Below are positions 1 through 64,000 of a stretch of 64,000 nucleotides of DNA, piece after piece (within the stretch, counting starts at the first letter, position 1; every line of letters starts with the position of its first letter). The position numbers and the translations under genes are program-made. The DNA comes from Acetobacterium sp. KB-1 (GTDB lineage: Bacteria > Bacillota > Clostridia > Eubacteriales > Eubacteriaceae). The notes under the pieces were generated by a model. It saw nothing but the letters and a program-made list of their open reading frames with translations, ran no database searches and had not been told where the DNA came from. The stretch lies in contig NZ_CP030040.1 in the NCBI RefSeq assembly GCF_003260995.1, positions 2,713,176-2,777,175 on the forward strand, given 5' to 3'.

Positions 1-1
1 A

Positions 2-1021
2 GTAAAAGAACTTGATGATGAAGATTTTTTAATTGAAAAAACTAAATGTATCATTCAGGATATCACATATGACGCCATAATAATTAAAGATTTACATGAT
101 GAAAAAGTCTTTCTAAAAATTTTATTCAGTATTTTAGCTTTGGTAGATCTCATTGGCATAATGATTGCGTTGATATCAGGGTACATTTTTGCCAAGAAGG
201 CTTTGAAACCTATTGATATTATTATAAAAACCTCAAAAAAGATTTCATCTAAAGGATTGTCAGAAAGGATACCTTTGCCAGAATGTCGAGATGAACTTTA
301 TGAACTTTCATTAGTTCTGAATAATATGGCAGATAAACTTGAATGCATATTTAATAAACAAGCTCAATTTGTATCAGATGCTTCTCATGAGTTAAAGACG
401 CCATTGGCTGCAATTATAGGACATGCAAGTCTAATTTCAAGATGGGGAAAAGATGATCGAGAGGTATTAGAAAAGTCAATATTAGCTATTACAACAGAAG
501 CTGAATATATGGAAAATTTAATTACAAAGCTTTTATATTTAGCAAAAATTGACAATGAAAAGGCAGTGAGGATTGAGCAGTTTAATTTGTCAGAATTAAT
601 AACTACAATTTACAATGATATTTCCGTATGTCATGAAAATTTCGAAATTACATGTGCATGTGAGCCTAATGTACAAATCAATACTGACAAGGCGATGACA
701 AAGCAGCTGATTCTTATATTACTGGATAATGCATTGAAATTCACAGATTCAAATGGCACCATAGCGATTAACTGCATTAGTAACGATGATAAAGTTGTTT
801 TAGAAATTATTGATTCAGGTTGTGGAATGAGTGAGAATGAGCTTGCATTAATATTTGATCGTTTTTACACAAATGACAAAGCAAGAAATAGGACTTCTAG
901 TGGCAATGGTCTTGGATTATCAATTGCTAAAGAAATTTGTGAACTTCTAAGTTTAGAAATCAAAGTTTCCTCAATACTTAATGAAGGTAGTAAATTTCAA
1001 TTGATTTTCCCCAAACTTTAA
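2..1021 (+). CDS. Sensor histidine kinase, 5' end outside window
   Basis: C-terminal part of a membrane sensor kinase of a two-component system. The reading frame is open from base 2, so the true start lies upstream. A transmembrane stretch at about 125-190 is followed by a HAMP-like linker, a HisKA box (SHELKTPLAA, near 385-420), an N box (LDNALKF), G1 (DSGCGM), F (FDRFY) and G2 (GLGLSIA) motifs. All catalytic kinase motifs are therefore present. The response regulator partner is presumably upstream. The gene is AT-rich like its downstream neighbours as far as 3523, which suggests one acquired block. The input signal is unknown because the sensor part is cut off. Confidence 0.93.
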   Translation, partial: VKELDDEDFLIEKTKCIIQDITYDAIIIKDLHDEKVFLKILFSILALVDLIGIMIALISGYIFAKKALKPIDIIIKTSKKISSKGLSERIPLPECRDELYELSLVLNNMADKLECIFNKQAQFVSDASHELKTPLAAIIGHASLISRWGKDDREVLEKSILAITTEAEYMENLITKLLYLAKIDNEKAVRIEQFNLSELITTIYNDISVCHENFEITCACEPNVQINTDKAMTKQLILILLDNALKFTDSNGTIAINCISNDDKVVLEIIDSGCGMSENELALIFDRFYTNDKARNRTSSGNGLGLSIAKEICELLSLEIKVSSILNEGSKFQLIFPKL

Positions 1022-1079
1022 TCTGTTTTTCATTTTTAAAAATTACAATTAGATCATTAAATTGATTGAGGGTGATTTT

Positions 1080-1781
1080 ATGAAAACAGAATTTGATCAA
1101 AAGAGCATTGTTAAATTTATAGTTCTTGTATGTACGGGTGTACTATTAATGACAATTGCATGGAATTATGGACCTTGGATTATTGAGAATGCAAAGCAAC
1201 CAGAAAAGATTAGAGAATATCTACTTTCTTTCGGAAATTTTGGTTTTCTAATCTATGTTTTGATCCAAGCAGTGCATGTACTTGTGGTAGTAATACCAGG
1301 GGATCTGTTTAATATTTGTGGAGGGTACATTTACGGAACACCAATTGGATTTGTTCTATCAATTGTAGGCATTATGTTAGGCTCAATAACAGCATTTTAC
1401 TTATCAAGATTTTTGGGATACGATTTTATCGCAAAATTTGTAGAAAAGGATAAAATTGATAAAATTAGTAAAATGTTAAATTCGACACAGGGGATGATAG
1501 GAACCTTCATAATTTGCTTAGTTCCTTTTATTCCAAAAGATCTAATGATGTATATAGCTGGATTAACACCAATAAAACCATCTAGACTTTTTATTATTTA
1601 TGGAATTTCCAGAATTCCAGGTACTATTATCTGGGTAAGCGTTGGTGCAAACATGTATTCAAAAGATATATTTGGAATTGCTATAACAATAATTGGGTTA
1701 ATTGCTTTTGCGTCATTGACATATATCCTTCGGAAAATATATAAACGTAAAAGTGAAGAGTTTTTCTGGAGTATTATTTGA
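1080..1781 (+). CDS. TVP38/TMEM64 (DedA/SNARE-associated) family membrane protein
   Basis: Integral membrane protein of about 233 residues with several hydrophobic segments. The central part (GGYIYGTPIGFVLSIVG followed by G-rich and FLSRFLG-like segments) is typical of the VTT/SNARE-associated domain, members of which are implicated in lipid scrambling or undecaprenyl phosphate recycling. ATG 1080 is preferred over an in-frame TTG at 1062, because GAGGGTG at 1068-1074 is correctly spaced for 1080. It lies directly upstream of uppP, so a shared role in C55 lipid carrier handling is an attractive inference. The precise substrate cannot be read from the sequence. Confidence 0.85.
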   Translation: MKTEFDQKSIVKFIVLVCTGVLLMTIAWNYGPWIIENAKQPEKIREYLLSFGNFGFLIYVLIQAVHVLVVVIPGDLFNICGGYIYGTPIGFVLSIVGIMLGSITAFYLSRFLGYDFIAKFVEKDKIDKISKMLNSTQGMIGTFIICLVPFIPKDLMMYIAGLTPIKPSRLFIIYGISRIPGTIIWVSVGANMYSKDIFGIAITIIGLIAFASLTYILRKIYKRKSEEFFWSII

Positions 1782-1858
1782 TTGTGATGTACTTCATTAC
1801 GGTTTGACTTTTAGTCATTAGATTACAGAATATAAATAAGAAAAAATGGAGATATGTG

Positions 1859-2683
1859 ATGACAATTGAAATAATAAAAGCCATCCTATTAGGTATTGTT
1901 GAAGGAATAACGGAGTGGTTACCAATCAGTAGTACGGGTCACATGATATTGGTTGAAGAATTTATACAGTTAAATATGTCTGAGGCATTCAAAGAGATGT
2001 TTTTCGTTGTAATTCAACTGGGTGCTATATTGGCTGTTGCACTTCTCTATTTTAATAAACTAAATCCATTTAGTTCAACAAAAACTGAACAAGAGAAAAT
2101 CAATACATTCAATATTTGGTTTAAAGTTTTGATTGGCGTTATCCCCGCAGGCGTTATAGGAGTTGTGTTTGGAGATTGGCTAAATGATAACTTATACAAT
2201 TACCAAACGGTTGCTATTACATTAATTTTGTATGGTGTATTATTTATAATAATTGAAAATCGAAATAGGAGCAAGGTTAGCAAAATAGTAGATTTTGATA
2301 CTTTAAGTTTTAAGACAGCATTCTTAATTGGGTGTTTTCAAGTCCTTTCTCTTGTCCCAGGAACTTCTAGGTCAGGAGCAACAATTCTTGGTGGAATCAT
2401 TTTAGGTACGTCTAGAAGTATCGCCGCAGAATTTTCATTTTTTCTATCAATTCCAGTTATGTTTGGTGCAAGTTTATTGAAGATTGTTAAGTTTGGTTTT
2501 AACTTTACAAACACAGAGTTCATAGTCTTAGTGACGGGTATGCTAACAGCATTTTTAGTGTCTATTATTGCAATTCAATTCTTACTAAAATATATAAAAA
2601 ATCATGATTTTAAGGTCTTTGGATGGTATAGAATTGTGTTAGGAGCAATCGTGTCTATTATATTTTGGTTTCAAGTAAATTGA
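1859..2683 (+). CDS. uppP: Undecaprenyl-diphosphatase UppP/BacA
   Basis: Membrane phosphatase that converts undecaprenyl diphosphate to the monophosphate, recycling the lipid carrier for peptidoglycan. Overexpression of the family gives bacitracin resistance. Both signature motifs are present: [14 protein letters not shown] at residues 15-28 and PGTSRSG at 167-173, among about eight hydrophobic segments. Length (274 aa) is normal for the family. ATG 1859 fits GGAG at 1848-1851 better than the GTG at 1856. The next gene starts about 26 bases after the stop, so the two are probably co-transcribed. The AT-rich composition and neighbours suggest an extra, acquired copy rather than the housekeeping gene (inference). 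Confidence 0.95.
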
Positions 2684-2709
2684 TGTTGTGGTTGAAGGGA
2701 AGTGTGAGC

Positions 2710-3333
2710 ATGTACTGGTATCGAGATAAAATATTTCCAATGATGATGAAGAAAAATATTGGGAAAAAATCGATTTTAGAACTTCGGAAAAAGATATTAT
2801 CTGATGCTAAAGGAGAGATATTGGAAATTGGTATTGGTGAGGGAACAAATCTTACATTATATCCCGAGCATGTAGATCAGATTACTGCAGTAGATAACTA
2901 CATTAGAAAACTTGACAGCTCTAATATCAATGTGAATTTAGTATTTGCAAGTGCAGATTTTCTACCATTTAATGATAATTCATTTGATACTGTTGTATCA
3001 ACGTTTGTACTTTGCAGTGTAGAAAATTTGAACAAGGTTCTTGCTGAGATTTACCGTGTATTGAAACCGGGTGGGCAATTTATTTTTTTAGAACATGGAA
3101 AAGCTAAAGGTAAATTGACGAGTATGATTCAAAATATGTTCAACCCGTTCTACAACATATTTGCTTATGGCTGTAATATTAATAGACAGTATAAATATGA
3201 GATAGTACAGTGTGGTTTTAAACTATTAAAATTTGAATGCGAGAAGGCTGATATATATCCACGAGTGTTGACTGGTTATGTATATACAGGTAATGTGAAT
3301 AAACCGGAGAAAATGGAGAAATTTGATGGATAG
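2710..3333 (+). CDS. Class I SAM-dependent methyltransferase
   Basis: Protein of about 207 aa with the Rossmann methyltransferase motif I (ILEIGIGEGTNL), an acidic post-I strand (TAVDN), motif II around NSFDTVVSTFVLCSV and the IYRVLKPGG motif after it. This is the Methyltransf_11/UbiE-like pattern. Substrate unknown. ATG 2710 has AAGGGA at 2695-2700. Earlier in-frame starts (TTG 2665, ATG 2683) would overlap the end of uppP and have no good ribosome-binding site. It may methylate a lipid or quinone-like molecule given its membrane-protein neighbours, but that is a guess. Confidence 0.88.
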   Translation: MYWYRDKIFPMMMKKNIGKKSILELRKKILSDAKGEILEIGIGEGTNLTLYPEHVDQITAVDNYIRKLDSSNINVNLVFASADFLPFNDNSFDTVVSTFVLCSVENLNKVLAEIYRVLKPGGQFIFLEHGKAKGKLTSMIQNMFNPFYNIFAYGCNINRQYKYEIVQCGFKLLKFECEKADIYPRVLTGYVYTGNVNKPEKMEKFDG

Positions 3334-3535
3334 ATTTATACTTTCAATATCTATGCATAAAAGCAAAAAATATTTTTGTGAGAAATATGGTCACGATTGG
3401 TTTAATAATTTTAGAAAATTATCCTTCAGGTATTTTGATGATATTGTTCCAAATATCCCGAGTATAGGGAAAAGTGTTTTCTCAATGAATTATAAGTTTG
3501 CACCTGGTCCTATGTCAAGATTTAGTACAAATTAA
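3326..3535 (+). pseudogene. Fragment resembling L-2-amino-thiazoline-4-carboxylate hydrolase family, interrupted by IS3
   Basis: Open frame with GGAG at 3314-3317 and ATG 3326, overlapping the methyltransferase end. The pattern KYGHDWFNNF followed by IVPNIPSIGKSVFSMNYKFAPG looks like the N-terminal part of the ATC-hydrolase family (from memory, not a search). The IS3-family element begins at 3524, so the last three sense codons and the stop come from the transposon. Removing the IS and one ATTT copy gives ...MSRFLF then a stop, so the gene was already short, or truncated, before the insertion. Function should not be assumed. Confidence 0.45.
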
Positions 3536-3559
3536 AATGAGAAATTTAATACTGACATT

Positions 3560-4166
3560 TTAACCTGCTATTCGTAAATTTTCGTTTTGCATTTTAACAA
3601 AAAGTTTTTCAAAATTATCCGGCGACATATAATCGCAATGACTATGGATGCGCATTGTATTATAAAATGTTTCCAGATATTCAAAGATCAGCCGGTAAGC
3701 ATGGTTATAATCAAGGATTTTAAAACGATTGAGCCATTCGCGTTTAATGATGGCATGAAAGGATTCAAGGCAGGCATTATCCCAGGGATAGGCCTTTTTC
3801 GAGTAACTTCGCTGCATTTTTACCGTTGCTTTCTGGTATTCTTTTGAAACATATTGACTGCCCCGATCACTGTGAATGATCAAGGGAGCATCGATTTTTC
3901 GGCGGCTTTTAGCTTTATTGACGGTGTCGATTACACAGGAAACTTCCATCGTTTTTGACAGTGTCCAGGCAATGATTTTTCGGGAGTACAAATCCATGAT
4001 ACTGGTTAGATAAACAAATCCGTCCATTGTCCAAATATAGGTAATATCGCTGCACCAGACAGCGTTGGGGCGTTCGGGATTGAATTGTTCGTCAAGAATA
4101 TTTCGGAGTTTTTTACTGAAGTCAGAATCTTTAGTCGTGATTGTATAGGGTTTGATCCACTGGGCC
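3560..4166 (-). pseudogene. IS3 orfB transposase, C-terminal catalytic part
   Basis: Integrase-core (rve) half of an IS3-family OrfB. It reads from the IS66 junction as AQWIKPYTITTKDSDF, then has the DDE motifs: WCSDITYIWT, a central IIHSDRGSQY segment, and DNACLESFHAIIKREW. The frame artificially extends into IS66 DNA beyond 4166. The N-terminal half lies at 6789-7095, separated by the IS66 element, so OrfB cannot be made intact and this IS3 copy is presumably dead unless complemented. Confidence 0.93.
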
Positions 4167-4229
4167 GTAAGTGCCTCAAAAGATGACGTATAGCAAGTTT
4201 GATCTAAACCTGATATACTGATGACATCA

Positions 4230-5852
4230 TTATTTGAGGCACTTTTTGTAGTTATGATTGAGTCTGCACACCTCAGGCAATTCCTGAGACCATGGCAGGT
4301 ATTTTTCAAGTACTTCCGGCTGGTGCAGATAGTCACTGTTGGGGATTTCTGTCAGAAGGTAATTCAGATATTCGAATACATTAAGTTCATTAGCCCGGGC
4401 TGATTCCACCAGCGTGTACAGAACCGCATTGGCGGTTGCACCTTTAGGCGAATCGGCAAAAAGCCAGGCGCGGCGCCCTGTTGCAAAAGGTTTGATGCTG
4501 GCCTCACAGAGATTGTTGGAGATGGGAAGACGTCCGTCTTCCAGGAAGGTTTCCAGATATTTCTTCTGGTTTTTGGAATAATTCAGGGCTTTAGTCAACT
4601 TTTCATTTGTCGTTGGAATGGCCGCAGTTTCGTCAACCCACGACCAAAAGGCATCGAGGATGGGGCGTGACCTTTCCAGACGCTTTTCTCTGATCTCCTC
4701 ATAAGGAAGATCCTTTATTTCGTTCTCAATTTTAAAAAGCAGGTCGATGTACGCTCGTCCTTCGGCACCCTTTGAACCCGGGATTTCTTTCCCATTGCTG
4801 GTCAAGGGAATGCTGTCGATAAAATATCTACGACAGTGCGACCAACATAAGTTGCGCCGGATATTCTCGACTTGTTCATAAGCGGCATACGCATCCGTCG
4901 TTAAATAGCCATGGAATCCGGAAAGCAGCTGCCTGGCGATCTCCCCTTTGCGTGTCGGCGAATAATGAAAGAAAACGGCTCGGATTGTCTCGCATGCCGC
5001 ACTACGGATCACCCACATATAGGATTCGCTGTTGGCTTTCCTGCCTTCCTCCCGGTTACACTGAATCCGTGTCTCATCCATATGCAGCACCTCACAGGTA
5101 CGCAGTTCGGCAAGAATACGTTCATAAACCGAGGTTAGCCATTCTTCGCTGCAGCGGTTTGTCCAGTTGGCCATGTTTGACCGGGATAGAATGAGCCCCA
5201 ACCGATACCAGTCTTTTTCCTGACGGGCAAAGGGCATGCCCATGGCAAACTTCTGGTACATGACCTGAGCCACCAGAGACGGCGTGGCAATGGAATGCGG
5301 GAGTACCGGCACCGGTATGGCGGCTTTCTGAAAATGATCCTTGGGATTCTCACTGCCTTCTTTGCCACACTGGGTACATTTTGCAATCTGCTGGACAATC
5401 TGCTTCACCTTCAGTTTTGGTGGCTCATAGGTCACTTCGGTTCGGACGATCCGTTTGCCGATGACCGTAAGGGCTCCACCGCACTTGACGCAGGAATCAT
5501 CCGGCCCAATGATGTACTCTTCAATCTCCTTCGGAAGACCGGCAAGCATTTCCTGACGGACTCCGGGTTGGCGGGCTTTCCGGGTATGACTGGGGACGGT
5601 TATTTTCTGCTGTTCACCAAACAGTTCTTTCGCGAGTTCCTGCGTTTTTTCAAACAGGGATAGTTGTCCATCCAGGTTTCTCGATGTTTCAGTGGAGGAA
5701 CCAAACAGTTTTTTGCGAGCTTGCAGCAGCGCCTGCACCATATTTTCAATGCGGATATTCTGTTTGGCAATGATGTCGTCTTTGGCGGCCAGCTCTTCTT
5801 TCTGTTTTTCCACCAGCGCCCGCAGCATCAGCAGTTCTTCTTGTCCTGTCAT
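4230..5852 (-). CDS. tnpC: IS66 family transposase TnpC
   Basis: The 540-aa DDE transposase of the nested IS66 element. An N-terminal coiled region (residues 1-50) precedes the IS66-type zinc-binding segment (CVKCGG and CTQCGK pairs, about residues 122-165). The catalytic core contains LHMDETRIQC, LTTDAYAAY and the C-terminal SNNLCEASIKPFATGRRAW block that ends the fold. Length and motif order are complete, so the element may still be active. It is transcribed on the minus strand after tnpB, with a gap of about 140 bp. Confidence 0.95.
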   Translation of the reverse strand: MTGQEELLMLRALVEKQKEELAAKDDIIAKQNIRIENMVQALLQARKKLFGSSTETSRNLDGQLSLFEKTQELAKELFGEQQKITVPSHTRKARQPGVRQEMLAGLPKEIEEYIIGPDDSCVKCGGALTVIGKRIVRTEVTYEPPKLKVKQIVQQIAKCTQCGKEGSENPKDHFQKAAIPVPVLPHSIATPSLVAQVMYQKFAMGMPFARQEKDWYRLGLILSRSNMANWTNRCSEEWLTSVYERILAELRTCEVLHMDETRIQCNREEGRKANSESYMWVIRSAACETIRAVFFHYSPTRKGEIARQLLSGFHGYLTTDAYAAYEQVENIRRNLCWSHCRRYFIDSIPLTSNGKEIPGSKGAEGRAYIDLLFKIENEIKDLPYEEIREKRLERSRPILDAFWSWVDETAAIPTTNEKLTKALNYSKNQKKYLETFLEDGRLPISNNLCEASIKPFATGRRAWLFADSPKGATANAVLYTLVESARANELNVFEYLNYLLTEIPNSDYLHQPEVLEKYLPWSQELPEVCRLNHNYKKCLK

Positions 5853-5991
5853 CCGTATCCATTCCTTTGCTTTTTATTGGTACTATTATACCATTTTTAG
5901 CTTCAGAATGCTACATTTATCGGTAATAAAAAGTCTTTAAAACGCCATTTTAAAGCCATTTTGCAAATTTATTTGCGCTGTTTTGAAGCGG

Positions 5992-6366
5992 TTAAAAGCA
6001 GCTGTTTTCCAGCGTCATCGTCACTGGTTGAAGGGCTTTTTTCTGCTCGATTTCAAGCCCCTGAAGCAACCACTGAACCTGCTGGCCGGTTATTTCTCTG
6101 ACTTCCGATGGGGTTCTGGGCCACTGAAATTTCATGCCGTTGAGCAGCTTCTTGCTAGCCAGAATAAAGCCGTTGCCATCGTAACGTAAAACTTTAAGGG
6201 CATTTCTTTTCCGGTTGCAGAAGATAAAGGCACATTTGTCAGCGAATGGATCCAGCTTGAACTCCGTATTAACAACGACGGCCAGGCCATCCATCTGTTT
6301 TCTGAAGTCAGTGGCTCCACACGCAATATAAATATGGGTGGTGTCGTTGATAAACCGATCCATCAT
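5992..6366 (-). CDS. tnpB: IS66 accessory protein TnpB (Orf2)
   Basis: A 124-aa protein with the IS66 Orf2 pattern: HIYIACGATDFRKQMDGLA near the N-terminus and CNRKRNALKVLRYDGNGF in the middle. The family is needed with TnpA and TnpC for transposition, although its biochemical role is unclear. It overlaps the 3' end of tnpA by four bases (ATGA type), indicating translational coupling. The full family length is present. Confidence 0.93.
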   Translation of the reverse strand: MMDRFINDTTHIYIACGATDFRKQMDGLAVVVNTEFKLDPFADKCAFIFCNRKRNALKVLRYDGNGFILASKKLLNGMKFQWPRTPSEVREITGQQVQWLLQGLEIEQKKALQPVTMTLENSCF

Positions 6367-6692
6367 GACTGTGAAAGCTGTCGGATAAACTGTGTTGCCA
6401 GAGAGATATCATGGGGATCCGACAAAACCAGCTCAAAACCCCGCCATCGGATAATCAGTCCCGCCACCGGTATTCGCTCATCAGAAGCCGTTGGCATTTC
6501 CAGTTTTGCAAACAGTGGTGCTGTGGTCCCTTTCTCCATCGGCTCCATTTTCGCCTTTCGGATCCGCTGCTTCCAATAATAGTAGGTATATTTGTTAAGC
6601 TGCTTTGAGGTACACCAGGCGTCGACCGTCATTCCACTGTTTGCCTGTTCTTCAAAACGCTCTTCCCAAAGCTGTCTTTTTGATTCGTCCAT
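6363..6692 (-). CDS. tnpA: IS66 accessory protein TnpA (Orf1)
   Basis: A 109-aa first gene of the IS66 operon. The N-terminal half (WEERFEEQANSGMTVDAWC, then YTYYYWKQRIRKAK) is the helical DNA-binding-like part usual in IS66 TnpA, and the C-terminal half (RWRGFELVLS) is a small beta segment. The start at 6692 follows AGGAGG-like bases read on the minus strand. Complete compared with the family. Confidence 0.92.
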   Translation of the reverse strand: MDESKRQLWEERFEEQANSGMTVDAWCTSKQLNKYTYYYWKQRIRKAKMEPMEKGTTAPLFAKLEMPTASDERIPVAGLIIRWRGFELVLSDPHDISLATQFIRQLSQS

Positions 6693-6788
6693 TGTATCCT
6701 GAACCTCCTGTAAGTTCTTTTAGGTTAGTCTACAATAATTCGACCTATTTTGCACTACGCCATCTTTTGAATCGCTTACCACTGGGCC

Positions 6789-7095
6789 TTGATGCCCATT
6801 TCTTTCATGTATTTACCGACAGTCCGCTCAGAAATTATTTCGCCGCTCTGCTTTAGTTTTTTAGCGATTTTGGGGGCACCGTAATTTTGTTTTGAGTTGT
6901 TGTAAATGGATTCGATTTTGGTTTTTATTTCTTCCTGACGTTTTTGAGTTTTCGATGGTCTTCTGTTGATCCATGATCGATACCCGGTTCGTGATACACC
7001 CAGTTTTTGCAGCATTCCGGAGATGGAAACCCGGCGCTTCTCATGATGAGCAGCTTCCACCTTTTTAGCAACCTCAGAATAAATCGTTTCGGTTA
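6789..7095 (-). pseudogene. IS3 orfB transposase, N-terminal part
   Basis: The HTH_21-like N-terminus of OrfB (KLGVSRTGYRSW, then NYGAPKIAKKL and ISERTVGKYMKEMGIKAQW), cut by IS66 insertion. The frame continues upstream to OrfA's end, and a -1 shift at GGAAAA, just before the OrfA stop (7093-7095 on the minus strand), would fuse OrfA and OrfB as expected for IS3 elements. The missing C-terminal half is at 3560-4166. Confidence 0.9.
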
Positions 7096-7377
7096 TTTTC
7101 CCAGAATGCCGATGGCCTTTTTTAGGACATCCAGTGCGTCCTGGGTATCCCGCAATTCACGTTTTAACCGTGCGATTTCTTTACTTTCATCCGATGCATA
7201 ATTGCCAGAACCACGACTTTCGATATTACCGGCATCCTGAAGTTGTCTGCTCCATTTTCCCAGGGTGCTGCAACCAATACCGAGATTTTCGGCGCAACCA
7301 CGCAGACCGAGTTCCTTGTGTTCTTCATAGTACCGGACTGCATCCAGTTTGAATTGTTTATCATGTTGTTTTGCCAT
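7093..7377 (-). CDS. IS3 family transposase OrfA
   Basis: A 94-aa helix-turn-helix protein (FKLDAVRYYEEH, then ENLGIGCSTLGKWSRQL) with a C-terminal leucine-rich coiled segment (IARLKRELRDTQDALDVLKK), typical of IS3 OrfA. ATG at 7377 has GGAGGATCTC upstream, whereas the longer frame from 7419 lacks such support. OrfA ends at a GGAAAATAA context suited to -1 frameshifting into OrfB. Confidence 0.93.
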   Translation of the reverse strand: MAKQHDKQFKLDAVRYYEEHKELGLRGCAENLGIGCSTLGKWSRQLQDAGNIESRGSGNYASDESKEIARLKRELRDTQDALDVLKKAIGILGK

Positions 7378-7559
7378 AATGAGATCCTCCTTCAGTACGA
7401 TTTTTTCATCGTACCACATTTTTATTAATTTTGGATTTTCTCATTTCGATTTGTACTATTTTTATTCTAGCACCAGGGCGAACCCAATGAGAATATGAGA
7501 AATGAAATAGTCCTAGTGTCACGTAACAAACGGAAATCTATATAAAGGAGTGTGAAAAA

Positions 7560-8438
7560 ATGAACTTGCTTCAATTGAAGTACTTTCTTACCGTTGCAAG
7601 ATGTGAACACATGACACGTGCAGCAGAGGAACTTCATATTGCCCAACCATCTTTAAGTAAGGTTATTTCAAAGTTGGAAGAAGAATTGGGGGTTCTATTA
7701 TTTGAACGCGTTGGGAGACAGATTAAACTTAATCATTTTGGAAAAGCATTTCTTAATAGAGTAGAAAGGGTATTTCTGGAACTTGATAATGGGAAACGTG
7801 AGTTGTCAGATATGTCAATAAATGAAAGCTCAAACATTTCAATTGCGGCAAATAATATCGGTCCATTTTTCAAACTTCTGGAAGGATATTCAAAACGTTA
7901 TCCCAATATGATTTTTCGGCAAACAATCGGTTCAATTTCAAAAATGAAGCAGCAACTTCAAAACGGGGAAGTTGATTTTTGTATCTCTTCACCACCTATT
8001 AAAGGTGCTTCCATAGAATGTATACCATTGGTAATTGAAGAGATATTTTTAATTATTCCAAGTGGGCATAAGTTTGCAAAATATCGCGAGATAAACTTGA
8101 TAGAAGCAGCGAATGAGCCATTCATAAGTTTAAAGGAGGGGTTTGGCATACGAGAATTAACAGAAAAACTCTGTCACCAGGCCGGATTTACCCCGAATAT
8201 TATGTTTGAGACGGATATTTCTGCAAATCTGATCGAACTGGTAAATTCCAATATGGGAGTAGCATTGCTTCCGAAACTTAAGTGGAATGATGTTCAACAA
8301 GATATGTCAGTCTATATTCATATAAAAGAGCCGGTATGTAGACGGGAGATTGCGTTGTCTTTTGTCAAGGAACGCTATTTAACGAAGGCTTCAATGCAGT
8401 TTAAAGAGTACTTGATTGATTTTTTCAAAAAAGATTAG
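7560..8438 (+). CDS. LysR-family transcriptional regulator
   Basis: A 292-aa LysR-type regulator. The winged HTH occupies residues 1-60 (LKYFLTVARCEHMTRAAEEL, then QPSLSKVISKLEEELGVLLF), and the rest is the two-lobed co-inducer domain. ATG 7560 has AAAGGAG at 7544-7550. It precedes the AbgB-like amidohydrolase and MFS transporter on the same strand and very probably controls them in response to their substrate. A strong terminator follows at 8482, so it is its own transcript. The left flank of the gene is the IS3 end. Confidence 0.93.
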   Translation: MNLLQLKYFLTVARCEHMTRAAEELHIAQPSLSKVISKLEEELGVLLFERVGRQIKLNHFGKAFLNRVERVFLELDNGKRELSDMSINESSNISIAANNIGPFFKLLEGYSKRYPNMIFRQTIGSISKMKQQLQNGEVDFCISSPPIKGASIECIPLVIEEIFLIIPSGHKFAKYREINLIEAANEPFISLKEGFGIRELTEKLCHQAGFTPNIMFETDISANLIELVNSNMGVALLPKLKWNDVQQDMSVYIHIKEPVCRREIALSFVKERYLTKASMQFKEYLIDFFKKD

Positions 8439-8480
8439 CAGTATAATGATTTTATTGCATCAAAATAGGACTATTAACAA

Positions 8481-8514
8481 AACTCTCGATGAAAATTTCG
8501 AGAGTTTTTTTTAT
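8481..8514 (+). terminator. Rho-independent terminator after the LysR gene
   Basis: CTCTCGA (8483-8489) pairs with TCGAGAG (8498-8504), followed by a run of T. Together they end transcription of the regulator before the amidohydrolase gene. Confidence 0.9.
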
Positions 8515-8778
8515 AAAACAAATATCAGGTAAAAAGAACCAATTGATAGCCTACAGGCTATTGATTCATGTTAAAACACGTATTGGTTATTATAAAAAAT
8601 CGATAGTATAATCGTAAATAATTAGATGGCTTGATTTACCTAGTAAAACGATATCATAAAAGTTATGGGATAGGAGGAAAAATATCGGGGATCGTAAACC
8701 TTTATACAGCTTACGGAATTGTTAATTAAGTGTTAGACATTACCTTAATCAATCTAAATTTATTATACGAGGAGAGTT
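8515..8778 (+). other. Intergenic region upstream of the amidohydrolase
   Basis: Non-coding, AT-rich. It should hold the promoter and the LysR binding site for the downstream pair, but I could not pick a convincing -35/-10 pair or LysR box by eye. A GGATAGGAGG-like stretch near 8668-8677 is not followed by a usable frame. Confidence 0.4.
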
Positions 8779-10188
8779 ATGATGATAAAGAAAGAAGTCT
8801 GGGACAGCATTGATAAAAACAGCCAGATGTTGAAAAAAATGGCGCGAGATATTTGGGAAAATCCTGAGGTTTCGCTGGAAGAAGAATTTGCTTCAAAGTT
8901 GCAGGCCAAGGTATTGGAAGATTCGGGACTAAAGGTAACGCTCGGCTTAAAAGACTTGCCCACGGCACTTATCGCTGAATATGGGAAGGGAAAACCGATT
9001 ATCGGCATTCTAGGTGAATATGATGCACTTGAAAGTTTATCGCAGGATTCTGTGCCAGAGAGAAAGGTAAGAGTACAAGGTGGACATGGACATGGTTGCG
9101 GTCACAACCTGTTGGGCACGGGTGGTGTTGGTGCTGCCATTGCCATCAAAGAGGCAATAGAACGAGGGGAACTACAGGGTACGATTCGCTATTATGGATG
9201 CCCCGCGGAGGAGGAGCTGATTGGAAAGCTGTTTATGCTAAGGGATGGATATTTTGACAATTGTGATGCACTGCTTTACTGGCATCCATCTTCAAACAAC
9301 ACTCCATGGAGAGTACCGTGTCTTGCGGCTACTTCTGTGGTGTTCAGCTTCAAAGGGCTAACCGCCCATGCACCGCAGGCACATATTGGTCGTAGTGCAC
9401 TCGATGCGGTTGAATTGATGAACGTAGGGGCAAATTATCTGCGCGAGCATCTTCCGAAAGAAGTCATGATGCATTACTCAATTTTAGGCAATGGAATCGC
9501 TCCAAACACTGTACCGGACAGATGTCAGTCATGGTATATGATGCGGGCTCCCAAACGGGTACAGTTAGATGAGGCGTTCCCACGTCTTGTCGATGTGGCA
9601 AAGGGTGCGGCGATGATGACAGGGACTACGTTGGAAAAGGTAGAGGTTCTTGGTGGAGGGAATGAAGTAATCGTAAATCAGACGCTTGCCGATTTGTTTG
9701 TAAAGAACATGAACGAGTTGGGCGGTCCGTCCTTTACGGAAGATGATTACGCCTTTGCTAAAAAACTTAATGATCAATTTACGCCTGAGCAAAAACTCAG
9801 GGGTGCACAGGCGTTCCAGATTCCGCCCGAGTATTATGACAAAGACTTGTTGGACAAAGTCGTACCCAAAACAAACAATGAGGTATTTCCGATCTCGGGA
9901 GATGCAGATCCGAGCTGGTTATTTCCGTTTGGAGCTGTTTACTGCGCAACATGGCCGATCGGCGTGTTTACACATACATGGCAGGCGACGGCATGCACAG
10001 GTTCTGATCTTGGTTTTCACGGCATGTTGTTTGCCGCGAAAACGCTGGCGGGAGCGTGTTGTGAATTGATGAGCGACGGTGATTTAATGGAAAAGGTCAA
10101 AGACGAATTTAGAGAAACATCAAAAAACCTGAATTATAAAGTGAACATTGGCGCTGACGCGGTGCCAAAGAAAGTAAAACTGACCTAA
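8779..10188 (+). CDS. M20-family amidohydrolase, AbgB-like (p-aminobenzoyl-glutamate hydrolase subunit B type)
   Basis: A 469-aa cytosolic metallo-amidohydrolase. EYDAL (80-84), GHGHGCGHN (102-110) and CPAEEE (141-146) are metal-binding and catalytic motifs of the M20/AbgB group, and the dimerisation lid domain follows. AbgB in E. coli works with AbgA to split p-aminobenzoyl-glutamate, but no AbgA partner is present here, so the substrate may be another N-acyl amino acid or amide. AGGAG at 8770-8774 serves ATG 8779 or 8782. It is followed by an MFS carrier that presumably imports its substrate, and preceded by a LysR regulator. Confidence 0.9.
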   Translation: MMIKKEVWDSIDKNSQMLKKMARDIWENPEVSLEEEFASKLQAKVLEDSGLKVTLGLKDLPTALIAEYGKGKPIIGILGEYDALESLSQDSVPERKVRVQGGHGHGCGHNLLGTGGVGAAIAIKEAIERGELQGTIRYYGCPAEEELIGKLFMLRDGYFDNCDALLYWHPSSNNTPWRVPCLAATSVVFSFKGLTAHAPQAHIGRSALDAVELMNVGANYLREHLPKEVMMHYSILGNGIAPNTVPDRCQSWYMMRAPKRVQLDEAFPRLVDVAKGAAMMTGTTLEKVEVLGGGNEVIVNQTLADLFVKNMNELGGPSFTEDDYAFAKKLNDQFTPEQKLRGAQAFQIPPEYYDKDLLDKVVPKTNNEVFPISGDADPSWLFPFGAVYCATWPIGVFTHTWQATACTGSDLGFHGMLFAAKTLAGACCELMSDGDLMEKVKDEFRETSKNLNYKVNIGADAVPKKVKLT

Positions 10189-10205
10189 AGTAAAACTATA
10201 CATAT

Positions 10206-10256
10206 TTCTATGTCTTGATGGCACAGTAATTAAATCTCACCTGTCAAGACATAGAA
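10206..10256 (+). repeat. Perfect 13-bp inverted repeat between amidohydrolase and transporter genes
   Basis: TTCTATGTCTTGA (10206-10218) and TCAAGACATAGAA (10244-10256) are exact complements with a 25-bp loop. No T-run follows, so this is not a standard terminator. It may be an RNA processing or stabilising hairpin within the operon, or a regulator site. Confidence 0.75.
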
Positions 10257-10307
10257 TGATAACCGAGGAAACTTAATCAAAAGACTAAAATTGAAAGGTT
10301 ACTAAAA

Positions 10308-11549
10308 ATGGTTGATAAATCGAATTGTATTGAAAATTCTGTTGAAAATCAAGGCCGGTATGGAATACTAACTTTGTTGTTTTTAGGATGGTGTGTGGGA
10401 AATCTGAATCGTTTTTCAATTAACTGTGCGATTGTGGAAATTAGCAAAGACTTTGTTTTAAATGCTTCAACACAAGGATTTATAATGAGTAGCTTCTTTC
10501 TTGGATATGCACTTATGCAAGTGCCAGGGGGCTGGCTTGCAGATAAGTATGGTCCCAAAAAAGTTTTGATTAGTAGCATCCTTATCTGGTCTGTTTTTGC
10601 AGCACTTTCGGGTTTGGCATGGTCCGCGTTATCACTAATAATATTTCGGTTTTTACTCGGTCTTAGTTTAGGAGCATTCTATCCTACTGCTTTGAAAACG
10701 ATATCACAAGTTTTTCCTCGAAATGAACAAGGAAAGGCGATTTCAATACTATTAGTTTCAGGGGTTATAATTGCCATTATCAGTTCCATACTCTTTGCAT
10801 GGATTATCGGCAAAATGGGGTGGAGTGCATTGTTTTATATAATTGCGGTAATTGGCGCTATTATGGCAGTTCTTTATTTGCTGATATTAAAATTACCAGT
10901 AACTACTCAAGATAAAGTCGCGATACAAACTATAGACAAGCCCCAAAAATTGGCATTTAAGCAAGTTATTAGAGTTCCTTTTGTATGGAGTATGTGCCTG
11001 GCTGGATTTTGTGTTAGTCTGATAACATGGGGAATAAACACATGGATACCGACTTATCTTGTTCAAGCTCGTCATATTAGCCTGATGGAAGCTGGAAAGT
11101 GGCAGATGATGCCGGCAATCCTTGGTTTATTTGCTATGCTGGCAAGTGGAATTATAACAGATAAATTGAAGATGGATACGGTAAGGCGATCAACATTGAT
11201 AATGTCTGTCTTAACCGCGGTCTCCGTCTATATCATGTACAGGACGCCATCGTTAATGTTGTTCTTCGTTTTTGAAGGAATAACAATCGCTTGTGTAACC
11301 GCAATATTTGTTATTATTAATAGTATGATTATGAAGCAGTTCCCTCCTGAGGTGACAGGTTCTGTAGTTGGACTCGTTAATTTTGGGTCTCAAGCTGGTA
11401 GCTTCACAGCACCATTTATCATAGGAATTATAGTAGATGCAAGTAAAGGATCTTTTGACACAACTTTTCTATTTTTGACAGCAGTAGCAGTTTTATCTAT
11501 TGTTGCATTTTTAACAACATACTTAAAAAACAGCCTATCAACGACTTAA
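10308..11549 (+). CDS. MFS transporter (ACS/anion-cation symporter type)
   Basis: A 413-aa carrier with 12 predicted membrane segments. The MFS loop 2-3 motif is present (GWLADKYGPKKVL), as is the ACS-like start (NLNRFSINCAIVEISKDF). Such carriers import organic anions. Its position right after the AbgB-like amidohydrolase suggests it brings in that enzyme's substrate. The stop codon at 11547-11549 sits within a stretch resembling a transglutaminase gene remnant, so the gene's 3' boundary coincides with an old recombination junction. Confidence 0.92.
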   Translation: MVDKSNCIENSVENQGRYGILTLLFLGWCVGNLNRFSINCAIVEISKDFVLNASTQGFIMSSFFLGYALMQVPGGWLADKYGPKKVLISSILIWSVFAALSGLAWSALSLIIFRFLLGLSLGAFYPTALKTISQVFPRNEQGKAISILLVSGVIIAIISSILFAWIIGKMGWSALFYIIAVIGAIMAVLYLLILKLPVTTQDKVAIQTIDKPQKLAFKQVIRVPFVWSMCLAGFCVSLITWGINTWIPTYLVQARHISLMEAGKWQMMPAILGLFAMLASGIITDKLKMDTVRRSTLIMSVLTAVSVYIMYRTPSLMLFFVFEGITIACVTAIFVIINSMIMKQFPPEVTGSVVGLVNFGSQAGSFTAPFIIGIIVDASKGSFDTTFLFLTAVAVLSIVAFLTTYLKNSLSTT

Positions 11550-11559
11550 TAAGAAACGC

Positions 11560-11655
11560 CAACAGGAAATGTCTGAAATTAAAACGTTTCTTTATGAAAA
11601 TCCAGGAAGACATCTTATGAATAACAAGGTCAAGAAGATTAGAAATAGCAATTAA
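11560..11655 (+). pseudogene. 3' remnant of a transglutaminase-like gene
   Basis: Reading from 11563 gives QEMSEIKTFLYENPGRHLMN and then NKVKKIRNSN stop, nearly identical to the last 31 residues of the intact gene at 13624-14331 (QEMSEIKKILYKNLGRHLMN, NDNVRKIRNSN). Similarity also continues a few bases past the stop. Nothing of the upstream 200 codons remains. The intact and remnant copies lie as direct repeats about 2.7 kb apart. Confidence 0.93.
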
Positions 11656-11668
11656 ATAAGTAAAAATC

Positions 11669-11700
11669 GGGAAATAGTAGCTCAAACTATTTCCCGCTTT
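11669..11700. terminator. Bidirectional terminator
   Basis: GGGAAATAG (11669-11677) pairs with CTATTTCCC (11687-11695). T-rich sequence follows on both strands, so it can end the minus-strand hydrolase transcript and any plus-strand read-through from the MFS gene. The stem overlaps the last codons of the hydrolase gene. Confidence 0.85.
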
Positions 11701-12757
11701 TTATCTTGGTCTGCAGGTTGTTTAATGCGGAAATGAAAAAATCCGGATGTTCATAGTGGATGTCATGGCCTGATTTGATGGTAAGGGTTTCGCAATCAGG
11801 GAGCAAAGCCTGAACCTTGTTTGCATCTTCATCCGTGTTGGCGGCGTACAAGACTCCGTCCTTACCGTAATTCGTTTTGGCTTTCAGATAAATCGTCGGG
11901 CACGAAATCGCTTTTAGTAACGCTTCCTGATCGACTGCGTTCATCCATGAACCGTCATAAAAATGCTCGCCAAAGGCCAGATCATAGCGATCAATGGTAT
12001 TCATCAGGCGTAGCCAGGAATAGGGGATCCAGTAGATTCTTGGCCCCTGATCGGGATGTTCTGCTCGGAATGTTTCAACGGCTGCGACCACCTTTTCTTT
12101 TAGACCACCGAAAAGGGAAACCATGTAGCCATTTTTAAAATAGTAGACAACAAAATCTGTTTCATCTGTCTGGTTTTTAAAACTGTGAATGGTCATGAAG
12201 GTATCCTTCCAGGCAAAGCAGCCAGCTCCTTGCTGCATTTCTGCTGGGGTCACGGCAAAGAGCGGGGGATCTTCAAGCAGAACACCACTGACCAGATTGG
12301 GTGCGTTGGCCCCGAGCCAGGCAGCCAGGATACCGCCGGAAGAATGACCGGAGACAAGACATTTCTTGCCGATACGATGTTCCATAAACCAGATCAGTGC
12401 TTGACCATTCGCCGCACAGGAATAAAGCGTTGGATCATGACTGGATTGACCGTGGCCAAAGCAATCCACCGCAAAGACATGAAAATTTTTTGACAATTCA
12501 GGTAGAACGGCGGCATAATCTTCCCAGGAAACGCCCTGACCGTGAATTAAAAGGAGTGCGGGGCCATTATCTGGCCCCTCGCCATAGCTAAGTGTGGAAC
12601 CATTATCCAAAATGGCTGTTTTTGGGGTAAAACCAGCTGCCGTGGTTTGTTTGAGATAATGATCATCAAGCGGATGTAAATTGCGGTAAAAAAAATAACT
12701 AAGGATAGCAGCGATGCCGATTACCACAAAACCGAGTACAAGCAGGACAATTTGCAT
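11687..12757 (-). CDS. Alpha/beta hydrolase with N-terminal membrane anchor
   Basis: About 356 aa. A hydrophobic anchor (residues 2-24) tethers the enzyme. The alpha/beta-hydrolase core has the oxyanion HGQG (72-75), nucleophile elbow GHSSGG (Ser139) and a C-terminal SGHDIHYEHP catalytic histidine (about 331). ATG 12757 is chosen because GAGGA from the end of the preceding gene lies 8-9 bases upstream. Longer frames would run back into that gene. Transcribed with the XRE-AbrB regulator directly upstream, which probably controls it. Substrate unknown; esterase or lipase-like activity is likely. Confidence 0.87.
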   Translation of the reverse strand: MQIVLLVLGFVVIGIAAILSYFFYRNLHPLDDHYLKQTTAAGFTPKTAILDNGSTLSYGEGPDNGPALLLIHGQGVSWEDYAAVLPELSKNFHVFAVDCFGHGQSSHDPTLYSCAANGQALIWFMEHRIGKKCLVSGHSSGGILAAWLGANAPNLVSGVLLEDPPLFAVTPAEMQQGAGCFAWKDTFMTIHSFKNQTDETDFVVYYFKNGYMVSLFGGLKEKVVAAVETFRAEHPDQGPRIYWIPYSWLRLMNTIDRYDLAFGEHFYDGSWMNAVDQEALLKAISCPTIYLKAKTNYGKDGVLYAANTDEDANKVQALLPDCETLTIKSGHDIHYEHPDFFISALNNLQTKIKSGK

Positions 12758-12761
12758 TTTT

Positions 12762-13235
12762 TTAATCCTCATTTTCATATTCTTTATCATTAGCGGTTGG
12801 AGGCGCATAGCCCAAGCCTTGTTTAATAAATTCAAACTGACTGATGAATCGATTGGCATCAATCAGGGCCAGTCCACCTTGATTCTCATCACCCAGAATC
12901 ATCAGGCTGTCTCCGGAGTTGATCTGGAAGATTTCCCGGGCTTTTTTAGGAATGACAATTTGTCCGCGCTCACCAACTATGACTGTGCCAAAGACGTGCT
13001 TGCCTTTTGGCGGCAGGGGTACTCCAGCTGTTTCGGTACCGTTTACGAGGGTATCAAGGGAAATGTTATAAAGCTCTGCCAGAGCAATGCATTTATTCAT
13101 ATCCGGTAAGCTTTCGCCGTTTTCCCATTTAGCAACGGACTGTCGGGAAACAGTGATCTTTTCAGCCACATCTTCCTGCGTGTACCGATGGGCTTTTCGC
13201 AGAGTCTGCAAATTCAGACTAATCATATTTTTCAT
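12762..13235 (-). CDS. XRE HTH-SpoVT/AbrB fusion transcriptional regulator
   Basis: A 157-aa DNA-binding protein with two different DNA-binding folds. Residues 6-62 are an XRE helix-turn-helix (YTQEDVAEKITVSRQSVAKW, then ENGESLPDM), and residues 80-125 are a SpoVT/AbrB swapped-hairpin domain (VGERGQIVIPKKAREIFQI, then GDSLMILGD). The start at 13235 has AGGTGGTG upstream. The AbrB part closely resembles the small stand-alone protein at 42375. It is first in a two-gene minus-strand operon with the alpha/beta hydrolase, so autoregulation and control of the hydrolase are likely. Confidence 0.9.
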   Translation of the reverse strand: MKNMISLNLQTLRKAHRYTQEDVAEKITVSRQSVAKWENGESLPDMNKCIALAELYNISLDTLVNGTETAGVPLPPKGKHVFGTVIVGERGQIVIPKKAREIFQINSGDSLMILGDENQGGLALIDANRFISQFEFIKQGLGYAPPTANDKEYENED

Positions 13236-13623
13236 GTTTTCACCACCTGTGCCTATTTTATCAGCTTTTAGAAACAATATCCATCAATTGATGTTAACAT
13301 AATGGTACAAAAAATGTCAGCATTGGTTGCGGGAAGGGAATTATAAGGTCTTGCTTTTCCAGTTTTATTTTTCAAACTACTCTTTTTGCACCATCTAATC
13401 CAAACAAATAAGAAGTGAAGCCCATCTTACAACAATAATAACCTGACCCATCTTTGGTAAGTAAAGAAAACCATGCCTAGATAAACGAAACATCAATGAG
13501 CCATGTAACAACTTACTTTACTCTGATTTTAAAATAATATATCCTAAAGGAGGGTATAATAAGCATATAAACCAGCTGTTATTTGCGTAAAAAATTCAGC
13601 TTTTGATTAGGGAGATGATATCA
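13236..13623. other. Divergent intergenic region
   Basis: Separates the minus-strand XRE-AbrB operon from the plus-strand transglutaminase-like gene. It must hold both promoters. An AAGGAGGGTATAATAAG stretch near 13545-13562 contains a good TATAAT hexamer, but no clear -35 is seen. No open frame of note. Confidence 0.4.
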
Positions 13624-14331
13624 ATGGAACACAAAAAATTTTTAGAAGAAACAAAACTACTAAATTATTCTCATCAAAAGATCCAGGAGTTAATAAAAAT
13701 TAAGAAGTGGGAGAATTTAGATGAGGAGCAACAGATAAAAGCAATTTATAATTATGTTAGAGATGAAATAAGGTTTGGCTATAATGTGGATGACAACATT
13801 CCAGCATCAAAAGTCCTGTCAGATGGATATGGACAGTGCAACACCAAAGGAACGCTTTTTATGGCACTGTTAAGAGCAGTTGGGATTCCGTGTCGAATTC
13901 ATGGGTTTACGATTGATAAAAAGTTGCAAAAAGGTGCGATGACGGGAATCGTCTACAAGAATGCACCAAAAAACGTATTTCATAGCTGGGTTGAAGTGTT
14001 ATATGAAAATGATTGGTATGAGTTGGAGGGATTTATACTTGATAAAAAATATCTGGAAAAATTGCAGAACATTCATAGTGAATGTTCTGGGTCGTTTTGT
14101 GGATATGGGGTGGCAGTAAAAGACTTTAAACATCCAATGATTGATTGGAACAAGAACAACACCTATATCCAAAGTGAAGGAATAACTCAGGATTTTGGCG
14201 TTTACGATAATCCTGATGATTTACTTAAGGAACATCGTCAGGAAATGTCTGAAATAAAAAAAATTCTTTATAAAAATCTAGGAAGACATCTTATGAATGA
14301 CAATGTCAGAAAGATTAGAAATAGCAATTAA
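13624..14331 (+). CDS. Transglutaminase-like superfamily protein
   Basis: A 235-aa soluble protein with a transglutaminase/protease core: GYGQCNTKGTLF carries the nucleophile Cys72, and NVFHSWVEVLYEN carries His120 followed by a strand with acidic residues (WYELEGFILD). Bacterial members are usually cysteine proteases or unknown. No signal peptide, so it is cytosolic. ATG 13624 has GGGAG at 13610-13614. A decayed copy of its 3' end lies at 11560-11655. No operon partner. Confidence 0.85.
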   Translation: MEHKKFLEETKLLNYSHQKIQELIKIKKWENLDEEQQIKAIYNYVRDEIRFGYNVDDNIPASKVLSDGYGQCNTKGTLFMALLRAVGIPCRIHGFTIDKKLQKGAMTGIVYKNAPKNVFHSWVEVLYENDWYELEGFILDKKYLEKLQNIHSECSGSFCGYGVAVKDFKHPMIDWNKNNTYIQSEGITQDFGVYDNPDDLLKEHRQEMSEIKKILYKNLGRHLMNDNVRKIRNSN

Positions 14332-14455
14332 ACAAGTGCAAATTTCTTTATAATTTAGATCAATCAATTCTATCGGTGAGGCAAGATAGCAAGAATAGTC
14401 AAAACAAATCGCGCAAAAACTGATAAAATATCAAAGGCAAAATAAGGAGGATGAT

Positions 14456-15310
14456 ATGGACAATAACAGTATCGCAAAAATTTCAGCAGTAATCCAATTT
14501 ATCGAAACGCATTTAACGGAAAAGATGGATTTGAATCGTGTCGCAACGGCTGTTCATTACTCAAAATATCATCTGCATAGAGTATTTGCTAGTATGGTGG
14601 GTTTAACGATCCATGATTATGTTCAGCGCCGGCGGCTGACGGAAGCAGCATGGTTATTGGTTTTTTCGGCTAAACCAATTATTGATATTGCCGCAGTGGG
14701 CGGATATGAAAGCCAGCAGGCCTTTACAAACATTTTTACCGCAATGTATAAGCAATCGCCTAATAAATATCGGGAAAACGAAAAATTCTATCCCTTGCAA
14801 TTAAGATTCAGAGTAGAAGGTAATTACGGAATGCTCCACAGCAAAGAGCTACCTCAATGGCATATAACCCTTGCAACCGAAGACGATATCGCTTGCTGGA
14901 TGGATTTAGTTAGGCTTATTATAGATGGCTTCCCTCATTTAGATGAGGAGGAATATGCCGTGGAATTAAAACTGCGGATCAGAAATAAGCAGGCGCTGAT
15001 CTTAAAAGATGGCGCTATTGCGGTGGGAGTCATGCTGTTCTCTTCGGAGACCGGCAACATTGACTTTATGGGCACACATCCGTTTTATCGGAATAAAGGA
15101 ATCCCTAAAGCATTTCTTGATAAGGTGATGGGAGAGTTAATTAGTAGAAATGAAATTAGTATAACGACCTACAGAGTGGGAGATAAAGCCGATACCGGAC
15201 ACCGTAGCGCGATTAAAAGCTTGGGTTTTGCGGAAGCGGAGCTGCTTATTGAGTTTAATTATCCGACACAACGCTTTATTTTGTCAAAGGAGGTTACAGA
15301 TGACAAATGA
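14456..15310 (+). CDS. AraC-type HTH fused to GNAT-like acetyltransferase domain
   Basis: A 284-aa fusion. Residues 1-105 are the two-helix-turn-helix AraC domain (MDLNRVATAVHYSKYHLHRV, then IDIAAVGGYESQQAFTNIF). From about residue 130 an acetyltransferase-like fold follows (AIAVGVMLFSSETGNIDFMG, then HPFYRNKGIPKAFLDKVM). GGAGG at 14446-14450 serves ATG 14456. The stop overlaps the start of the helD gene by 11 bases, indicating translational coupling. The GNAT part may act as a ligand or acetyl-CoA sensor, or as an enzyme; neither can be decided here. Confidence 0.85.
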   Translation: MDNNSIAKISAVIQFIETHLTEKMDLNRVATAVHYSKYHLHRVFASMVGLTIHDYVQRRRLTEAAWLLVFSAKPIIDIAAVGGYESQQAFTNIFTAMYKQSPNKYRENEKFYPLQLRFRVEGNYGMLHSKELPQWHITLATEDDIACWMDLVRLIIDGFPHLDEEEYAVELKLRIRNKQALILKDGAIAVGVMLFSSETGNIDFMGTHPFYRNKGIPKAFLDKVMGELISRNEISITTYRVGDKADTGHRSAIKSLGFAEAELLIEFNYPTQRFILSKEVTDDK

Positions 15311-17390
15311 AAAACAAAACGTTAAACACAAAGCAAGATCGTCCGACTTTATTGACCCGATTCCATTTCCTGATGAAATTGCCCATCTTAAGCTCATCAA
15401 CGATAAACTTGACGCTGCTTTGCATCAAGCAAATGCAAACGTTGACCGTGTCGACAAAGAGTATATGGATGCGAAACGCTACATGGCGGACTATCGTGGC
15501 GAGATTGACCCCCACGAAATGTTTCAGAATGAATTGGCACTAAAACAAATTGACAGAACCGGGGCTTTTTCGGTCGGAATATGGGAGAAGCTAGCCAAGC
15601 TGAAAGAATCCCCCTATTTTGCCCGAATCGATTTTCAGACAAATGAAAGCCAAATTGCAACAAAGCATTATATTGGTCGTTTCGCATTTAGCCATGAGAA
15701 TGAACTTTTAATCATTGATTGGCGGGCACCCTTTGCCAGTATGTTCTATGATTGCGAGGTTGGTTCGGCAGGATATGATGCCCCAATGGGCAGAATTGAG
15801 GGAAAGCTGACGCGCAAGCGCCAGTTCAAAGTAAAAAACGGGGTCTTAGAATATGCACTGGAAAGCTCGGTTAACATTCACGACGATGTTTTACAGCGGG
15901 AGCTTTCCCACACTTCGGATGAAAAAATGAAATCCATTATTGCTACCATTCAAAAAGAGCAGAATAAAATCATCCGCAATGAAAAAGCCGGAACAATCAT
16001 CATTCAAGGGGTGGCCGGTTCCGGTAAAACCGCCATTGCCCTGCATCGAATTGCCTTTTTACTCTATCGTTTTAAGGATAAACTGGCGGCAAGAAATGTA
16101 AAAATTCTATCACCCAACAAGGTCTTTAGCGATTATATCTCCACCGTTTTACCAGAGCTGGGCGAGGAACCGATCAGAGAACAGCGTTTTGCCGAAATTG
16201 CCAAAGATCATTTAGAAGGCATCATTGCCTTTGAAGCAGATAAGGACCCGTTGGAAACAGAAGATTCAAAATGGGCAGCGCGGGTGAGGTTTAAATCAAC
16301 ACTGGATTTTGTAAAGCAGATGGATGGATATTTACATGAACTTCCCGCCATGATTTTTGAGTTTGTCGATTATCCCTGCGGGCGCTTTGTAGCATCGGCG
16401 GATTGGATACAGAGGCGTTTTTATGGTTATCAAAATTATCCTATCAAGAAACGGCTGCGTCTGATAGCTGAAGATATCCATGACCGTTTTGATGCCGACA
16501 ACTTCAGGGGTGAGGAAATACCCCGACCGGGAGCGATTCTAAAAGGCTTGATGGCGATGCTGAAAGTCAAAAACAGCCTGGCATTATACCGGGGCTTTTA
16601 CCAGTGGCTGGAGTTGTCGGAGATGCTTGTGTTGCCGGCCAGGAAAACCCTGGAATGGGCAGATGTATACCCGTTTATGTATCTCCACGCGGCATTTGAG
16701 GGCTTGTCGGAAAGCAAAGTCATCAAGCATTTGGTCATTGACGAAATGCAGGATTATACGCCCATACAATACGCCGTTATCAACCGCCTCTTTCCCTGTC
16801 AAAAAACAATTTTAGGCGATTATGGACAGTTGATCAACCCCAACCATCGGCATACCATAGCGGATATACAGCAGCTTTTCAGCGATGCGCGGTTGGTGGA
16901 GTTGACAAAGAGCTACCGTTCAACCTACGAAATCATCTCTTTCGCCAAGGGAATTCAGCCGGTGGATCGATTAGAGCCGGTAGAACGGCATGGGGATGCA
17001 CCGGCAATGATACCATGCAGCGATAAAGAGGATGAGATTGCCAAAGTCAAAGTAACGCTTGATGCCTTTCTTCAAAGCGGAAATGCATCGCTTGGAATCA
17101 TCTTGAAAACAAACAGCTCGGCGTTGGTCTTTTATAAGTTGCTTGCAGAAGATTATCAAATCCAGCTAATTTCGCCTGATAGCACCAGCTTTACCAATGG
17201 CATCTCGGTCACCTCCATCCAGATGTCGAAAGGCCTGGAGTTCGACGAGGTTATTATTCCTAATGCAAACAGTGATACATATAAGTGCGACGACGACCAA
17301 AGCCTGCTTTATATCGCTGCGACACGAGCGATGCACCGACTGACGCTGCTGTATCGGGGAGAACCATCCCGATTTCTCCCACGGCCGTAA
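15300..17390 (+). CDS. helD: HelD-family SF1 helicase / RNA polymerase recycling motor
   Basis: A 696-aa UvrD-like ATPase. A long N-terminal coiled coil (residues 25-100), characteristic of HelD arms that enter RNA polymerase channels, precedes Walker A GVAGSGKT (237-244), the DEMQDYTP Walker B motif (about 479-486), an SF1 motif (IQMSKGLEFDEVII) and the C-terminal AATRAMHRL motif. HelD proteins release RNA polymerase from stalled complexes, and some relatives give rifampicin tolerance. ATG 15300 follows AAAGGAGG. It overlaps the AraC-GNAT gene, whose regulator probably controls it. Confidence 0.9.
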   Translation: MTNEKQNVKHKARSSDFIDPIPFPDEIAHLKLINDKLDAALHQANANVDRVDKEYMDAKRYMADYRGEIDPHEMFQNELALKQIDRTGAFSVGIWEKLAKLKESPYFARIDFQTNESQIATKHYIGRFAFSHENELLIIDWRAPFASMFYDCEVGSAGYDAPMGRIEGKLTRKRQFKVKNGVLEYALESSVNIHDDVLQRELSHTSDEKMKSIIATIQKEQNKIIRNEKAGTIIIQGVAGSGKTAIALHRIAFLLYRFKDKLAARNVKILSPNKVFSDYISTVLPELGEEPIREQRFAEIAKDHLEGIIAFEADKDPLETEDSKWAARVRFKSTLDFVKQMDGYLHELPAMIFEFVDYPCGRFVASADWIQRRFYGYQNYPIKKRLRLIAEDIHDRFDADNFRGEEIPRPGAILKGLMAMLKVKNSLALYRGFYQWLELSEMLVLPARKTLEWADVYPFMYLHAAFEGLSESKVIKHLVIDEMQDYTPIQYAVINRLFPCQKTILGDYGQLINPNHRHTIADIQQLFSDARLVELTKSYRSTYEIISFAKGIQPVDRLEPVERHGDAPAMIPCSDKEDEIAKVKVTLDAFLQSGNASLGIILKTNSSALVFYKLLAEDYQIQLISPDSTSFTNGISVTSIQMSKGLEFDEVIIPNANSDTYKCDDDQSLLYIAATRAMHRLTLLYRGEPSRFLPRP

Positions 17391-17542
17391 GAAAACAGGC
17401 AGAAAAAAAACTTGCAACTGAAACTGGAAAATGATAGTTTAAAGTGAGTGGCACTGATAGAATAACAAAGAAAAATGATCAGATCGCAGATCGATAACAG
17501 TAAATGAACGAAATGCAAATGCATTAAAGGGATGGGAATGGT

Positions 17543-18229
17543 ATGATGAAGGTATTGATTGTCGAAGATGACAAGGTGTTGAATCACACCTTGGCCTATA
17601 ATCTTATTTCAGCGGGTTATCAGGTGATTTCGACCTATAATTTTAGAGAAGCGGACAGCGCGCTGGTGCAAAGCCAAGTTAATCTGATTGTTTTGGACGT
17701 GAATCTGCCCGATGGCAATGGTTTTGATTTATGTAAAAAATGGCGTGATCAAATCGATACGCCAATTATTTTTTTAACCGCCAATGATCTCGAAAGTGAT
17801 ATCTTAAAGGGGTTTGAACTGGGTGCCGAAGATTACATCACCAAGCCGTTTCTGATCAGCGTCATGCTAAAAAAGATCGCCGTGATTATCAAAAGAAGTA
17901 GTGGTCGTGTTGAGAAGCATATTTATAACGACGGCAAGCTGATCATTGATTTCTCAGAGCGAAAAGCCAGTCTTGGCGGTAATGCCATCGAGCTTAGCAG
18001 CAACGAATACAAGCTGCTTAAGATTCTCATTGAAAACAGCCAGATGGTGCTGACAAGACAGTTGCTGCTGGAAAAATTGTGGGATTGCAACGAGAACTTT
18101 GTCGATGAAAATGCCCTGACCATGATGATCAGCCGGATCAGATCAAAGATTGACACCAGGGACAAAAAACATCTCAAAACCATCTATGGGATGGGTTATC
18201 AATGGATTGGGGGGCCCGATGAGAAATAA
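17543..18229 (+). CDS. OmpR-family response regulator
   Basis: A 228-aa regulator. The receiver domain (residues 3-115) has the acidic pair ED at 8-9, phosphoacceptor Asp52 (VLDVNLPDGNG) and the K of ITKPF. The C-terminal winged helix (residues 130-225) is the Trans_reg_C type (SSNEYKLLKILIEN, then MMISRIRSKI). It overlaps the kinase start by 11 bases. The pair most likely senses an envelope stress or peptide and activates the ABC exporter genes that follow after a terminator. Confidence 0.95.
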   Translation: MMKVLIVEDDKVLNHTLAYNLISAGYQVISTYNFREADSALVQSQVNLIVLDVNLPDGNGFDLCKKWRDQIDTPIIFLTANDLESDILKGFELGAEDYITKPFLISVMLKKIAVIIKRSSGRVEKHIYNDGKLIIDFSERKASLGGNAIELSSNEYKLLKILIENSQMVLTRQLLLEKLWDCNENFVDENALTMMISRIRSKIDTRDKKHLKTIYGMGYQWIGGPDEK

Positions 18230-19232
18230 GCTTTGGGGGGCCGTGATCATCTTACTTAGCGTTGCCTATTGTGGCTTTGTTTTTTTGTTTTTCCATTCGC
18301 CCTTAGTAACCGCAGTTTCTATTCTACTCTGTCTGTTTTTTATTTTGGGCGGTTATTTTGAGAAACGCAGAAATGAAAAAAAAATCAACGCGATCACGGA
18401 TGACATCAGCGAAAATCTGGAGTTGCTGTTTAATAATGATTATCAAAACGTCAATGCCCTGGATTTATTGGATGAAACACTGATTTCAAAGATTAACCAG
18501 AAAATTGTCCGCATCGCCGACGTATTAAAAATAGTGACAGAAAAATCAACCACTGAAAAAAAGGTGCTGGAGGGTTTTATTTCGGATATATCGCATCAGG
18601 TAAAAACGCCAATGACCAATTTAAAACTGCTGCACGAAACCATCCAGGACCGCGATCTGCCGGAGCAGACCAGAAATGAACTGCTCAAATTAATGGGAAC
18701 TCAGCTTGAAAAGCTGGAATTTTTACTATCCTTCATGGTAAAAGCGTCACGCTTGGAAGCGGGCCTGATTCAACTAAAAAAGCAACCAGGCAATTTATTC
18801 GATACGCTGGCGGAAGCCTTGTCGGACATCACCGTTCCGGCTGAAAAAAAGCAGATCCAGATCACCGTTAATTGTCCCGAGGAATACTGCTTAAACCATG
18901 ATTTAAAATGGACGGCAGAAGCCTTGTTTAATGTGCTGGAGAATGCGGTGAAGTATGCACCGAATCACAGTTTTATCACCGTTGAGGTAAGAAGATGTGA
19001 AATGTATACCCGAATCACTATCACCGATCAGGGCAAAGGAATTCCAGAAGTGAATTACGGGAAGATCTTTCAGCGCTTTTACCGGGAAGAAGCAAATCAG
19101 GAGATTGAGGGAATCGGGATCGGCCTTTATCTGGCCCGTGAAATCATAGAAAAGCAGAACGGCTACATCATGGTGCGCTCTGTTGTCGGTGAGGGCTCAA
19201 CCTTTTCGGTGTTTTTGCCCAATGCCTTTTAA
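18219..19232 (+). CDS. Sensor histidine kinase
   Basis: A 337-aa kinase with two adjacent N-terminal membrane helices (residues 6-25 and 28-46) and almost no extracellular loop, as in intramembrane-sensing kinases. H box ISHQVKTPM with His126, then LENAVKYAPN, DQGKGIPE and GIGLYLARE ATP-binding motifs. Such kinases commonly take their input from a partner ABC transporter; the FtsX-type ABC transporter next door is the obvious candidate. ATG 18219 lies within the end of the response regulator gene. Confidence 0.93.
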   Translation: MRNKLWGAVIILLSVAYCGFVFLFFHSPLVTAVSILLCLFFILGGYFEKRRNEKKINAITDDISENLELLFNNDYQNVNALDLLDETLISKINQKIVRIADVLKIVTEKSTTEKKVLEGFISDISHQVKTPMTNLKLLHETIQDRDLPEQTRNELLKLMGTQLEKLEFLLSFMVKASRLEAGLIQLKKQPGNLFDTLAEALSDITVPAEKKQIQITVNCPEEYCLNHDLKWTAEALFNVLENAVKYAPNHSFITVEVRRCEMYTRITITDQGKGIPEVNYGKIFQRFYREEANQEIEGIGIGLYLAREIIEKQNGYIMVRSVVGEGSTFSVFLPNAF

Positions 19233-19244
19233 AATTGTCAAAGT

Positions 19245-19289
19245 AGCGTTAATTCTAACCGGTTTGTTAGAATTAATGCTCTTTTTTAG
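19245..19289 (+). terminator. Rho-independent terminator between the kinase and ABC genes
   Basis: AGCGTTAATTCTAAC (19245-19259) pairs over 15 bp (one G-T) with GTTAGAATTAATGCT (19266-19280) and is followed by CTTTTTT. It separates the two-component operon from the ABC exporter operon. Confidence 0.9.
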
Positions 19290-19295
19290 TTGATT

Positions 19296-19325
19296 TTGTA
19301 TTGATTTCATGAGAACTGTTATATT
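19296..19325 (+). promoter_or_regulatory. Candidate promoter of the ABC exporter operon
   Basis: TTGTAT (19296-19301) and TATATT (19320-19325) with an 18-bp spacer, just after the terminator and 50 bp before the ribosome-binding site. A second possible -10 (TATACT, 19344-19349) lacks a good -35. Binding of the adjacent response regulator here is inferred, not seen. Confidence 0.4.
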
Positions 19326-19374
19326 TTGGTTAGTTTGTCTTGCTATACTAGCGCAAACAGGAGGAATCAATTCG

Positions 19375-20043
19375 ATGAAAATACTGGAAACGAAAAATTT
19401 GAAAAAATATTATGGGAAAGAAGACAATCGCGTCAAAGCGCTTGACGGCATCGAACTCGCAGTTGAGAAAGGCGAGTTTTTAGCGATTGTCGGGACATCG
19501 GGCAGCGGAAAATCGACACTGCTCCATATGCTGGGCGGACTGGACGTTCCTACCGCCGGAAATGTAACGATCGGCGGAAAAGAAATTTCGCAGATGACCG
19601 ATGAGCAACTGACTATTTTTAGGCGGCGGCAAATTGGCTTTGTGTTTCAAAACTACAATCTGGTCTCGATGCTGAATGTCTACGAGAATATTGTCCTGCC
19701 GCTGGAACTCGATGGCAACAAGCCGGACCGCAACTATATCCGTGCAATTATTGAGCTGCTGCACTTGCAGACGATGACGCAGCGCTTCCCCAATAATCTC
19801 TCCGGGGGACAGCAACAGCGGGTTGCTCTGGCCAGGGCGCTGGCATCAAAACCGGCAATTGTGCTGGCGGATGAACCGACGGGAAATTTAGACAGCAAAA
19901 CCAGCCAGGAAGTGCTGGGTCTTTTAAAAATGAGTATTAAAAAATTCGGGCAGACGCTGGTGATGATCACCCATAACAATGAAATCGCTCAACTTGCGGA
20001 CCGCATCATTCGCATTGAGGATGGAAAGATCGTAAATCGATGA
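19375..20043 (+). CDS. ABC transporter ATP-binding protein (MacB/LolD type)
   Basis: A 222-aa ATPase with Walker A GTSGSGKST, Q-loop QNYNLVSML, signature LSGGQQQRVALARAL, Walker B IVLADEPTGNLD and the H-loop MITH. The MacB/LolD subfamily partners FtsX-like permeases that move peptides, lipids or antibiotics without transporting through the membrane in the classic way. ATG 19375 follows GGAGGAATCAA; the longer frame from 19309 is less likely. Its TGA stop overlaps the ATG (20040) of the permease gene (ATGA). Confidence 0.95.
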   Translation: MKILETKNLKKYYGKEDNRVKALDGIELAVEKGEFLAIVGTSGSGKSTLLHMLGGLDVPTAGNVTIGGKEISQMTDEQLTIFRRRQIGFVFQNYNLVSMLNVYENIVLPLELDGNKPDRNYIRAIIELLHLQTMTQRFPNNLSGGQQQRVALARALASKPAIVLADEPTGNLDSKTSQEVLGLLKMSIKKFGQTLVMITHNNEIAQLADRIIRIEDGKIVNR

Positions 20044-22452
20044 AGACGGCAAAAAAAAATCAGAAACAATAATCAGGCCATTATTCGTCATCTTGCCCTG
20101 CGCAGTATTAAAACCAGTAAAACGAGAAATCTCTTTATCCTTATAACCATTGCCCTGTCTGTTAGTTTGCTGGGGGTGATGGCGCTGTTCACCTCGGCTC
20201 AGGGTGTTGAACAAAAAAGACAGGTAGCTTTGATGCAGCATGTCACCTATATGAATGTGAATGCGGCCCAGATTGCCGCGCTGGAGAGCGAAGAACAGAT
20301 TGAATTCATGACCCTGGATAAATTGGGTCAGGGCTTTGAATTAAATGGAGAAATGATCCGGCCAGTTTATTATGAGGAAATAACAGCGCCGATTAAAACA
20401 ACTGCGGTTATTGAAGGCAGCTATCCCCATCAATTCAATGAAATTGCGGTTAACCAGTCCTTGATGAAGGTACTGGGCGTGCCGGCCACGATCGGGGAGA
20501 CGGTTTCTCTGACCTTTCTGGATGGGGAAACCGAAACCTTTATTGTTAGCGGTTTTTTAGAAGAAGCGGAGGTTACCAAGGTCTATCCGCTAATCTTTTC
20601 CCGGGAATATGCCGAAAATGGACCACAACTAAAGGATGTCGCCTATCATGCCCTTTGTCGAATTCAGGGGGCCGAGGAGATGTCTGAGCAGGCGTTTTTG
20701 GATACCATTCGTAGCATTGGTGCAGAGGCCGGAATTGAACGAAAAAATATTAACGAAAACAACAATTTTTCCAGTTCACTGACGATGTCGGCCATGAATA
20801 TTGGAGTGGTTGTCGGCGTTGGCATCGGCATCCTGCTGGTCAGTGTATTGGTTATTTACAGCGTCTTCTATCTTTCGGTGGTCGGCAGAATTCGTCAGTT
20901 TGGGCAACTGCGAACACTGGGAGCAACCAAAAAACAGATTAAATCCTTAATCACACGGGAAGGGATTCTGCTGTGTCTGATCGGGTCGATGGCAGGCTTT
21001 CTGATTGCCTGGCCGATCGCCTATTCGATTAAGCCAGGCGGCTGGGACTGGGAACGCACGCTGATTGTCAGTTTGATTATCCTGCTGGCCGATTTGATAA
21101 CCGTGCTGATCTCGATTCGAAAACCGGCAAAACTGGCAGCGTCTGTTACGTCGATTGAGGCATCGCTTTTTTCACAGTACCGCCAGAGTCGAAAAAAAGA
21201 GTCTAAAAGCATCAAACGGAAAATGACACCGTTACATCTGGCAATGATGAGTGCCCAAAGGAATCGCAAAAAAACGCTCTTGACGATGATTTCCCTGGGT
21301 GTTGGCGGGGTTATCTTTCTTACCGGGGCGACATTTATTGGCTCTATGACAGCGGAGGATTATTCCCGACAGGGCTTTTATCAATGGGGTGAATACATCA
21401 TCGCCTATGACTATAATGCCTCCCAAACGATGGAGAACGGCAATGTCGGGATTCAGCTGAACAACCCCCTAAGTCCTGAATTTATTGAGAGCATCAAAAA
21501 AATTGATGGCGTTAAAGCGGTGCAAAGTTATCATAAAGCCCAAGTCAACTACGATTACAGGGATCAAACCAACAATCAGGACAGCCTGGCCCCATTTACC
21601 CGGGAAGATCAGGAAAATGTTAGAAATGTCTTAGAAGAAGGCGCCTTTGACTATGATGAAATGATTGCCAATGACGAACTGCTGATTGTCAATAATAGCG
21701 TGGCAAAGGAAATATTTGGCTGGAAATTTGAAATGGGCGATACCGTCACACTCCATTATTTCAATGGCACTGAGGAAGTGGAGAAAGATTTTACAGTTGT
21801 CGGCGCGGTCGATACCTACAGTGAAGTGACTTATAATGCCGGCTGGTTTCTCCTTCCCCGGGAAAAGCTCGACCTCTTATTTCCTGGAGTTGACACCACT
21901 GAAACGCTGGTGGTCTCGGTTGATGATTTTGAATTGAGCGGGGCTGAGATTGAGCCGCAGATACAAAATCTGGTCAACGCAAATCCGCTCCTGGCAATGG
22001 ATACGCTTAGAGAAGAGCTGATTGCCGATAAGATATCGTTCACCCTGATCAACCGGGTGATTCTGGGGCTGTCAATTTTTATTATCGCCTTTAGTCTGAT
22101 TAATTTGATTAATACCCTGATGACCAATATCATCTCGCGGCGGCAGGAGTTTTCGATGCTGCAGTCAATCGGAATGACGAGTGGCCAATTGATGAAGATG
22201 ATCCAGGGCGAGGGATTAATTCTGGCGTTGGGGAATATGGTCATTACCTTGACACTTGGCACCGGGTTGGGATACCTGCTGGTCCATCTGATGCGGGAAC
22301 TTGGTGTAACCTATATGCACTATCGCTTTCCGATTTGGTATTTTCTAGCATACCTTCTGGTCACATTGCTGGTGCCGGTTCTGGTTTCGGGTGTTTCAGT
22401 ACGCTCTTTTCAAAACAATTCCCTGGTCGAACGATTGCGGGCAATGGAATAA
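20040..22452 (+). CDS. FtsX-like ABC transporter permease, apparent -1 frame problem near its start
   Basis: Large permease with two FtsX domains. The GQLRTLGATKKQIKSL segment and the C-terminal EFSMLQSIGMTSGQLMKM segment are typical, and a long extracellular region lies between. The natural start ATG 20040 overlaps the ATPase stop, but its frame ends at TAA after ten codons. The main frame is open from 20044, reads through IRHLALRSIKTSKTRNLF and the first membrane helix, and has no good start codon. An A9 tract at 20051-20059 with one A too many explains this; with A8 the protein would be about 803 aa. Otherwise translation would have to start at TTG 20167, inside helix one. Confidence 0.85.
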
Positions 22453-22471
22453 AAAACTAAAAAAGAATAAT

Positions 22472-22520
22472 AACGGGGCCAGGGCATGTTTTAAAGCCCT
22501 GGCCCCGTTAGTTTGCTTAT
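22472..22520. terminator. Strong hairpin terminator between convergent genes
   Basis: AACGGGGCCAGGGC (22472-22485) and GCCCTGGCCCCGTT (22496-22509) form a perfect 14-bp stem. The T-rich tail is better on the minus strand (ATTATTCTTTTTTAG), for the methyltransferase gene. It can also stop the permease transcript. Confidence 0.85.
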
Positions 22521-22572
22521 TACAATATCAGCCAGCATTGCTGGATACTCTTCGGTAAGGGGTAAAATCAGA

Positions 22573-23406
22573 TTAATGTTTTTTTGCTACGGTGCAGATT
22601 GTTTCGCTATCGGGAAGTAATGGCGCTCCCGCGACATCGCCATAAAAGTTGTCAACTAAAAAGCCCGCCGCAGCCAATTCTTTTATTATTTCTGTCGTCG
22701 TAAAGGTATGCTCCCAGATGTTATAACAATCAACGGTTTCTTCGGTGATCACAATCGTTTGGTTAAGGACGGTTGCCCATTTATCATAACGGTAAAAAGA
22801 GTCCAGACAAAGATGAGGGCCTTCCTTCCAAAAGCCGCTCGGGCAATATTTCCACGTGTTTGATTCGGGTTTTCCGGCATGAAATTTCGGCGTGAATACA
22901 TCAAAGATAAAGTGGCCATTAGGCTTTAAGGCGGCATGAATTTTTGTTAAGAGTAGATGCCGGTCATGTGGGGAAAGCACCCCAAAATCGCAATATATAA
23001 GGGTGATCAGGTCAAATTCATTTTCAAAAGTCATCTTAAGATAATCCTTAATTTGGTAGCTAATGCTGGCATTTTTCTTTGCGGCACAACTTTTCGCATA
23101 AGCAATCGAACGCTTAGAAAAGTCAATCCCCGTAACGCAATAAGACTTCTGATAAAATTTATTGGCATAGATACCCGGTCCGCACCCGATATCAAGAAGC
23201 TTGGGATACTGTTTGGGTGGTGCAATTGATGCGATCCAGTTTACCGAAGCATCAACAAAGGTATTGTTTCTGGTGGCAGCATCGCCATCAGGATTGAGAT
23301 GTGCTTCAAGTAAACAAATAGAAATGTGGTCATCTTTCCAGAAATTGGCAGTGCCGTTTTGGTAAATTTCCGGCTTGTGAAGATATGAGAATATTTTTTG
23401 ATACAT
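22573..23406 (-). CDS. Class I SAM-dependent methyltransferase
   Basis: A 277-aa soluble methyltransferase. Motif I is LLDIGCGPGIYANKF (about residues 86-100), followed by GIDFSKRSIAYAK and LITLIYCDFGVLSPHDR. The C-terminal half has WEHTFTTTEIIKELAAAGF, as in small-molecule or antibiotic methylases. ATG 23406 is preceded by CTGGAGGAAACC. It has an unusual leader: a terminator and a 19-bp inverted repeat lie upstream (23431-23659). Substrate unknown. Confidence 0.88.
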   Translation of the reverse strand: MYQKIFSYLHKPEIYQNGTANFWKDDHISICLLEAHLNPDGDAATRNNTFVDASVNWIASIAPPKQYPKLLDIGCGPGIYANKFYQKSYCVTGIDFSKRSIAYAKSCAAKKNASISYQIKDYLKMTFENEFDLITLIYCDFGVLSPHDRHLLLTKIHAALKPNGHFIFDVFTPKFHAGKPESNTWKYCPSGFWKEGPHLCLDSFYRYDKWATVLNQTIVITEETVDCYNIWEHTFTTTEIIKELAAAGFLVDNFYGDVAGAPLLPDSETICTVAKKH

Positions 23407-23430
23407 TTGGTTTCCTCCAGGAAAAATTTT

Positions 23431-23659
23431 TGTGATAACATGAAAAAAGACTGTGGATATCCACAGTCTTTAAAAATCAAAGTCTTTTAATCGTGGAATA
23501 GATATAAACCATAAACTGCATGCAGAAAAAGCCGTTGTCAAACGACTAAAAATTTCTGTTAAGTTACGATTTCATCAATCTTTTCCACGTCTTACTGATA
23601 GTGCCGTTGCAATATCAAGTGCGCCGGATCGCTTCACTTCCTTTTTTCATGTTATCACA
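23431..23659. repeat. 229-bp element with perfect 19-bp terminal inverted repeats
   Basis: TGTGATAACATGAAAAAAG (23431-23449) is exactly complementary to CTTTTTTCATGTTATCACA (23641-23659). The interior holds a 26-bp perfect palindrome at 23446-23471 that acts as a terminator on the minus strand, because T6 follows there. Its own T-tract is part of the 19-bp arm. Nothing longer than a few codons is open on the minus strand. It could be a MITE-like insertion, or a leader RNA in which the long stem competes with the terminator. No target duplication is evident. Confidence 0.75.
23444..23471 (-). terminator. Terminator/attenuator in the methyltransferase leader
   Basis: Minus strand: GACTGTGGAT then ATCCACAGTC followed by TTTTTT, about 40 bases before the methyltransferase start codon. 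It would stop read-through from upstream unless an alternative structure forms. Confidence 0.75.
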
Positions 23660-23743
23660 TAATAATTATAGCATAGTGGCAGAGTGTGTCAATAAATTAT
23701 TGGGTGGTATTGCAGAGGTAGCGGTATATAAGAATTTGCCCAA

Positions 23744-23766
23744 TAAAAAAGTGTCTTCAACACTCT
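23744..23766 (-). terminator. Terminator after the WYL regulator gene
   Basis: On the minus strand AGTGT, loop TGAAG, ACACT, then TTTTTT. Short 5-bp stem, but well placed 40 bases after the regulator stop. Confidence 0.6.
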
Positions 23767-23805
23767 CACCCCCTGCCCCTCACTCACGAGGGGCCATTCC
23801 ATGCA

Positions 23806-24738
23806 TTAACTTTCGTATAGGGTAGCGATATCATGGATTCTACGCTTCATTTCTGTGCGGATATGCAACGGCTCTAAACACTCGCATTTATCCCCAAAAC
23901 TGAAAAGAATATTGTAGTGATATTCGTTCTCGATGAAAGGAAAACGAACAATGAAATACTCATCACCGTCTGGCGAAAAGTGTTCATAAGTGCAATAATC
24001 AAGGACCCGGTCCACGATCGATTTATGAATACGAATTTTGATTTTTATTTGCATCGTTGCCAAAATATCAGTAAAATCTAGCTGCGGTTTTTGATAGTCT
24101 CGTGGCGTAAAAGATTCCGCTTGTATCTGTAGGTTTGATGTCCGGGATAGTTTAAATAAGCGAAAATGATTTCTTTTATGGCAATACCCTTGTAAGTACC
24201 AATGACTACTTTTTAATACCAGCTGATACGGCTCGGTTGTTCGTGCGGTTTTATTTCCGTAGCGGTCGGCATATTCAAACGAAAGTAGCTTGCTTTCCTG
24301 TAAGGCTGTTTTGATCATTTCTAAATAGGGTTGGATGTTCCGGTTGCCCATCCACGGACTTAAATCGACAACGATTTGATTTGCTTTTAATTCAATGTCT
24401 TTGGCTCTGTCGGCGGGGATAAAACTCTTGACTTTCGCAAGGGCGTTTACCAGTTCATCTCCTCGGATCATGTTGGAAAGACTGGAAAGCCCCATCAAGA
24501 TAGCGGAAAGGTCGGCAGTCGAAAAAACTTTTTTATCAATCTTGTATTGCTGCATGATTTCAAAGCCGCCGCCCACTCCCGATGTAGAGTGAACAGGAAT
24601 ACCCGCCATGTTGATCGTGTCAATGTCGCGGTAGATTGTGCGGGGTGAAACTTCAAACAGATCGGCTAACTCCTGTGCGCCGATACGCTTTTTATCAAGG
24701 AGTATCATAATAATGCTAACAAGCCTGTCAACTTTCAT
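23806..24738 (-). CDS. HTH-WYL domain transcriptional regulator (YafY-like)
   Basis: A 310-aa regulator. Residues 1-60 are an HTH_11 winged helix (RIGAQELADLFEVSPRTIYR, then DIDTINMAGIP). A WYL domain (about residues 140-230; SSHWYLQGYCHKRNHFRLF) and a WCX-like C-terminus follow. WYL domains bind ligands or nucleic acid fragments, and many such proteins are repressors linked to stress or defence. It is divergent from the isochorismatase-like fragment at 24859, its likely former target. The start at 24738 has AGGTGGC upstream. Confidence 0.9.
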   Translation of the reverse strand: MKVDRLVSIIMILLDKKRIGAQELADLFEVSPRTIYRDIDTINMAGIPVHSTSGVGGGFEIMQQYKIDKKVFSTADLSAILMGLSSLSNMIRGDELVNALAKVKSFIPADRAKDIELKANQIVVDLSPWMGNRNIQPYLEMIKTALQESKLLSFEYADRYGNKTARTTEPYQLVLKSSHWYLQGYCHKRNHFRLFKLSRTSNLQIQAESFTPRDYQKPQLDFTDILATMQIKIKIRIHKSIVDRVLDYCTYEHFSPDGDEYFIVRFPFIENEYHYNILFSFGDKCECLEPLHIRTEMKRRIHDIATLYES

Positions 24739-24858
24739 CGGTCAGCCACCTTCCTAAATTTATTATTATCATTATAGATTGTTGCCATACTGCTGTCAAC
24801 AATTGCAAGGTATAATAAAAAAGCAAACAAATTAATCGACCGATAAGGAGGAAACACG

Positions 24859-24951
24859 ATGAAGAAAGACTTGGCAATAATCGATATTCAAAATTACATT
24901 ACAAAGAATGACATGGATGTTATTAGCCCAATCAATAAAGCGATTGATTGG
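24859..24951 (+). pseudogene. N-terminal fragment of an isochorismatase-like cysteine hydrolase
   Basis: AAGGAGG precedes ATG 24859, and the frame reads MKKDLAIIDIQNYITKND. The LAIIDIQN motif is the first strand of the isochorismatase-like family (the catalytic Asp strand). After about 31 codons it runs directly into the promoter repeat at 24952 and stops at 24987. The rest of the enzyme (about 150 residues) is gone. Its 5' end lies divergent to the WYL regulator. Confidence 0.7.
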
Positions 24952-25065
24952 CCCGACAAATTGACTACAAAACAGAAGCGGGCGTAGGGACAATAATTCG
25001 GGTTGTGATCAGTTCGGGAGTTACGATATAATAAGATCTGGTCGGGTAATTGAGATACAATTATC
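24952..25065 (+). repeat. Copy 1 of a duplicated promoter segment joined to the 3' end of a GNAT gene
   Basis: 24952-25040 matches 37040-37128 closely, including promoter hexamers. The following GATCTGGTCGGGTAATTGAG continues as the last codons (D-L-V-G-stop) and 3' flank of the GNAT gene at 37175-37693. The body of the GNAT gene is missing here, so this is an internally deleted duplicate of the 37-kb locus. Confidence 0.85.
25003..25032 (+). promoter_or_regulatory. Sigma-A-type promoter in repeat copy 1
   Basis: TTGTGA (25003-25008), an 18-bp spacer and TATAAT (25027-25032). The same spacing and hexamers occur in copy 2 at 37091-37120. It now drives the RimJ/RimL-like GNAT gene at 25091. 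Confidence 0.75.
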
Positions 25066-25090
25066 TTTTGTACCATTGGAGGGATTTAGG

Positions 25091-25675
25091 ATGGTTAGTA
25101 GTGTTGAACAGTTTCCACACATTGTGACAGAGAAAATAATGTTGCGAAAAATCGAAGAATCGGATCTTGAAAAATTATTTGAGATCTATAGCAATAAAAA
25201 TATATTTAAGTACATTCCCGGAGATGTTATAAAAAACAAAACCACTGTTTTAAATATGATCGGTCATTTTGAACGGGATTTTAAAAAAGGTAAGACGTTG
25301 TTTTTAGGAATTTTTTTGACCGAAGCACCAGAAGAACTAGTTGGTGTCGCCGAAATTTTTGATTTTGATAACAAGGTTAACATGGTAACAATAGGCTATC
25401 GAATTAATGAAAACTATTGGCATAGGGGATTTGCAACCGAAACCGTTGGAGCGATGGTTGATTATCTGTTTAGAATGATGGGGATGAATCGAATACAGGC
25501 CTTTGTAATGCCTGAGAACAAACATTCACATCGCGTATTGCTGAAAAACAAGTTTGATTGTGAAGGCGTAATGCGACAAGCACAGTACTGGAAAGGCCGG
25601 GGGGTGGTTGATGTGGCAGTTTACTCACTTCTCTGTTCAGACATGAATGCCAATGAGTTTAACCTCGATTGTTAG
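25091..25675 (+). CDS. GNAT N-acetyltransferase (RimJ/RimL-like)
   Basis: A 194-aa acetyltransferase. The GNAT_3 pattern is clear: IVTEKIMLRKIEESDLEKLF at the N-terminus, GYRINENYWHRGFATETVGA (acetyl-CoA-binding motif A, with R/G-x-x-G/A) and GMNRIQAFVMPENKHSHRVL, NKFDCEGVM at the C-terminus. It acetylates an amino group of a protein or small molecule; the target is unknown. GGAGGG at 25078-25083 supports ATG 25091. It uses a promoter inherited from a deleted, different GNAT locus. Confidence 0.9.
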   Translation: MVSSVEQFPHIVTEKIMLRKIEESDLEKLFEIYSNKNIFKYIPGDVIKNKTTVLNMIGHFERDFKKGKTLFLGIFLTEAPEELVGVAEIFDFDNKVNMVTIGYRINENYWHRGFATETVGAMVDYLFRMMGMNRIQAFVMPENKHSHRVLLKNKFDCEGVMRQAQYWKGRGVVDVAVYSLLCSDMNANEFNLDC

Positions 25676-25732
25676 AAATAAAAGCTGTTTTGCAATGCTC
25701 GGCTATTTAAAAAATTTGAGGAGGAAAAGAAA

Positions 25733-26359
25733 ATGATGAGAACAGTATATCTTTATGTTTGCGATACCATGGCAGATTGGGAAATTGGATATTTAACGGC
25801 GGAACTTAATACCGGCAGATATTTTAAAAAGGGGCTGGCCCCTTGTAAAATTGTGACCGTGGGGATTGATGTGACACCCGTTACGACGATGGGCGGTTTG
25901 AAAATATTACCGGATATCAGCGTGGCAGAGTGCGATTTAAAAAGTGCAGATGCCCTGATTTTACCCGGTGGCGATACATGGTTAGAGGAAGTCCACGAAC
26001 CAATCATCAAGAAAGCCGCGCAGGGTATTAAAGAAAATAAGATTGTAGCCGCCATCTGTGGTGCGACAATGGGACTAGCCAAGAATGGCATCCTGGATGC
26101 CAGACGCCATACAAGCAATGATTTGGAGTATCTTAAAATGGTCTGCCCGGATTATAAAGGTGAAGCATTTTATAAAAATGACCCGGCGGTTACGGATGGA
26201 AACTTAATCACGGCTACCGGGGTAGCACCACTGGAATTTACGGTGGAAGTCCTAAAAGCATTGGAAGTTTTTTCGCCAGAAACATTGGAGGCATGGTATC
26301 AGCTATATAAAACCCATAAACCGGAGTATTTTTTTGCGTTGATGAACTCGATACAATAG
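25733..26359 (+). CDS. DJ-1/PfpI family type-1 glutamine amidotransferase-like protein
   Basis: A 208-aa soluble protein of the DJ-1/PfpI superfamily. SADALILPGGDTWLEE (residues 71-86) gives the conserved acidic/GGD loop, and VAAICGATMGLA holds the nucleophile Cys109 in the elbow. GGEF-like N-terminus: MMRTVYLYVCDTMADWEIGY. Family activities include glyoxalase, deglycase or protease-like chemistry; YdeA/YoaZ-like members are stress linked. GAGGAGG precedes ATG 25733. Stand-alone gene. Confidence 0.9.
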   Translation: MMRTVYLYVCDTMADWEIGYLTAELNTGRYFKKGLAPCKIVTVGIDVTPVTTMGGLKILPDISVAECDLKSADALILPGGDTWLEEVHEPIIKKAAQGIKENKIVAAICGATMGLAKNGILDARRHTSNDLEYLKMVCPDYKGEAFYKNDPAVTDGNLITATGVAPLEFTVEVLKALEVFSPETLEAWYQLYKTHKPEYFFALMNSIQ

Positions 26360-26668
26360 CGAAGAGTGCTTTAGAAAAAAAGATCGAAGGTTATCTTCAG
26401 TTAAATAAAATGGAATAGAAAAGGTGGGAAAGCAATGAAATGCTGTATTGTAATTACCGGAATAGATCTGAAAGATAATTAAACTTAGGTAATTGCGAAA
26501 CTAATTATAAAAACTGACGTAAATAAGCTATTCCAAATCAATTTTGGATAAATATAAGCTGATTTGGTGAGGAGCTGTATAAATATACTATACAAGAAAT
26601 GACTTATCCAAGGGATTTATTGAGTTTTGCAAACACCTAAATAATTAAACTATTTAGGAGGATTTGAA
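26360..26668 (+). other. Intergenic region before the vat-like gene
   Basis: No substantial gene. A 15-codon frame with a ribosome-binding site (26434-26481, MKCCIVITGIDLKDN) may be a remnant or a leader peptide for the resistance-type gene that follows. No translation-attenuator hairpin could be confirmed by eye. Confidence 0.35.
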
Positions 26669-27295
26669 ATGTCTATTCCGGAAGAAAAAACATACCCTCG
26701 GACTGGTGATACCCAGACCATTTATCTGAATACTGTTATTAACAATCCCAATATTAAGATTGGCGACTATACCATCTATAACGATTTTGTAAATGATCCC
26801 ATCGATTTTGAAAAAAATAATGTGTTATATCATTATCCCATCAATCAGGATCAATTGATTATTGGTAAATTCTGTTCCATTGCCTGCGGTGCAAAGTTCA
26901 TTTTTACCAGTGCTAATCATACCATGAAGTCGTTGTCGACTTACCCATTTCCGTTATTTTGGGAAGAATATGGCCTTGAGCAGAAAGATGTTACCAAGGC
27001 CTGGGATAAAAAGGGTGATATTGTGATTGGAAATGATGTCTGGATTGGCTATGAAGCCGTTATTATGTCGGGTGTTCAGATTGGCAATGGAGCAATCATC
27101 GGAACCAGAGCTGTTGTCACGAAAGATGTGGAGCCCTACACAATTGTCGGCGGTGTGCCTGCAAAGCCGATTAAGAAGCGATTTGACGATGAAACAATTG
27201 AAAAATTGCAGTCACTTTGTTGGTGGGATTGGAATAAAGATCAACTGCTTGAAAAATTAAATGATATTATGTGTGGGAATATCGGTCAATTATAA
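26669..27295 (+). CDS. Vat-family (streptogramin A-type) xenobiotic O-acetyltransferase
   Basis: A 208-aa left-handed beta-helix acetyltransferase with hexapeptide repeats (IGNDVWIGYEAVIMSGVQIG, then NGAIIGTRAVVTKDVEPYTIVGG as successive turns). Length, the Vat-like start, the SANHTMKSL segment carrying the catalytic His84 and the DWNKDQLLEKL end all fit the Vat/XAT group. Members acetylate streptogramin A, but others act on different hydroxyls, so resistance is inferred. AGGAGG precedes ATG 26669 and a terminator follows immediately. Confidence 0.9.
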   Translation: MSIPEEKTYPRTGDTQTIYLNTVINNPNIKIGDYTIYNDFVNDPIDFEKNNVLYHYPINQDQLIIGKFCSIACGAKFIFTSANHTMKSLSTYPFPLFWEEYGLEQKDVTKAWDKKGDIVIGNDVWIGYEAVIMSGVQIGNGAIIGTRAVVTKDVEPYTIVGGVPAKPIKKRFDDETIEKLQSLCWWDWNKDQLLEKLNDIMCGNIGQL

Positions 27296-27325
27296 AAATG
27301 TGATTTTGCAATAAAAAATAAATGG

Positions 27326-27366
27326 CGGGACGTTGAGATAAAAAATCTTGGCGTCTCGTTTTTTAT
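27326..27366 (+). terminator. Rho-independent terminator after the vat-like gene
   Basis: CGGGACGTTGAGAT (27326-27339) pairs with ATCTTGGCGTCTCG (27345-27358), allowing G-T pairs, followed by TTTTTT. Confidence 0.9.
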
Positions 27367-27746
27367 TGTTTGATTGAGGGTTTTGTAGAAATACGTGGAA
27401 CAAAGATGTATAATGGAAATAGATCTTGTTAATTTGGAGTGGCGCTATTAACTCTGAAATTGTATGTATCAATTAGAAGATGTCGTTACTAAAATGGAAA
27501 TTCCTTTGATAAGGGTACTTTGGCTTTCTTATAGAACAAATTGAAGTGTTATTTCAATGAAATAGAAACATTGGAAAACATATAAGAAAAATTTTAATGA
27601 AGGTGAAATTGAAAAAGCAGTGTTGGCAAGATTTGTCAGCATTGTTACTGACGATAAAGATTTGAAATTGATTTTTATGATTTGAAGGTATCGAAACATA
27701 AAAAATTAACTCAAAAATATTTTATTTAACGGAAAGGAGTAAGTCG
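27367..27746 (+). other. Non-coding or decayed stretch
   Basis: AT-rich with only short open pieces, for example a 26-codon frame at 27462-27542. It looks like decayed coding DNA, but I could not identify the source. Confidence 0.3.
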
Positions 27747-28124
27747 ATGATTGATAATTTAGATGGATTATTGAAAGCAATTGTTGATAATTCGAAATTT
27801 CAGCGTTCTGTAGGAGATATAAAATCACAAAAATGCGATCACACAATGTCAGGCAGTTTTGATGAAAGCTTGTTTTGTCCTAAATGTAGTGCTCAACGCC
27901 AACAATCGGTTAGGCGTTTTAGTGGTGATCAAATTTTTAAGATAATAAAACCCTCTGAAGAAATTACATTCCAAAACTTACCAATAATACACATAGCAAC
28001 ATGTTTACAATGTCAAGCAAAAACAATTTTGATACTATATCAAGGGCCAGAAGTGGCTAGAACTTACAGTATTACACGATACTTATGGGGGATGTGTTAC
28101 GCCAAATTCGCCCCAAGAAGTTAA
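27747..28124 (+). CDS. Small cysteine-rich protein of unknown function
   Basis: 125 aa. Possible zinc ligands: Cys30/His32, Cys44-x2-Cys47 (FCPKCSAQ) and Cys86-x2-Cys89 (TCLQCQAK), suggesting a zinc ribbon. No membrane segment. GGAAAGGAG lies upstream of ATG 27747. The stop lies only seven bases before the terminal repeat of the IS at 28131, so the C-terminus may have been altered by the insertion. I do not recognise the family. Confidence 0.55.
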   Translation: MIDNLDGLLKAIVDNSKFQRSVGDIKSQKCDHTMSGSFDESLFCPKCSAQRQQSVRRFSGDQIFKIIKPSEEITFQNLPIIHIATCLQCQAKTILILYQGPEVARTYSITRYLWGMCYAKFAPRS

Positions 28125-28182
28125 ATCCTCAACTTTGCATAAAAGTTACACTAAATACTTTTTGAAACTCAAAACCGTTGCC

Positions 28183-28395
28183 TCAGACATCTAAAAATGT
28201 CATCAGCTCCTGCAAGCTTTTGCCACTTTTTTGGAAAGCCTCCATTACTTGTTTGGCCTCGTGTTCCTTCTTTTGCTTTTGAAGTTCCAACAATCTGTCC
28301 GATAGAGCCTCCTGTTTTTCTTGAAGTTTTGTTAGCTCACTATTTATTCTTGTAATTTCAGTTTCAATCGAAGTTATCGATTTCGTCCGCGCCAT
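28183..28395 (-). CDS. Small coiled-coil protein of the IS
   Basis: 70 aa, almost entirely helical: a heptad-like coiled coil (EITRINSELTKLQEKQEALS, then DRLLELQKQKKEHEAKQ) and a short C-terminal helix (SGKSLQELMTFLDV). Its start at 28395 follows GAGGAGG and overlaps the transposase 3' end by 32 bases in another frame, so it is translated from the same transcript. It may regulate or multimerise the transposase. Function unknown. Confidence 0.7.
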   Translation of the reverse strand: MARTKSITSIETEITRINSELTKLQEKQEALSDRLLELQKQKKEHEAKQVMEAFQKSGKSLQELMTFLDV

Positions 28396-30127
28396 CGTCG
28401 TATTCCTCCTCATTCTGGCTATCTGTATTTGTCATCAGCGACTGGTTCTTCGACAATAGATTGCCGATTCCGCTTGCAATATCACGAATATTATTCTCGT
28501 CCATGCCGAATGAACTTAGAATAACCTTCTGCCGTTTGGTTACGGCGTGATCAAGCCGATAATGGTCTTTACTCCGTCTAACCATTTCGATTTTTTCCAG
28601 TTCGCGAAGCGCCGCAGGCACCGTCATATAATTCGGTTTTGTATCTAATCGAAGCATCGTTTCCTTCAAGAGGTTGTAGATTCTGTTACGGACAATCAGT
28701 GCAATAAATTCGATAAACAGCTTTGCAGACAATGATTCGGAAGTGTGAACCCGGTTGCTTTTAGACCCAATAAACGATTTGTCCGTGCTGAATAGTTTTT
28801 CAGAGATATCCCGACCTTTGTAATGGATAAGTGCCTGTGATACAGTCATTTCAGTAGAGGTGATAATGCAGAAATAACCGCATTGCTCCAACTTTTTCCG
28901 AACGACATCCTTTTTTTCTGTATACGAGACAAGCGCATGCTTGTTGTTATAGCGAAGGTCAAAATATTCGTGATATACGTTCCCAAGTGTGATATCTTTT
29001 CCAATATGTTTTTCCAAATACAATCCAAGTCTTTCAATCAGTTGCTCCAGCTGTTCTCTCTCAGCAGCCTGTTTGGAAGGGTTGAAGTATAAATGGAAAT
29101 ATCTAAGAGTATTATCGTCCTCATACAACTTAGCTAAAACTGTTTTTCCATAAACTCTGTATGAACGGATAGCACACTCACGATCAGTTTCAAATGTATT
29201 TCGGTTCGCTGTTATCAGCTCAGATACGAGATTTTTACGGCCTTTAACCATGATGATGAAGGAGTAACCATTATCTTCCATGTATTTTATATTGGCTTTG
29301 CTGAAATATCCTCTGTCCAGAATAAAACCGACCGATTTATAATTGTACTCTTTCACCTTGTCTACCATATACTCAAACTGGGAAACATCGGTTATTGAAC
29401 CTGGATATTCCTCATAAAATAGCGGAACTCGGTTGGTCTTATCAAATGCTAATGCAAGATTAAACACTGGAAGTCCTTTTTCATCCTTCGCTTTGCCGTA
29501 TTCTATAAGATCAATATCACCGGCTTGGCAGTTCTTGTTTGTTGAATCATACGAAATGTAAATGCATTGTTTATGATCACGTTTTTTGTTCCAGTCATTT
29601 AGGAAGCCAATAATCTGTTCCCGAGTAACTGATTTAAGGAACCGGCTTACTTTTGAATCGCTGTATATCCTCATTCCCTCCGAAAACAGTGGGTGGTTAA
29701 ATGCAAAATCAGGATAGTACTGGCCTGCATTTTCTTCATCAACAATCAGATATGCCATTAGATCGAGTAGTAATCCACAGTCTTTTGGAAACCATGTATT
29801 CAGAAGATTCTCTAACTTATATTCTTGGAGAACCTTTTGGATTACCGCATATGAACCAATCTTCAAAGCGCAGCTTCGATAAGAATCCGGCAGTTCTTCT
29901 GGAAGGGTAACCTCCGGAAAGTAATCTTGAAATTTCTCGTTCGGATACATGACATCATGATTATCTGAATGAATCTTTCCGATGATGGTACGTTGGGGTA
30001 TGGCATATTTCTTTTCGACATTGTATTGTTGGCCGTATTGAAAAAGGACATAAGTTGAATCGCCCTTTTTCTTGGTGATTATCTTGCCCCTAACCAAAGG
30101 GATTTTGACTGTGTAATCGTAGTACAT
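28364..30127 (-). CDS. IS1634/IS4-like DDE transposase
   Basis: A 587-aa transposase. The N-terminal part (RGKIITKKKGDSTYVLFQYG) and DDE core are recognisable: YISYDSTNKN and VGFILDRGYFSKANIKYM (central Asp), followed by the C-terminal block (YKGRDISEKLFSTDKSF with the Glu helix, then LFIEFIALIVRNRI). Length is normal for the IS1634 group. The start at 30127 has AAAGGAGGCTGCTC. An overlapping small coiled-coil gene follows. Apparently intact and potentially active. Confidence 0.9.
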   Translation of the reverse strand: MYYDYTVKIPLVRGKIITKKKGDSTYVLFQYGQQYNVEKKYAIPQRTIIGKIHSDNHDVMYPNEKFQDYFPEVTLPEELPDSYRSCALKIGSYAVIQKVLQEYKLENLLNTWFPKDCGLLLDLMAYLIVDEENAGQYYPDFAFNHPLFSEGMRIYSDSKVSRFLKSVTREQIIGFLNDWNKKRDHKQCIYISYDSTNKNCQAGDIDLIEYGKAKDEKGLPVFNLALAFDKTNRVPLFYEEYPGSITDVSQFEYMVDKVKEYNYKSVGFILDRGYFSKANIKYMEDNGYSFIIMVKGRKNLVSELITANRNTFETDRECAIRSYRVYGKTVLAKLYEDDNTLRYFHLYFNPSKQAAEREQLEQLIERLGLYLEKHIGKDITLGNVYHEYFDLRYNNKHALVSYTEKKDVVRKKLEQCGYFCIITSTEMTVSQALIHYKGRDISEKLFSTDKSFIGSKSNRVHTSESLSAKLFIEFIALIVRNRIYNLLKETMLRLDTKPNYMTVPAALRELEKIEMVRRSKDHYRLDHAVTKRQKVILSSFGMDENNIRDIASGIGNLLSKNQSLMTNTDSQNEEEYDDGADEIDNFD

Positions 30128-30257
30128 GAGCAGCCTCCTTTAGTGTAACTGTTACACTAAAATTATACTACTTTTTTCTACGTTTTGCAAGTGAATTTCC
30201 TTGATTTTACTGGGGTTTTGAGACTTTCTCACACAGTTTTTTATGACTTAGTGTAAC

Positions 30258-31808
30258 CTAGATGCAAAGTTCACACAGATACATGATATCAGAAATCGTT
30301 TTTATGAGAAAGGGGAAAATATTTCCCAGATTGCGGAAGCGTTGCACCTGGATTGGCGAACGGTACGCAAATACATTGATCAGACTGATTTTAACAGCCC
30401 GCCGCCAAAGCCGGCGTTGGAGAAACAATTCTGTCCCAAACTGGATCCCTACAAGGAGATGATCGATTCCTGGCTGATTGAGGACAAATCAGCCCCACGC
30501 AAACAGCGCCATACAGCTAAACGGGTATTTCATCGCCTGCTGGCCGAAATTCCCGGTTTTGACTGCTCCTATCGGACGGTCGCCAGCTATTACGCAGTGA
30601 AACACCGGGAAATATTCAAGCAGAATAAACAGGCCTATCTGCCACTGGTACATCAACCCGGAGAAGCGCAGGTTGATTTTGGTACAGCTGAGTTTTATGA
30701 AAATGGCCAAAAACTGACTGGAAAATACCTGGAGGTCTCTTTTCCATACAGCAATAAAGGCTATCTGCAGCTGTTCTACGGGGAAAATATGGAATGCCTG
30801 CTGGAAGGGCTGGATGCCATATTCCGCCACATTGGCTGTGTGCCAAGGGAACTCTGGTTTGATAACACGAAAGTCATTGTTACCGAGATTATCCGTGGTG
30901 GCGGGCGAAAACTGACTGACAAATTCGAACGGTTCCGGGAGCATTACCATTTTAAAGCCGTCTTCATGAATCCCGGGGCCGGCCATGAAAAAGGAAACGT
31001 CGAAAACAAGGTCGGCTATCAGCGTCGCAACTTCATGGTACCGGTTCCCCGCTTTCTGTCGCTGTCGGATTATAACCGGCAGTTGCTGACAGAGTGTGAG
31101 AAAGATGCCCGGCGGAACCATTATCGCTACGATGAAACCATCGAGGAGCGGTTTCAGGCTGATCTGACGGCCTGCCACAAACTGCCCGGAATTGCGTTTG
31201 ACCTCACCGGTCATCAAACCCTCAAAGCCGACAACTGGGCCAGGATTTATCTGAACAAACGACAGCATGCTTATTCGGTGGCTCCAAAGTACGCCCAGTG
31301 CCCGGTTCATCTGGTTTTAACTTCAGCGCTGGTGATTATTCAAGATGAAAACTTTCGTGAAATTGTTCGCCACCGGCGTCTTTACGGAGATACCAAACAA
31401 GAGCAGATGGACTGGCTGCCCTATCTGAAACAATTATCCCTGCGACCCCGAGCCCTGAAATATACTGGGATCTATGAGCTGATGCCGGAAACCATGCAAA
31501 CCTATCTGGCCACCTGTTCAGGCAGCGAAGTTGGACAGATCCTCAAGGTTCTTTCCGAGTTGACCAGTCGCACCGGTTTTGACAGTGCCGTAAATACCGT
31601 TAACCATGCAATTGCTCATCAGGCGCGAGATGCCGATAGTCTGGAGAGTCTTTACCGGCGGTTGTATTCGGATGTACCTGAGCTGCCTGCAATGACCCTT
31701 GCTCCGGGCATTCCCAAAATGATCCCGATGCAGCCCAATCTGACGGCCTATGATATCTTGCTTCAGGGAAAGGGGGCTGACGGATATGCTCGACAAAGAA
31801 ATCTTTGA
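30258..31808 (+). CDS. istA: IS21 family transposase IstA, 5' end cut by the adjacent IS
   Basis: DDE transposase of IS21. The frame is open from 30252 and reads FTQIHDIRNRFYEKGENISQ, the normal IstA N-terminal HTH, but has no ATG/GTG/TTG before TTG 30342. The start codon appears to have been removed when the IS1634-like element inserted. Core motifs are present: QVDFGTAEF (first Asp), ELWFDNTKVIV and GAGHEKGNVENKVGY (Glu). About 500 aa. istB overlaps its end. The element is probably non-autonomous unless a start arises in the neighbouring IS. Confidence 0.88.
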   Translation, partial: LDAKFTQIHDIRNRFYEKGENISQIAEALHLDWRTVRKYIDQTDFNSPPPKPALEKQFCPKLDPYKEMIDSWLIEDKSAPRKQRHTAKRVFHRLLAEIPGFDCSYRTVASYYAVKHREIFKQNKQAYLPLVHQPGEAQVDFGTAEFYENGQKLTGKYLEVSFPYSNKGYLQLFYGENMECLLEGLDAIFRHIGCVPRELWFDNTKVIVTEIIRGGGRKLTDKFERFREHYHFKAVFMNPGAGHEKGNVENKVGYQRRNFMVPVPRFLSLSDYNRQLLTECEKDARRNHYRYDETIEERFQADLTACHKLPGIAFDLTGHQTLKADNWARIYLNKRQHAYSVAPKYAQCPVHLVLTSALVIIQDENFREIVRHRRLYGDTKQEQMDWLPYLKQLSLRPRALKYTGIYELMPETMQTYLATCSGSEVGQILKVLSELTSRTGFDSAVNTVNHAIAHQARDADSLESLYRRLYSDVPELPAMTLAPGIPKMIPMQPNLTAYDILLQGKGADGYARQRNL

Positions 31809-32547
31809 ATGCTGCCGGAAACTGCGTCTGAGTCGCAATCTGGCCGAGTTGGCGCAAACCACCGAAGGCAGCAGTCACCAGGAATATCTGCATCAGTTGC
31901 TTAGTGATGAACTCCATTACCGGGAACTCACCCGCACCCAAAAGTTGGTTACCAGCGCCGGTTTCTATGGGATTCACACCTTTGAAGGATATCGCTTTGA
32001 TGAAATCACCCTGCCTTCGGATCTGACTCCAGAAGGCCTGAAATCCCTGGCCTTTATCCACGAAAAGAAGAATCTGATTCTCTATGGTGGCACCGGAACC
32101 GGCAAAACTATGCTATCAACCGCACTCGGCGTTGCCGCCTGTCGACAGGGAATCCCGGTTAAATTCTTTCGAACGGCCGCCCTGGTGAATAAACTGTCGG
32201 AAGCCAAAGTAGCCGGTACCCTGACCGCTTTTCTGAAAAAACTGAATAAAGCCGAAGTGATTATTCTGGATGAATATGGTTATGTCCCACTGGACCGAAC
32301 GGGAGCACAGCTCCTGTTCGAAATCATATCCGATTGTTATGAACGTCGGTCTATCATTCTTAATACCAACCTTGAATTTTCCCGATGGGTCAATGTGCTC
32401 TATGATGAACAGATGACGGCTGCCATGCTGGATCGGCTCCTTCATCACTGCCACCTGCTCATGTTTCCGGGACCCAGTAACCGGATGCGGGAATCCAGCA
32501 TCAATGAATTATATCGCTCAATATCGGACAATCAATTGAAAAAATAA
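31786..32547 (+). CDS. istB: IS21 helper ATPase IstB
   Basis: A 253-aa AAA+ ATPase of the IstB/DnaC group that assembles on target DNA and recruits IstA. Walker A is LYGGTGTGKTM, Walker B VIILDEYGYVPLDR, and an arginine finger region is SRWVNVLYDEQM, AAMLDRLLHHC. ATG 31786 overlaps the istA 3' end (23 bases) as usual for IS21. Complete length. Confidence 0.95.
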   Translation: MLDKEIFECCRKLRLSRNLAELAQTTEGSSHQEYLHQLLSDELHYRELTRTQKLVTSAGFYGIHTFEGYRFDEITLPSDLTPEGLKSLAFIHEKKNLILYGGTGTGKTMLSTALGVAACRQGIPVKFFRTAALVNKLSEAKVAGTLTAFLKKLNKAEVIILDEYGYVPLDRTGAQLLFEIISDCYERRSIILNTNLEFSRWVNVLYDEQMTAAMLDRLLHHCHLLMFPGPSNRMRESSINELYRSISDNQLKK

Positions 32548-32592
32548 TAATTGCCTGCAATGTTTAGATTGCTCATGAAATTGCTTCGCATT

Positions 32593-32829
32593 TTAGCTTG
32601 CAAAACTATGGATTTTCCATAATGCAACATTCTGTATTTTTAACTTGCAACTTTCTGCAAAAAGTACTTGCTTAGCTTGCAAAACTATGGATTTTCCATA
32701 ATGCAACATTCTGTATTTTTAACTTGCAACTTTCTGCAAAAAGTACTTGCTTAGCTTGCAAAACTATGGATTTTCCATAATGCAACATTCTGTATTTTTA
32801 ACTTGCAACTTTCTGCAAAAAGTACTTGC
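32593..32829 (+). repeat. Three perfect tandem copies of a 79-bp unit
   Basis: Units start at 32593, 32672 and 32751, each beginning TTAGCTTGCAAAACTATGG and ending CTGCAAAAAGTACTTGC, with no differences between copies. Each contains small dyads (ATGGATTTTCCAT; TTGCA...TGCAA). 79 is not a multiple of three, so this is not coding. It lies immediately after istB and may be a multiplied IS21 terminal repeat region. Confidence 0.95.
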
Positions 32830-32851
32830 AAAAAACAAAAATAAGTTAGAA

Positions 32852-34203
32852 ATGCTTGGATTAAATACTGAATTTGAAGAACTAAATATACATAATTTTC
32901 AAGAAGAATCTTTTCAGAACAATGTTTCTTTTCTTGATTTCGATGCGGTAATTATTGGTGCAAATTTTATTAGTAGTTCTTATTCTGAATCAACGACTAG
33001 TCCTTATCAAAATAAACGTTTGCTTTCTCAATATGCATCATGCCAAATCAAAGAAGACTTTGCCAGAATAAAAGAGCAATTAGTCGAATTGCTTAAACAA
33101 GGAAAAAATATTTTTATACTTATAGGTAGAAACGAAAACTGCTACGTTTATACGGGTGAAAAAAATATAGTGCTACGGGTAAAAATGCTCGTTTAACAAA
33201 TATGGTTGAAGAATTTGATATGTATTCTTTTTTACCAATAGAATTTTCAGTAACTCATGTTTATGGCAATAAGTTTGAGATATGTGCAAAACAGCCATAT
33301 TTTGATTTCTTTAAAACAGCTAAAGAATCATATCAATATGCAGCATATTTTAATGCTCCTACTCAGAATACCTTATTGAAAATTCCAAAGAGTGACCGGG
33401 CTGTATCAGCTGTTTTTGAATATGAATCGGGAAGAATAGTATTATTGCCGATGCCCTATTATGAAGCAGATTATGAGAACAATGATTATTGGGAAAAATA
33501 TGGGAAAATTTACTTAAGTGAATTATTTAAATTAAATGATAAATTAAGTTCATCTATTAATGACTACGTATTACCTGAATGGGCGAACAATTTCTTTATT
33601 CTCAATGAAGATGAAGAATTAGAAAAGCTCAATAAAGAGCGTGATAAACTTACTAAAATTCAAAAGGGAATAGATAAACGAGAAAATGTGATAAGTATCA
33701 TCCAAAGATATAAAACGCTTGTCACATCTAGTGGAAATCAATTAGAAGAAATCGTGAAAGTAGTCCTTTCGGAAATAGGCTTTAGAATGTTGGATGCTGA
33801 ACAAGGTCGAAGCGATATAATAGCCGAATATAAAAATATAAATATAGTCGCTGAAATTAAGGGAGTTACTAAAAGTGCTGCTGAAAAGCATGCCGCTCAA
33901 CTCGAAAAATGGGTTGCCATGTTTATTGAAGATAATGAGCATTCAGCTAAACCGATTCTTATTGTCAATGGATACTGCGATACACCTTTATTTGAGCGAC
34001 GGGAAGATGTCTTTCCCAATCAAATGCTTAAATATGCTGAAGCAAGAAATCATTGCTTACTCACAACTGCTCAATTATTGTGTTTGTATATAGAACTAAA
34101 GAAAAATCCATCATGTTCTGATGAACTAATTCAGGAATTGTTATCAACTGTGGGAAAATATCCCCGGTATACAAAACCAGAGGACTATCTTTTATCTCAA
34201 TAA
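32852..34203 (+). pseudogene. PD-(D/E)XK nuclease-like protein gene, frameshifted and 5' truncated
   Basis: Two frames belong together. The first (to 33196) contains FLDFDAVIIGANFISSSYSE and reads to GEKNIVLRVKMLV; the second (ATG 33202 to 34203) carries FDMYSFLPIEFSV, a coiled segment (EELEKLNKERDKLTKIQKG) and the nuclease-like core GRSDIIAEYKNINIVAEIKG, i.e. D-x(n)-E-x-K. One base changed in the A7 tract at 33159-33165 joins them (GEK-YSATGKNARLTN-MVEE). The native start is lost: upstream lie the tandem repeats and IS21. Probably a former restriction or defence nuclease, now dead. Confidence 0.75.
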
Positions 34204-34358
34204 GAGTCCTATTGATGGTTTCTATAAAAGCAGCCAAGATGACTAAAGCGTAACAACGGAATCACCATGCCTATTGAATTCTTCACAGATTTTCATTAAC
34301 TTAGTCTAAAATTAACATGTTTGTGTCAGAACCAGAATTAAAACCAACGGAGGAAAAT

Positions 34359-34718
34359 ATGCAAATAGAAACACTAAACAATAACGGCCAGAATATCGCC
34401 TATGTCCATACAACTACACTGATCCTTACCGATGTCCAGTCGGCGTTGGATTTAATGGCAACGGTTCGCTATGAAACCGAATGTGATGCGATCATTATAG
34501 ATAAAGAGGCATTAACAGAAGATTTTTTTGATTTAAAAACCCGGCTTGCCGGTGAAATTATCCAGAAATATGTGAATTACGGCATCCGACTGGCAATCAT
34601 TGGTGATTTTTCCGGGTATACAAGCAAGGCGCTGAATGATTTTATTTATGAATCCAATCAGGGTAAACATCTGTATTTCGTTTCAGATGTGGAAGAAGCG
34701 CTGAAAAAACTCCGATAA
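34359..34718 (+). CDS. DUF4180 domain-containing protein
   Basis: A 119-aa small soluble alpha/beta protein matching the DUF4180 pattern (CDAIIIDKEALTEDFFDLKT, then GEIIQKYVNYGIRLAIIGDF, and FIYESNQGKHLYFV). CGGAGGAAAAT precedes ATG 34359, so the longer frame from 34317 is not used. The fold may resemble STAS domains, but function is unknown. Often found singly next to regulators. Confidence 0.85.
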   Translation: MQIETLNNNGQNIAYVHTTTLILTDVQSALDLMATVRYETECDAIIIDKEALTEDFFDLKTRLAGEIIQKYVNYGIRLAIIGDFSGYTSKALNDFIYESNQGKHLYFVSDVEEALKKLR

Positions 34719-34771
34719 GATTCATAAACAGTCAATACGATTGACCCAAAGACCGATCAGGCTTGCATTTT

Positions 34772-35113
34772 TTATATCAAGTGATAAACTAAGTAAAAAA
34801 ACAATAAATACCACAGAAATTTGACAACCATGTTCTCGAGATTTCCGTTTTGAAATCCTGGGGGAAGCCAGGCTCGAAAGCCTGACTTATCAGGGCGGTA
34901 GCGTTCTTTTTTAACTTTCGGTTTTTTTAATGCCATTTCAAGTTCAGCTATGGTTTGATATTGCTGGCTGGGGTCCATATGGATGCACTTTTTTATCACA
35001 GCGGCCAAGCTACCGACCGCGACGGGTCCCTGGTTAGGAAGCTGCCCGGTTAACAGCTCATGAAACAGAATCCCAATACCATAGATGTCGGTGGTTTGCA
35101 TGGATTTAAAAAA
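34772..35113 (-). pseudogene. C-terminal fragment of a Ser/Thr protein kinase
   Basis: The frame reads TTDIYGIGILFHELLTGQLP (kinase subdomain IX), VIKKCIHMDPSQQYQTIAEL (subdomain XI) and a final hydrophobic anchor (KFLWYLLFFYLVYHLI). The catalytic loop, ATP site and N-terminus are absent. It is joined directly to the end of the methyltransferase gene at about 35116, marking a deletion junction. Confidence 0.8.
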
Positions 35114-35115
35114 CT

Positions 35116-35766
35116 TCACTTCTGACCGGTGATGCAAAGACCAAAGAAATCCCCGATTGCCGTGGCTTGGTGGAGGCTGGAATGACGCAGAAGCTCGGTG
35201 ATTTCTGAAACGGTATAGGCGGCATTTAATGAGGTAATCAGTCCCGGGCGCATTTCCGTGGGCCGGGTGGAAAGATAGACCATTGTCCGGATCAGCGGAT
35301 TGACATCACGGCGCAAGTCGGTGATGCAGTAACGCCCACCGGGACGAAGGACGCGATAAATTTCATCAAAGGCGCGAATGGGGTTTTCCCATTCATGGAG
35401 AGAACCGTTGGAAATAACCGTATCAAAGCTTTCATTCTCAAAGGGCATTGCAATACAGTTCCCCAGCACATAGCGAGCGGAAATGCGGTATTCGGCAGCA
35501 TTTTTTTCGGCGAAATGGATCATCGCGGGACTGATTTCGCAGCCAGTTAGGGATATCGGGTGAACCTTCTTAGCTAGTTCCAGCCCCACATAGCCGGGCC
35601 CGGGTCCGACCTCCAGAATATCACCGCCCCGGATGCCCGAAGCAATCATATCGTTCACACCGTTAAAGCCTTTATCCCGCATACGGCGGGCAAATAAATC
35701 AAAGGTTTCGACCGTAATCTCATTTTGAATGCCTTCGTTGGTTTCAATAACTCTTGTTTTTATCAT
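35116..35766 (-). CDS. Class I SAM-dependent methyltransferase
   Basis: A 216-aa protein. Motif I is ILEVGPGPGYVGLELAK; then GCEISPAMIHFAEKNA, GNCIAMPFENESFDTVISNG (motif II) and IYRVLRPGGRYCITDLRR. UbiE-like small-molecule methyltransferase. It overlaps the PadR regulator gene by 23 bases and is therefore co-transcribed and controlled by it. Substrate unknown. Its stop sits at the boundary with a kinase fragment, so the last residues may be new. Confidence 0.9.
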   Translation of the reverse strand: MIKTRVIETNEGIQNEITVETFDLFARRMRDKGFNGVNDMIASGIRGGDILEVGPGPGYVGLELAKKVHPISLTGCEISPAMIHFAEKNAAEYRISARYVLGNCIAMPFENESFDTVISNGSLHEWENPIRAFDEIYRVLRPGGRYCITDLRRDVNPLIRTMVYLSTRPTEMRPGLITSLNAAYTVSEITELLRHSSLHQATAIGDFFGLCITGQK

Positions 35767-36304
35767 CTGTGTTAGCCTCCTTTAAGGTATTTAATGATTC
35801 TTCGGCCCAGCTAAGCTCGGCCTGATAGTGGCGAATATGATGCTTGAAAATAATATCGGCAGAGGTTCTATAGTCTTTTGGGATATTTGCTAAAGTTTCG
35901 TTGCAGTGAATGGTAAGCATTTCAAGGGTTTTCTTCAGGTTGACGATATGCTGACTAAGACTGTCCATCAAGGCACTGTGGTCAAGGGAGTCAGAAAAAT
36001 AAAAAGTGCCATCAATGTCAAAGATCGGACGGTAATTAATCTGCAAACTTTGGTGAAGCAGCTCCTTAAACTTGTCTTCGCCAGCACTATTTACTTGATA
36101 CACGGTTTTTTCTGGACGAGCACCTTGTTTGTCACGGCTAGCAAGAATTAGCCCTGCAGCCTCCATTTTTTCAAGATGGTAATACACGGTGGGTAGTTTA
36201 ATCTGGGTGAAATCCTCCAGCTGTTCAGCAATCAACTTTTTTATCTGGTAACCGTGTTGAGGGCCGAAGCGCAGGAGAAGCCCAAGAATGTATAACGGGA
36301 TCAT
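35744..36304 (-). CDS. PadR-family transcriptional regulator
   Basis: 186 aa. N-terminal winged helix (YILGLLLRFGPQHGYQIKKL, then IKLPTVYYHLEKMEAAGLI, residues 4-75) and a C-terminal helical dimerisation domain of the Vir_act_alpha_C kind. PadR proteins are mostly repressors of nearby detoxification or transport genes and of themselves. GGAGTG precedes ATG 36304. The upstream region has a large dyad operator overlapping a TATAAT. It is first in an operon with the methyltransferase. Confidence 0.92.
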   Translation of the reverse strand: MIPLYILGLLLRFGPQHGYQIKKLIAEQLEDFTQIKLPTVYYHLEKMEAAGLILASRDKQGARPEKTVYQVNSAGEDKFKELLHQSLQINYRPIFDIDGTFYFSDSLDHSALMDSLSQHIVNLKKTLEMLTIHCNETLANIPKDYRTSADIIFKHHIRHYQAELSWAEESLNTLKEANTDDKNKSY

Positions 36305-36321
36305 GTAATCACTCCTTTTTT

Positions 36322-36365
36322 AAATAGTCAGTGCTGACTATAATTATACTCAGCACTGACTATTT
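36322..36365 (-). promoter_or_regulatory. Probable PadR operator and promoter
   Basis: Perfect 16-bp arms AAATAGTCAGTGCTGA (36322-36337) and TCAGCACTGACTATTT (36350-36365) flank a 12-bp AT-rich centre containing TATAAT on the minus strand. Position 18 bases before the padR start is ideal for autorepression. Confidence 0.8.
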
Positions 36366-36439
36366 GTCAAGTGATAATTTTATGATAAATTATCACTTAG
36401 AAGAGTGTACGTTGAAAATCCGTCGGATGAGGTGAAAGC

Positions 36440-37027
36440 ATGAAAAAAGAATTATCAGAGATGTCATTAGAAGAATTGTGGGAGTTGTTTCCGATTATTT
36501 TAAAGGAGCACAATCCCCAATATAAAGAATGGTTTGAAATTGAGGAAAGACAGCTTTTAAGTTTTAGTAAGAGCCAGGATATAAAGCGAGTTAGCCATAT
36601 TGGGAGTAGCGCGGTGAAGGGTTTGATTGCCAAGCCGACCATTGATATCTTATTAGAAGTTGAGAAGAATTGCAATATTACAGCGTTAATCGAAAACCTG
36701 ATGGTTAAAAACTGGATCTTGATGTCAAGTGCATATGAGCCGGAGTTGAGACTTGCATTCAACAAAGGTTATACCCCGGATGGATTTGCAGAAAAGGTGT
36801 ACCATCTTCATGTCAGGTATTCGGGTGATTGGGGAGAGTTGTATTTTAGAGATTATTTATTAGATCATGCTGATGTTGCCGTCGAATATGGAAATCTTAA
36901 ATTGAGTTTGGTGAAAGAATTTGAGCACAACAGAGATGGATACACAGCGGCAAAAACAGAGTTTATTGCGCGTTATACCCAAAAAGCGAAGAGAGCGTAT
37001 GCCGGCAGGTACACCCCCTCAGAATAA
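36440..37027 (+). CDS. GrpB family protein (UPF0157, nucleotidyltransferase-like)
   Basis: 195 aa. The HIGSSAVKGLIAKPTIDILLEV-type region (about residues 54-75) is the hallmark of the GrpB/UPF0157 group, whose fold belongs to the polymerase-beta-like nucleotidyltransferases; the G-S-S and D-I-L motif could bind nucleotide and metal. A second helical half has RDYLLDHADVAVEYGNLK. Function is not established. GAGGTGA precedes ATG 36440. Confidence 0.88.
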   Translation: MKKELSEMSLEELWELFPIILKEHNPQYKEWFEIEERQLLSFSKSQDIKRVSHIGSSAVKGLIAKPTIDILLEVEKNCNITALIENLMVKNWILMSSAYEPELRLAFNKGYTPDGFAEKVYHLHVRYSGDWGELYFRDYLLDHADVAVEYGNLKLSLVKEFEHNRDGYTAAKTEFIARYTQKAKRAYAGRYTPSE

Positions 37028-37039
37028 CAACAAAAACGT

Positions 37040-37128
37040 CCCGGTAAATTGACTACAAAACGGATGCGGGCGTAGGGATAACAATTCGGGTTGTGATTAG
37101 CTCGGGAGGTGCGATATAATAAAATCTG
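37040..37128 (+). repeat. Copy 2 of the duplicated promoter segment
   Basis: Matches 24952-25040 with few differences. It contains TTGTGA (37091-37096), an 18-bp spacer and TATAAT (37115-37120), and drives the GNAT gene at 37175. This is the intact version of the locus. Confidence 0.88.
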
Positions 37129-37174
37129 ATCCATAAAAGGGATCGGATTTTTTTATGGTTAAGCGGAGGATAAA

Positions 37175-37693
37175 ATGATTCGTATTAGAAAATGCACCCC
37201 GGATGATGCAGTGGAAGTGCAGCAGATTGGCTGGAAAGCTTATCAAGAGACTTTCGCTGCGATGAATAGTAAAGAAACAATGGATGCTTATCGAAATGAA
37301 GCATTCAAGATCGGTAAAATAACGGATGAACTCTTGAATCCCGCCTCCTGTTTTTATTTCGTGGAAGTAGAGAGGCAACTCGCAGGTTGTCTGAAAGTCA
37401 ATGAGTCTTTAGCCCAAACCGAACTTCAAGATCCGTTATCCCTTGAAGTCGAACGAATTTATGTGTTACAGGCTTTTCAAAAAATGGGATTAGGGCGTCG
37501 TTTAATGGATCAGGCGATGGAATTCGCTTTGGAAAAGGGTAAAAAATACCTATGGTTGGGTGTTTGGGAGAAAAATTGCAAGGCAATCCAATTTTATAAA
37601 AAACTGGGATTTGTAAGGATAGGGATCCATGATTTTGTGATGGGTGATGAAATCCAAAAAGATTACTTAATGCGAAAAGATTTGGTCGGATAA
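37175..37693 (+). CDS. GNAT family N-acetyltransferase
   Basis: 172 aa. GNAT fold: MIRIRKCTPDDAVEVQQIGW at the N-terminus, LSLEVERIYVLQAFQKMGLG, RRLMDQAM (acetyl-CoA motif A, Q-K-M-G-L-G-R-R) and LWLGVWEKNCKAIQFYKKLG, F. This is the widespread small-molecule or polyamine acetyltransferase type. AGCGGAGG precedes ATG 37175. Remnants of a second copy are at 25041-25065 and a short similar 3' piece lies at 45687-45710. Confidence 0.92.
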   Translation: MIRIRKCTPDDAVEVQQIGWKAYQETFAAMNSKETMDAYRNEAFKIGKITDELLNPASCFYFVEVERQLAGCLKVNESLAQTELQDPLSLEVERIYVLQAFQKMGLGRRLMDQAMEFALEKGKKYLWLGVWEKNCKAIQFYKKLGFVRIGIHDFVMGDEIQKDYLMRKDLVG

Positions 37694-37739
37694 TTGAGAA
37701 ACAATTATCATTATTGAAAAAAGGTGGAGGAAAAAGTTG

Positions 37740-38276
37740 ATGTTCTACGACCAGTTAAAAACCAGAAGAAGTATCCGTAAATTTAAGAACCAGGCAGTTG
37801 AACAGGAAAAGATTGATGCCATTTTAAAAAGTGCACTGCTGGCACCCTCATCGCGGGGCAGACGTCCCTGGGAATTTATTGCCGTCACTGATCGTGACCG
37901 GCTTTCGCAGTTGGCTCTTTGCCGAGAACACGGAGCAGCTTTTTTAGCAGGAGCACCGTTGGCAATTGTTGTGGCCGCCAACAAGGAACTATGTGACGTT
38001 TGGATTGAAGATGCTGCGATTGCAGCAATTCTGATTCAATTAGCCGCCCACGATTTAGGTTTGGGTTCATGCTGGATTCAAGTTAGGGAGCGATTTCAGA
38101 CAGAACAAAAGAAGACGGAAGATTATATAAAAGATATCCTTTTAATCCCCGCGCAGTACGCAGTTGAATGCATCATTGCGATTGGTTATCCGGATGAAGT
38201 GAAAAAACCTCATGAAGAAAATGAATTGCACTATGAGAAGGTCCATTTTAATCAGTTTAAAACAGATATGAAGTAA
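37740..38276 (+). CDS. Nitroreductase family protein
   Basis: A 178-aa FMN-dependent nitroreductase-like protein: RRSIRKFKNQAVEQEKIDAI (FMN phosphate-binding arginines), SSRGRRPWEFIAV, DAAIAAILIQLAAHDLGLGS, CWIQ and IAIGYPDEVK are the family blocks. It reduces nitro groups, quinones or similar with NAD(P)H. GGTGGAGG at 37722-37730 supports ATG 37740 over TTG 37737. Follows GNAT closely and may share its transcript. Confidence 0.92.
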   Translation: MFYDQLKTRRSIRKFKNQAVEQEKIDAILKSALLAPSSRGRRPWEFIAVTDRDRLSQLALCREHGAAFLAGAPLAIVVAANKELCDVWIEDAAIAAILIQLAAHDLGLGSCWIQVRERFQTEQKKTEDYIKDILLIPAQYAVECIIAIGYPDEVKKPHEENELHYEKVHFNQFKTDMK

Positions 38277-38353
38277 GATGCTAGAAAAATATTTTCACAT
38301 TAGAAGCACCTCTGATTTAAATTACGATCGGAAAAAAAGACAAGGAGGGTAAA

Positions 38354-39025
38354 TTGAAAGAGTCAATCAGAAAAAGAATTTTGGACTTGGGCGCAGATGT
38401 GTGTGGGTTTGCAAGTATTGAACGATTTATTCAGGCCCCGGAGGGATTTCATCCGTGCGATCTTTATCCCGATTGCAAAACTGTAATCGTATTTGGCTTT
38501 GCTCTACCGAAAAGCCTGTATGAGGTTAAACCGGATTTGTTATATGGACATTTTAATTATCTGACCATTCCGAAAGTGGATCAGATAGCAATGATGACAG
38601 CGAGAATAATCGAAGATGAATATCGCGGCACAGCCGTGCCAGTGCCTTGCGATAGCCCTTACGATTATTGGGACAGCAAAAAAATGGAGGGACGCGGATT
38701 AATCTCCATGAAACATGCGGCTGTCAATGCCGGGATTGGAACCTTGGGTAAGAATACTTTGTTGCTCAATAAAAAATTCGGGAACCGCCTAACCGTCGGT
38801 GTAATTCTGTCAAATCTCAAATTAGAATCAGATGACGATGCCGAATCTCTTTGCATAGAGGGCTGTAATCGCTGTTTAAAAAGCTGTCCGGTTCAAGCAC
38901 TGGGTGAGGGTTCCGTCATTCAAAAGTTATGCCGAAACAATGCCTATGGAACAACAGCAAGAGGCTTTGAAACAGTTTCGTGCGATACCTGCCGCAGCGT
39001 ATGTCCTAAGCGATTTGGGGAATGA
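38354..39025 (+). CDS. QueG-like 4Fe-4S protein (epoxyqueuosine reductase family relative)
   Basis: 223 aa. The N-terminal half resembles the cobalamin-binding part of QueG relatives (MKHAAVNAGIGTLGKNTLLL), and the C-terminal half has two cluster motifs: CIEGCNRCLKSCP and CDTCRSVCP. It is much shorter than true QueG (about 380 aa) and lacks its HEAT region, so it is probably one of the clostridial redox or iron-sulfur relatives. The start is TTG 38354 after GGAGGG. A decayed fragment of a paralog is at 42026-42127. Confidence 0.82.
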   Translation: MKESIRKRILDLGADVCGFASIERFIQAPEGFHPCDLYPDCKTVIVFGFALPKSLYEVKPDLLYGHFNYLTIPKVDQIAMMTARIIEDEYRGTAVPVPCDSPYDYWDSKKMEGRGLISMKHAAVNAGIGTLGKNTLLLNKKFGNRLTVGVILSNLKLESDDDAESLCIEGCNRCLKSCPVQALGEGSVIQKLCRNNAYGTTARGFETVSCDTCRSVCPKRFGE

Positions 39026-39279
39026 GCGAATGCGAAGCGGGTTTGGGCGACAATGAATAAAGCACAGCTATGTGAAGATAAATTATGAAATGCGTTTTCG
39101 GGTTGCGGCAAGTCCGATCAACTGGATAACAGGAGAGGAAAAAAGGATGCTTGAGGTTGTTTTAATGACAGTGCAAAGGAGCAATGGCGATATCGTATGA
39201 AGCGGAAGAAAATCCAATGACTAAGCAAGATTCCCCATAGAATAGGATAGAAGTTTCAATAACTTAACGAGGAGGTTTC

Positions 39280-39849
39280 ATGATGCAAAATGAAAAAAGG
39301 GAATTACCCTCAGAACGGTGCGAAGAGCTATTTAGCCTTTTGAGTGCCCGTTTTGATAAAAATATGAGCCGTCATCAAGGTTTAAACTGGACTGAGATTC
39401 AGGCAAAGCTTGACGTTAAGCCAGAAAAATTGTGGTCACTAAGTGAAATGGAAGAAACTGGCGGGGAACCGGATGTGGTTGACTATGACCAGGCTACGAA
39501 AGAATTTATTTTTTTTGATTGCTCGCCAGAAAGTCCGAACGGCCGTAGAAATATTTGTTACGATCGTGATGCGTTAGCGTCACGGAAAGAACATAAACCG
39601 GAGAATAGTGCCATTGATATGGCAACCACGATGGGTATTGAGCTTTTAACTGAAGAACAATACCGGGAATTGCAGAAGCTGGGAGATTTCGATACTAAAA
39701 CATCGAGTTGGGTGAAAACACCCCCTGAGATCAGAAAAATTGGCGGGGCACTTTTTGGCGATCGCCGTTACGACCACGTCTTTATCTATCACAACAGTGC
39801 CTCTTCTTATTATGGGGTCAGAGGCTTTCGCGGGGTGCTAAAGGTCTGA
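39280..39849 (+). CDS. DUF4256 domain-containing protein
   Basis: A 189-aa soluble protein of the DUF4256 family: LWSLSEMEETGGEPDVVDYD, FFDCSPESPNGRRNICYDRD, AIDMATTMGIELLTEEQYRE and the C-terminal GDRRYDHVFIYHNSASSYYG blocks. No enzymatic motif is known for it. GAGGAGG precedes ATG 39280. Stand-alone; about 250 bases of apparently empty or decayed DNA lie in front. Confidence 0.9.
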   Translation: MMQNEKRELPSERCEELFSLLSARFDKNMSRHQGLNWTEIQAKLDVKPEKLWSLSEMEETGGEPDVVDYDQATKEFIFFDCSPESPNGRRNICYDRDALASRKEHKPENSAIDMATTMGIELLTEEQYRELQKLGDFDTKTSSWVKTPPEIRKIGGALFGDRRYDHVFIYHNSASSYYGVRGFRGVLKV

Positions 39850-39978
39850 ACTTTACGCAGACGAAGTCATGGTGGTATGAAGAGAAACCAATTGAAATAA
39901 AATTTAGAGGTGTTGTTCATGTTAATATCGAGGACAGAGTAGCATGTGAATAAGTGTTAGAAACCGAGGAAAGTGTTG

Positions 39979-40425
39979 ATGAAAGTAGATCAAATATTAC
40001 ATTATTGCACAGAATATTTAAGCGACACTGTTTTAGTAGAGAGCTGGGGTGAGAAAGGAATATTTTATAATCCTAATCATGCCTTGAAGCGTGGCGTTTA
40101 TGTACTGACGGTGAAAGAAAAAGATGGAGCCAATGATAAAGGCTCTAATTTAAACCGAGATGGAATTTTTAGGGTGAATATGGGATTGCGAAAACAAACA
40201 TTTTTGGAATTGTTTGGGAGTATCCCGGCCCGTCCGGCAGCCGGTGAGGTTGTTAAGATGGAATATGATTTTACTTTATTGGATACGATTTTACCCCATC
40301 CCGTATATGCCTGGATGGGATGGATTAGCATTCTGAACCCATCAGAAGATACCTTTGAGAAATTAAAACCGCTAATTGAGGAATCCTATGCGTTTGCCAC
40401 GGAAAAATTCAAAAAAAGAAAATAA
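39979..40425 (+). CDS. DUF6194-like protein
   Basis: 148 aa. MKVDQILHYCTEYL, LNRDGIFRVNMGLRKQTFLE and HPVYAWMGWISILNPSEDTF are typical of a family of unknown function that I recall as DUF6194. Related to MmcQ/YjbR-like small proteins in size and the KLKPLIEESYAFA end. GAGGA at 39966-39970 supports ATG 39979 over GTG 39973. Confidence 0.7.
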   Translation: MKVDQILHYCTEYLSDTVLVESWGEKGIFYNPNHALKRGVYVLTVKEKDGANDKGSNLNRDGIFRVNMGLRKQTFLELFGSIPARPAAGEVVKMEYDFTLLDTILPHPVYAWMGWISILNPSEDTFEKLKPLIEESYAFATEKFKKRK

Positions 40426-40463
40426 GTATCCAATTTAATAAAAAGACATACTTAGGGGGTAAA

Positions 40464-41171
40464 ATGACAAATCAAAAATTAACGATAGATGGTATTCCAG
40501 CGATTATTTGGGGCGAGAATTCCCCTAAAGTATTTATCGCCGTACACGGAAATATGTCAAACAAATCCGATGATGTCATTGTGATATTGGCAGAAAAACT
40601 AACACAATTAGGATATCAGGTGCTTAGCTTTGATCTGCCTGAGCATGGCGAACGTCAAAATGATAAAACGCCATGCAAGGTTTTATATTGCGTAAAAGAT
40701 CTTTCTGCCATTATGGAATATGCAAAAACAAAATGGAATGAGATCAGTTTGTTTGCCTGCAGTATGGGGGCGTATTTTAGTTTGCTTGCCTACAAAGATG
40801 TTGATTTGAAGCAGTGCCTATTCCTGTCACCAGTTGTCGATATGGAGCGTATTATCAATAATCTGATGTCGTGGTTTAGTATCAGCGAGGCACAGTTACA
40901 AGCTGAAAAAGAAGTTTCGACCCCGATCGGGCAACGATTATATTGGGATTATTATTGCTATGTTAAGGAACATCCCATTAGTTCCTGGAAAAAACCAACT
41001 GCAATTCTTTATGGCTCAGCTGATGATTTATGTGAATTCGATACGGTTTCAAACTTCGCACAGCACTTTAATTGTGATCTAACCGTAATGAAACATGGTG
41101 AACATTATTTTCATACGGAAAAACAATTGGCTTTTTTTAAGCACTGGATAGAAAACCATATCGTTGTTTAA
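40464..41171 (+). CDS. Alpha/beta hydrolase
   Basis: 235 aa. Oxyanion strand FIAVHGNMSNKSDD, nucleophile elbow FACSMGAYFSLLAY (C-S-M-G), acid LYGSADDLCEFDTV and catalytic His in MKHGEHYFHTEKQ. Cytosolic esterase/lysophospholipase-like enzyme of unknown substrate. TTAGGGGG precedes ATG 40464. A degenerate copy of its 3' third is found at 45450-45563. Confidence 0.88.
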   Translation: MTNQKLTIDGIPAIIWGENSPKVFIAVHGNMSNKSDDVIVILAEKLTQLGYQVLSFDLPEHGERQNDKTPCKVLYCVKDLSAIMEYAKTKWNEISLFACSMGAYFSLLAYKDVDLKQCLFLSPVVDMERIINNLMSWFSISEAQLQAEKEVSTPIGQRLYWDYYCYVKEHPISSWKKPTAILYGSADDLCEFDTVSNFAQHFNCDLTVMKHGEHYFHTEKQLAFFKHWIENHIVV

Positions 41172-41204
41172 ATCGAATTCAATCAATTTGGAAAGGAGCC
41201 TCAA

Positions 41205-41951
41205 TTGGAACGAAATTATATCGGCAGTGTGCGACTCAGTTCGCCGGTGGAAGAAGATTCCTATCTTCACCGCCTGATGGTGGTACGCCATTTGAAACAG
41301 ATGAAAGAGCTGCCTTTCCGCAAATCGGTGACTTTTTTAGTCGGCGAAAACGGCACCGGAAAGTCAACCTTGTTGGAAGCGATTGCCGTGGCTTTTGGCT
41401 TTAATGCTGAGGGCGGCACCCGTAATTGTAACTTTTCAACCAGCGCTACCCATTCCGATTTGTATCGTCACTTAACCATTTCGCGGAGCGCTTATCCCAA
41501 GGATGGTTTTTTTTTAAGAGCCGAAAGTTTTTACAATACGGCCAGTTATCTGGATGAGGTCTATAAAGAGGAATTCCGGAACCAGTTTCAAACCGCCTAC
41601 GGCGATCGGTCGCTGCATAACCAGTCCCACGGTGAGAGTTTTCTGGCACTGGTAGCCAACCGCTTCAGCGGAAACGGAATTTATCTGCTGGACGAGCCTG
41701 AAGCAGCGCTTTCGCCCAGTCGACTGATGACCCTGTTGGTACATATCCATGCATTGGTACAGCAGAATTCCCAGTTTATCATTGCCACGCATTCCCCCAT
41801 TCTGATGGCCTATCCGGAAGCAGAGCTATATCAGTTATCCGAAGAGGGCATCCACTCGGTGGATTATCGAGAGACGGAACACTATCAGTTGACGCGCCGA
41901 TTCCTTGAAAATCCGGAAAAAATGCTGCATTATCTGCTGGCAGAGGAGTAG
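41205..41951 (+). CDS. AAA family ATPase (SMC/RecF-like, small)
   Basis: A 248-aa ATPase. Walker A FLVGENGTGKSTLLEAIA at residues 45-62, signature-like SHGESFLALVANRF, Walker B GIYLLDEPEAALSP and switch His IATHSPILM. Lacking a coiled coil, it is the minimal ABC-ATPase-like type often found alone or beside effector nucleases in anti-phage loci; no partner is seen here. TTG 41205 follows AAAGGAG. Confidence 0.9.
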   Translation: MERNYIGSVRLSSPVEEDSYLHRLMVVRHLKQMKELPFRKSVTFLVGENGTGKSTLLEAIAVAFGFNAEGGTRNCNFSTSATHSDLYRHLTISRSAYPKDGFFLRAESFYNTASYLDEVYKEEFRNQFQTAYGDRSLHNQSHGESFLALVANRFSGNGIYLLDEPEAALSPSRLMTLLVHIHALVQQNSQFIIATHSPILMAYPEAELYQLSEEGIHSVDYRETEHYQLTRRFLENPEKMLHYLLAEE

Positions 41952-42025
41952 GAGCAATGAGTTTAGCGGATAAGCAATATTTTATAACTAAATCATACCT
42001 TTTCAAAGAAATAGTATGATAATAA

Positions 42026-42127
42026 AAAAATGGAAGGGTGTGGTTTAATTTTTATGAAACATGCTGGCGTAAATACTGGGGTTAGAGCCTCAGGCAAAAA
42101 CACCCTGCTACGCAATGCAAAATTTGG
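42026..42127 (+). pseudogene. Fragment of a QueG-like iron-sulfur protein gene
   Basis: Reads MEGCGLIFMKHAGVNTGVRA then SGKNTLLRNAKFG, matching KMEGRGLISMKHAAVNAGIG, TLGKNTLLLNKKFG of the gene at 38354. Only about 34 codons survive, then a terminator region follows. It is a diverged paralog rather than a recent copy. Confidence 0.85.
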
Positions 42128-42172
42128 GTCAGACCCAAAGAAAAAAGAGAAAAACAAACCCTTAAGCTTAAA

Positions 42173-42218
42173 ACTGCCAAAGGCTCGTGATTGCGTGACC
42201 TTCAGGCAGTTTTTTTAT
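42173..42218 (+). terminator. Rho-independent terminator
   Basis: ACTGCC (42173-42178) and GGCAGT (42205-42210) close a stem, AAGG...CCTT extends it inside, and T7 follows. Confidence 0.75.
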
Positions 42219-42374
42219 TGAACAGCTAGAGTCAGGATACTGTTGCGAAATTTACGGGGGCTTATTATTTTATATTTAAAAAGATGATTGACAAAACCAT
42301 GGTAAAGGAATATCCTTATGATAAGTAGTACAAATCATACTTATTATACTTAACGCATTGAATGGAGGAAAATA

Positions 42375-42608
42375 ATGACTCAGCCAAAAGGAAAATATGC
42401 CTGGACTGTTAAGGTCGGTGAAAAAGGGCAGATTGTCATTCCAAAAGAAGCAAGGGATGTCTTTAATATTAAACCAGGCGATACATTGATATTGCTGGGA
42501 GATGAAGAACAGGGGATTGCGATTCCCCCTAAAAATATGTTTGCTAAAATTTCACAAATGGTTTTTGGTGGAAGCGGTTCTGACTCAGACCAGAGTGATG
42601 GGAAATGA
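42375..42608 (+). CDS. AbrB/SpoVT-type DNA-binding protein
   Basis: 77 aa. A single swapped-hairpin AbrB domain (VGEKGQIVIPKEARDVFNIK, then GDTLILLGDEEQG), very similar to the C-terminal half of the XRE-AbrB protein at 12762. It lacks an XRE part. Its stop overlaps the ATG of the ABC ATPase gene (ATGA), so the protein probably regulates its own operon with the transporter. GGAGGAAAATA precedes ATG 42375. Confidence 0.9.
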   Translation: MTQPKGKYAWTVKVGEKGQIVIPKEARDVFNIKPGDTLILLGDEEQGIAIPPKNMFAKISQMVFGGSGSDSDQSDGK

Positions 42609-43441
42609 GCGTTCTGGCGGTTAATAATTTACGCAAAAAATACGATCAATTTGAACTGGATAATGTTTCTTTTGCATTGGAACAGGGCACCATCACTGGT
42701 TTTATTGGACGCAACGGTGCCGGCAAGACCACAACACTTAAGGCATTGCTGAACTTTGTTCATCCGGACGGGGGTGAGATTTTATTTTTTGGGAAGGGTT
42801 TTAAAGCGAGTGAGTTTGAAATCAAGCAAAGAATCGGCTTTGTTTCAGGGGGAATTAATTATTATCCCAAAAAGAAGATCAAAACAATTACAGCAACAAC
42901 CCGGCGTTTTTATGAGAATTGGGACCAACAAGCCTATCAGCTTTATATGAAACGCTTTGAACTGGACGAAAATAAAACCCCCGATGAATTATCCGAAGGG
43001 ATGAAGGTAAAATATTCGCTTGTTCTGGCACTTTCACATCATGCCGAGCTATTAATTCTAGATGAACCCACAAGCGGTCTTGATCCGGTTTCAAGAGATG
43101 ACTTACTCGATATCTTTTTAGGACTCTTACAAGAGGGGATCACCATTTTGTTTTCGACCCATATTACCTCGGATCTCGATAAGTGTGCGGATAATATCAT
43201 CTATATCCAGAAGGGTAAGGTGTTGGCTAACAGTGATATGGCATCATTTCTGGCACAATACAAAGTTCTGGAATTTTCGGATGAGCAACTGACCGATGAT
43301 TTAAGACCAAAACTGATCGGATACAAACAGACTAAGCACGGCTATCGGGCACTGATTAAAGCGACAGATGTTAGTCATATCAATGAAAACGTGACCGATG
43401 CAGATTTGGAAGCGATTATGATTCATATGGAAAAGGAGTGA
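42605..43441 (+). CDS. ABC-2 type transporter ATP-binding protein
   Basis: A 278-aa ATPase. Walker A FIGRNGAGKTTTLK, signature LSEGMKVKYSLVLAL, Walker B LLILDEPTSGLDP and H-loop STHITSD. Similar to the YtrB/BcrA type that pairs with an ABC-2 permease; the C-terminal extension (about 60 residues) is normal. Coupled to the upstream AbrB-like gene and followed 8 bases later by its permease gene, which is frameshifted. Confidence 0.93.
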   Translation: MSVLAVNNLRKKYDQFELDNVSFALEQGTITGFIGRNGAGKTTTLKALLNFVHPDGGEILFFGKGFKASEFEIKQRIGFVSGGINYYPKKKIKTITATTRRFYENWDQQAYQLYMKRFELDENKTPDELSEGMKVKYSLVLALSHHAELLILDEPTSGLDPVSRDDLLDIFLGLLQEGITILFSTHITSDLDKCADNIIYIQKGKVLANSDMASFLAQYKVLEFSDEQLTDDLRPKLIGYKQTKHGYRALIKATDVSHINENVTDADLEAIMIHMEKE

Positions 43442-43448
43442 TATCGCA

Positions 43449-44094
43449 ATGAATAATCTGCTCAACAAAGAATTTAAGCTGGCGATGCACCCGACCGCAC
43501 TTATTTTTTTATCCCTGTCAGCAATGATGCTGATCCCGAATTATCCCTATTATGTGACGTTTTTCTACACCAGCCTGGGGATCCTTTATGTGTTTAAGCG
43601 GACGGGAGAATAATGATATATTCTATACCATGACACTCCCGGTTCGCAAAAAAGATATTGTCAAATCACGCTTCTTATTTGTTGCCATTATTCAGATGGC
43701 CCAGGTTTTAACGGCCATCCCTTTTGCTTATGTGAGAAGCTTATATGATATGCCGGGAAATCTTGTCGGGATTAATGCCAACACGGCATTTTTCGGGTTA
43801 TCTTTTGTAATAATGGGACTCTTTAATTTCGTCTTTTTTATCAAGTATTATAAGGATACCAACAAGGTTGGGGCCGCCTTTGGCTGGGGCAGTCTGGTGA
43901 TGGCGATCTTTATGATCATTGCCGAAACAAGTACCCATGTGGTGCCATTTATGAAAAATTATCTGGATACGAATGATCCGGAGTTTATTCAATATAAGTT
44001 GATGGTATTAGTCGTCGGCATCCTCTCATACTGTCTGCTGACATTTGCGGCTTACAAAAAATCAGTTATTTCCTTTGAAGCGTTGGATTTGTAG
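43449..44094 (+). pseudogene. ABC-2 permease, frameshifted at about 43585
   Basis: ATG 43449 opens a frame MNNLLNKEFKLAMHPTALIF with two membrane helices that runs to ...GILYVFKRTGE stop. The overlapping frame from 43588 continues naturally: MCLSGRENNDIFYTMTLPVR, then four further helices to 44094. One base less or more at CTTTATG (43584-43590) would restore a 215-aa permease. The partner ATPase is intact, so the transporter is dead, or the sequence has an error here. Confidence 0.85.
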
Positions 44095-44163
44095 GTGACA
44101 AATTGATTCCTTTATGAAGGTCTAAATTCATAAAAACATGGCCGACCCATGGCGTAACCGAAA

Positions 44164-44207
44164 GCCACCACTCTGGTTGGACAGTGCCGATGCTCCAGAA
44201 GGGTGGC
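44164..44207. repeat. Imperfect hairpin after the permease gene
   Basis: GCCACCACTCTGG (44164-44176) against CCAGAAGGGTGGC (44195-44207), 11 of 13 pairs, 18-bp loop. No T-run. It separates two convergent genes. Confidence 0.55.
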
Positions 44208-44241
44208 CAAATGGTTTAGCGGCAGGTTGGATCATACTTCG

Positions 44242-45090
44242 TTATTTTTTAATAACCGGGATCCAAACTTCATATTGGGCATTTTGGGGATCGGCATTGA
44301 TATAAACTTCGATGTCCGGGGCATTGCCGTATTCATACCCTGAGGTGGGGAGCCACTCGGTGACGATTCGCTGTTCTAAGTCTTGAATGGACAGGTTTGT
44401 TCCACTGCCAGCGAAGATCGCCCAGGTAGCAGCAGGAACCGTATATTCCGCTAAGCTGTCATCGGTATCCTTGGTACTGGCAACCGCAATAAAATACTTC
44501 CAGTCCTCGGTGTCATTGCAGACACTGACCCCCAGTAAACCCATTGGCTGTTGATCCATCAGCGCCGCCAACTTCGGAATCGTTCCATCGGTGGTCGCTT
44601 TTTGCCACATTTGCGGCACAATTTCAAAGTTTTTTTCAATTTCCTTGTGTAGGGGCTGCCAGGTCCCGATAATTCGAAAAGCTGGTTTTTGTTCAATTCT
44701 GTAATTCATTTCCGTGACTCCTTTAATTGTAATTTTGAAGCTGACTGGTGGATAGGCGCAGAGCTCAACGCCCCCCTCTTTAACACGTGAAGGGGCAACG
44801 CCGTGAATCGTTTTAAATGCTCGGTTAAATGCGGTGGGAGAAGTGTAGCCATATTTCAAGGCCACATCAATGATTTTTTCTTCACTGCCTTGAAGATCGA
44901 CGGCAGCTAGTGTCATTCTCCGGCGGCGAATATATTCAGATAGAGGCACATCTGCCATGTAGGCAAACATCCGTTGAAAATGATAGGTTGAGCAACAGGC
45001 AATGGCGGCGACTTGCTCATAGTCAATGTCCGCAGTAATATTCTCCTCAATATAATTTATCGCGTTATTTAGTCTTTCAATCCATTCCAT
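44242..45090 (-). CDS. AraC-family regulator with GyrI-like effector-binding domain
   Basis: A 282-aa Rob/SoxS-like regulator. Residues 8-105 are the AraC HTH pair (DYEQVAAIACCSTYHFQRMF, then IDVALKYGYTSPTAFNRAF). Residues 125-282 form a GyrI-like/BmrR effector domain (YRIEQKPAFRIIGTWQPLHK, ending DIEVYINADPQNAQYEVWIP). These bind lipophilic drugs and activate efflux genes. GGAGC precedes ATG 45090. Convergent with the broken ABC transporter set. Confidence 0.92.
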   Translation of the reverse strand: MEWIERLNNAINYIEENITADIDYEQVAAIACCSTYHFQRMFAYMADVPLSEYIRRRRMTLAAVDLQGSEEKIIDVALKYGYTSPTAFNRAFKTIHGVAPSRVKEGGVELCAYPPVSFKITIKGVTEMNYRIEQKPAFRIIGTWQPLHKEIEKNFEIVPQMWQKATTDGTIPKLAALMDQQPMGLLGVSVCNDTEDWKYFIAVASTKDTDDSLAEYTVPAATWAIFAGSGTNLSIQDLEQRIVTEWLPTSGYEYGNAPDIEVYINADPQNAQYEVWIPVIKK

Positions 45091-45449
45091 TTGTTCAGCT
45101 CCTTATTATTATTATAGTTTTTCGAGAGTGTTTGTCCTCTCTTTTAATGCCTTAATTAGCGAGTACGGTTATATTTATCAAAGTTCAAACGAGTTATTTC
45201 CGGGATATCCCATTTGTCGATTATCCAGCATTAGGGATTAATTGTTGTTTGAATTTCATGTTGCAAACAACATTATATAAGGTTGGATCATGAATAACAA
45301 GGACAAAAGCTGTGGATCAGGAGCAAAATTAGCATCGTTGACACGTTGACAGATAGAGGGCGAGTGGCGAGCGGTTTAAAAAGGGCTGAATTCGATTTGT
45401 TTAAGCGCTGCGAATAGTGCTATAATAAATTAGTTGCTTCAGAAGGATG
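45091..45449 (+). other. Intergenic region with a promoter-like segment
   Basis: No gene. TTGTTT (about 45400), 18 bp and TATAAT (45420-45425) resemble the architecture of the duplicated promoter segments, preceded by the same AATTCG. It has nothing intact downstream except gene remnants. Confidence 0.4.
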
Positions 45450-45563
45450 GGGTTTCGAACTTCGCACAGCATTTTAATGGCGACTTAACCGTAATCGAGC
45501 AGGGAAAACATTTTTTTTGATACCGAAGAACAACTGTAATTTTTCAAGCGATAACTAGAAAAG
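45450..45563 (+). pseudogene. Remnant of the 3' end of an alpha/beta hydrolase gene
   Basis: The DNA beginning TTTCGAACTTCGCACAGCAT and continuing past TTAACCGTAAT aligns with 41044-41157, the last third of the hydrolase gene. Several single-base gains and losses break the frame, for example a T8 tract near 45508-45515. Confidence 0.8.
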
Positions 45564-45686
45564 TGTATTAATGTTTAAATTACGGCCTATCTGCTGCGAG
45601 TAGCGTGATCCAACCAGGTAAAGTAAGTTGTGAGCGAAAACCAAAACGAGGCGAAAAATTACGGCAATGAAACCTTCAAGAATTAA

Positions 45687-45710
45687 ATAATGCGAAAAGA
45701 TCTGGTGCGA
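45687..45710 (+). pseudogene. Short remnant of a GNAT gene 3' end
   Basis: TAATGCGAAAAGATCTGGT matches the last codons of the GNAT gene (37668-37690) except for one base. Only about 20 bp, so homology is suggestive rather than sure. Lies just before the pentapeptide-repeat gene. Confidence 0.5.
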
Positions 45711-45730
45711 GAAAGGTTTAATGGAGATAG

Positions 45731-46558
45731 ATGATAAAAAAAGAAGTAACCAATAAATATGCAGATTTGGAAGTGGCCCTTCAGATCGATTGTAAAAAAT
45801 GTAGCGGTCTATGTTGCGTCGCCTTGTATTGCATGAAAAGTGATGGATTTCCCGAGAACAAGCAGGCGGGGGTACCTTGTAAACACTTGACGACAGATTT
45901 TTGTTGTGATATCCATCCCCTTTTGGCAGCGAAAAAGATGAAAGGGTGTCTGGCATATGATTGCTTTGGTGCCGGGCAAAAAGTGACCCAAAGCAGTTAC
46001 GTCAATGAAAATTGGAAAACCAATCCGGACAAGGCCGATGAAATCTTTCAGGTCTTTATGAAGGTCTTTCAGCTCCATCAGATCGCCTGGTATTTATTGG
46101 AAGCACTGTCGTTAGTCAGTGATGATCGCGCAAAAGATGAGATCGATGCGCTGCTTGTAGAGAATATTCAAATGACCGCAACGACGGAAATCCTGGTCAT
46201 CGATATTGCCAGTTATAAAATGCGTGTGGATCAGGCGTTAAAAAAGGTGAGTGATCAAGTAGCGGCTGATTCTTCTGATGGGACTAACGGCAAAGACTAT
46301 TTTGGTAAAAACTTTAAAGGTGCCAATCTTGATGGCAGAGATTTTAGTATGGCGTTGATGATTGCGGCCAATCTGAAGGGTTGCAGCTTGAAGAAAACTA
46401 ATTTTCTGGGTGCTGATATGCGGGATGCGAATATCAAAGACACGGATTTAAGCGGTTGTGTTTTTCTAACACAAATGCAGATTAATGCGGCTCAGGGAAA
46501 TGCTAAAACGAAGCTTCCAGCTAATTTATCACGACCTTTCAGCTGGCAAGGAGAGTAG
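45731..46558 (+). CDS. Pentapeptide-repeat protein with N-terminal cysteine cluster
   Basis: 275 aa with two unlike halves. Residues 20-80 are cysteine-rich (DCKKCSGLCCVALYC, then C50, C58-C59, C73, C78), like YkgJ-type metal-cluster domains. Residues 193-245 are pentapeptide repeats of A(D/N)LXX type (FKGANLDGRDFSMALMIAAN, then LKGCSLKKTNFLGADMRDAN). A helical linker separates them. Pentapeptide proteins such as Qnr mimic DNA; the role of this fusion is unknown. GGAG at 45723-45726 supports ATG 45731. Confidence 0.85.
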   Translation: MIKKEVTNKYADLEVALQIDCKKCSGLCCVALYCMKSDGFPENKQAGVPCKHLTTDFCCDIHPLLAAKKMKGCLAYDCFGAGQKVTQSSYVNENWKTNPDKADEIFQVFMKVFQLHQIAWYLLEALSLVSDDRAKDEIDALLVENIQMTATTEILVIDIASYKMRVDQALKKVSDQVAADSSDGTNGKDYFGKNFKGANLDGRDFSMALMIAANLKGCSLKKTNFLGADMRDANIKDTDLSGCVFLTQMQINAAQGNAKTKLPANLSRPFSWQGE

Positions 46559-46616
46559 CTAATAACAAAGTCGGCATCAGCGATTAAACAGTAAATACTT
46601 AGAAACAGGAGGACGT

Positions 46617-47384
46617 ATGTTAACACTCTATTTTTCAGGAACGGGAAATTCAAAATTTATAGCAGAACGCTTTTCAGCCAAAATGGCCGCGGCTTGTTAT
46701 TCCATTGAAGAAGAAGTGGATTTCAAAGAAAAAATGGGGCAGGTTAAGACCATTGCCGTTTGCTATCCCATTTACGGTTCCTGCGTCCCCCGAATTATGC
46801 GGGAGTTTGTCAGAAAAAATCGGTCCGCGTTTGAGGGCAAACAGCTGATCATTTTCAGTACGCAACTGCTGTTCTCAGGAGATGGGGCCCGGGTTTTTAC
46901 AGAATTACTAGAAGGGGTATCGGTAAACGTTCGCTATGCTGAACATTTTAATATGCCGAATAATATTTGTAACTTTTTTTTATTTCCCCTTGCCAATCCA
47001 AATAAAATGCAAAGGTATTTAAAAAAGGCAGAGAAGAAACTTAGTCGATCATGTCAGAACATTAAAAATGAGGTTGTCAAAAAGCGTGGGTTTAATTTCG
47101 TTTCTCAACATTTAGGTTTGTGGACCCAACGGGCGCATTTTGGTGCACTTGAAAAGAAGGCCCAACGGGATGTTAGAATTTCGGCAGAATGTAATCTTTG
47201 TGGCAAGTGTGTCAGGATCTGTCCGATGAAAAACCTCAAAATAACAGATCGAAGAATTGTACAACTGGATCAATGTACCCTTTGCTATCGATGTGTCAAT
47301 CAATGTCCTCAAAAAGCGATCACGGTTTTGGTGCACACACAAGTTAAAAAGCAGTATCAGGGGATTGTCGGTTTGTTAAAGTGA
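46617..47384 (+). CDS. EFR1-family flavodoxin-ferredoxin fusion
   Basis: 255 aa. An N-terminal flavodoxin-like domain (LYFSGTGNSKFIAERF, FMN phosphate loop) is followed near residue 190 by two 4Fe-4S motifs, CNLCGKCVRICP and CTLCYRCVNQCP. The EFR1 family is common in anaerobic Firmicutes and probably carries electrons; its partner is unknown. ACAGGAGGACGT precedes ATG 46617. Monocistronic. Confidence 0.92.
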   Translation: MLTLYFSGTGNSKFIAERFSAKMAAACYSIEEEVDFKEKMGQVKTIAVCYPIYGSCVPRIMREFVRKNRSAFEGKQLIIFSTQLLFSGDGARVFTELLEGVSVNVRYAEHFNMPNNICNFFLFPLANPNKMQRYLKKAEKKLSRSCQNIKNEVVKKRGFNFVSQHLGLWTQRAHFGALEKKAQRDVRISAECNLCGKCVRICPMKNLKITDRRIVQLDQCTLCYRCVNQCPQKAITVLVHTQVKKQYQGIVGLLK

Positions 47385-47444
47385 GAAAAAGCATTAAAAA
47401 AACGAAAGAAATTTTTTGGATTTAGTAGAGACGGACATAATTAT

Positions 47445-47473
47445 TTGACAGTAAGCGTACTTCATACTATAAT
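47445..47473 (+). promoter_or_regulatory. Consensus sigma-A promoter of mntP
   Basis: TTGACA (47445-47450), 17-bp spacer and TATAAT (47468-47473), both perfect, about 25 bases before the riboswitch. Confidence 0.93.
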
Positions 47474-47495
47474 GATTACAATATGAATTTTTGCT

Positions 47496-47581
47496 CATGA
47501 GGGAGTAGTTAGCGTTAAATCCGCGGTAAGTCAACATACTGGTCACAACGGCCTGGCTTGCCTTAATAAACGAGACTCATG
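47496..47581 (+). ncRNA. yybP-ykoY manganese riboswitch
   Basis: Upstream of mntP. P1 is CATGAG (47496-47501) with CTCATG (47576-47581). The conserved GGGAGTAG (L1) directly follows, and CGAGAC (L3) precedes the 3' strand of P1, as in the Mn2+-sensing family. Binding of Mn2+ stabilises P1 and should raise expression of the exporter. Confidence 0.92.
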
Positions 47582-47617
47582 TATAACTGTTACAGCTATA
47601 CATGGTCTTATTTTTTT
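47578..47617 (+). terminator. Riboswitch expression-platform terminator
   Basis: CATGTATA (47578-47585) pairs with TATACATG (47597-47604), followed by a T-rich run ending TTTTTTT. The left arm shares CATG with the 3' strand of aptamer P1, so the two structures are mutually exclusive. Confidence 0.88.
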
Positions 47618-47626
47618 GTAAAAACC

Positions 47627-47662
47627 CAGGTATAAGCTTAGAATAGCTGTACCTGTTTTTTT
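47627..47662 (+). terminator. Second hairpin terminator before mntP
   Basis: CAGGTATAAGCT (47627-47638) against AGCTGTACCTG (47645-47655), followed by T7. A second, tandem terminator in the mntP leader beyond the usual one. Confidence 0.75.
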
Positions 47663-47694
47663 ATTCATAAATTTTACTTAAGGAGTATGTTTAA

Positions 47695-48327
47695 ATGAGT
47701 ATTCTTGAGTTAATTTTGGTTGCGATCGGTCTTTCCATGGACGCTTTTGCTGTGGCAATCTGCATCGGCTTGAATCTGAAAAAAGCAGATTTGAAAAAGA
47801 CCCTGGTTGTGGGATTGTATTTCGGATTTTTTCAGGCCTTAATGCCCTTGATTGGTTATATCTTTGCCGTGCAGTTTAATGAAAAGATCATTGCTTTCGA
47901 TCATTGGATTGCCTTTGTTTTGCTGGGCATCATTGGTGGAAAAATGATAATCGATGGTTTACGAAAGGAAGGATATTTAGGGGGTGTAGAGAAGCCGGAT
48001 ACCGCAGCGGCATGTCCAGTGGTCGGATGTGGATGTCCCGAAGATGAAAAAGCCACTCTCAGCCCCAAAGCCATGATTCCCCTGGCCTTGGCAACAAGTA
48101 TCGATGCTCTGGCGATCGGGGTGTCGTTTGCCTTTCTTCAGGTTCATATTCTTCCCACAATTTTATCTATTGGAAGTATTACACTGTTTCTCTCGGTGAT
48201 GGGAGTAAAAATTGGCAGTATCTTCGGATCGCGATTTAAGGGAAAAGCAGAGCTACTGGGAGGAGTAATCCTGTTAGTAATTGGTGTAAAAATATTAGTA
48301 GAACATTTAGGAATACTAGTCATCTGA
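47695..48327 (+). CDS. mntP: Manganese efflux pump MntP
   Basis: A 210-aa membrane protein with six helices in two DUF204 repeats: IGLSMDAFAVAICIGL in the first and LALATSIDALAIGVSFAF in the second hold the conserved Asp residues. It exports Mn2+ and protects against overload. A short Cys-containing cytoplasmic loop (CPVVGCGCPEDEK) lies between the repeats. AAGGAG precedes ATG 47695. Control by the Mn riboswitch upstream is visible in the sequence. Confidence 0.97.
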   Translation: MSILELILVAIGLSMDAFAVAICIGLNLKKADLKKTLVVGLYFGFFQALMPLIGYIFAVQFNEKIIAFDHWIAFVLLGIIGGKMIIDGLRKEGYLGGVEKPDTAAACPVVGCGCPEDEKATLSPKAMIPLALATSIDALAIGVSFAFLQVHILPTILSIGSITLFLSVMGVKIGSIFGSRFKGKAELLGGVILLVIGVKILVEHLGILVI

Positions 48328-48489
48328 AGGCAAGCTCTTTTTAACGATTTTCAGGTTGCGGGTATCAAAAAAACAGAGGATTTTGTTTCTGCTAAAAAGT
48401 ATTTTATGATAGGATAAGAAAAAGATTGTAGCGTATATCAGAAGGATAATCCTTCGGGTGAGTTGGTCAAAGAGAAAGGAATAAGATCA

Positions 48490-49254
48490 ATGTTAAACGT
48501 CGAAGAAAAGCTGGCAAAATCACTAACGGCAGAGTCCATCGAGTTGATTCCATACCTGCCATATCTATTACAGGACTTATGGGAACTGGGTGCATCGCCA
48601 AATGATATCATTGATATGACCTTGAAGCATGTCCCGGTATCAGAAAAAATGCGAGTGCTCGATTTAGCTTGCGGTAAAGGCGCCGTGAGTGTTCAGTTAG
48701 CGAAGGCCTTGGGCTGCAGAGTAACGGGGATTGATATCATTCCGGAGTTTATTGATGATGCAATTAAAAAAGCTCAGGAATATGGGGTTGAGAGCTTGTG
48801 TGAATTTAAGCGCGGAGATATAAATGAAGCTGTAAAGACTCAAAAAGAGTATGATATCGTTATTCTGGGGGCAGTCGGAGATGTACTGGGGAACCCCGAG
48901 CAAACAATACAAAAGCTAAAACAGACAGTGAAAAATAGCGGCTATATTTTCATTGATGATGCGTATGGAAATAATGATTCCGATGGTCGATACCCGACCA
49001 GAGAACAATGGCAGTTGTTCTTTAAAAATGCACAGCTAAAGATTATTGATGAAAGAATTGCCAAAGAAGAGGCAATAGTAAGCACGAACGATGAGCAACA
49101 GTCGTTCATCGTAAAGCGAGCAAATGAACTAAAAGAAAGCCATCCGGCTAAAGCATTCTTATTTGATAATTATATTAAAAGCCAGCAGTCTGAGTGTGAT
49201 GAGCTGGAAAATGAAATAGTTGGGGTTACGATGTTAGTGAAAAAATCATCATAA
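48490..49254 (+). CDS. Class I SAM-dependent methyltransferase
   Basis: 254 aa. Motif I VLDLACGKGAVSVQLAK, then GIDIIPEFIDDAIKKA, YDIVILGAVGDVLG and SGYIFIDDAYGNND; the C-terminal half is helical. Small-molecule methyltransferase of unknown target. AAAGGAATAAGATCA precedes ATG 48490; the longer frame from 48463 would begin upstream of that site. Monocistronic. Confidence 0.88.
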   Translation: MLNVEEKLAKSLTAESIELIPYLPYLLQDLWELGASPNDIIDMTLKHVPVSEKMRVLDLACGKGAVSVQLAKALGCRVTGIDIIPEFIDDAIKKAQEYGVESLCEFKRGDINEAVKTQKEYDIVILGAVGDVLGNPEQTIQKLKQTVKNSGYIFIDDAYGNNDSDGRYPTREQWQLFFKNAQLKIIDERIAKEEAIVSTNDEQQSFIVKRANELKESHPAKAFLFDNYIKSQQSECDELENEIVGVTMLVKKSS

Positions 49255-49374
49255 TTATCGGGATCAAAAATACCCCAGTAAAAATACTTTGTTAAAATAT
49301 GGTTTATAGTGATGCGAAAAGTGTTGAATAGGTGTATAATATTATGAGATCATATAATAAGTGGAGGTGTATTT

Positions 49375-50262
49375 ATGAATTTGGCACAGTTGGAACGAAT
49401 GAAAAATGATAGTGGTTTTATTGCAGCACTGGATCAAAGCGGAGGCAGCACACCAAAAGCACTGGCAATTTATGGCATTCCAAAAGAAGCTTATGCGGAT
49501 GAAACTGAGATGTTTCAAATGGTTCATGAAATGCGAACGAGGATTATGAAGAGTCCGGCGTTTACCAAAGAAAGAATTCTGGCGGCAATCTTGTTTGAAA
49601 AAACGATGGATCAAAAAGTAGATGGAAAATATAGCGCCGATTATCTTTGGGATGTTAAGGGAATCTTACCAATTTTGAAGGTTGATAAGGGGCTGTTGGA
49701 TTTAGAGAATGGTGTTCAATTAATGAAACCCATTACTGATCTTGATGCCTTACTCATTCGCGCGAAAGATCGACATATATTCGGAACGAAAATGCGTTCT
49801 GTCATTAAAGAAGCCAATCCGGCAGGGGTCAAAGCCATTGTCGATCAACAATTTGAATTGGGTAAAGCCATTGCGGCGGCAGGGTTGATTCCGATTTTAG
49901 AGCCAGAGGTTGATATTCATACACCCAATAAAGCTGAAGCCGAAGTTTTACTCAAACAAGAAATCCTTGAACACCTGAAAACGTTGGACACGTCTAGTCA
50001 GTTTATGTTTAAACTCACGATTCCCGATGTTGATAATTTTTATGAAGCGGTTATTCAAAATCCAAATGTTATCCGCGTTGTTGCTCTTTCCGGTGGCTAT
50101 TCCAGAGAAGCAGCCAATGAAAAATTAGCTAGAAATCCAAAATTGATTGCAAGTTTTTCCAGGGCACTAACCGAAGGGCTCAAGGTAAACCAAAGTGACG
50201 AAGAATTTAACGCGGTATTAGATCAATCGATTCAATCGATTTATGAAGCCTCGATTAAATAA
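49375..50262 (+). CDS. fda: Class I fructose-bisphosphate aldolase
   Basis: A 295-aa glycolytic/gluconeogenic enzyme of the short bacterial class I type (as in staphylococcal Fda): FIAALDQSGGSTPKALAIYG near the N-terminus, PILEPEVDIH, and the Schiff-base lysine in FMFKLTIPDVDNFY (about Lys212). It splits fructose 1,6-bisphosphate into glyceraldehyde 3-phosphate and DHAP without metal. GGAGGTG precedes ATG 49375. Monocistronic, with a very strong terminator. Confidence 0.96.
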   Translation: MNLAQLERMKNDSGFIAALDQSGGSTPKALAIYGIPKEAYADETEMFQMVHEMRTRIMKSPAFTKERILAAILFEKTMDQKVDGKYSADYLWDVKGILPILKVDKGLLDLENGVQLMKPITDLDALLIRAKDRHIFGTKMRSVIKEANPAGVKAIVDQQFELGKAIAAAGLIPILEPEVDIHTPNKAEAEVLLKQEILEHLKTLDTSSQFMFKLTIPDVDNFYEAVIQNPNVIRVVALSGGYSREAANEKLARNPKLIASFSRALTEGLKVNQSDEEFNAVLDQSIQSIYEASIK

Positions 50263-50280
50263 AAATACAGATAAATAAAA

Positions 50281-50326
50281 AAGACGGCAACAAATCTTTA
50301 AATGATAGATTTGTTGCCGTCTTTTG
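50281..50326. terminator. Perfect 17-bp hairpin terminator
   Basis: AAGACGGCAACAAATCT (50281-50297) and AGATTTGTTGCCGTCTT (50307-50323), with T-rich ends on both strands. It serves the aldolase transcript and may stop the minus-strand ABC transcript. Confidence 0.93.
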
Positions 50327-50406
50327 TCTGTGGATAGCTAATCTGTTCATTTCCTTATCTAGCAGCCAGAAATGGTTTGTTTTGCGGTGCTGTGTCGTAG
50401 AATAAA

Positions 50407-50475
50407 GAGGTGCTGATTTTAGATAAGCCCACAAGTGGTTTAGACAACGAAAATATATACCATGCGATACAATGA
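50407..50475 (+). pseudogene. Fragment of an ABC ATPase gene
   Basis: Reads EVLILDKPTSGLDNENIYHA, IQ stop: the Walker B and D-loop of a BcrA-like ATPase, with Lys where the catalytic Glu should be. On the opposite strand to the neighbouring ABC genes. Nothing upstream of Walker B survives. Confidence 0.8.
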
Positions 50476-50498
50476 TTAGATGTTGTGAAGATCCGTTA

Positions 50499-51743
50499 TT
50501 AAACCACCTGATGCTTGCAATAGGTGCGGATGGAAAGGAAAAGGAAAACAGGAATTTCAATTACCGCGGCCGCGATTATGACATAAGGGGTCCAAAGGCT
50601 TATTGAACCAATATGCAGGTAATTAAAGCTCGTGAGTTGATAAAGCAAGCTGTTTTGCATACCGATTCCCGCAGATGGTAAAATAAAACTAAGCCAATTA
50701 GCGCCAGCGGAATACGTGAATATCGGTAACAAACATAGCCCAATGGCAATTAAGATGACAGAAAGCGAATCTTTAAGTTTGGCAGATATAAACAATGTAA
50801 AACTAATGGTTGCCAGCAAAGAAAGCAATCCTCCGATTGCTAAAACGGCTTGAAGCTGTCCTAAATTAAGCGCCGGCAGACTGATAACAGAATACAACAT
50901 TTGCATCGACGTTTCCATACACTCCAGCCCAAACGCAAGGTCTGAAATCAGTAAATGCAAAGAAATGCATAGGATAAATGCAGCACAAAAAATGGTTAGA
51001 GCGGCGAGTATTTTTACGATTGCTAATCGTGAATGCCCATATTTTGTGCAGCGCAAGATACTGTCCGAACCGGTTTGGTAGTCATTAGAAAACGTCGGTG
51101 CGGCAGCGGCGGTGCAAAGAATGACAAGGATAAAAATAAAAAGCACCAGGTGATCAAAAGCGTCCCTTGAATATCCGGCGTAAAGCTGAAAGGGCGTTTT
51201 TACTTGTGCGTATTTTTGCAAAGCCTGTTCCTGTGCAGTGGGATACTTCTTTTGCTCCATTTGCATAATGTCTTTTAGGTGTTGTTCGGTTTGTTCATAA
51301 AATCCGTCTAATTTATCCGGGGAAATAGCCATCAAATTTGTTCCCTGACCGGTTTTGGGGTCGGAAAATGCTTCCGGTAGCCTTCCTAAAAGCGCTTCAA
51401 CCGGAAATACCGTTTCCAGATAAAGGACGACCGGAAACTCTCCGCTATAAATGCTTTCCTCTCCATATGGGGAAACAGCGTTTTGGTAGAGGTTTAAAGC
51501 ATTTTTGAGTTTTTCGGGAGTAACTTCTCCGTTATGAATAGAGCGAAGCGTTTTTTTATAGGCAATCGCTTCTCGGCCATCTAACGTTACCAATTTACCG
51601 TTCTCGTCTGGTTGATTGATCGATTCATACATAACTGGAAGCCAAGCCATTAGCACAGACATTGCTAACACAATAAGCAATAAAATGATGACACGGCGTG
51701 ACTTAAGCACGCGCTTTACTTCAAGACAATAAATACGCAGCAA
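50499..51743 (-). CDS. ABC-2 type permease (module 1)
   Basis: 414 aa. One N-terminal helix (residues 16-36), an extracytoplasmic domain of about 160 residues, then five helices in the C-terminal half. This layout is that of BcrB/ABC-2 permeases for peptide or antibiotic export. Start is TTG 51743 with AAGGAGGTAAAATAA; it begins directly after the ATPase stop at 51744. Same design as the permease of module 2 at 54702, with only moderate similarity. Confidence 0.9.
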   Translation of the reverse strand: MLRIYCLEVKRVLKSRRVIILLLIVLAMSVLMAWLPVMYESINQPDENGKLVTLDGREAIAYKKTLRSIHNGEVTPEKLKNALNLYQNAVSPYGEESIYSGEFPVVLYLETVFPVEALLGRLPEAFSDPKTGQGTNLMAISPDKLDGFYEQTEQHLKDIMQMEQKKYPTAQEQALQKYAQVKTPFQLYAGYSRDAFDHLVLFIFILVILCTAAAAPTFSNDYQTGSDSILRCTKYGHSRLAIVKILAALTIFCAAFILCISLHLLISDLAFGLECMETSMQMLYSVISLPALNLGQLQAVLAIGGLLSLLATISFTLFISAKLKDSLSVILIAIGLCLLPIFTYSAGANWLSFILPSAGIGMQNSLLYQLTSFNYLHIGSISLWTPYVIIAAAVIEIPVFLFLSIRTYCKHQVV

Positions 51744-52631
51744 TTATTTTACCTCCTTACTTGTTTCCTGTTGTGGAAATAACCATAGATATAAATCCTC
51801 CAAACGGGGCGGAGCCAGTACAGAATCACGTATTTTCGCTTCATCGGCCAGATAGCGGATGGATACCTGATTATCATCTTCACTGCGTTGATTGATAATG
51901 CGTAACTGCATTTCATAGATGGGCATTTTGTCAGCGGGCACCGTACAAGTCCAAACTTTTTTCGCGACTTGTTTTACTAATTCATCGGTTGTGCCGATAT
52001 TAAGAATTTTCCCAGCTTTCATAATGGCGTTTTTAGTGGCGATATACTCAATATCGGAAACGATATGCGTTGAAATAAGGACAATGCGATCATGCGAAAA
52101 TTCCGAAATAAAATTTCGGAAGCGAACCCGCTCACCAGGATCAAGACCGGCGGTCGGCTCATCCATGATCAGAATTTTAGGGTCATTGAGCATTGCCTGT
52201 GCAATTCCTACGCGTCGCTTCATCCCGCCGGATAGTTTAATAATTTTTTTGTTTTTTACATCAGAAAGGGTGAGGGTGTCCAGCAGACTGGTAATCTTTT
52301 TACTCGTTTCTTTTACCGGAACAGCCTTAAGTGCGGCGATATACTCCAAATAGTCTTTCACCGTAAAATCTTGAAAGAAGCCAAAGTCTTGCGGTAAAAA
52401 GCCAAATTGGCTTCTGTATTTTTCGCCGAGATCACAAATATTTTTTCCCTCAAAAAAAATCTTCCCATGGGTTGGTTCCATGATCCCCGCAATCATCCGC
52501 ATAAGCGTCGTTTTTCCAGCGCCATTGGCACCAAGCAGACCCCATACGCCTGGGGTGAGGTTTAAAGAGACATCATCGACTGCAGTTTTATTCTTAAACT
52601 GCTTACTAAGGTTTGTAATGTTCAGTTCCAT
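51744..52631 (-). CDS. ABC transporter ATP-binding protein (module 1)
   Basis: 295 aa. Walker A LLGANGAGKTTLM, signature LSGGMKRRVGIAQAM, Walker B ILIMDEPTAGLDPGER and H-loop STHIVSD, plus a C-terminal regulatory extension of about 80 residues. Closely related to module 2 ATPase (55775), e.g. the shared RFRNxISxFSxDRIVxxSTH block. It should energise the permease at 50499. An 18-bp perfect dyad lies upstream between it and the kinase gene. Confidence 0.95.
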   Translation of the reverse strand: MELNITNLSKQFKNKTAVDDVSLNLTPGVWGLLGANGAGKTTLMRMIAGIMEPTHGKIFFEGKNICDLGEKYRSQFGFLPQDFGFFQDFTVKDYLEYIAALKAVPVKETSKKITSLLDTLTLSDVKNKKIIKLSGGMKRRVGIAQAMLNDPKILIMDEPTAGLDPGERVRFRNFISEFSHDRIVLISTHIVSDIEYIATKNAIMKAGKILNIGTTDELVKQVAKKVWTCTVPADKMPIYEMQLRIINQRSEDDNQVSIRYLADEAKIRDSVLAPPRLEDLYLWLFPQQETSKEVK

Positions 52632-52663
52632 ACCGGTTTCTCCTTTTTAAAAATTACAACGAC

Positions 52664-52706
52664 AAACGTCCTTGTTCAGTATCTATTGTACTGAACAAGG
52701 ACGTTT
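52664..52706. repeat. Perfect 18-bp inverted repeat between kinase and ATPase genes (module 1)
   Basis: AAACGTCCTTGTTCAGTA (52664-52681), 7-bp loop, TACTGAACAAGGACGTTT (52689-52706). Located 33 bases before the ATPase start. There is no clean T-run on the minus strand, so it may be a terminator-like attenuator, an RNA stability element or an operator. Confidence 0.85.
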
Positions 52707-52767
52707 AAGACGTTAAGATGAACCGGATAAATACCTAAGAAAATCCTAATCTTTTATTGATATCTGC

Positions 52768-53829
52768 TTAAGATAAGAGCGGCAGTGACACGGTCAAGGT
52801 CGTTGTATCATCTTCGCTTTGGCCAGTGATCTCACCACCGTGTAAATGAACGATTTCCGCTGCGATTGACAGTCCCAGGCCTGCGCCGCCAGTGTCAGAT
52901 TTGCGAGCATCATCTAAACGATTGAATAGTTCAAAAACAGTTGACAACTTATCGGAGGGAATGGTTTTACCGTTATTTTTAAATGTAACAACGATGTTTT
53001 CCTTCTCTTCCATTGCGGAGATAAGAATTTCCGTATTGGGATAACTGTATGCGACAGCATTTTTAAGAAGGTTGTTAAATACTCGGGCTAATTTTTCAGG
53101 GTCGGCATAAACACTTAGATTCTCATTTGCACAGAGGATTGCTGAATTTCCCTTGGCAGACAAGGCGGGATAGAATTCATCAATTAACTGTATCAGCAGA
53201 TAGTATAGGTCAGTATGCTCTTTACTTATTTTGATTTGTTGCGTGTTGTATCGCGTAATCTCAAAAAACTCATTGATAAGTTTTTTAAGTCGCTCGGCTC
53301 TTTTCAGTGCAATGCCCAGATATTTTTGCTTTTGTTCAAGTGGCATATCAGGCGCTTCATCAAGCAAACTTAAATAGCCGATAACTGAGGTTAGCGGTGT
53401 TCTGATATCATGCGCCAGATACATCACCAATTCGTTTTTTTTATTCTCAGCTTCTTTTATCGTCTGCTGATTTAACAAGATCGACATTTTTATTTGATTC
53501 ATTTGTGTTTCGATATCTTTAAGTGGTTCGGACAATTCAATTGTCCGATCATCTTGCTGATAAACAGTTTTAGTAGCATCGATGGTTTCCTGCAAATACC
53601 CCCATGGCTTTTTCCAATAATGATGGAAAATGGCCAAAAAACCGATAACCAGATATAAAAAGTAGATAACATCAATTCGTAAGTAGAACCATAAAAAAAA
53701 TGCATTTGAAAGCTGCTGACTAAAAACATAGTCAGCGACTAAGGTTAAGGCATAGCCGGTCAAAGTATAAAGTGTCAGAGTAATGTACAGCTTAAGACAT
53801 AAAGTTTTTTCTATTGAATGATTCTTCAT
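52768..53829 (-). CDS. Sensor histidine kinase, VanS-like (module 1)
   Basis: About 353 aa from ATG 53829 (GTG 53850 is an alternative). Two membrane helices (residues 13-37 and 44-66) with a very short loop, then the H box YLAHDIRTPLTSVIGYL, N box FNNLLKNAVAYS, G1 FKNNGKTIP, F LFNRLDD and G2 GLGLSIAAEI. It pairs with the response regulator 14 bases upstream. Short sensor loop suggests sensing in or near the membrane, possibly through the ABC transporter. Confidence 0.93.
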   Translation of the reverse strand: MKNHSIEKTLCLKLYITLTLYTLTGYALTLVADYVFSQQLSNAFFLWFYLRIDVIYFLYLVIGFLAIFHHYWKKPWGYLQETIDATKTVYQQDDRTIELSEPLKDIETQMNQIKMSILLNQQTIKEAENKKNELVMYLAHDIRTPLTSVIGYLSLLDEAPDMPLEQKQKYLGIALKRAERLKKLINEFFEITRYNTQQIKISKEHTDLYYLLIQLIDEFYPALSAKGNSAILCANENLSVYADPEKLARVFNNLLKNAVAYSYPNTEILISAMEEKENIVVTFKNNGKTIPSDKLSTVFELFNRLDDARKSDTGGAGLGLSIAAEIVHLHGGEITGQSEDDTTTLTVSLPLLS

Positions 53830-53863
53830 CACGATCACCTTCGTTTTCACGATCCTTTCTTAG

Positions 53864-54559
53864 TCAGATTTTATACCCCACTCCCCAGATCGTTTTAATA
53901 TATTTTGATTGATCAATGGTATCGCCTATCTTTTCACGCAAATGACGGATATGAACCGTAATGGTATTATTGCTTTTGCTATAATATTCATCCTGCCAAA
54001 TTTCATGGAACAATTCCTCGGCACTTACCACGGTGCCTTTGCGTTCCATTAAAATTCGGAGAATCGAAAACTCTGTAGGCGTTAAACCAACGGTTCTCTC
54101 ATTCAACAGGCATTCATGCGTTTTGGTATTCAATTCCAACCCGGAGTAGCTAAGAACAAAACGTGTTTCTTCAAGGGCTTTCGCCGAATTGTATTTTTTA
54201 TATCGGCGGATTTGGGCTTTTACCCTGGCAACCAATTCAAGGGGACGAAATGGTTTCGTAATATAATCGTCAGCGCCGAGTGTTAAACCCGTGATTTTGT
54301 CGGTTTCTTCGTCCTTGGCAGTCAACATAATAATCGGGAAAGTAAACTGCTCCCGAATTTTCTGGCACAGTGAAAACCCGTTTATTTCCGGCATCATGAT
54401 ATCTAAAATAGCCAGATCAAGTTTGGTAGTTTCGGTGCAAGCCAAAGCTTCCTTTGCAGAATAGTACTTAAATACAGTATAGTTCTCATTTTGCAAATAA
54501 ACTTCGATTAAATCAGCGATATCGTGTTCGTCATCGACGACAAGAATGTGATCATTCAT
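53864..54559 (-). CDS. OmpR/VanR-like response regulator (module 1)
   Basis: 231 aa. Receiver domain with the DDEHD acidic cluster, phospho-Asp in AILDIMMPEINGF and ITKPF lysine; C-terminal winged helix LTPTEFSILRILMERKG, then SNNTITVHIRHLREKI. First gene of module 1. AAAGGAGCATCTCT precedes ATG 54559. Likely activates its own operon and the ABC genes on sensing a cell-envelope antibiotic (inference). Confidence 0.95.
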   Translation of the reverse strand: MNDHILVVDDEHDIADLIEVYLQNENYTVFKYYSAKEALACTETTKLDLAILDIMMPEINGFSLCQKIREQFTFPIIMLTAKDEETDKITGLTLGADDYITKPFRPLELVARVKAQIRRYKKYNSAKALEETRFVLSYSGLELNTKTHECLLNERTVGLTPTEFSILRILMERKGTVVSAEELFHEIWQDEYYSKSNNTITVHIRHLREKIGDTIDQSKYIKTIWGVGYKI

Positions 54560-54701
54560 AGAGATGCTCCTTTCTGGTATGTCAGGGATTAGTTTATTGT
54601 ATCATAGCAAGTTTCACTAATTATGAATTTTAGCATCAGAAGTTACTAAGATTTTCATAAGATTTTAAAAATGCCAACCCGTCTAGATTTTGTGTGAAGT
54701 G

Positions 54702-55778
54702 TTATGAAACTTGATGCTTAGCAAAAATGGTATGAGATACAAAATAGCTAACCACAATAAGGATAATTGCTACGGGTATCGCCCATATGGCATAAAGCAT
54801 ACCGTTGTTCATTTGTTCAACAGACATTATGGAAGTGTACTGCGTATGATAAAGTGGCATCAGAACAATAAGCCTAAACAGCGAACTCGTTTCGGATATC
54901 GGCAACATAATCGGCAATACATAAATAGCTACGGACGCTACTAACGCAATCATTTGATTTTTACAAACAGATGATATCATTAGGGTAATACCTGTAACAC
55001 TGATTGCACTGGTAAATGCCAACAAAACTTGATATTTAAGCACCGCACTACAGGTAATGTTAAACGGAATATATCCCTCCACAAATTCTTGAGGCGCAAA
55101 CAGGATACTGCAATCTAATCCTTCTGCACCATAAACAACACGAGCAAAACCGGCATTAAAAGTGACAATCAAAACGGTTATAAGCAAAGCAGCAAGCAGA
55201 CTTGCTATAATTTTTGCTGTGGCGCATTTCGTTTTTCCATATCTGCTTGTCAAAATGATATTATCGACGCCACCGTATTCGCCGGAAAAAACGGGTGCGA
55301 CCATTAAAATGATAACGAAAGAAAGGACAAGGATAATTTTCGCCATGTTTTGACTTGTATTGAGCCAACCGCTTACATAGCCTATTTTTATTTCTTCATC
55401 GCCTAAAACATCCAAAACGCTCAATCCGTTCCAATTTCCGCTCATATCTGAAAACCGAGCAAAAGCTGCAGACTGCATAGCATTTTGATAAAGATATTTC
55501 GCATTCATTCCATGCAAATCATGGGTAAGCTTGAAGTCAGCCATCATTTGCTGTACTTTTTCATCAGTTAGAATGCCCGCGTAGTTCGCTGCAATGGTTT
55601 TATCAATTTCGACAGCAGCATGACCGCTTCCTTCATTATTTTTACCATCAAATGAATACATATTCTGCAATGTAGAAAAGGAAAGGATAACAGACAGCAA
55701 TAGTACCAGGATAATAGAAATCACCGTAAGCCGATTTGTCAGTATTTTTCGCAGCTCAAACTTGATTAAATTTTTCAT
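54702..55778 (-). CDS. ABC-2 type permease (module 2)
   Basis: 358 aa. One N-terminal helix (14-34), an extracytoplasmic segment of about 110 residues and five further helices. ATG 55778 overlaps the ATPase stop by 4 bases. Partner of the ATPase at 55775. Similar in design to the module 1 permease but clearly diverged, so the two modules are old paralogs, or were acquired separately. Confidence 0.9.
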   Translation of the reverse strand: MKNLIKFELRKILTNRLTVISIILVLLLSVILSFSTLQNMYSFDGKNNEGSGHAAVEIDKTIAANYAGILTDEKVQQMMADFKLTHDLHGMNAKYLYQNAMQSAAFARFSDMSGNWNGLSVLDVLGDEEIKIGYVSGWLNTSQNMAKIILVLSFVIILMVAPVFSGEYGGVDNIILTSRYGKTKCATAKIIASLLAALLITVLIVTFNAGFARVVYGAEGLDCSILFAPQEFVEGYIPFNITCSAVLKYQVLLAFTSAISVTGITLMISSVCKNQMIALVASVAIYVLPIMLPISETSSLFRLIVLMPLYHTQYTSIMSVEQMNNGMLYAIWAIPVAIILIVVSYFVSHTIFAKHQVS

Positions 55779-56650
55779 GATTCATTTGCTCCTTTAAAAT
55801 AGTAAAGGTACAAATCTTCCAATGTAGGCGGTACCGGTACCGCATTGGCCAGAGGTTGATGATCTGCTATCACGCGCAGCACCGTACAATTATTTTCCGT
55901 GTTTCTCAGGTTGCTAACATTAAGCGTTTCGGTGTACGGCTCCGTACAATTAGTCGGCACTGTACATTCCCACACTTGTCCATCAATTTCTGTGGTTATC
56001 TCATTCGGCTTCCCAACGTGAAGAATCTGGCCGGATCTCATCATTATAATTTCTTCAGCGATAAACTCAACATCAGAAACAATATGCGTAGACAAAATTA
56101 CAATCCTATCTTTGGAAAATGCACTAATCAGATTACGGAAACGGACACGCTCTTTTGGATCAAGACCTGCTGTTGGTTCGTCTAATATCAAAATACGCGG
56201 ATTGCCCAGCATAGCTTGTGCGATCCCTAAACGCCGTTTCATGCCACCAGAAAAGGTCTTAATTCTGTGGCGGCACTCTTTTGTTAAATCAACTGCCGCC
56301 AATAACGCGTTTGATTTTCGCTTTGCTTGTTTTTCGCTCAAGCCCTTTAATGTGGCAACATACATCAAAAAATCAAACGCGGTAAAGTCAGGATAATATC
56401 CGAAGTGTTGTGGAAGATACCCCAACACGTTTCGATATTTTTCACCTAAGTCCGATATACCTTTGCCATCCAAAGTGATTTTACCGGAGGTTGGCACTTG
56501 AATGTTGCACAGTAGACGCATAAAGGTGGTTTTTCCTGCGCCGTTTGCACCAAGTAAGCCGTAAACGCCGTTTAATAAAGTAATGTTCAAATGGTTAATG
56601 GCTGTTTTTGAGCCGAATTGTTTGGTCAGCTCGATTGTTCTAAGTTCCAT
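55775..56650 (-). CDS. ABC transporter ATP-binding protein (module 2)
   Basis: 291 aa. Walker A LLGANGAGKTTFM, signature FSGGMKRRLGIAQAM, Walker B ILILDEPTAGLDPKER and STHIVSD. C-terminal extension as in module 1. AAAGGAGTTTTTT precedes ATG 56650. Directly upstream (minus strand) is a hairpin with a T-run, so expression may depend on reading through it. Confidence 0.95.
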   Translation of the reverse strand: MELRTIELTKQFGSKTAINHLNITLLNGVYGLLGANGAGKTTFMRLLCNIQVPTSGKITLDGKGISDLGEKYRNVLGYLPQHFGYYPDFTAFDFLMYVATLKGLSEKQAKRKSNALLAAVDLTKECRHRIKTFSGGMKRRLGIAQAMLGNPRILILDEPTAGLDPKERVRFRNLISAFSKDRIVILSTHIVSDVEFIAEEIIMMRSGQILHVGKPNEITTEIDGQVWECTVPTNCTEPYTETLNVSNLRNTENNCTVLRVIADHQPLANAVPVPPTLEDLYLYYFKGANES

Positions 56651-56675
56651 AAAAAACTCCTTTCGTTATTGGGAG

Positions 56676-56711
56676 TAAAAAATACTCTCCATGTGTTTAC
56701 ATAGAGAGTAT
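56676..56711 (-). terminator. Attenuator-like terminator between kinase and ATPase genes (module 2)
   Basis: Minus strand: ATACTCTC, mismatch, ATGT, loop, ACAT, mismatch, GAGAGTAT (56711-56682) followed by TTTTT. Only about 30 bases separate it from the ATPase start, leaving no room for a new promoter. Confidence 0.75.
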
Positions 56712-56735
56712 AAAATACAATGTTCAACTTTTTAT

Positions 56736-57914
56736 CTACAAAGGTGGAGTTTTGAAAAAAGCCATTACCTTTGCACCAACCGAAAGATTTTCAAGTTTAA
56801 GATAGCCGCCATGATGTTCGCATAGCATTTTACAGAGATAAAGTCCAAGTCCAAAATGTTCGGAATGATTTTTTTCTTCAGTAAAATATGGATTTGTTGC
56901 TTGCTGTATCGTATTTTTACCAAAGCCCTTGCCATCATCAGACACCGACAGCAACAGACCGTTGTGCTTTTCTTCAAACGTCAGCGTGATTGTGGAAACG
57001 GCGTAGCGGAGTGCATTTGAGATTAAATTATAGCTAACTTGCGAAATAAATGACCGATCAACAATAAAGGACATGGAGGTGGTGTTTTTTTGAAGGAGAA
57101 GCTGCTTGCCGTTTTGTGAGCAAAGCATATCAACATTTTCAGCCAGAGAATATAAAAATTCAGGTAATGATATTTCACGATATTCCGGCTGTGCGTCTTC
57201 CAATCGCTGTAAGCGGCTCATACTGTCAACGTAGCGCTCTAACCGGAATATTTGCTTACCCATTGTAATGGCAATTTCTTTTGTTATCGCGTCATTACTG
57301 GTTTGTAACATTTCGTCGTAGCCTTTTAGTACCGTAAGCGGAGTACGCAGATCATGGGCGAATGCTGCGTTAAGTTGCTTGCGTTCTTCAGCCTGTCGCC
57401 ACATTTCGGAAAAATTATTGGCAAGGGTGATCCGCATGATTTCAAAGGAAGCGCAGAGTTGGCCCAACTCGTCTTCACTGCTATAATCAACCGTAAAATT
57501 TAAATCACTCGTTGTAATTTTTTCTGATGCCGCTCTTAACGCTAGAAGTGGTTTTCTCAATTTGTTCTTATAAAAGAGCAAAGCCGCTATGATGATTGAT
57601 AATGCAGAATAAAGAGGCGTTGCGATAATTGGAACAAGTTCATATATGGATACTAAGCGTTCATCCAGCATGGATAATGGAGAGGTTTCGCCGCCGATAT
57701 AAGTCCCCTCACCTAACTGCTCCCCATTTTCGTTAGTCAGGTAGTATTTTTCTCCTGTTGGAGGATATGAATTCTTAATATTTGAGGTGGCATTATTACA
57801 TAAAAGAGAAGTACCTATGCTTAATACAAGCGCAATGACAGCGAACACAGAAACATAAAGTACAAGGCTTTTTCTTAAAGACAACTGATGCAGAATTTGT
57901 TTTATCTGATCCAT
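56736..57914 (-). CDS. Sensor histidine kinase (module 2)
   Basis: 392 aa. Two membrane helices (18-38 and about 90-115) enclose an extracytoplasmic loop of about 50 residues; HAMP follows, then the H box AFAHDLRTPLTVLKGYDEML, N box NLISNALRYAV, G1 SDDGKGFG and G2 GLGLYLCKML. The larger extracellular loop separates it from the module 1 kinase, so the signals may differ. It overlaps the response regulator gene by 13 bases. Confidence 0.94.
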   Translation of the reverse strand: MDQIKQILHQLSLRKSLVLYVSVFAVIALVLSIGTSLLCNNATSNIKNSYPPTGEKYYLTNENGEQLGEGTYIGGETSPLSMLDERLVSIYELVPIIATPLYSALSIIIAALLFYKNKLRKPLLALRAASEKITTSDLNFTVDYSSEDELGQLCASFEIMRITLANNFSEMWRQAEERKQLNAAFAHDLRTPLTVLKGYDEMLQTSNDAITKEIAITMGKQIFRLERYVDSMSRLQRLEDAQPEYREISLPEFLYSLAENVDMLCSQNGKQLLLQKNTTSMSFIVDRSFISQVSYNLISNALRYAVSTITLTFEEKHNGLLLSVSDDGKGFGKNTIQQATNPYFTEEKNHSEHFGLGLYLCKMLCEHHGGYLKLENLSVGAKVMAFFKTPPL

Positions 57915-58576
57915 TTATAGCCACACCCCCACACTGTTTCAATATATGTATTTTGTGTATATAACGCAATTTTCGTTCGTATTCTGTGAATATGTTCGGC
58001 TACTACACTACTGTCGCCCTCGCTGTCATATCCCCAAACGCGTTCATAAATCCGTTCTTTGTCAAAAACCTGTCCCGGATTTTGCGATAGGAGTTCGATA
58101 ATATCAAACTCTTTTTTTGCAAGCATAACCTGCTCACCTTTACAGAATAAACAACGCGCCGAGAAGTTGATTGTGAGTTCCCCTGAGAACTTTAATTGTG
58201 TTTTGAGATTATGGCGAGTTTCGCGACGGAGATGAGCTTGTACTCTGGCCTCTAATTCGACAAGCGAAAATGGTTTGACAATATAATCATCACCACCCAC
58301 ACCAAAGCCCTTTACTTTATCGGCATCCTCAATTTTCGCAGTTAGAAAGAGGATCGGGCATGATACATGATTACGGATACGCTCGCAGACTTCCAATCCG
58401 TCTAATCCCGGCATATTGATGTCGAGTAAAATAATATCAGGATTATGTTCAATTTGCTTTAAGCCATCAACTCCGTTTATAGCCGTAAGAACCTGATAGC
58501 CTCTGCTTTTAAAGAATCTACTAAGCATGGTTACAATGTCAGGCTCATCATCAACAAGTAAAATTTTGTTTTTCAT
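57902..58576 (-). CDS. OmpR-family response regulator (module 2)
   Basis: 224 aa. VDDEPD acidic patch, phospho-Asp in IILLDINMPGLDGL, IVKPF lysine; winged helix LAKKEFDIIELLSQNPG, then SSVVAEHIHRIRTKI. First gene of module 2 (RR, kinase, ATPase, permease). AAGGAGGCGTG precedes ATG 58576. It presumably drives the whole tandem set, because module 1 follows on the same strand. Confidence 0.95.
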   Translation of the reverse strand: MKNKILLVDDEPDIVTMLSRFFKSRGYQVLTAINGVDGLKQIEHNPDIILLDINMPGLDGLEVCERIRNHVSCPILFLTAKIEDADKVKGFGVGGDDYIVKPFSLVELEARVQAHLRRETRHNLKTQLKFSGELTINFSARCLFCKGEQVMLAKKEFDIIELLSQNPGQVFDKERIYERVWGYDSEGDSSVVAEHIHRIRTKIALYTQNTYIETVWGCGYKWIR

Positions 58577-58940
58577 TTTTCACGCCTCCTTAATTGTTTG
58601 AATATAGCAAAAAACATTCAACTATTTATCAACTTTTTAAATTTCTTTTTGCCACTCGTCAGCAGGCATTTCTATAATTAGGGTACCATCCATGTCAACC
58701 CCCGTCCTTTGCTAAACAATAGCTCTTTTTAAGTGAACAAGCCTTTGTGAGCTTCGTTTTGGTGGGTGGGACTTTTTGATTTTTTTTCGTCGGGTTAGCG
58801 GTGTTAGCTTTTGTGATACTGACTCAAGTGAACTGATTAGACATACTCCATAAGGTTTAGTTTGTCATGGCTCCAACAACATGGTAAAATTAGAAAACCA
58901 GAACAATCAGAGATTAAAAAAGAATAAGGCAGGAGAAAAA
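58577..58940. other. Intergenic region between module 2 and the esterase gene
   Basis: Holds the module 2 promoter (minus strand). TTGAAT and ATTCAA form a small dyad around 58600-58625 near a TATATT, possibly the response-regulator site. No convincing gene; the open frame from 58881 lacks a ribosome-binding site. Confidence 0.4.
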
Positions 58941-59882
58941 GTGTCGAAATACCCAATCCATCCGGATTTTAAGAAATATGAAAAAATTCAGACGCCGATA
59001 GCAAAAGCACTATTACCGCTGATGAACGGGATCATTGAAACGGGCTTTAACAAACGGTTGCCAGAGCCGGGTGTCCGGGAAATAAGAAAAATGATCCCGG
59101 GTTTTAAAAGCGAACCGCTGGAGCTGATAATTTATGAACCAGCAGCGGAAAAAGATCCGTTGCCCTGTCTTATTTATCTTCATGGCGGGGCCTTTGTACT
59201 GAAGTCTGCCGCCTTTCATAAGCGTCTGATGGGCGAGTATGCAAAGCAAACCCCTTGTAAGGTGGTGTTTGTTGATTATCGACTGGCGCCTAAGCATCCG
59301 TTCCCGATTGGTATTGAGGATTGCTACGCAGCTCTTAGTTGGATTTATCAGAATGCCACCGAAATCGGTGTCGATCCCGATAAAATTGCAGTTGGTGGAG
59401 ACAGTGCCGGTGGTGCCCTGGCAGCGGCACTCTGCTTGATGGACAGAGATCGAAAAGCGCAAAAACTCTGCTTTCAGATGCTTATCTATCCGGTTACCGA
59501 TGCCCGGCTAAACACCGATTCGATGAAAAAATATCTGGATACGCCGCTTTGGAATGCCAGACAGAATAAAAAAATGTGGAACCTTTATCTTGCCGACGGG
59601 TGTTCGGTGGATCGGGCTTATGCGTCACCCATGGAAGCGGCTTCGTTCTTGAACCTACCGCCGGCTTATGTCGAAGTGGCAGAGTTTGATTGTCTCCGGG
59701 ATGAAGGTATTCTTTTTGCCAGAACGCTTAAAAAACATCAAGTACCCGTTGAACTCAACCAGACGACCGGTACCATTCATGGATTTGAAATTGCCGAAGA
59801 CAGCGAGATTGTCAAACAAAGTCTGATGCGGCGGGTTAAGGCGTTAAAAACTGCGTTTGGGATAAGTGAAAAAGGCCGCTAA
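58941..59882 (+). CDS. Alpha/beta hydrolase, HSL/acetyl esterase family
   Basis: 313 aa. Oxyanion HGGAF (81-85), DYRLAPKHPFP (112-122), nucleophile GDSAGG (Ser155) and C-terminal acid/His in VEVAEFDCLRDEG and GTIHGFEI. This is the hormone-sensitive-lipase-like esterase group acting on short acyl esters; cytosolic. GTG 58941 has AGGAG seven bases upstream, better than ATG 58881. Monocistronic. Confidence 0.92.
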   Translation: MSKYPIHPDFKKYEKIQTPIAKALLPLMNGIIETGFNKRLPEPGVREIRKMIPGFKSEPLELIIYEPAAEKDPLPCLIYLHGGAFVLKSAAFHKRLMGEYAKQTPCKVVFVDYRLAPKHPFPIGIEDCYAALSWIYQNATEIGVDPDKIAVGGDSAGGALAAALCLMDRDRKAQKLCFQMLIYPVTDARLNTDSMKKYLDTPLWNARQNKKMWNLYLADGCSVDRAYASPMEAASFLNLPPAYVEVAEFDCLRDEGILFARTLKKHQVPVELNQTTGTIHGFEIAEDSEIVKQSLMRRVKALKTAFGISEKGR

Positions 59883-59977
59883 CTGTCCGGGTGTTCTCCA
59901 ATCATGGCAGATAGGGAACACAATTTGACGGCGGGAGACTAAAATAAGGCTTAAAAGTTATGGGCCTGAATGTTCGT

Positions 59978-60826
59978 TCAATTAATTTTTTTTACTGGAA
60001 ACTGGATTTCGGTCAGCCAGTCCGCGGCTGAATCTTTGTTCCAGGCCCCGTCAATGTAGGATTCCCGGGGATGATCGATGATTTCATAGCCGTTGCGTTC
60101 CAGCCATTTAAGGATGGCGTTGTAGGCGTTGGGGAACCCTTCGTAAGGGCCCTTGTGAAGCACGCAGGCCGCATTTTTGACCCGATCAATGACCTTGAAT
60201 TTAAGCATCTCAGAATCTTCTTTTACTGCGGTGACCGCTTCACAAATTTCCACATCGACATCGGTTTCGCGGTATTCACCATCATGATAAATATTAAAAC
60301 AATATTCAGGGACCGCGCAGACACAGCCGAGTCGTTCCATTTCAGCCCCCATTGGCGGAACCACCGAAAAGAGGGCGTCATAATTGGGAATGGTGGTGCG
60401 TAAGGATGCTACAATCACTTGCGGCAGCTCTTTGAGAATAACATGATAGCCTGCGGATTCACCATCATTTTTAACCAGATAAGACTCTACCTGAGACAGC
60501 CGCAGAGTATCCTGGGCGATTCTTTTAAGCAGTTCCAGTCGTTTTTGCGTCAGCAGATCTTTCTCCGGGGTGCCGCCCTGGACTTTTTTTATTTCGTCCA
60601 GGGTGAAACCCATTTCCCGCAGTGCCAGAATCTGATGGAGAAGCGGCAGCTGCTCAGAGGTGTAATAGCGGTAACCGGTAAATTTTTCTATGGCAGCCGG
60701 TTTTAAGAGCCCGATCTCGTCATAATGACGCAACGCCTTGATGGTGACCCGGTTCATTTTTGAAAACAGCCCGATTTTATAATAGATCGTATTTTCTTTT
60801 CGTTCACATTGATAGGTTTCGTTCAT
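59978..60826 (-). CDS. MerR-family regulator with GyrI-like drug-binding domain (BmrR/BltR-like)
   Basis: 282 aa. The MerR winged helix is at residues 16-85 (KIGLFSKMNRVTIKALRHYD, EIGLLKP), then a dimer helix and an effector domain (about 125-280; VIVASLRTTIPNYDALFSVV, ending WNKDSAADWLTEIQFPV). The family activates drug exporters upon binding cationic drugs. Last gene of the operon after the ABC pair. AAAGGA precedes ATG 60826. It should act at the 19-bp-spacer promoter at 62330-62360. Confidence 0.93.
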   Translation of the reverse strand: MNETYQCERKENTIYYKIGLFSKMNRVTIKALRHYDEIGLLKPAAIEKFTGYRYYTSEQLPLLHQILALREMGFTLDEIKKVQGGTPEKDLLTQKRLELLKRIAQDTLRLSQVESYLVKNDGESAGYHVILKELPQVIVASLRTTIPNYDALFSVVPPMGAEMERLGCVCAVPEYCFNIYHDGEYRETDVDVEICEAVTAVKEDSEMLKFKVIDRVKNAACVLHKGPYEGFPNAYNAILKWLERNGYEIIDHPRESYIDGAWNKDSAADWLTEIQFPVKKIN

Positions 60827-60839
60827 TGCTTTTCCTTTC

Positions 60840-61580
60840 TTATTCCCAACGGAAGAATCGCATCGATAGCAGGATGCCCAGAATCAGAGCACCAAATAAA
60901 ACCAGTAGCGGTACTAAAAGATTCACCTCAAGCCCCAGCGATGAAGCTTTTAGCAGTTTGATCCCCTGGGTCAGGGGCAGAAATCCAGCGACGAACTGAA
61001 GCGGTTCGGGGAAGATTTCAAAGGGGATGGTGGCCCCGGATAAAAAAAGCATCGGAAAATAAACCACGCTGCAAACCAGGTTGGCCATTTTAACAGTCCG
61101 GCACAGACTGGCAATCAGCAGACCCAAACTGTACATCGACACCATCACCAGAAAGTAAGAGCCCACAAAGAAAAGCGGTGAACCAATCAGTTGATACCCG
61201 AAGAAGAGCCGGGCAACGCCGTAAATTAGTAGGGCAGAGACAATCGAAAGCAACATGCAAATGACTGCATGGGTCCATAATAACATCATTGGGCTGACCG
61301 GTGTTACAAAAAAATGTTTGAGAATTTTTTTATCGCGGTAATCGGCAATGGTTAGCGGAATCCCCATAAAAGCAGTGGCGCAGATGGCTACGGCAACCAG
61401 GGCGGCAAAGGAACTTTCCACCAGCGTATACCCGGCCCCATCCGTCGCCGGATTGTCGCCAGCAATCAAGCCGATTAGCAGCATAATGCCGAGCGGCATG
61501 CAGACACCAAAAAAGATCCCGTCGATACTTCGCAGGTTCAGTTTACCCTCAATTTTAAACAAGGTAAGAAATTTTTTCAT
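60840..61580 (-). CDS. ABC-2 type permease of the MerR-controlled exporter
   Basis: 246 aa from ATG 61580, with six membrane helices. The ABC-2 signature region (VCSVVYFPMLFLSGATIPFE, then GFLPLTQGIKLLKAS) is typical of drug exporter permeases such as DrrB/YadH. ATG 61580 overlaps the ATPase stop (TGATG). Partner of the ATPase; the MerR gene follows 13 bases later. A start at 61607 would run back into the ATPase gene. Confidence 0.92.
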   Translation of the reverse strand: MKKFLTLFKIEGKLNLRSIDGIFFGVCMPLGIMLLIGLIAGDNPATDGAGYTLVESSFAALVAVAICATAFMGIPLTIADYRDKKILKHFFVTPVSPMMLLWTHAVICMLLSIVSALLIYGVARLFFGYQLIGSPLFFVGSYFLVMVSMYSLGLLIASLCRTVKMANLVCSVVYFPMLFLSGATIPFEIFPEPLQFVAGFLPLTQGIKLLKASSLGLEVNLLVPLLVLFGALILGILLSMRFFRWE

Positions 61581-62299
61581 CAGGCGACTCCTTCCTTCAT
61601 GACCCACAGATAGGCTTCTTCCAGCCGTTGATGGGGACTATTCTGAATCAGCCGGGAAACCGTATCGGTCACGATCGCGTGGCCCTGATTAATAATGCAG
61701 ACCCGGTCGCATAGGGCTTCCACCTCATCCATGTAGTGGGAGGTGAGAAAGATGGTGAGCCCTTTTTCCTTTAAATCAGTAAGCACCTGCCAGACACTCC
61801 GCCGGGCTTCAGTGTCCAGTCCGGTGGTCAGCTCATCCAGAAAGATGACCTCTGGTTGTGGTATGAGCGCTAACAGAATTGAGAGCTTTTGTTTTTCACC
61901 GCCCGACAGTTTGGCAACCGGCTGGCGGGCATACTGATCCAGCTTGAACTGAGTCAGTAAACTGTTGTAATTGGCAGGGTTTTGATAAAGTGCGGCCATT
62001 TCCTCACAGATTTCACCAACCCGGATATTGCCCTGATAGCTGGAGGATTGGAGCTGAACCCCCACCCGCTCAAAAAGATGTTTGCGGGCTTTAACCGGGT
62101 TTAATCCCAGTACCGCGACCGAGCCGGTGTCAAAGGGTTTAAGACCCAGAATACAATCGATGGTAGTCGACTTACCAGCACCGTTGGGTCCGAGCAAACC
62201 AAAGACCTCGCCTTTTTTAACCGAGAAGCTCAGGTTGTTGACGGCTACCCGGTTACGATAGTGTTTGGTCAGGTTTTTTACTTCAATACATGTTTCCAT
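61580..62299 (-). CDS. ABC transporter ATP-binding protein (drug exporter, DrrA-like)
   Basis: 239 aa. Walker A LLGPNGAGKSTTID, signature LSGGEKQKLSILLAL, Walker B VIFLDELTTGLDTEAR (Leu replaces the usual Pro in DEP) and H-loop TSHYMDE. First gene of an ATPase-permease-MerR operon. Promoter with a 19-bp spacer sits 31 bases upstream. A multidrug or lantibiotic export role is inferred from the MerR/GyrI partner. Confidence 0.94.
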   Translation of the reverse strand: METCIEVKNLTKHYRNRVAVNNLSFSVKKGEVFGLLGPNGAGKSTTIDCILGLKPFDTGSVAVLGLNPVKARKHLFERVGVQLQSSSYQGNIRVGEICEEMAALYQNPANYNSLLTQFKLDQYARQPVAKLSGGEKQKLSILLALIPQPEVIFLDELTTGLDTEARRSVWQVLTDLKEKGLTIFLTSHYMDEVEALCDRVCIINQGHAIVTDTVSRLIQNSPHQRLEEAYLWVMKEGVA

Positions 62300-62329
62300 T
62301 TATACCTCCAAGTTCTTACTTCACGTTGA

Positions 62330-62360
62330 AGTATAGGGCCTCCCCTACGGGGAGAGTCAA
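62330..62360 (-). promoter_or_regulatory. MerR-type promoter with a 19-bp spacer
   Basis: Minus strand: TTGACT (62360-62355), 19-bp spacer with the palindrome CTCCCC-GTA-GGGGAG, then TATACT (62335-62330). The over-long spacer with a central dyad is the hallmark of MerR-activated promoters. Drives the ABC operon. Confidence 0.92.
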
Positions 62361-62469
62361 GTGCGAAAAATCTTTTTAGGACAATATTGAAAGAAACTTG
62401 CAAATTTTAAAACGAAAGTGCTATACTATATAAATCAGAATGAGACGCAATTAAGAAAGGATTTATTTT

Positions 62470-62889
62470 ATGCTTTGGAAAGATAAGTACGCGTTGGGTG
62501 TGACTGTAGTGGACACCCAGCATCGGGAGTTATTTAATCGGGTTGAAAGCTTTATGCAGACGGTCCGCTCTTCGGAGTCCTGGGACACGAAGATCGAACA
62601 GGTCAATGAAACCCTGGAATTTATGAAGGCTTATGTGGTGGAGCACTTTCGCGATGAAGAAGTCTATCAACAACAGATTGGCTATCCCGGCTATGAGGCA
62701 CATAAGCAGATTCATGCAGATATGGTTAATTATGTGTTGGCGGTTTCTGCTCAGTATGAAAAAAGCGGCTTTGATGAACAATTAATGCAGCAGTTTGCCG
62801 GGAAACTTTTGGCGTGGCTGATCAATCACGTTGCTTCAGAAGATCAGAAAATTGCCAATTATGTCTTGGAGACGGGAGGACAACAGTGA
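62470..62889 (+). CDS. Bacteriohemerythrin
   Basis: 139-aa four-helix oxygen-binding protein with a di-iron site: His18 (TQHREL), His59 and Glu63 (EHFRDEE), His78 and His82 (YEAHKQIHAD), His120 and Asp125 (NHVASED). All ligands are present. Probably a cytosolic O2 store or sensor in an anaerobe. AAGGATTTATTTT precedes ATG 62470. Its stop overlaps the ATG of the CheX-like gene, so the two are coupled. Confidence 0.95.
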   Translation: MLWKDKYALGVTVVDTQHRELFNRVESFMQTVRSSESWDTKIEQVNETLEFMKAYVVEHFRDEEVYQQQIGYPGYEAHKQIHADMVNYVLAVSAQYEKSGFDEQLMQQFAGKLLAWLINHVASEDQKIANYVLETGGQQ

Positions 62890-63338
62890 TGCAGACACAG
62901 GTTTACAATTCTTTTCTGGAGGCTACCAGCAATGTTTTTGGACTAATGATGGATCTTACAGACGTTACCGATGCTTTGGTAGAACGCTTCGAGTGTAACG
63001 GCGAGCTGGATATTGTCATCGGTGTGATTGGGGATTTAAAGGGAGAAGTGATTTATCGGTTTCCCCATGAGACATCACTGGGGATGGTAAAAATCATGAG
63101 CAATATGGAATTTGATGCGGTCGATGAGTTTGTGATTTCGGCAATTTCGGAGATTGCCAACATAATCAGCGGCAACGTGTTGACGATTCTTTCGGAAAAA
63201 AATCTAACCTGCGATATTCTCCCCCCGGTTCAGGGAATGGGTAAAGAAAACGCCGACTATAGCCTGCAGAAGATATGCTGTATGACCACGTCAGTGGGTG
63301 ATGTTGGTCTCGAAATACGTTTGAATCCAGCCAGCTGA
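62889..63338 (+). CDS. CheX-like chemotaxis phosphatase domain protein
   Basis: 149 aa. The CheC/CheX/FliY phosphatase signature is in DEFVISAISEIANIISGNVL (E-x-x-N with S-A before it), within the alpha/beta CheX fold. CheX proteins dephosphorylate CheY-P. Coupled to the bacteriohemerythrin gene (ATG 62889 overlaps its stop; GGAGG upstream), suggesting oxygen-linked control of a phosphorylation pathway. Longer frame from 62814 is not favoured. Confidence 0.88.
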   Translation: MQTQVYNSFLEATSNVFGLMMDLTDVTDALVERFECNGELDIVIGVIGDLKGEVIYRFPHETSLGMVKIMSNMEFDAVDEFVISAISEIANIISGNVLTILSEKNLTCDILPPVQGMGKENADYSLQKICCMTTSVGDVGLEIRLNPAS

Positions 63339-63469
63339 GGCGGCCTTCGATAATTTTCTGGTGTATTCTTCATTGGGACTATCAATTTTGGTACGGATAA
63401 AGCCCTGCCGGCAGCAAGAAAAGCGGTCAGTCGGCGATATGTTCTAAGCGTAAATATGATTTAAAGCTA

Positions 63470-63501
63470 AGAAGCTCTGATATATTGTCGGAGCTTCTTT
63501 T
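63470..63501 (+). terminator. Rho-independent terminator after the cheX-like gene
   Basis: AGAAGCTCTGA (63470-63480) with TCGGAGCTTCT (63488-63498), followed by TTTT. The remaining gap 63339-63693 contains no gene that I can support. Confidence 0.85.
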
Positions 63502-63693
63502 AGGTCTTAATGAGTAATAAGAATGAAGCAGAAATACGATTGATGGAAGGAGGTATTGTTTTATTATCTTTTCTTTCAGCTGAACCTCTGTTAAAATACA
63601 GAGGAATCATCCAATCAAAAAACAAGTTGAACGATCAATCGTCAGCTGATAATTATTAAGCATGTGTTTAGATTAAAGGAATGGAGTGAGAAA

Positions 63694-64000
63694 ATGAAAA
63701 GAATGATTAAACTGGTTTGTCTGGCAATGGGGCTGTTAATGCTACTGACGGCCTGTTCAACAGGAACAAAAACCGCCTTGGATCCCAAGAATCCGGTATC
63801 CATTACCCTATGGCACTATTATGTCGGAGATAATAAGATCGCCCTGGAAACAGCTGCGGACACCTTTAACAAAAGCGTGGGCTCCGAAAAAGGGGTGGTA
63901 ATTAATACCGTGGCTAAAGGTAGTATTGCTGAGCTGGAAAAAGCCGTTACTGATTCAGCGAAAGGGGTTATTAATGCCGAAGCCATGCCGGAATTGTTTT
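63694..64000 (+). CDS. Extracellular solute-binding lipoprotein, 3' end outside window
   Basis: First 102 codons. A lipoprotein signal peptide (MKRMIKLVCLAMGLLMLLTA, then Cys21 of the lipobox LLTAC) precedes VSITLWHYYVGDNKIALETA, the pattern of family 1 solute-binding proteins (sugar or similar ABC importers). GGAGTGAG at 63683-63690 serves ATG 63694. The importer's permease genes would be expected downstream, out of view. Confidence 0.88.
   Translation, partial: MKRMIKLVCLAMGLLMLLTACSTGTKTALDPKNPVSITLWHYYVGDNKIALETAADTFNKSVGSEKGVVINTVAKGSIAELEKAVTDSAKGVINAEAMPELF

Follow-up and report, generated by a model that had tools for sequence, protein, structure and literature searches.

We identify the 229-bp element with inverted ends at positions 23431-23659 of the window (the whole stretch of 64,000 nucleotides analysed here) as the transcribed leader of a minus-strand methyltransferase (MT) gene and as one of a family of related leaders; that it is a conserved attenuator-type leader is, taken alone, highly probable. 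The inverted repeat is the closing helix, termed P0, of this leader RNA and not a MITE. Comparison with related sequences supports, as predicted features, a promoter, a conserved fold (P2, P3 and terminator), a position before one MT family and an upstream start codon in the relatives. The parts of the leader in the window are as follows.

23687-23692, minus strand: -35 hexamer TTGACA (12 of 12 promoter matches, counted together with the -10 hexamer)
23665-23670, minus strand: -10 hexamer TATAAT, with a spacer of 16 nt and a predicted +1 at about 23658
23641-23659, minus strand: P0 5' strand (the right arm of the earlier note), at the predicted 5' end of the transcript
23639-23647, minus strand: Shine-Dalgarno-like sequence AAAAAAGGA ahead of the putative upstream open reading frame (uORF), read from the sequence and weak (-1.8 kcal/mol)
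23636-23647, minus strand: P1 5' strand (AAAAA..GAAGU), partner 23472-23483 in the fold predicted without the P0 3' strand
23575-23637, minus strand: putative uORF of 20 codons with an inferred GTG start and its stop within the P3 5' strand
23584-23628, minus strand: P2 hairpin (UCC...GGA), assigned by homology, its base overlapping P3 in the window's own minimum-energy fold
23492-23589, minus strand: P3 long hairpin, from fold and covariation
23492-23497, minus strand: candidate antiterminator strand UCCACG (P3 3' strand), partner 23460-23465 with a ribosome placed at the uORF stop
23472-23483, minus strand: P1 3' strand (ACUUU..UUUUU), from the predicted fold
23446-23471, minus strand: intrinsic terminator hairpin followed by a U-tract, read from the sequence, between promoter and gene
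23431-23449, minus strand: P0 3' strand (the left arm of the earlier note), comprising the U-tract and the stretch just past it
23414-23418, minus strand: Shine-Dalgarno GGAGG of the MT gene (sequence), partly in a small hairpin (predicted fold)
22573-23406, minus strand: class I SAM-dependent methyltransferase gene, 277 aa (Methyltransf_25, E = 1.5e-18)

The two arms of the repeat, 23431-23449 and 23641-23659, are exact reverse complements of 19 nt each with 191 nt between them, and extend to 22 nt at 95%; coordinates and complementarity thus bear out the earlier description of a 229-bp element whose perfect 19-bp inverted ends overlap a terminator T-tract. The hairpin at 23446-23471 is perfect and is followed, in the minus-strand reading, by TTTCATG. 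It shares 4 nt with the 3' arm, which contains the U-tract and has 15 of its 19 nt beyond the hairpin. With up to three mismatches allowed, the arm had 3 matches in the 64-kb window against 0.10 expected, and the minus-strand leader fold reached -81.1 kcal/mol against -50.9 (sd 4.6) in 200 shuffles (z = -6.6), an excess and a stability that together exclude a chance origin of the repeat. The predicted +1 (about 23658) lies at the outer edge of the 5' arm, with which the transcript would thus begin; promoter-like sites are not rare, however, with 2 seen in the scanned stretch against 1.3 expected. The small hairpin UUUCC-UGGA-GGAAA (23411-23424, minus strand) partly covers the Shine-Dalgarno GGAGG of the MT gene in the predicted fold and could possibly provide a second, translational level of control.

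That the element might be a MITE or another insertion, with the arms as its terminal inverted repeats, had been proposed in the earlier note, and the perfect 19-bp ends, the 229-bp length and a patchy occurrence in the genus (any DNA match in 3 of 19 genomes, the own genome included) would suit this reading, but the genomic evidence leaves it extremely improbable. Across the whole genome (3,988,268 bases), 15 arm matches were found at up to three mismatches, of which the two arms themselves have none and the other 13 all have three; the dispersed copies proposed as a check were therefore not found, the arms being single copy. No second copy of the 301-bp region was present in the genome, the second match being the terminator palindrome against itself, and no target duplication was seen by eye. 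The genus survey (19 genomes, DNA match at E <= 0.001) returned the own genome, G016 and a short match in G003 downstream of a thiolase-looking frame, which we left as chance. In G016, the promoter region and one arm are kept (window 23732-23644; 77 identities in 88 aligned bases), and the sequence that follows the MT stop codon adjoins them directly (window 22585-22460; 102 identities in 124 aligned bases); leader interior and MT gene are absent between A-runs, and the -10 box reads TTACAC. This site, the only one among the relatives, looks like gene loss with a promoter relic and not like an empty transposon site, which would carry neither arm. Moreover, the arm sequences differ between species while their complementarity stays, and homologous leaders precede the same gene elsewhere. 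A MITE or transposon was rejected on the single copy and the G016 site.

Related leaders were collected through the MT and through RNA models. MT homologues, 34-56% identical over the matched part, came from searches of the order (67 genomes, 12 with E <= 1e-30) and of the class (391 genomes, 31 with E <= 1e-40). The region upstream of the MT in L053 (43% identical, another family) aligned to the window's leader with a score of 68, against 47 for the best of 500 shuffles, and the leaders of four further MT homologues scored 60-72 as raw values without a shuffled baseline. From six leaders, the window's included, we built the covariance model R1. Applied to 39 MT loci, it found a leader in 7, namely the six of the model and, as the one new member, L076, before a nitroreductase-MT pair. 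Two of five plasmid MT loci carried the leader (Monoglobus, 183.8 bits; Enterococcus gallinarum, 120.6 bits), and R1 detected none at those of two Staphylococcus and one Salmonella. Among 291 genomes of the class, 16 had an R1 match at E <= 0.01, six of them strong and all already known, and ten weak; G354, found by the MT search, is absent from these matches and may lie outside the sample. A further order yielded matches in 20 of 267 genomes, 18 of them new, and a second model, R2, added 3 new members in 398 genomes of the phylum and found no further leader at the MT loci lacking one. DNA similarity gave 8 short matches in 398 genomes of the phylum, no members in phages and just the two known ones in plasmids. 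Viral contigs with the 16-nt terminator core (75 loci) gave 12 R1 matches up to E = 0.1, the best at 36.8 bits, which we took as chance.

The family thus assembled has 29 members from 14 family codes and two plasmid records. Left out of the counts were L202, taken as a chance match (42.7 bits over 77 nt, with no MT nearby in view), and ten R1 matches between E = 1e-4 and 0.01; L081-L086 and L185, the same leaders as L053, L069, L068, L062, the window, L076 and L070, were counted once. The MT lies downstream in 27 of the 29 members, a linkage that holds by construction for the first members, since these were found through the MT; among the 21 new matches from the RNA models, it is present in 18 and missing in L197, L202 and L206. 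The contig of L197 stops 63 nt past the leader, and L206 (1501-1715, minus strand, 62 bits) has no MT in view. Within about 0.4 kb of the L206 leader lies a frame that by eye looks VOC-type; this leader is either a relic or serves another gene. Another gene stands between leader and MT in L076, L199 and L195, and a gap of about 0.4-0.5 kb separates them in L062, L201 and L204. In Rfam (release 15), all six leaders searched (window 23300-23800, L053, L062, L068, L069 and L070) stayed far below the gathering scores among the matches listed, and a known Rfam element was rejected, a microRNA-type match across the repeat scoring 25.7 bits against a cut-off of 211.

Conservation of the fold was scored on an alignment, A4, of 26 rows covering P2 (16 pairs), the base of P3 (9) and the terminator (10). 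Pairing was kept in 91.1% of the cells, compared with 39-48% when partners were slid by one to three columns; 26 of the 35 pairs showed changes on both sides, and none of 500 shuffles reached any of the five measures. Because A4 was fitted to R1, it leans to structure, a bias that the slide and shuffle controls keep, and related rows count several times. The earlier note had suggested looking for covariation in leaders of homologous methyltransferase genes, and it was found in P2, P3 and the terminator, as well as in P0 in a subset; together with the presence of the leader before the same MT family in many genomes, this strong covariation supports the earlier reading of the element as an RNA switch. 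All 26 members have a hairpin within their last 44 nt, partly by construction as the model includes that hairpin; the terminator of L097 lacks the AGAGUAAAAUC box. P1, which would join the purine-rich strand at the 5' end to the segment just ahead of the terminator, is present in single folds. Partner-exchange tests for P0, P1 and the antiterminator used 19 representatives of the 26, with near-copies left out. For P1, the support was modest, with 258 of 20,000 permutations reaching the value of the own partners; the window ranked 12th of 19, its own P1 not being favoured in this test.

For P0, the test gave a summed energy of -300.3 kcal/mol for own partners compared with -212.3 (sd 13.8) for exchanged ones and none of 20,000 permutations reaching the own value in the 19 representatives. 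Strong P0 helices (-18 kcal/mol or better) belong to the window, L062, L195, L196, L198, L199, L076, L201, L203 and L204, and intermediate ones to L068, L069 and L070. The arms of strong P0 helices are quite different in sequence in the window, L076, L201 and L203, and similar among the close relatives of subgroup B. In seven representatives (L053, L098, L097, L190, L194, L193 and L187), or eight with L200, the own P0 was worse than the exchanged ones or at most about 1 kcal/mol better. P0 was thus rejected as a family-wide feature, its covariation being confined to the window and a subset, and with 7-8 of 19 representatives having no clearly own long stem it is unlikely to serve as the family's switch. 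Promoter scanning of the relatives, which yields predicted sites without a shuffled control, placed the +1 at or a few nucleotides from the P0 5' arm in the window, L062, L070, L076, L195, L196, L198, L199 and L204; in L201 and L203 it fell off the arm, on a poorer promoter match. When termination is decided, the U-tract sits inside the RNA-DNA hybrid of the polymerase; as the 3' arm extends 15 nt past the hairpin, P0 could presumably form only after readthrough. In Firmicutes, mRNA decay is known to be slowed when the 5' end of the message is buried, and the timing and position of the predicted helix make it more likely that P0 seals the 5' end of the readthrough mRNA than that it acts in antitermination.

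The P3 3' strand together with the terminator 5' arm offers a better antiterminator candidate than P0, one that the pairing predictions support modestly. In most members, pairing is possible between the terminator 5' arm with its loop (AGAGUAAAA) and the P3 3' strand (UUUUACUCU); both segments are changed together in L069 (GCAGAAUAAAA with UUUUAUUCUGC), and in subgroup B (L062-like) the segment CUCUCGGC pairs with GCCG-AGAG. On partner exchange, 688 of 20,000 permutations reached the own value, with the window 14th of 19, a modest result partly because the boxes are conserved. For the window, with a ribosome at the uORF stop and the terminator 3' arm not yet made, UCCACG paired with the terminator at probabilities of 0.45-0.96, compared with at most 0.26 for the GUGGA bases in the free state. 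Once the terminator 3' arm was present, the terminator won at equilibrium in all three states (0.95), so that the switch of the window would have to be kinetic.

Masking by a ribosome footprint was modelled in 28 of the 29 members, L206 being left out. On average, upstream pairing of the terminator arm went from 0.28 in the free leader to 0.41 on masking the uORF start and to 0.40 on masking the stop. At least one of the masks brought a rise above 0.05 in 21 of 28 members, with the largest rises in those whose uORF ends in P3 (L098, 0.26 to 0.68; L194, 0.49 to 0.86; L205, 0.30 to 0.83; window, 0.38 to 0.59), and pairing was lowered in 4 of 28 by the start mask and in 3 of 28 by the stop mask. 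A sliding 32-nt mask, computed for the same 28 members and with results shown for eight, gave the clearest rises over the P3 5' strand in L053, L062, L069, L070, L098 and L201. For the window, most mask positions within the first 100 nt, including ones far from P3, gave 0.5-0.6. Masks elsewhere did as well in the window and L076, so that these two show no specific effect. The support for the antiterminator is thus modest overall and least in the window itself.

The predicted uORF starts with ATG at one leader position in 27 of the 29 members (24 of the 26 in the alignment plus L204-L206), a few bases past an AAAGG-like purine-rich run. The exceptions are the window and L068, with GTG three bases earlier, which in the window follows a weak Shine-Dalgarno sequence. 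The uORF of L069 reads ATG-TGA. Encoded peptides agree within subgroups, with MLSGNT in L062, L195, L196, L198 and L199, where L199 keeps it despite synonymous changes, and MLFG(D/N)(T/I) in five close relatives. Subgroups differ in the reading frame across the conserved UCCGG as well as in the peptide, and a single leader peptide for the whole family was therefore rejected. By analogy with vmlR and cplR, the uORF would suit sensing close to its start codon, with little dependence on sequence, better than stalling on a particular peptide; the ATG may instead be conserved for purely structural reasons.

By the same analogy, we lean, at somewhat better than even confidence, towards a transcription attenuator of the vmlR/cplR type that is switched by a ribosome on the short uORF, with P0 as the 5' seal of the readthrough mRNA. 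By default, P1, P2 and P3 would form, the P3 3' strand would be occupied, the terminator would form and transcription would end short of the gene. If a ribosome were held on the uORF, most likely by a translation inhibitor or a translation defect, it would mask part of P1/P2 or of the P3 5' strand. The P3 3' strand, or in subgroup B the P1 3' strand, would then be free to pair with the terminator 5' arm, and polymerase would enter the gene. P0 would be completed in readthrough transcripts only, where it would close the leader, bury the mRNA 5' end and probably stabilise the message. More tentatively, and with the balance of our judgement against it, the leader might represent a new class with two steps, in which a junction attenuator, responding to a ribosome on a start-proximal uORF or to a new ligand, is followed by a readthrough-only helix that locks the +1 nucleotide and stabilises escaped messages only; the P1 3' strand of subgroup B would have two alternating partners, the uORF and the terminator.

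Were the P1-P2-P3 junction a riboswitch aptamer, a small molecule such as the MT substrate, its product or a toxic compound would decide, and the upstream ATG would be incidental or secondary. Helices that covary in a fold resembling a junction, conserved stretches (UCCGG, a UAAAAUC loop and GGAAAAGAGUA), the link to one enzyme family in 27 of 29 members and the lack of a peptide common to the whole family all agree with this, but the ATG is kept in the same proportion, one subgroup preserves its MLSGNT peptide in L199 through synonymous changes, and the conserved nucleotides fall largely in paired or dual-role segments; we consider an aptamer doubtful. A free-standing small RNA that lies upstream of the MT by chance would account for the compact fold with its own promoter and terminator, and is rendered quite unlikely by the 27 of 29 members that precede an MT, the others being L206 and L197, whose contig ends, without an MT in view.

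The earlier note had placed a possible switch in P0 itself, whose long stem would sequester the U-tract and thereby prevent termination. The idea of a switch stood, in kind, whereas capture of the U-tract as the antitermination step is very unlikely. P0 does covary, and its 3' arm takes in the U-tract together with the terminator's last 4 nt; on the other hand, that arm would mostly be made after the termination decision, the seven representatives named above have no clearly better own P0, and the terminator core and P0 coexist in the window's predicted fold.

Among known leaders, several come close to that of the MT. The vmlR leader of Bacillus subtilis is 219 nt long and has a three-codon uORF (MIN) inside an anti-antiterminator and an intrinsic terminator; a ribosome held on the uORF permits the antiterminator, and variants of the uORF peptide are tolerated (PMC9226507). 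The MT leader, with its intrinsic terminator and putative uORF, is similar in layout, a likeness that does not come from alignment; the vmlR leader controls an ABCF protein, and a helix closing the 5' end is not among the features described in the available text (PMC9226507). The cplR leader of Clostridia likewise has a short uORF (MRI), a premature terminator and antibiotic-induced expression, but it consists of two stem-loops, its terminator stem hides the cplR Shine-Dalgarno sequence, it serves a different gene, and translational attenuation is sufficient for repression (PMC10201436). In B. subtilis, tlrB (yxjB) is a methyltransferase gene with a leader peptide and both transcription and translation attenuation; unlike the MT leader, it stalls at the RYR motif of a 9-aa peptide, and its enzyme is the 23S rRNA methyltransferase RlmA-II (PMC6851288). 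The uORFC-6-1 motif upstream of hflX, mostly in Bacillales, is also structured, covarying and equipped with a uORF, yet it serves hflX and its peptide has an Arg-Leu-Arg motif (PMC8632094). The smtA motif/Soda Lake RNA, longer than 350 nt and exclusive to Thioalkalivibrio, is a different RNA (PMC11109978). No description of the MT leader was found in the open-licence literature, including the available parts of PMC2965389, PMC8632094, PMC9226507, PMC10201436, PMC6851288 and PMC11109978.

A set of uncharacterised methyltransferases that spans many families of the phylum would have one common switch, testable in a reporter strain. Induction by a translation inhibitor would make the MT a probable stress or resistance enzyme; induction by a metabolite would make the leader a new riboswitch. 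P0, if true, would make mRNA stability dependent on having escaped termination.

The best solved relative of the MT is a ubiquinone-type O-methyltransferase (E = 2.8e-21), and no NCBIfam model reached its cut-off among the matches listed (25 of 28 models). The full-length MTs nearest to that of the window by identity are those of L055-L059 (52-54%), at whose loci neither R1 nor R2 detected the leader. Mapped on a tree of 55 MT proteins, presence of the leader takes 7 changes, of which at least 4 are forced by well-supported branches, compared with 18.2 in shuffles, indicating that the leader is clustered on the tree and was lost or gained several times. Searches with the MT gave one record among phages (30% identity) and, for related loci, one distant Sphingobacterium locus. 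A nitroreductase-family gene accompanies leader and MT in L076/L086 and L199 (Pfam) and in L205 (by eye), before or after the MT, and the gene between leader and MT in L195 is a weakly matching nucleotidyltransferase (Pfam). A link of the MT to antibiotics, suggested by such neighbours and by the leader layout, is a guess. In L098 (Monoglobus, NZ_OY725736.1, 183250-189080), a recombinase and a conjugation-type gene lie ahead of the leader-MT unit, neighbours which suggest that the unit may travel on mobile DNA. Upstream of the leader promoter in the window, a WYL-domain regulator with an HTH_11 domain (Pfam) is encoded in the same direction (23806-24738, minus strand), and a 42-codon frame at 24859-24987 (plus strand) resembles what we take to be the start of an isochorismatase-type gene, cut short.
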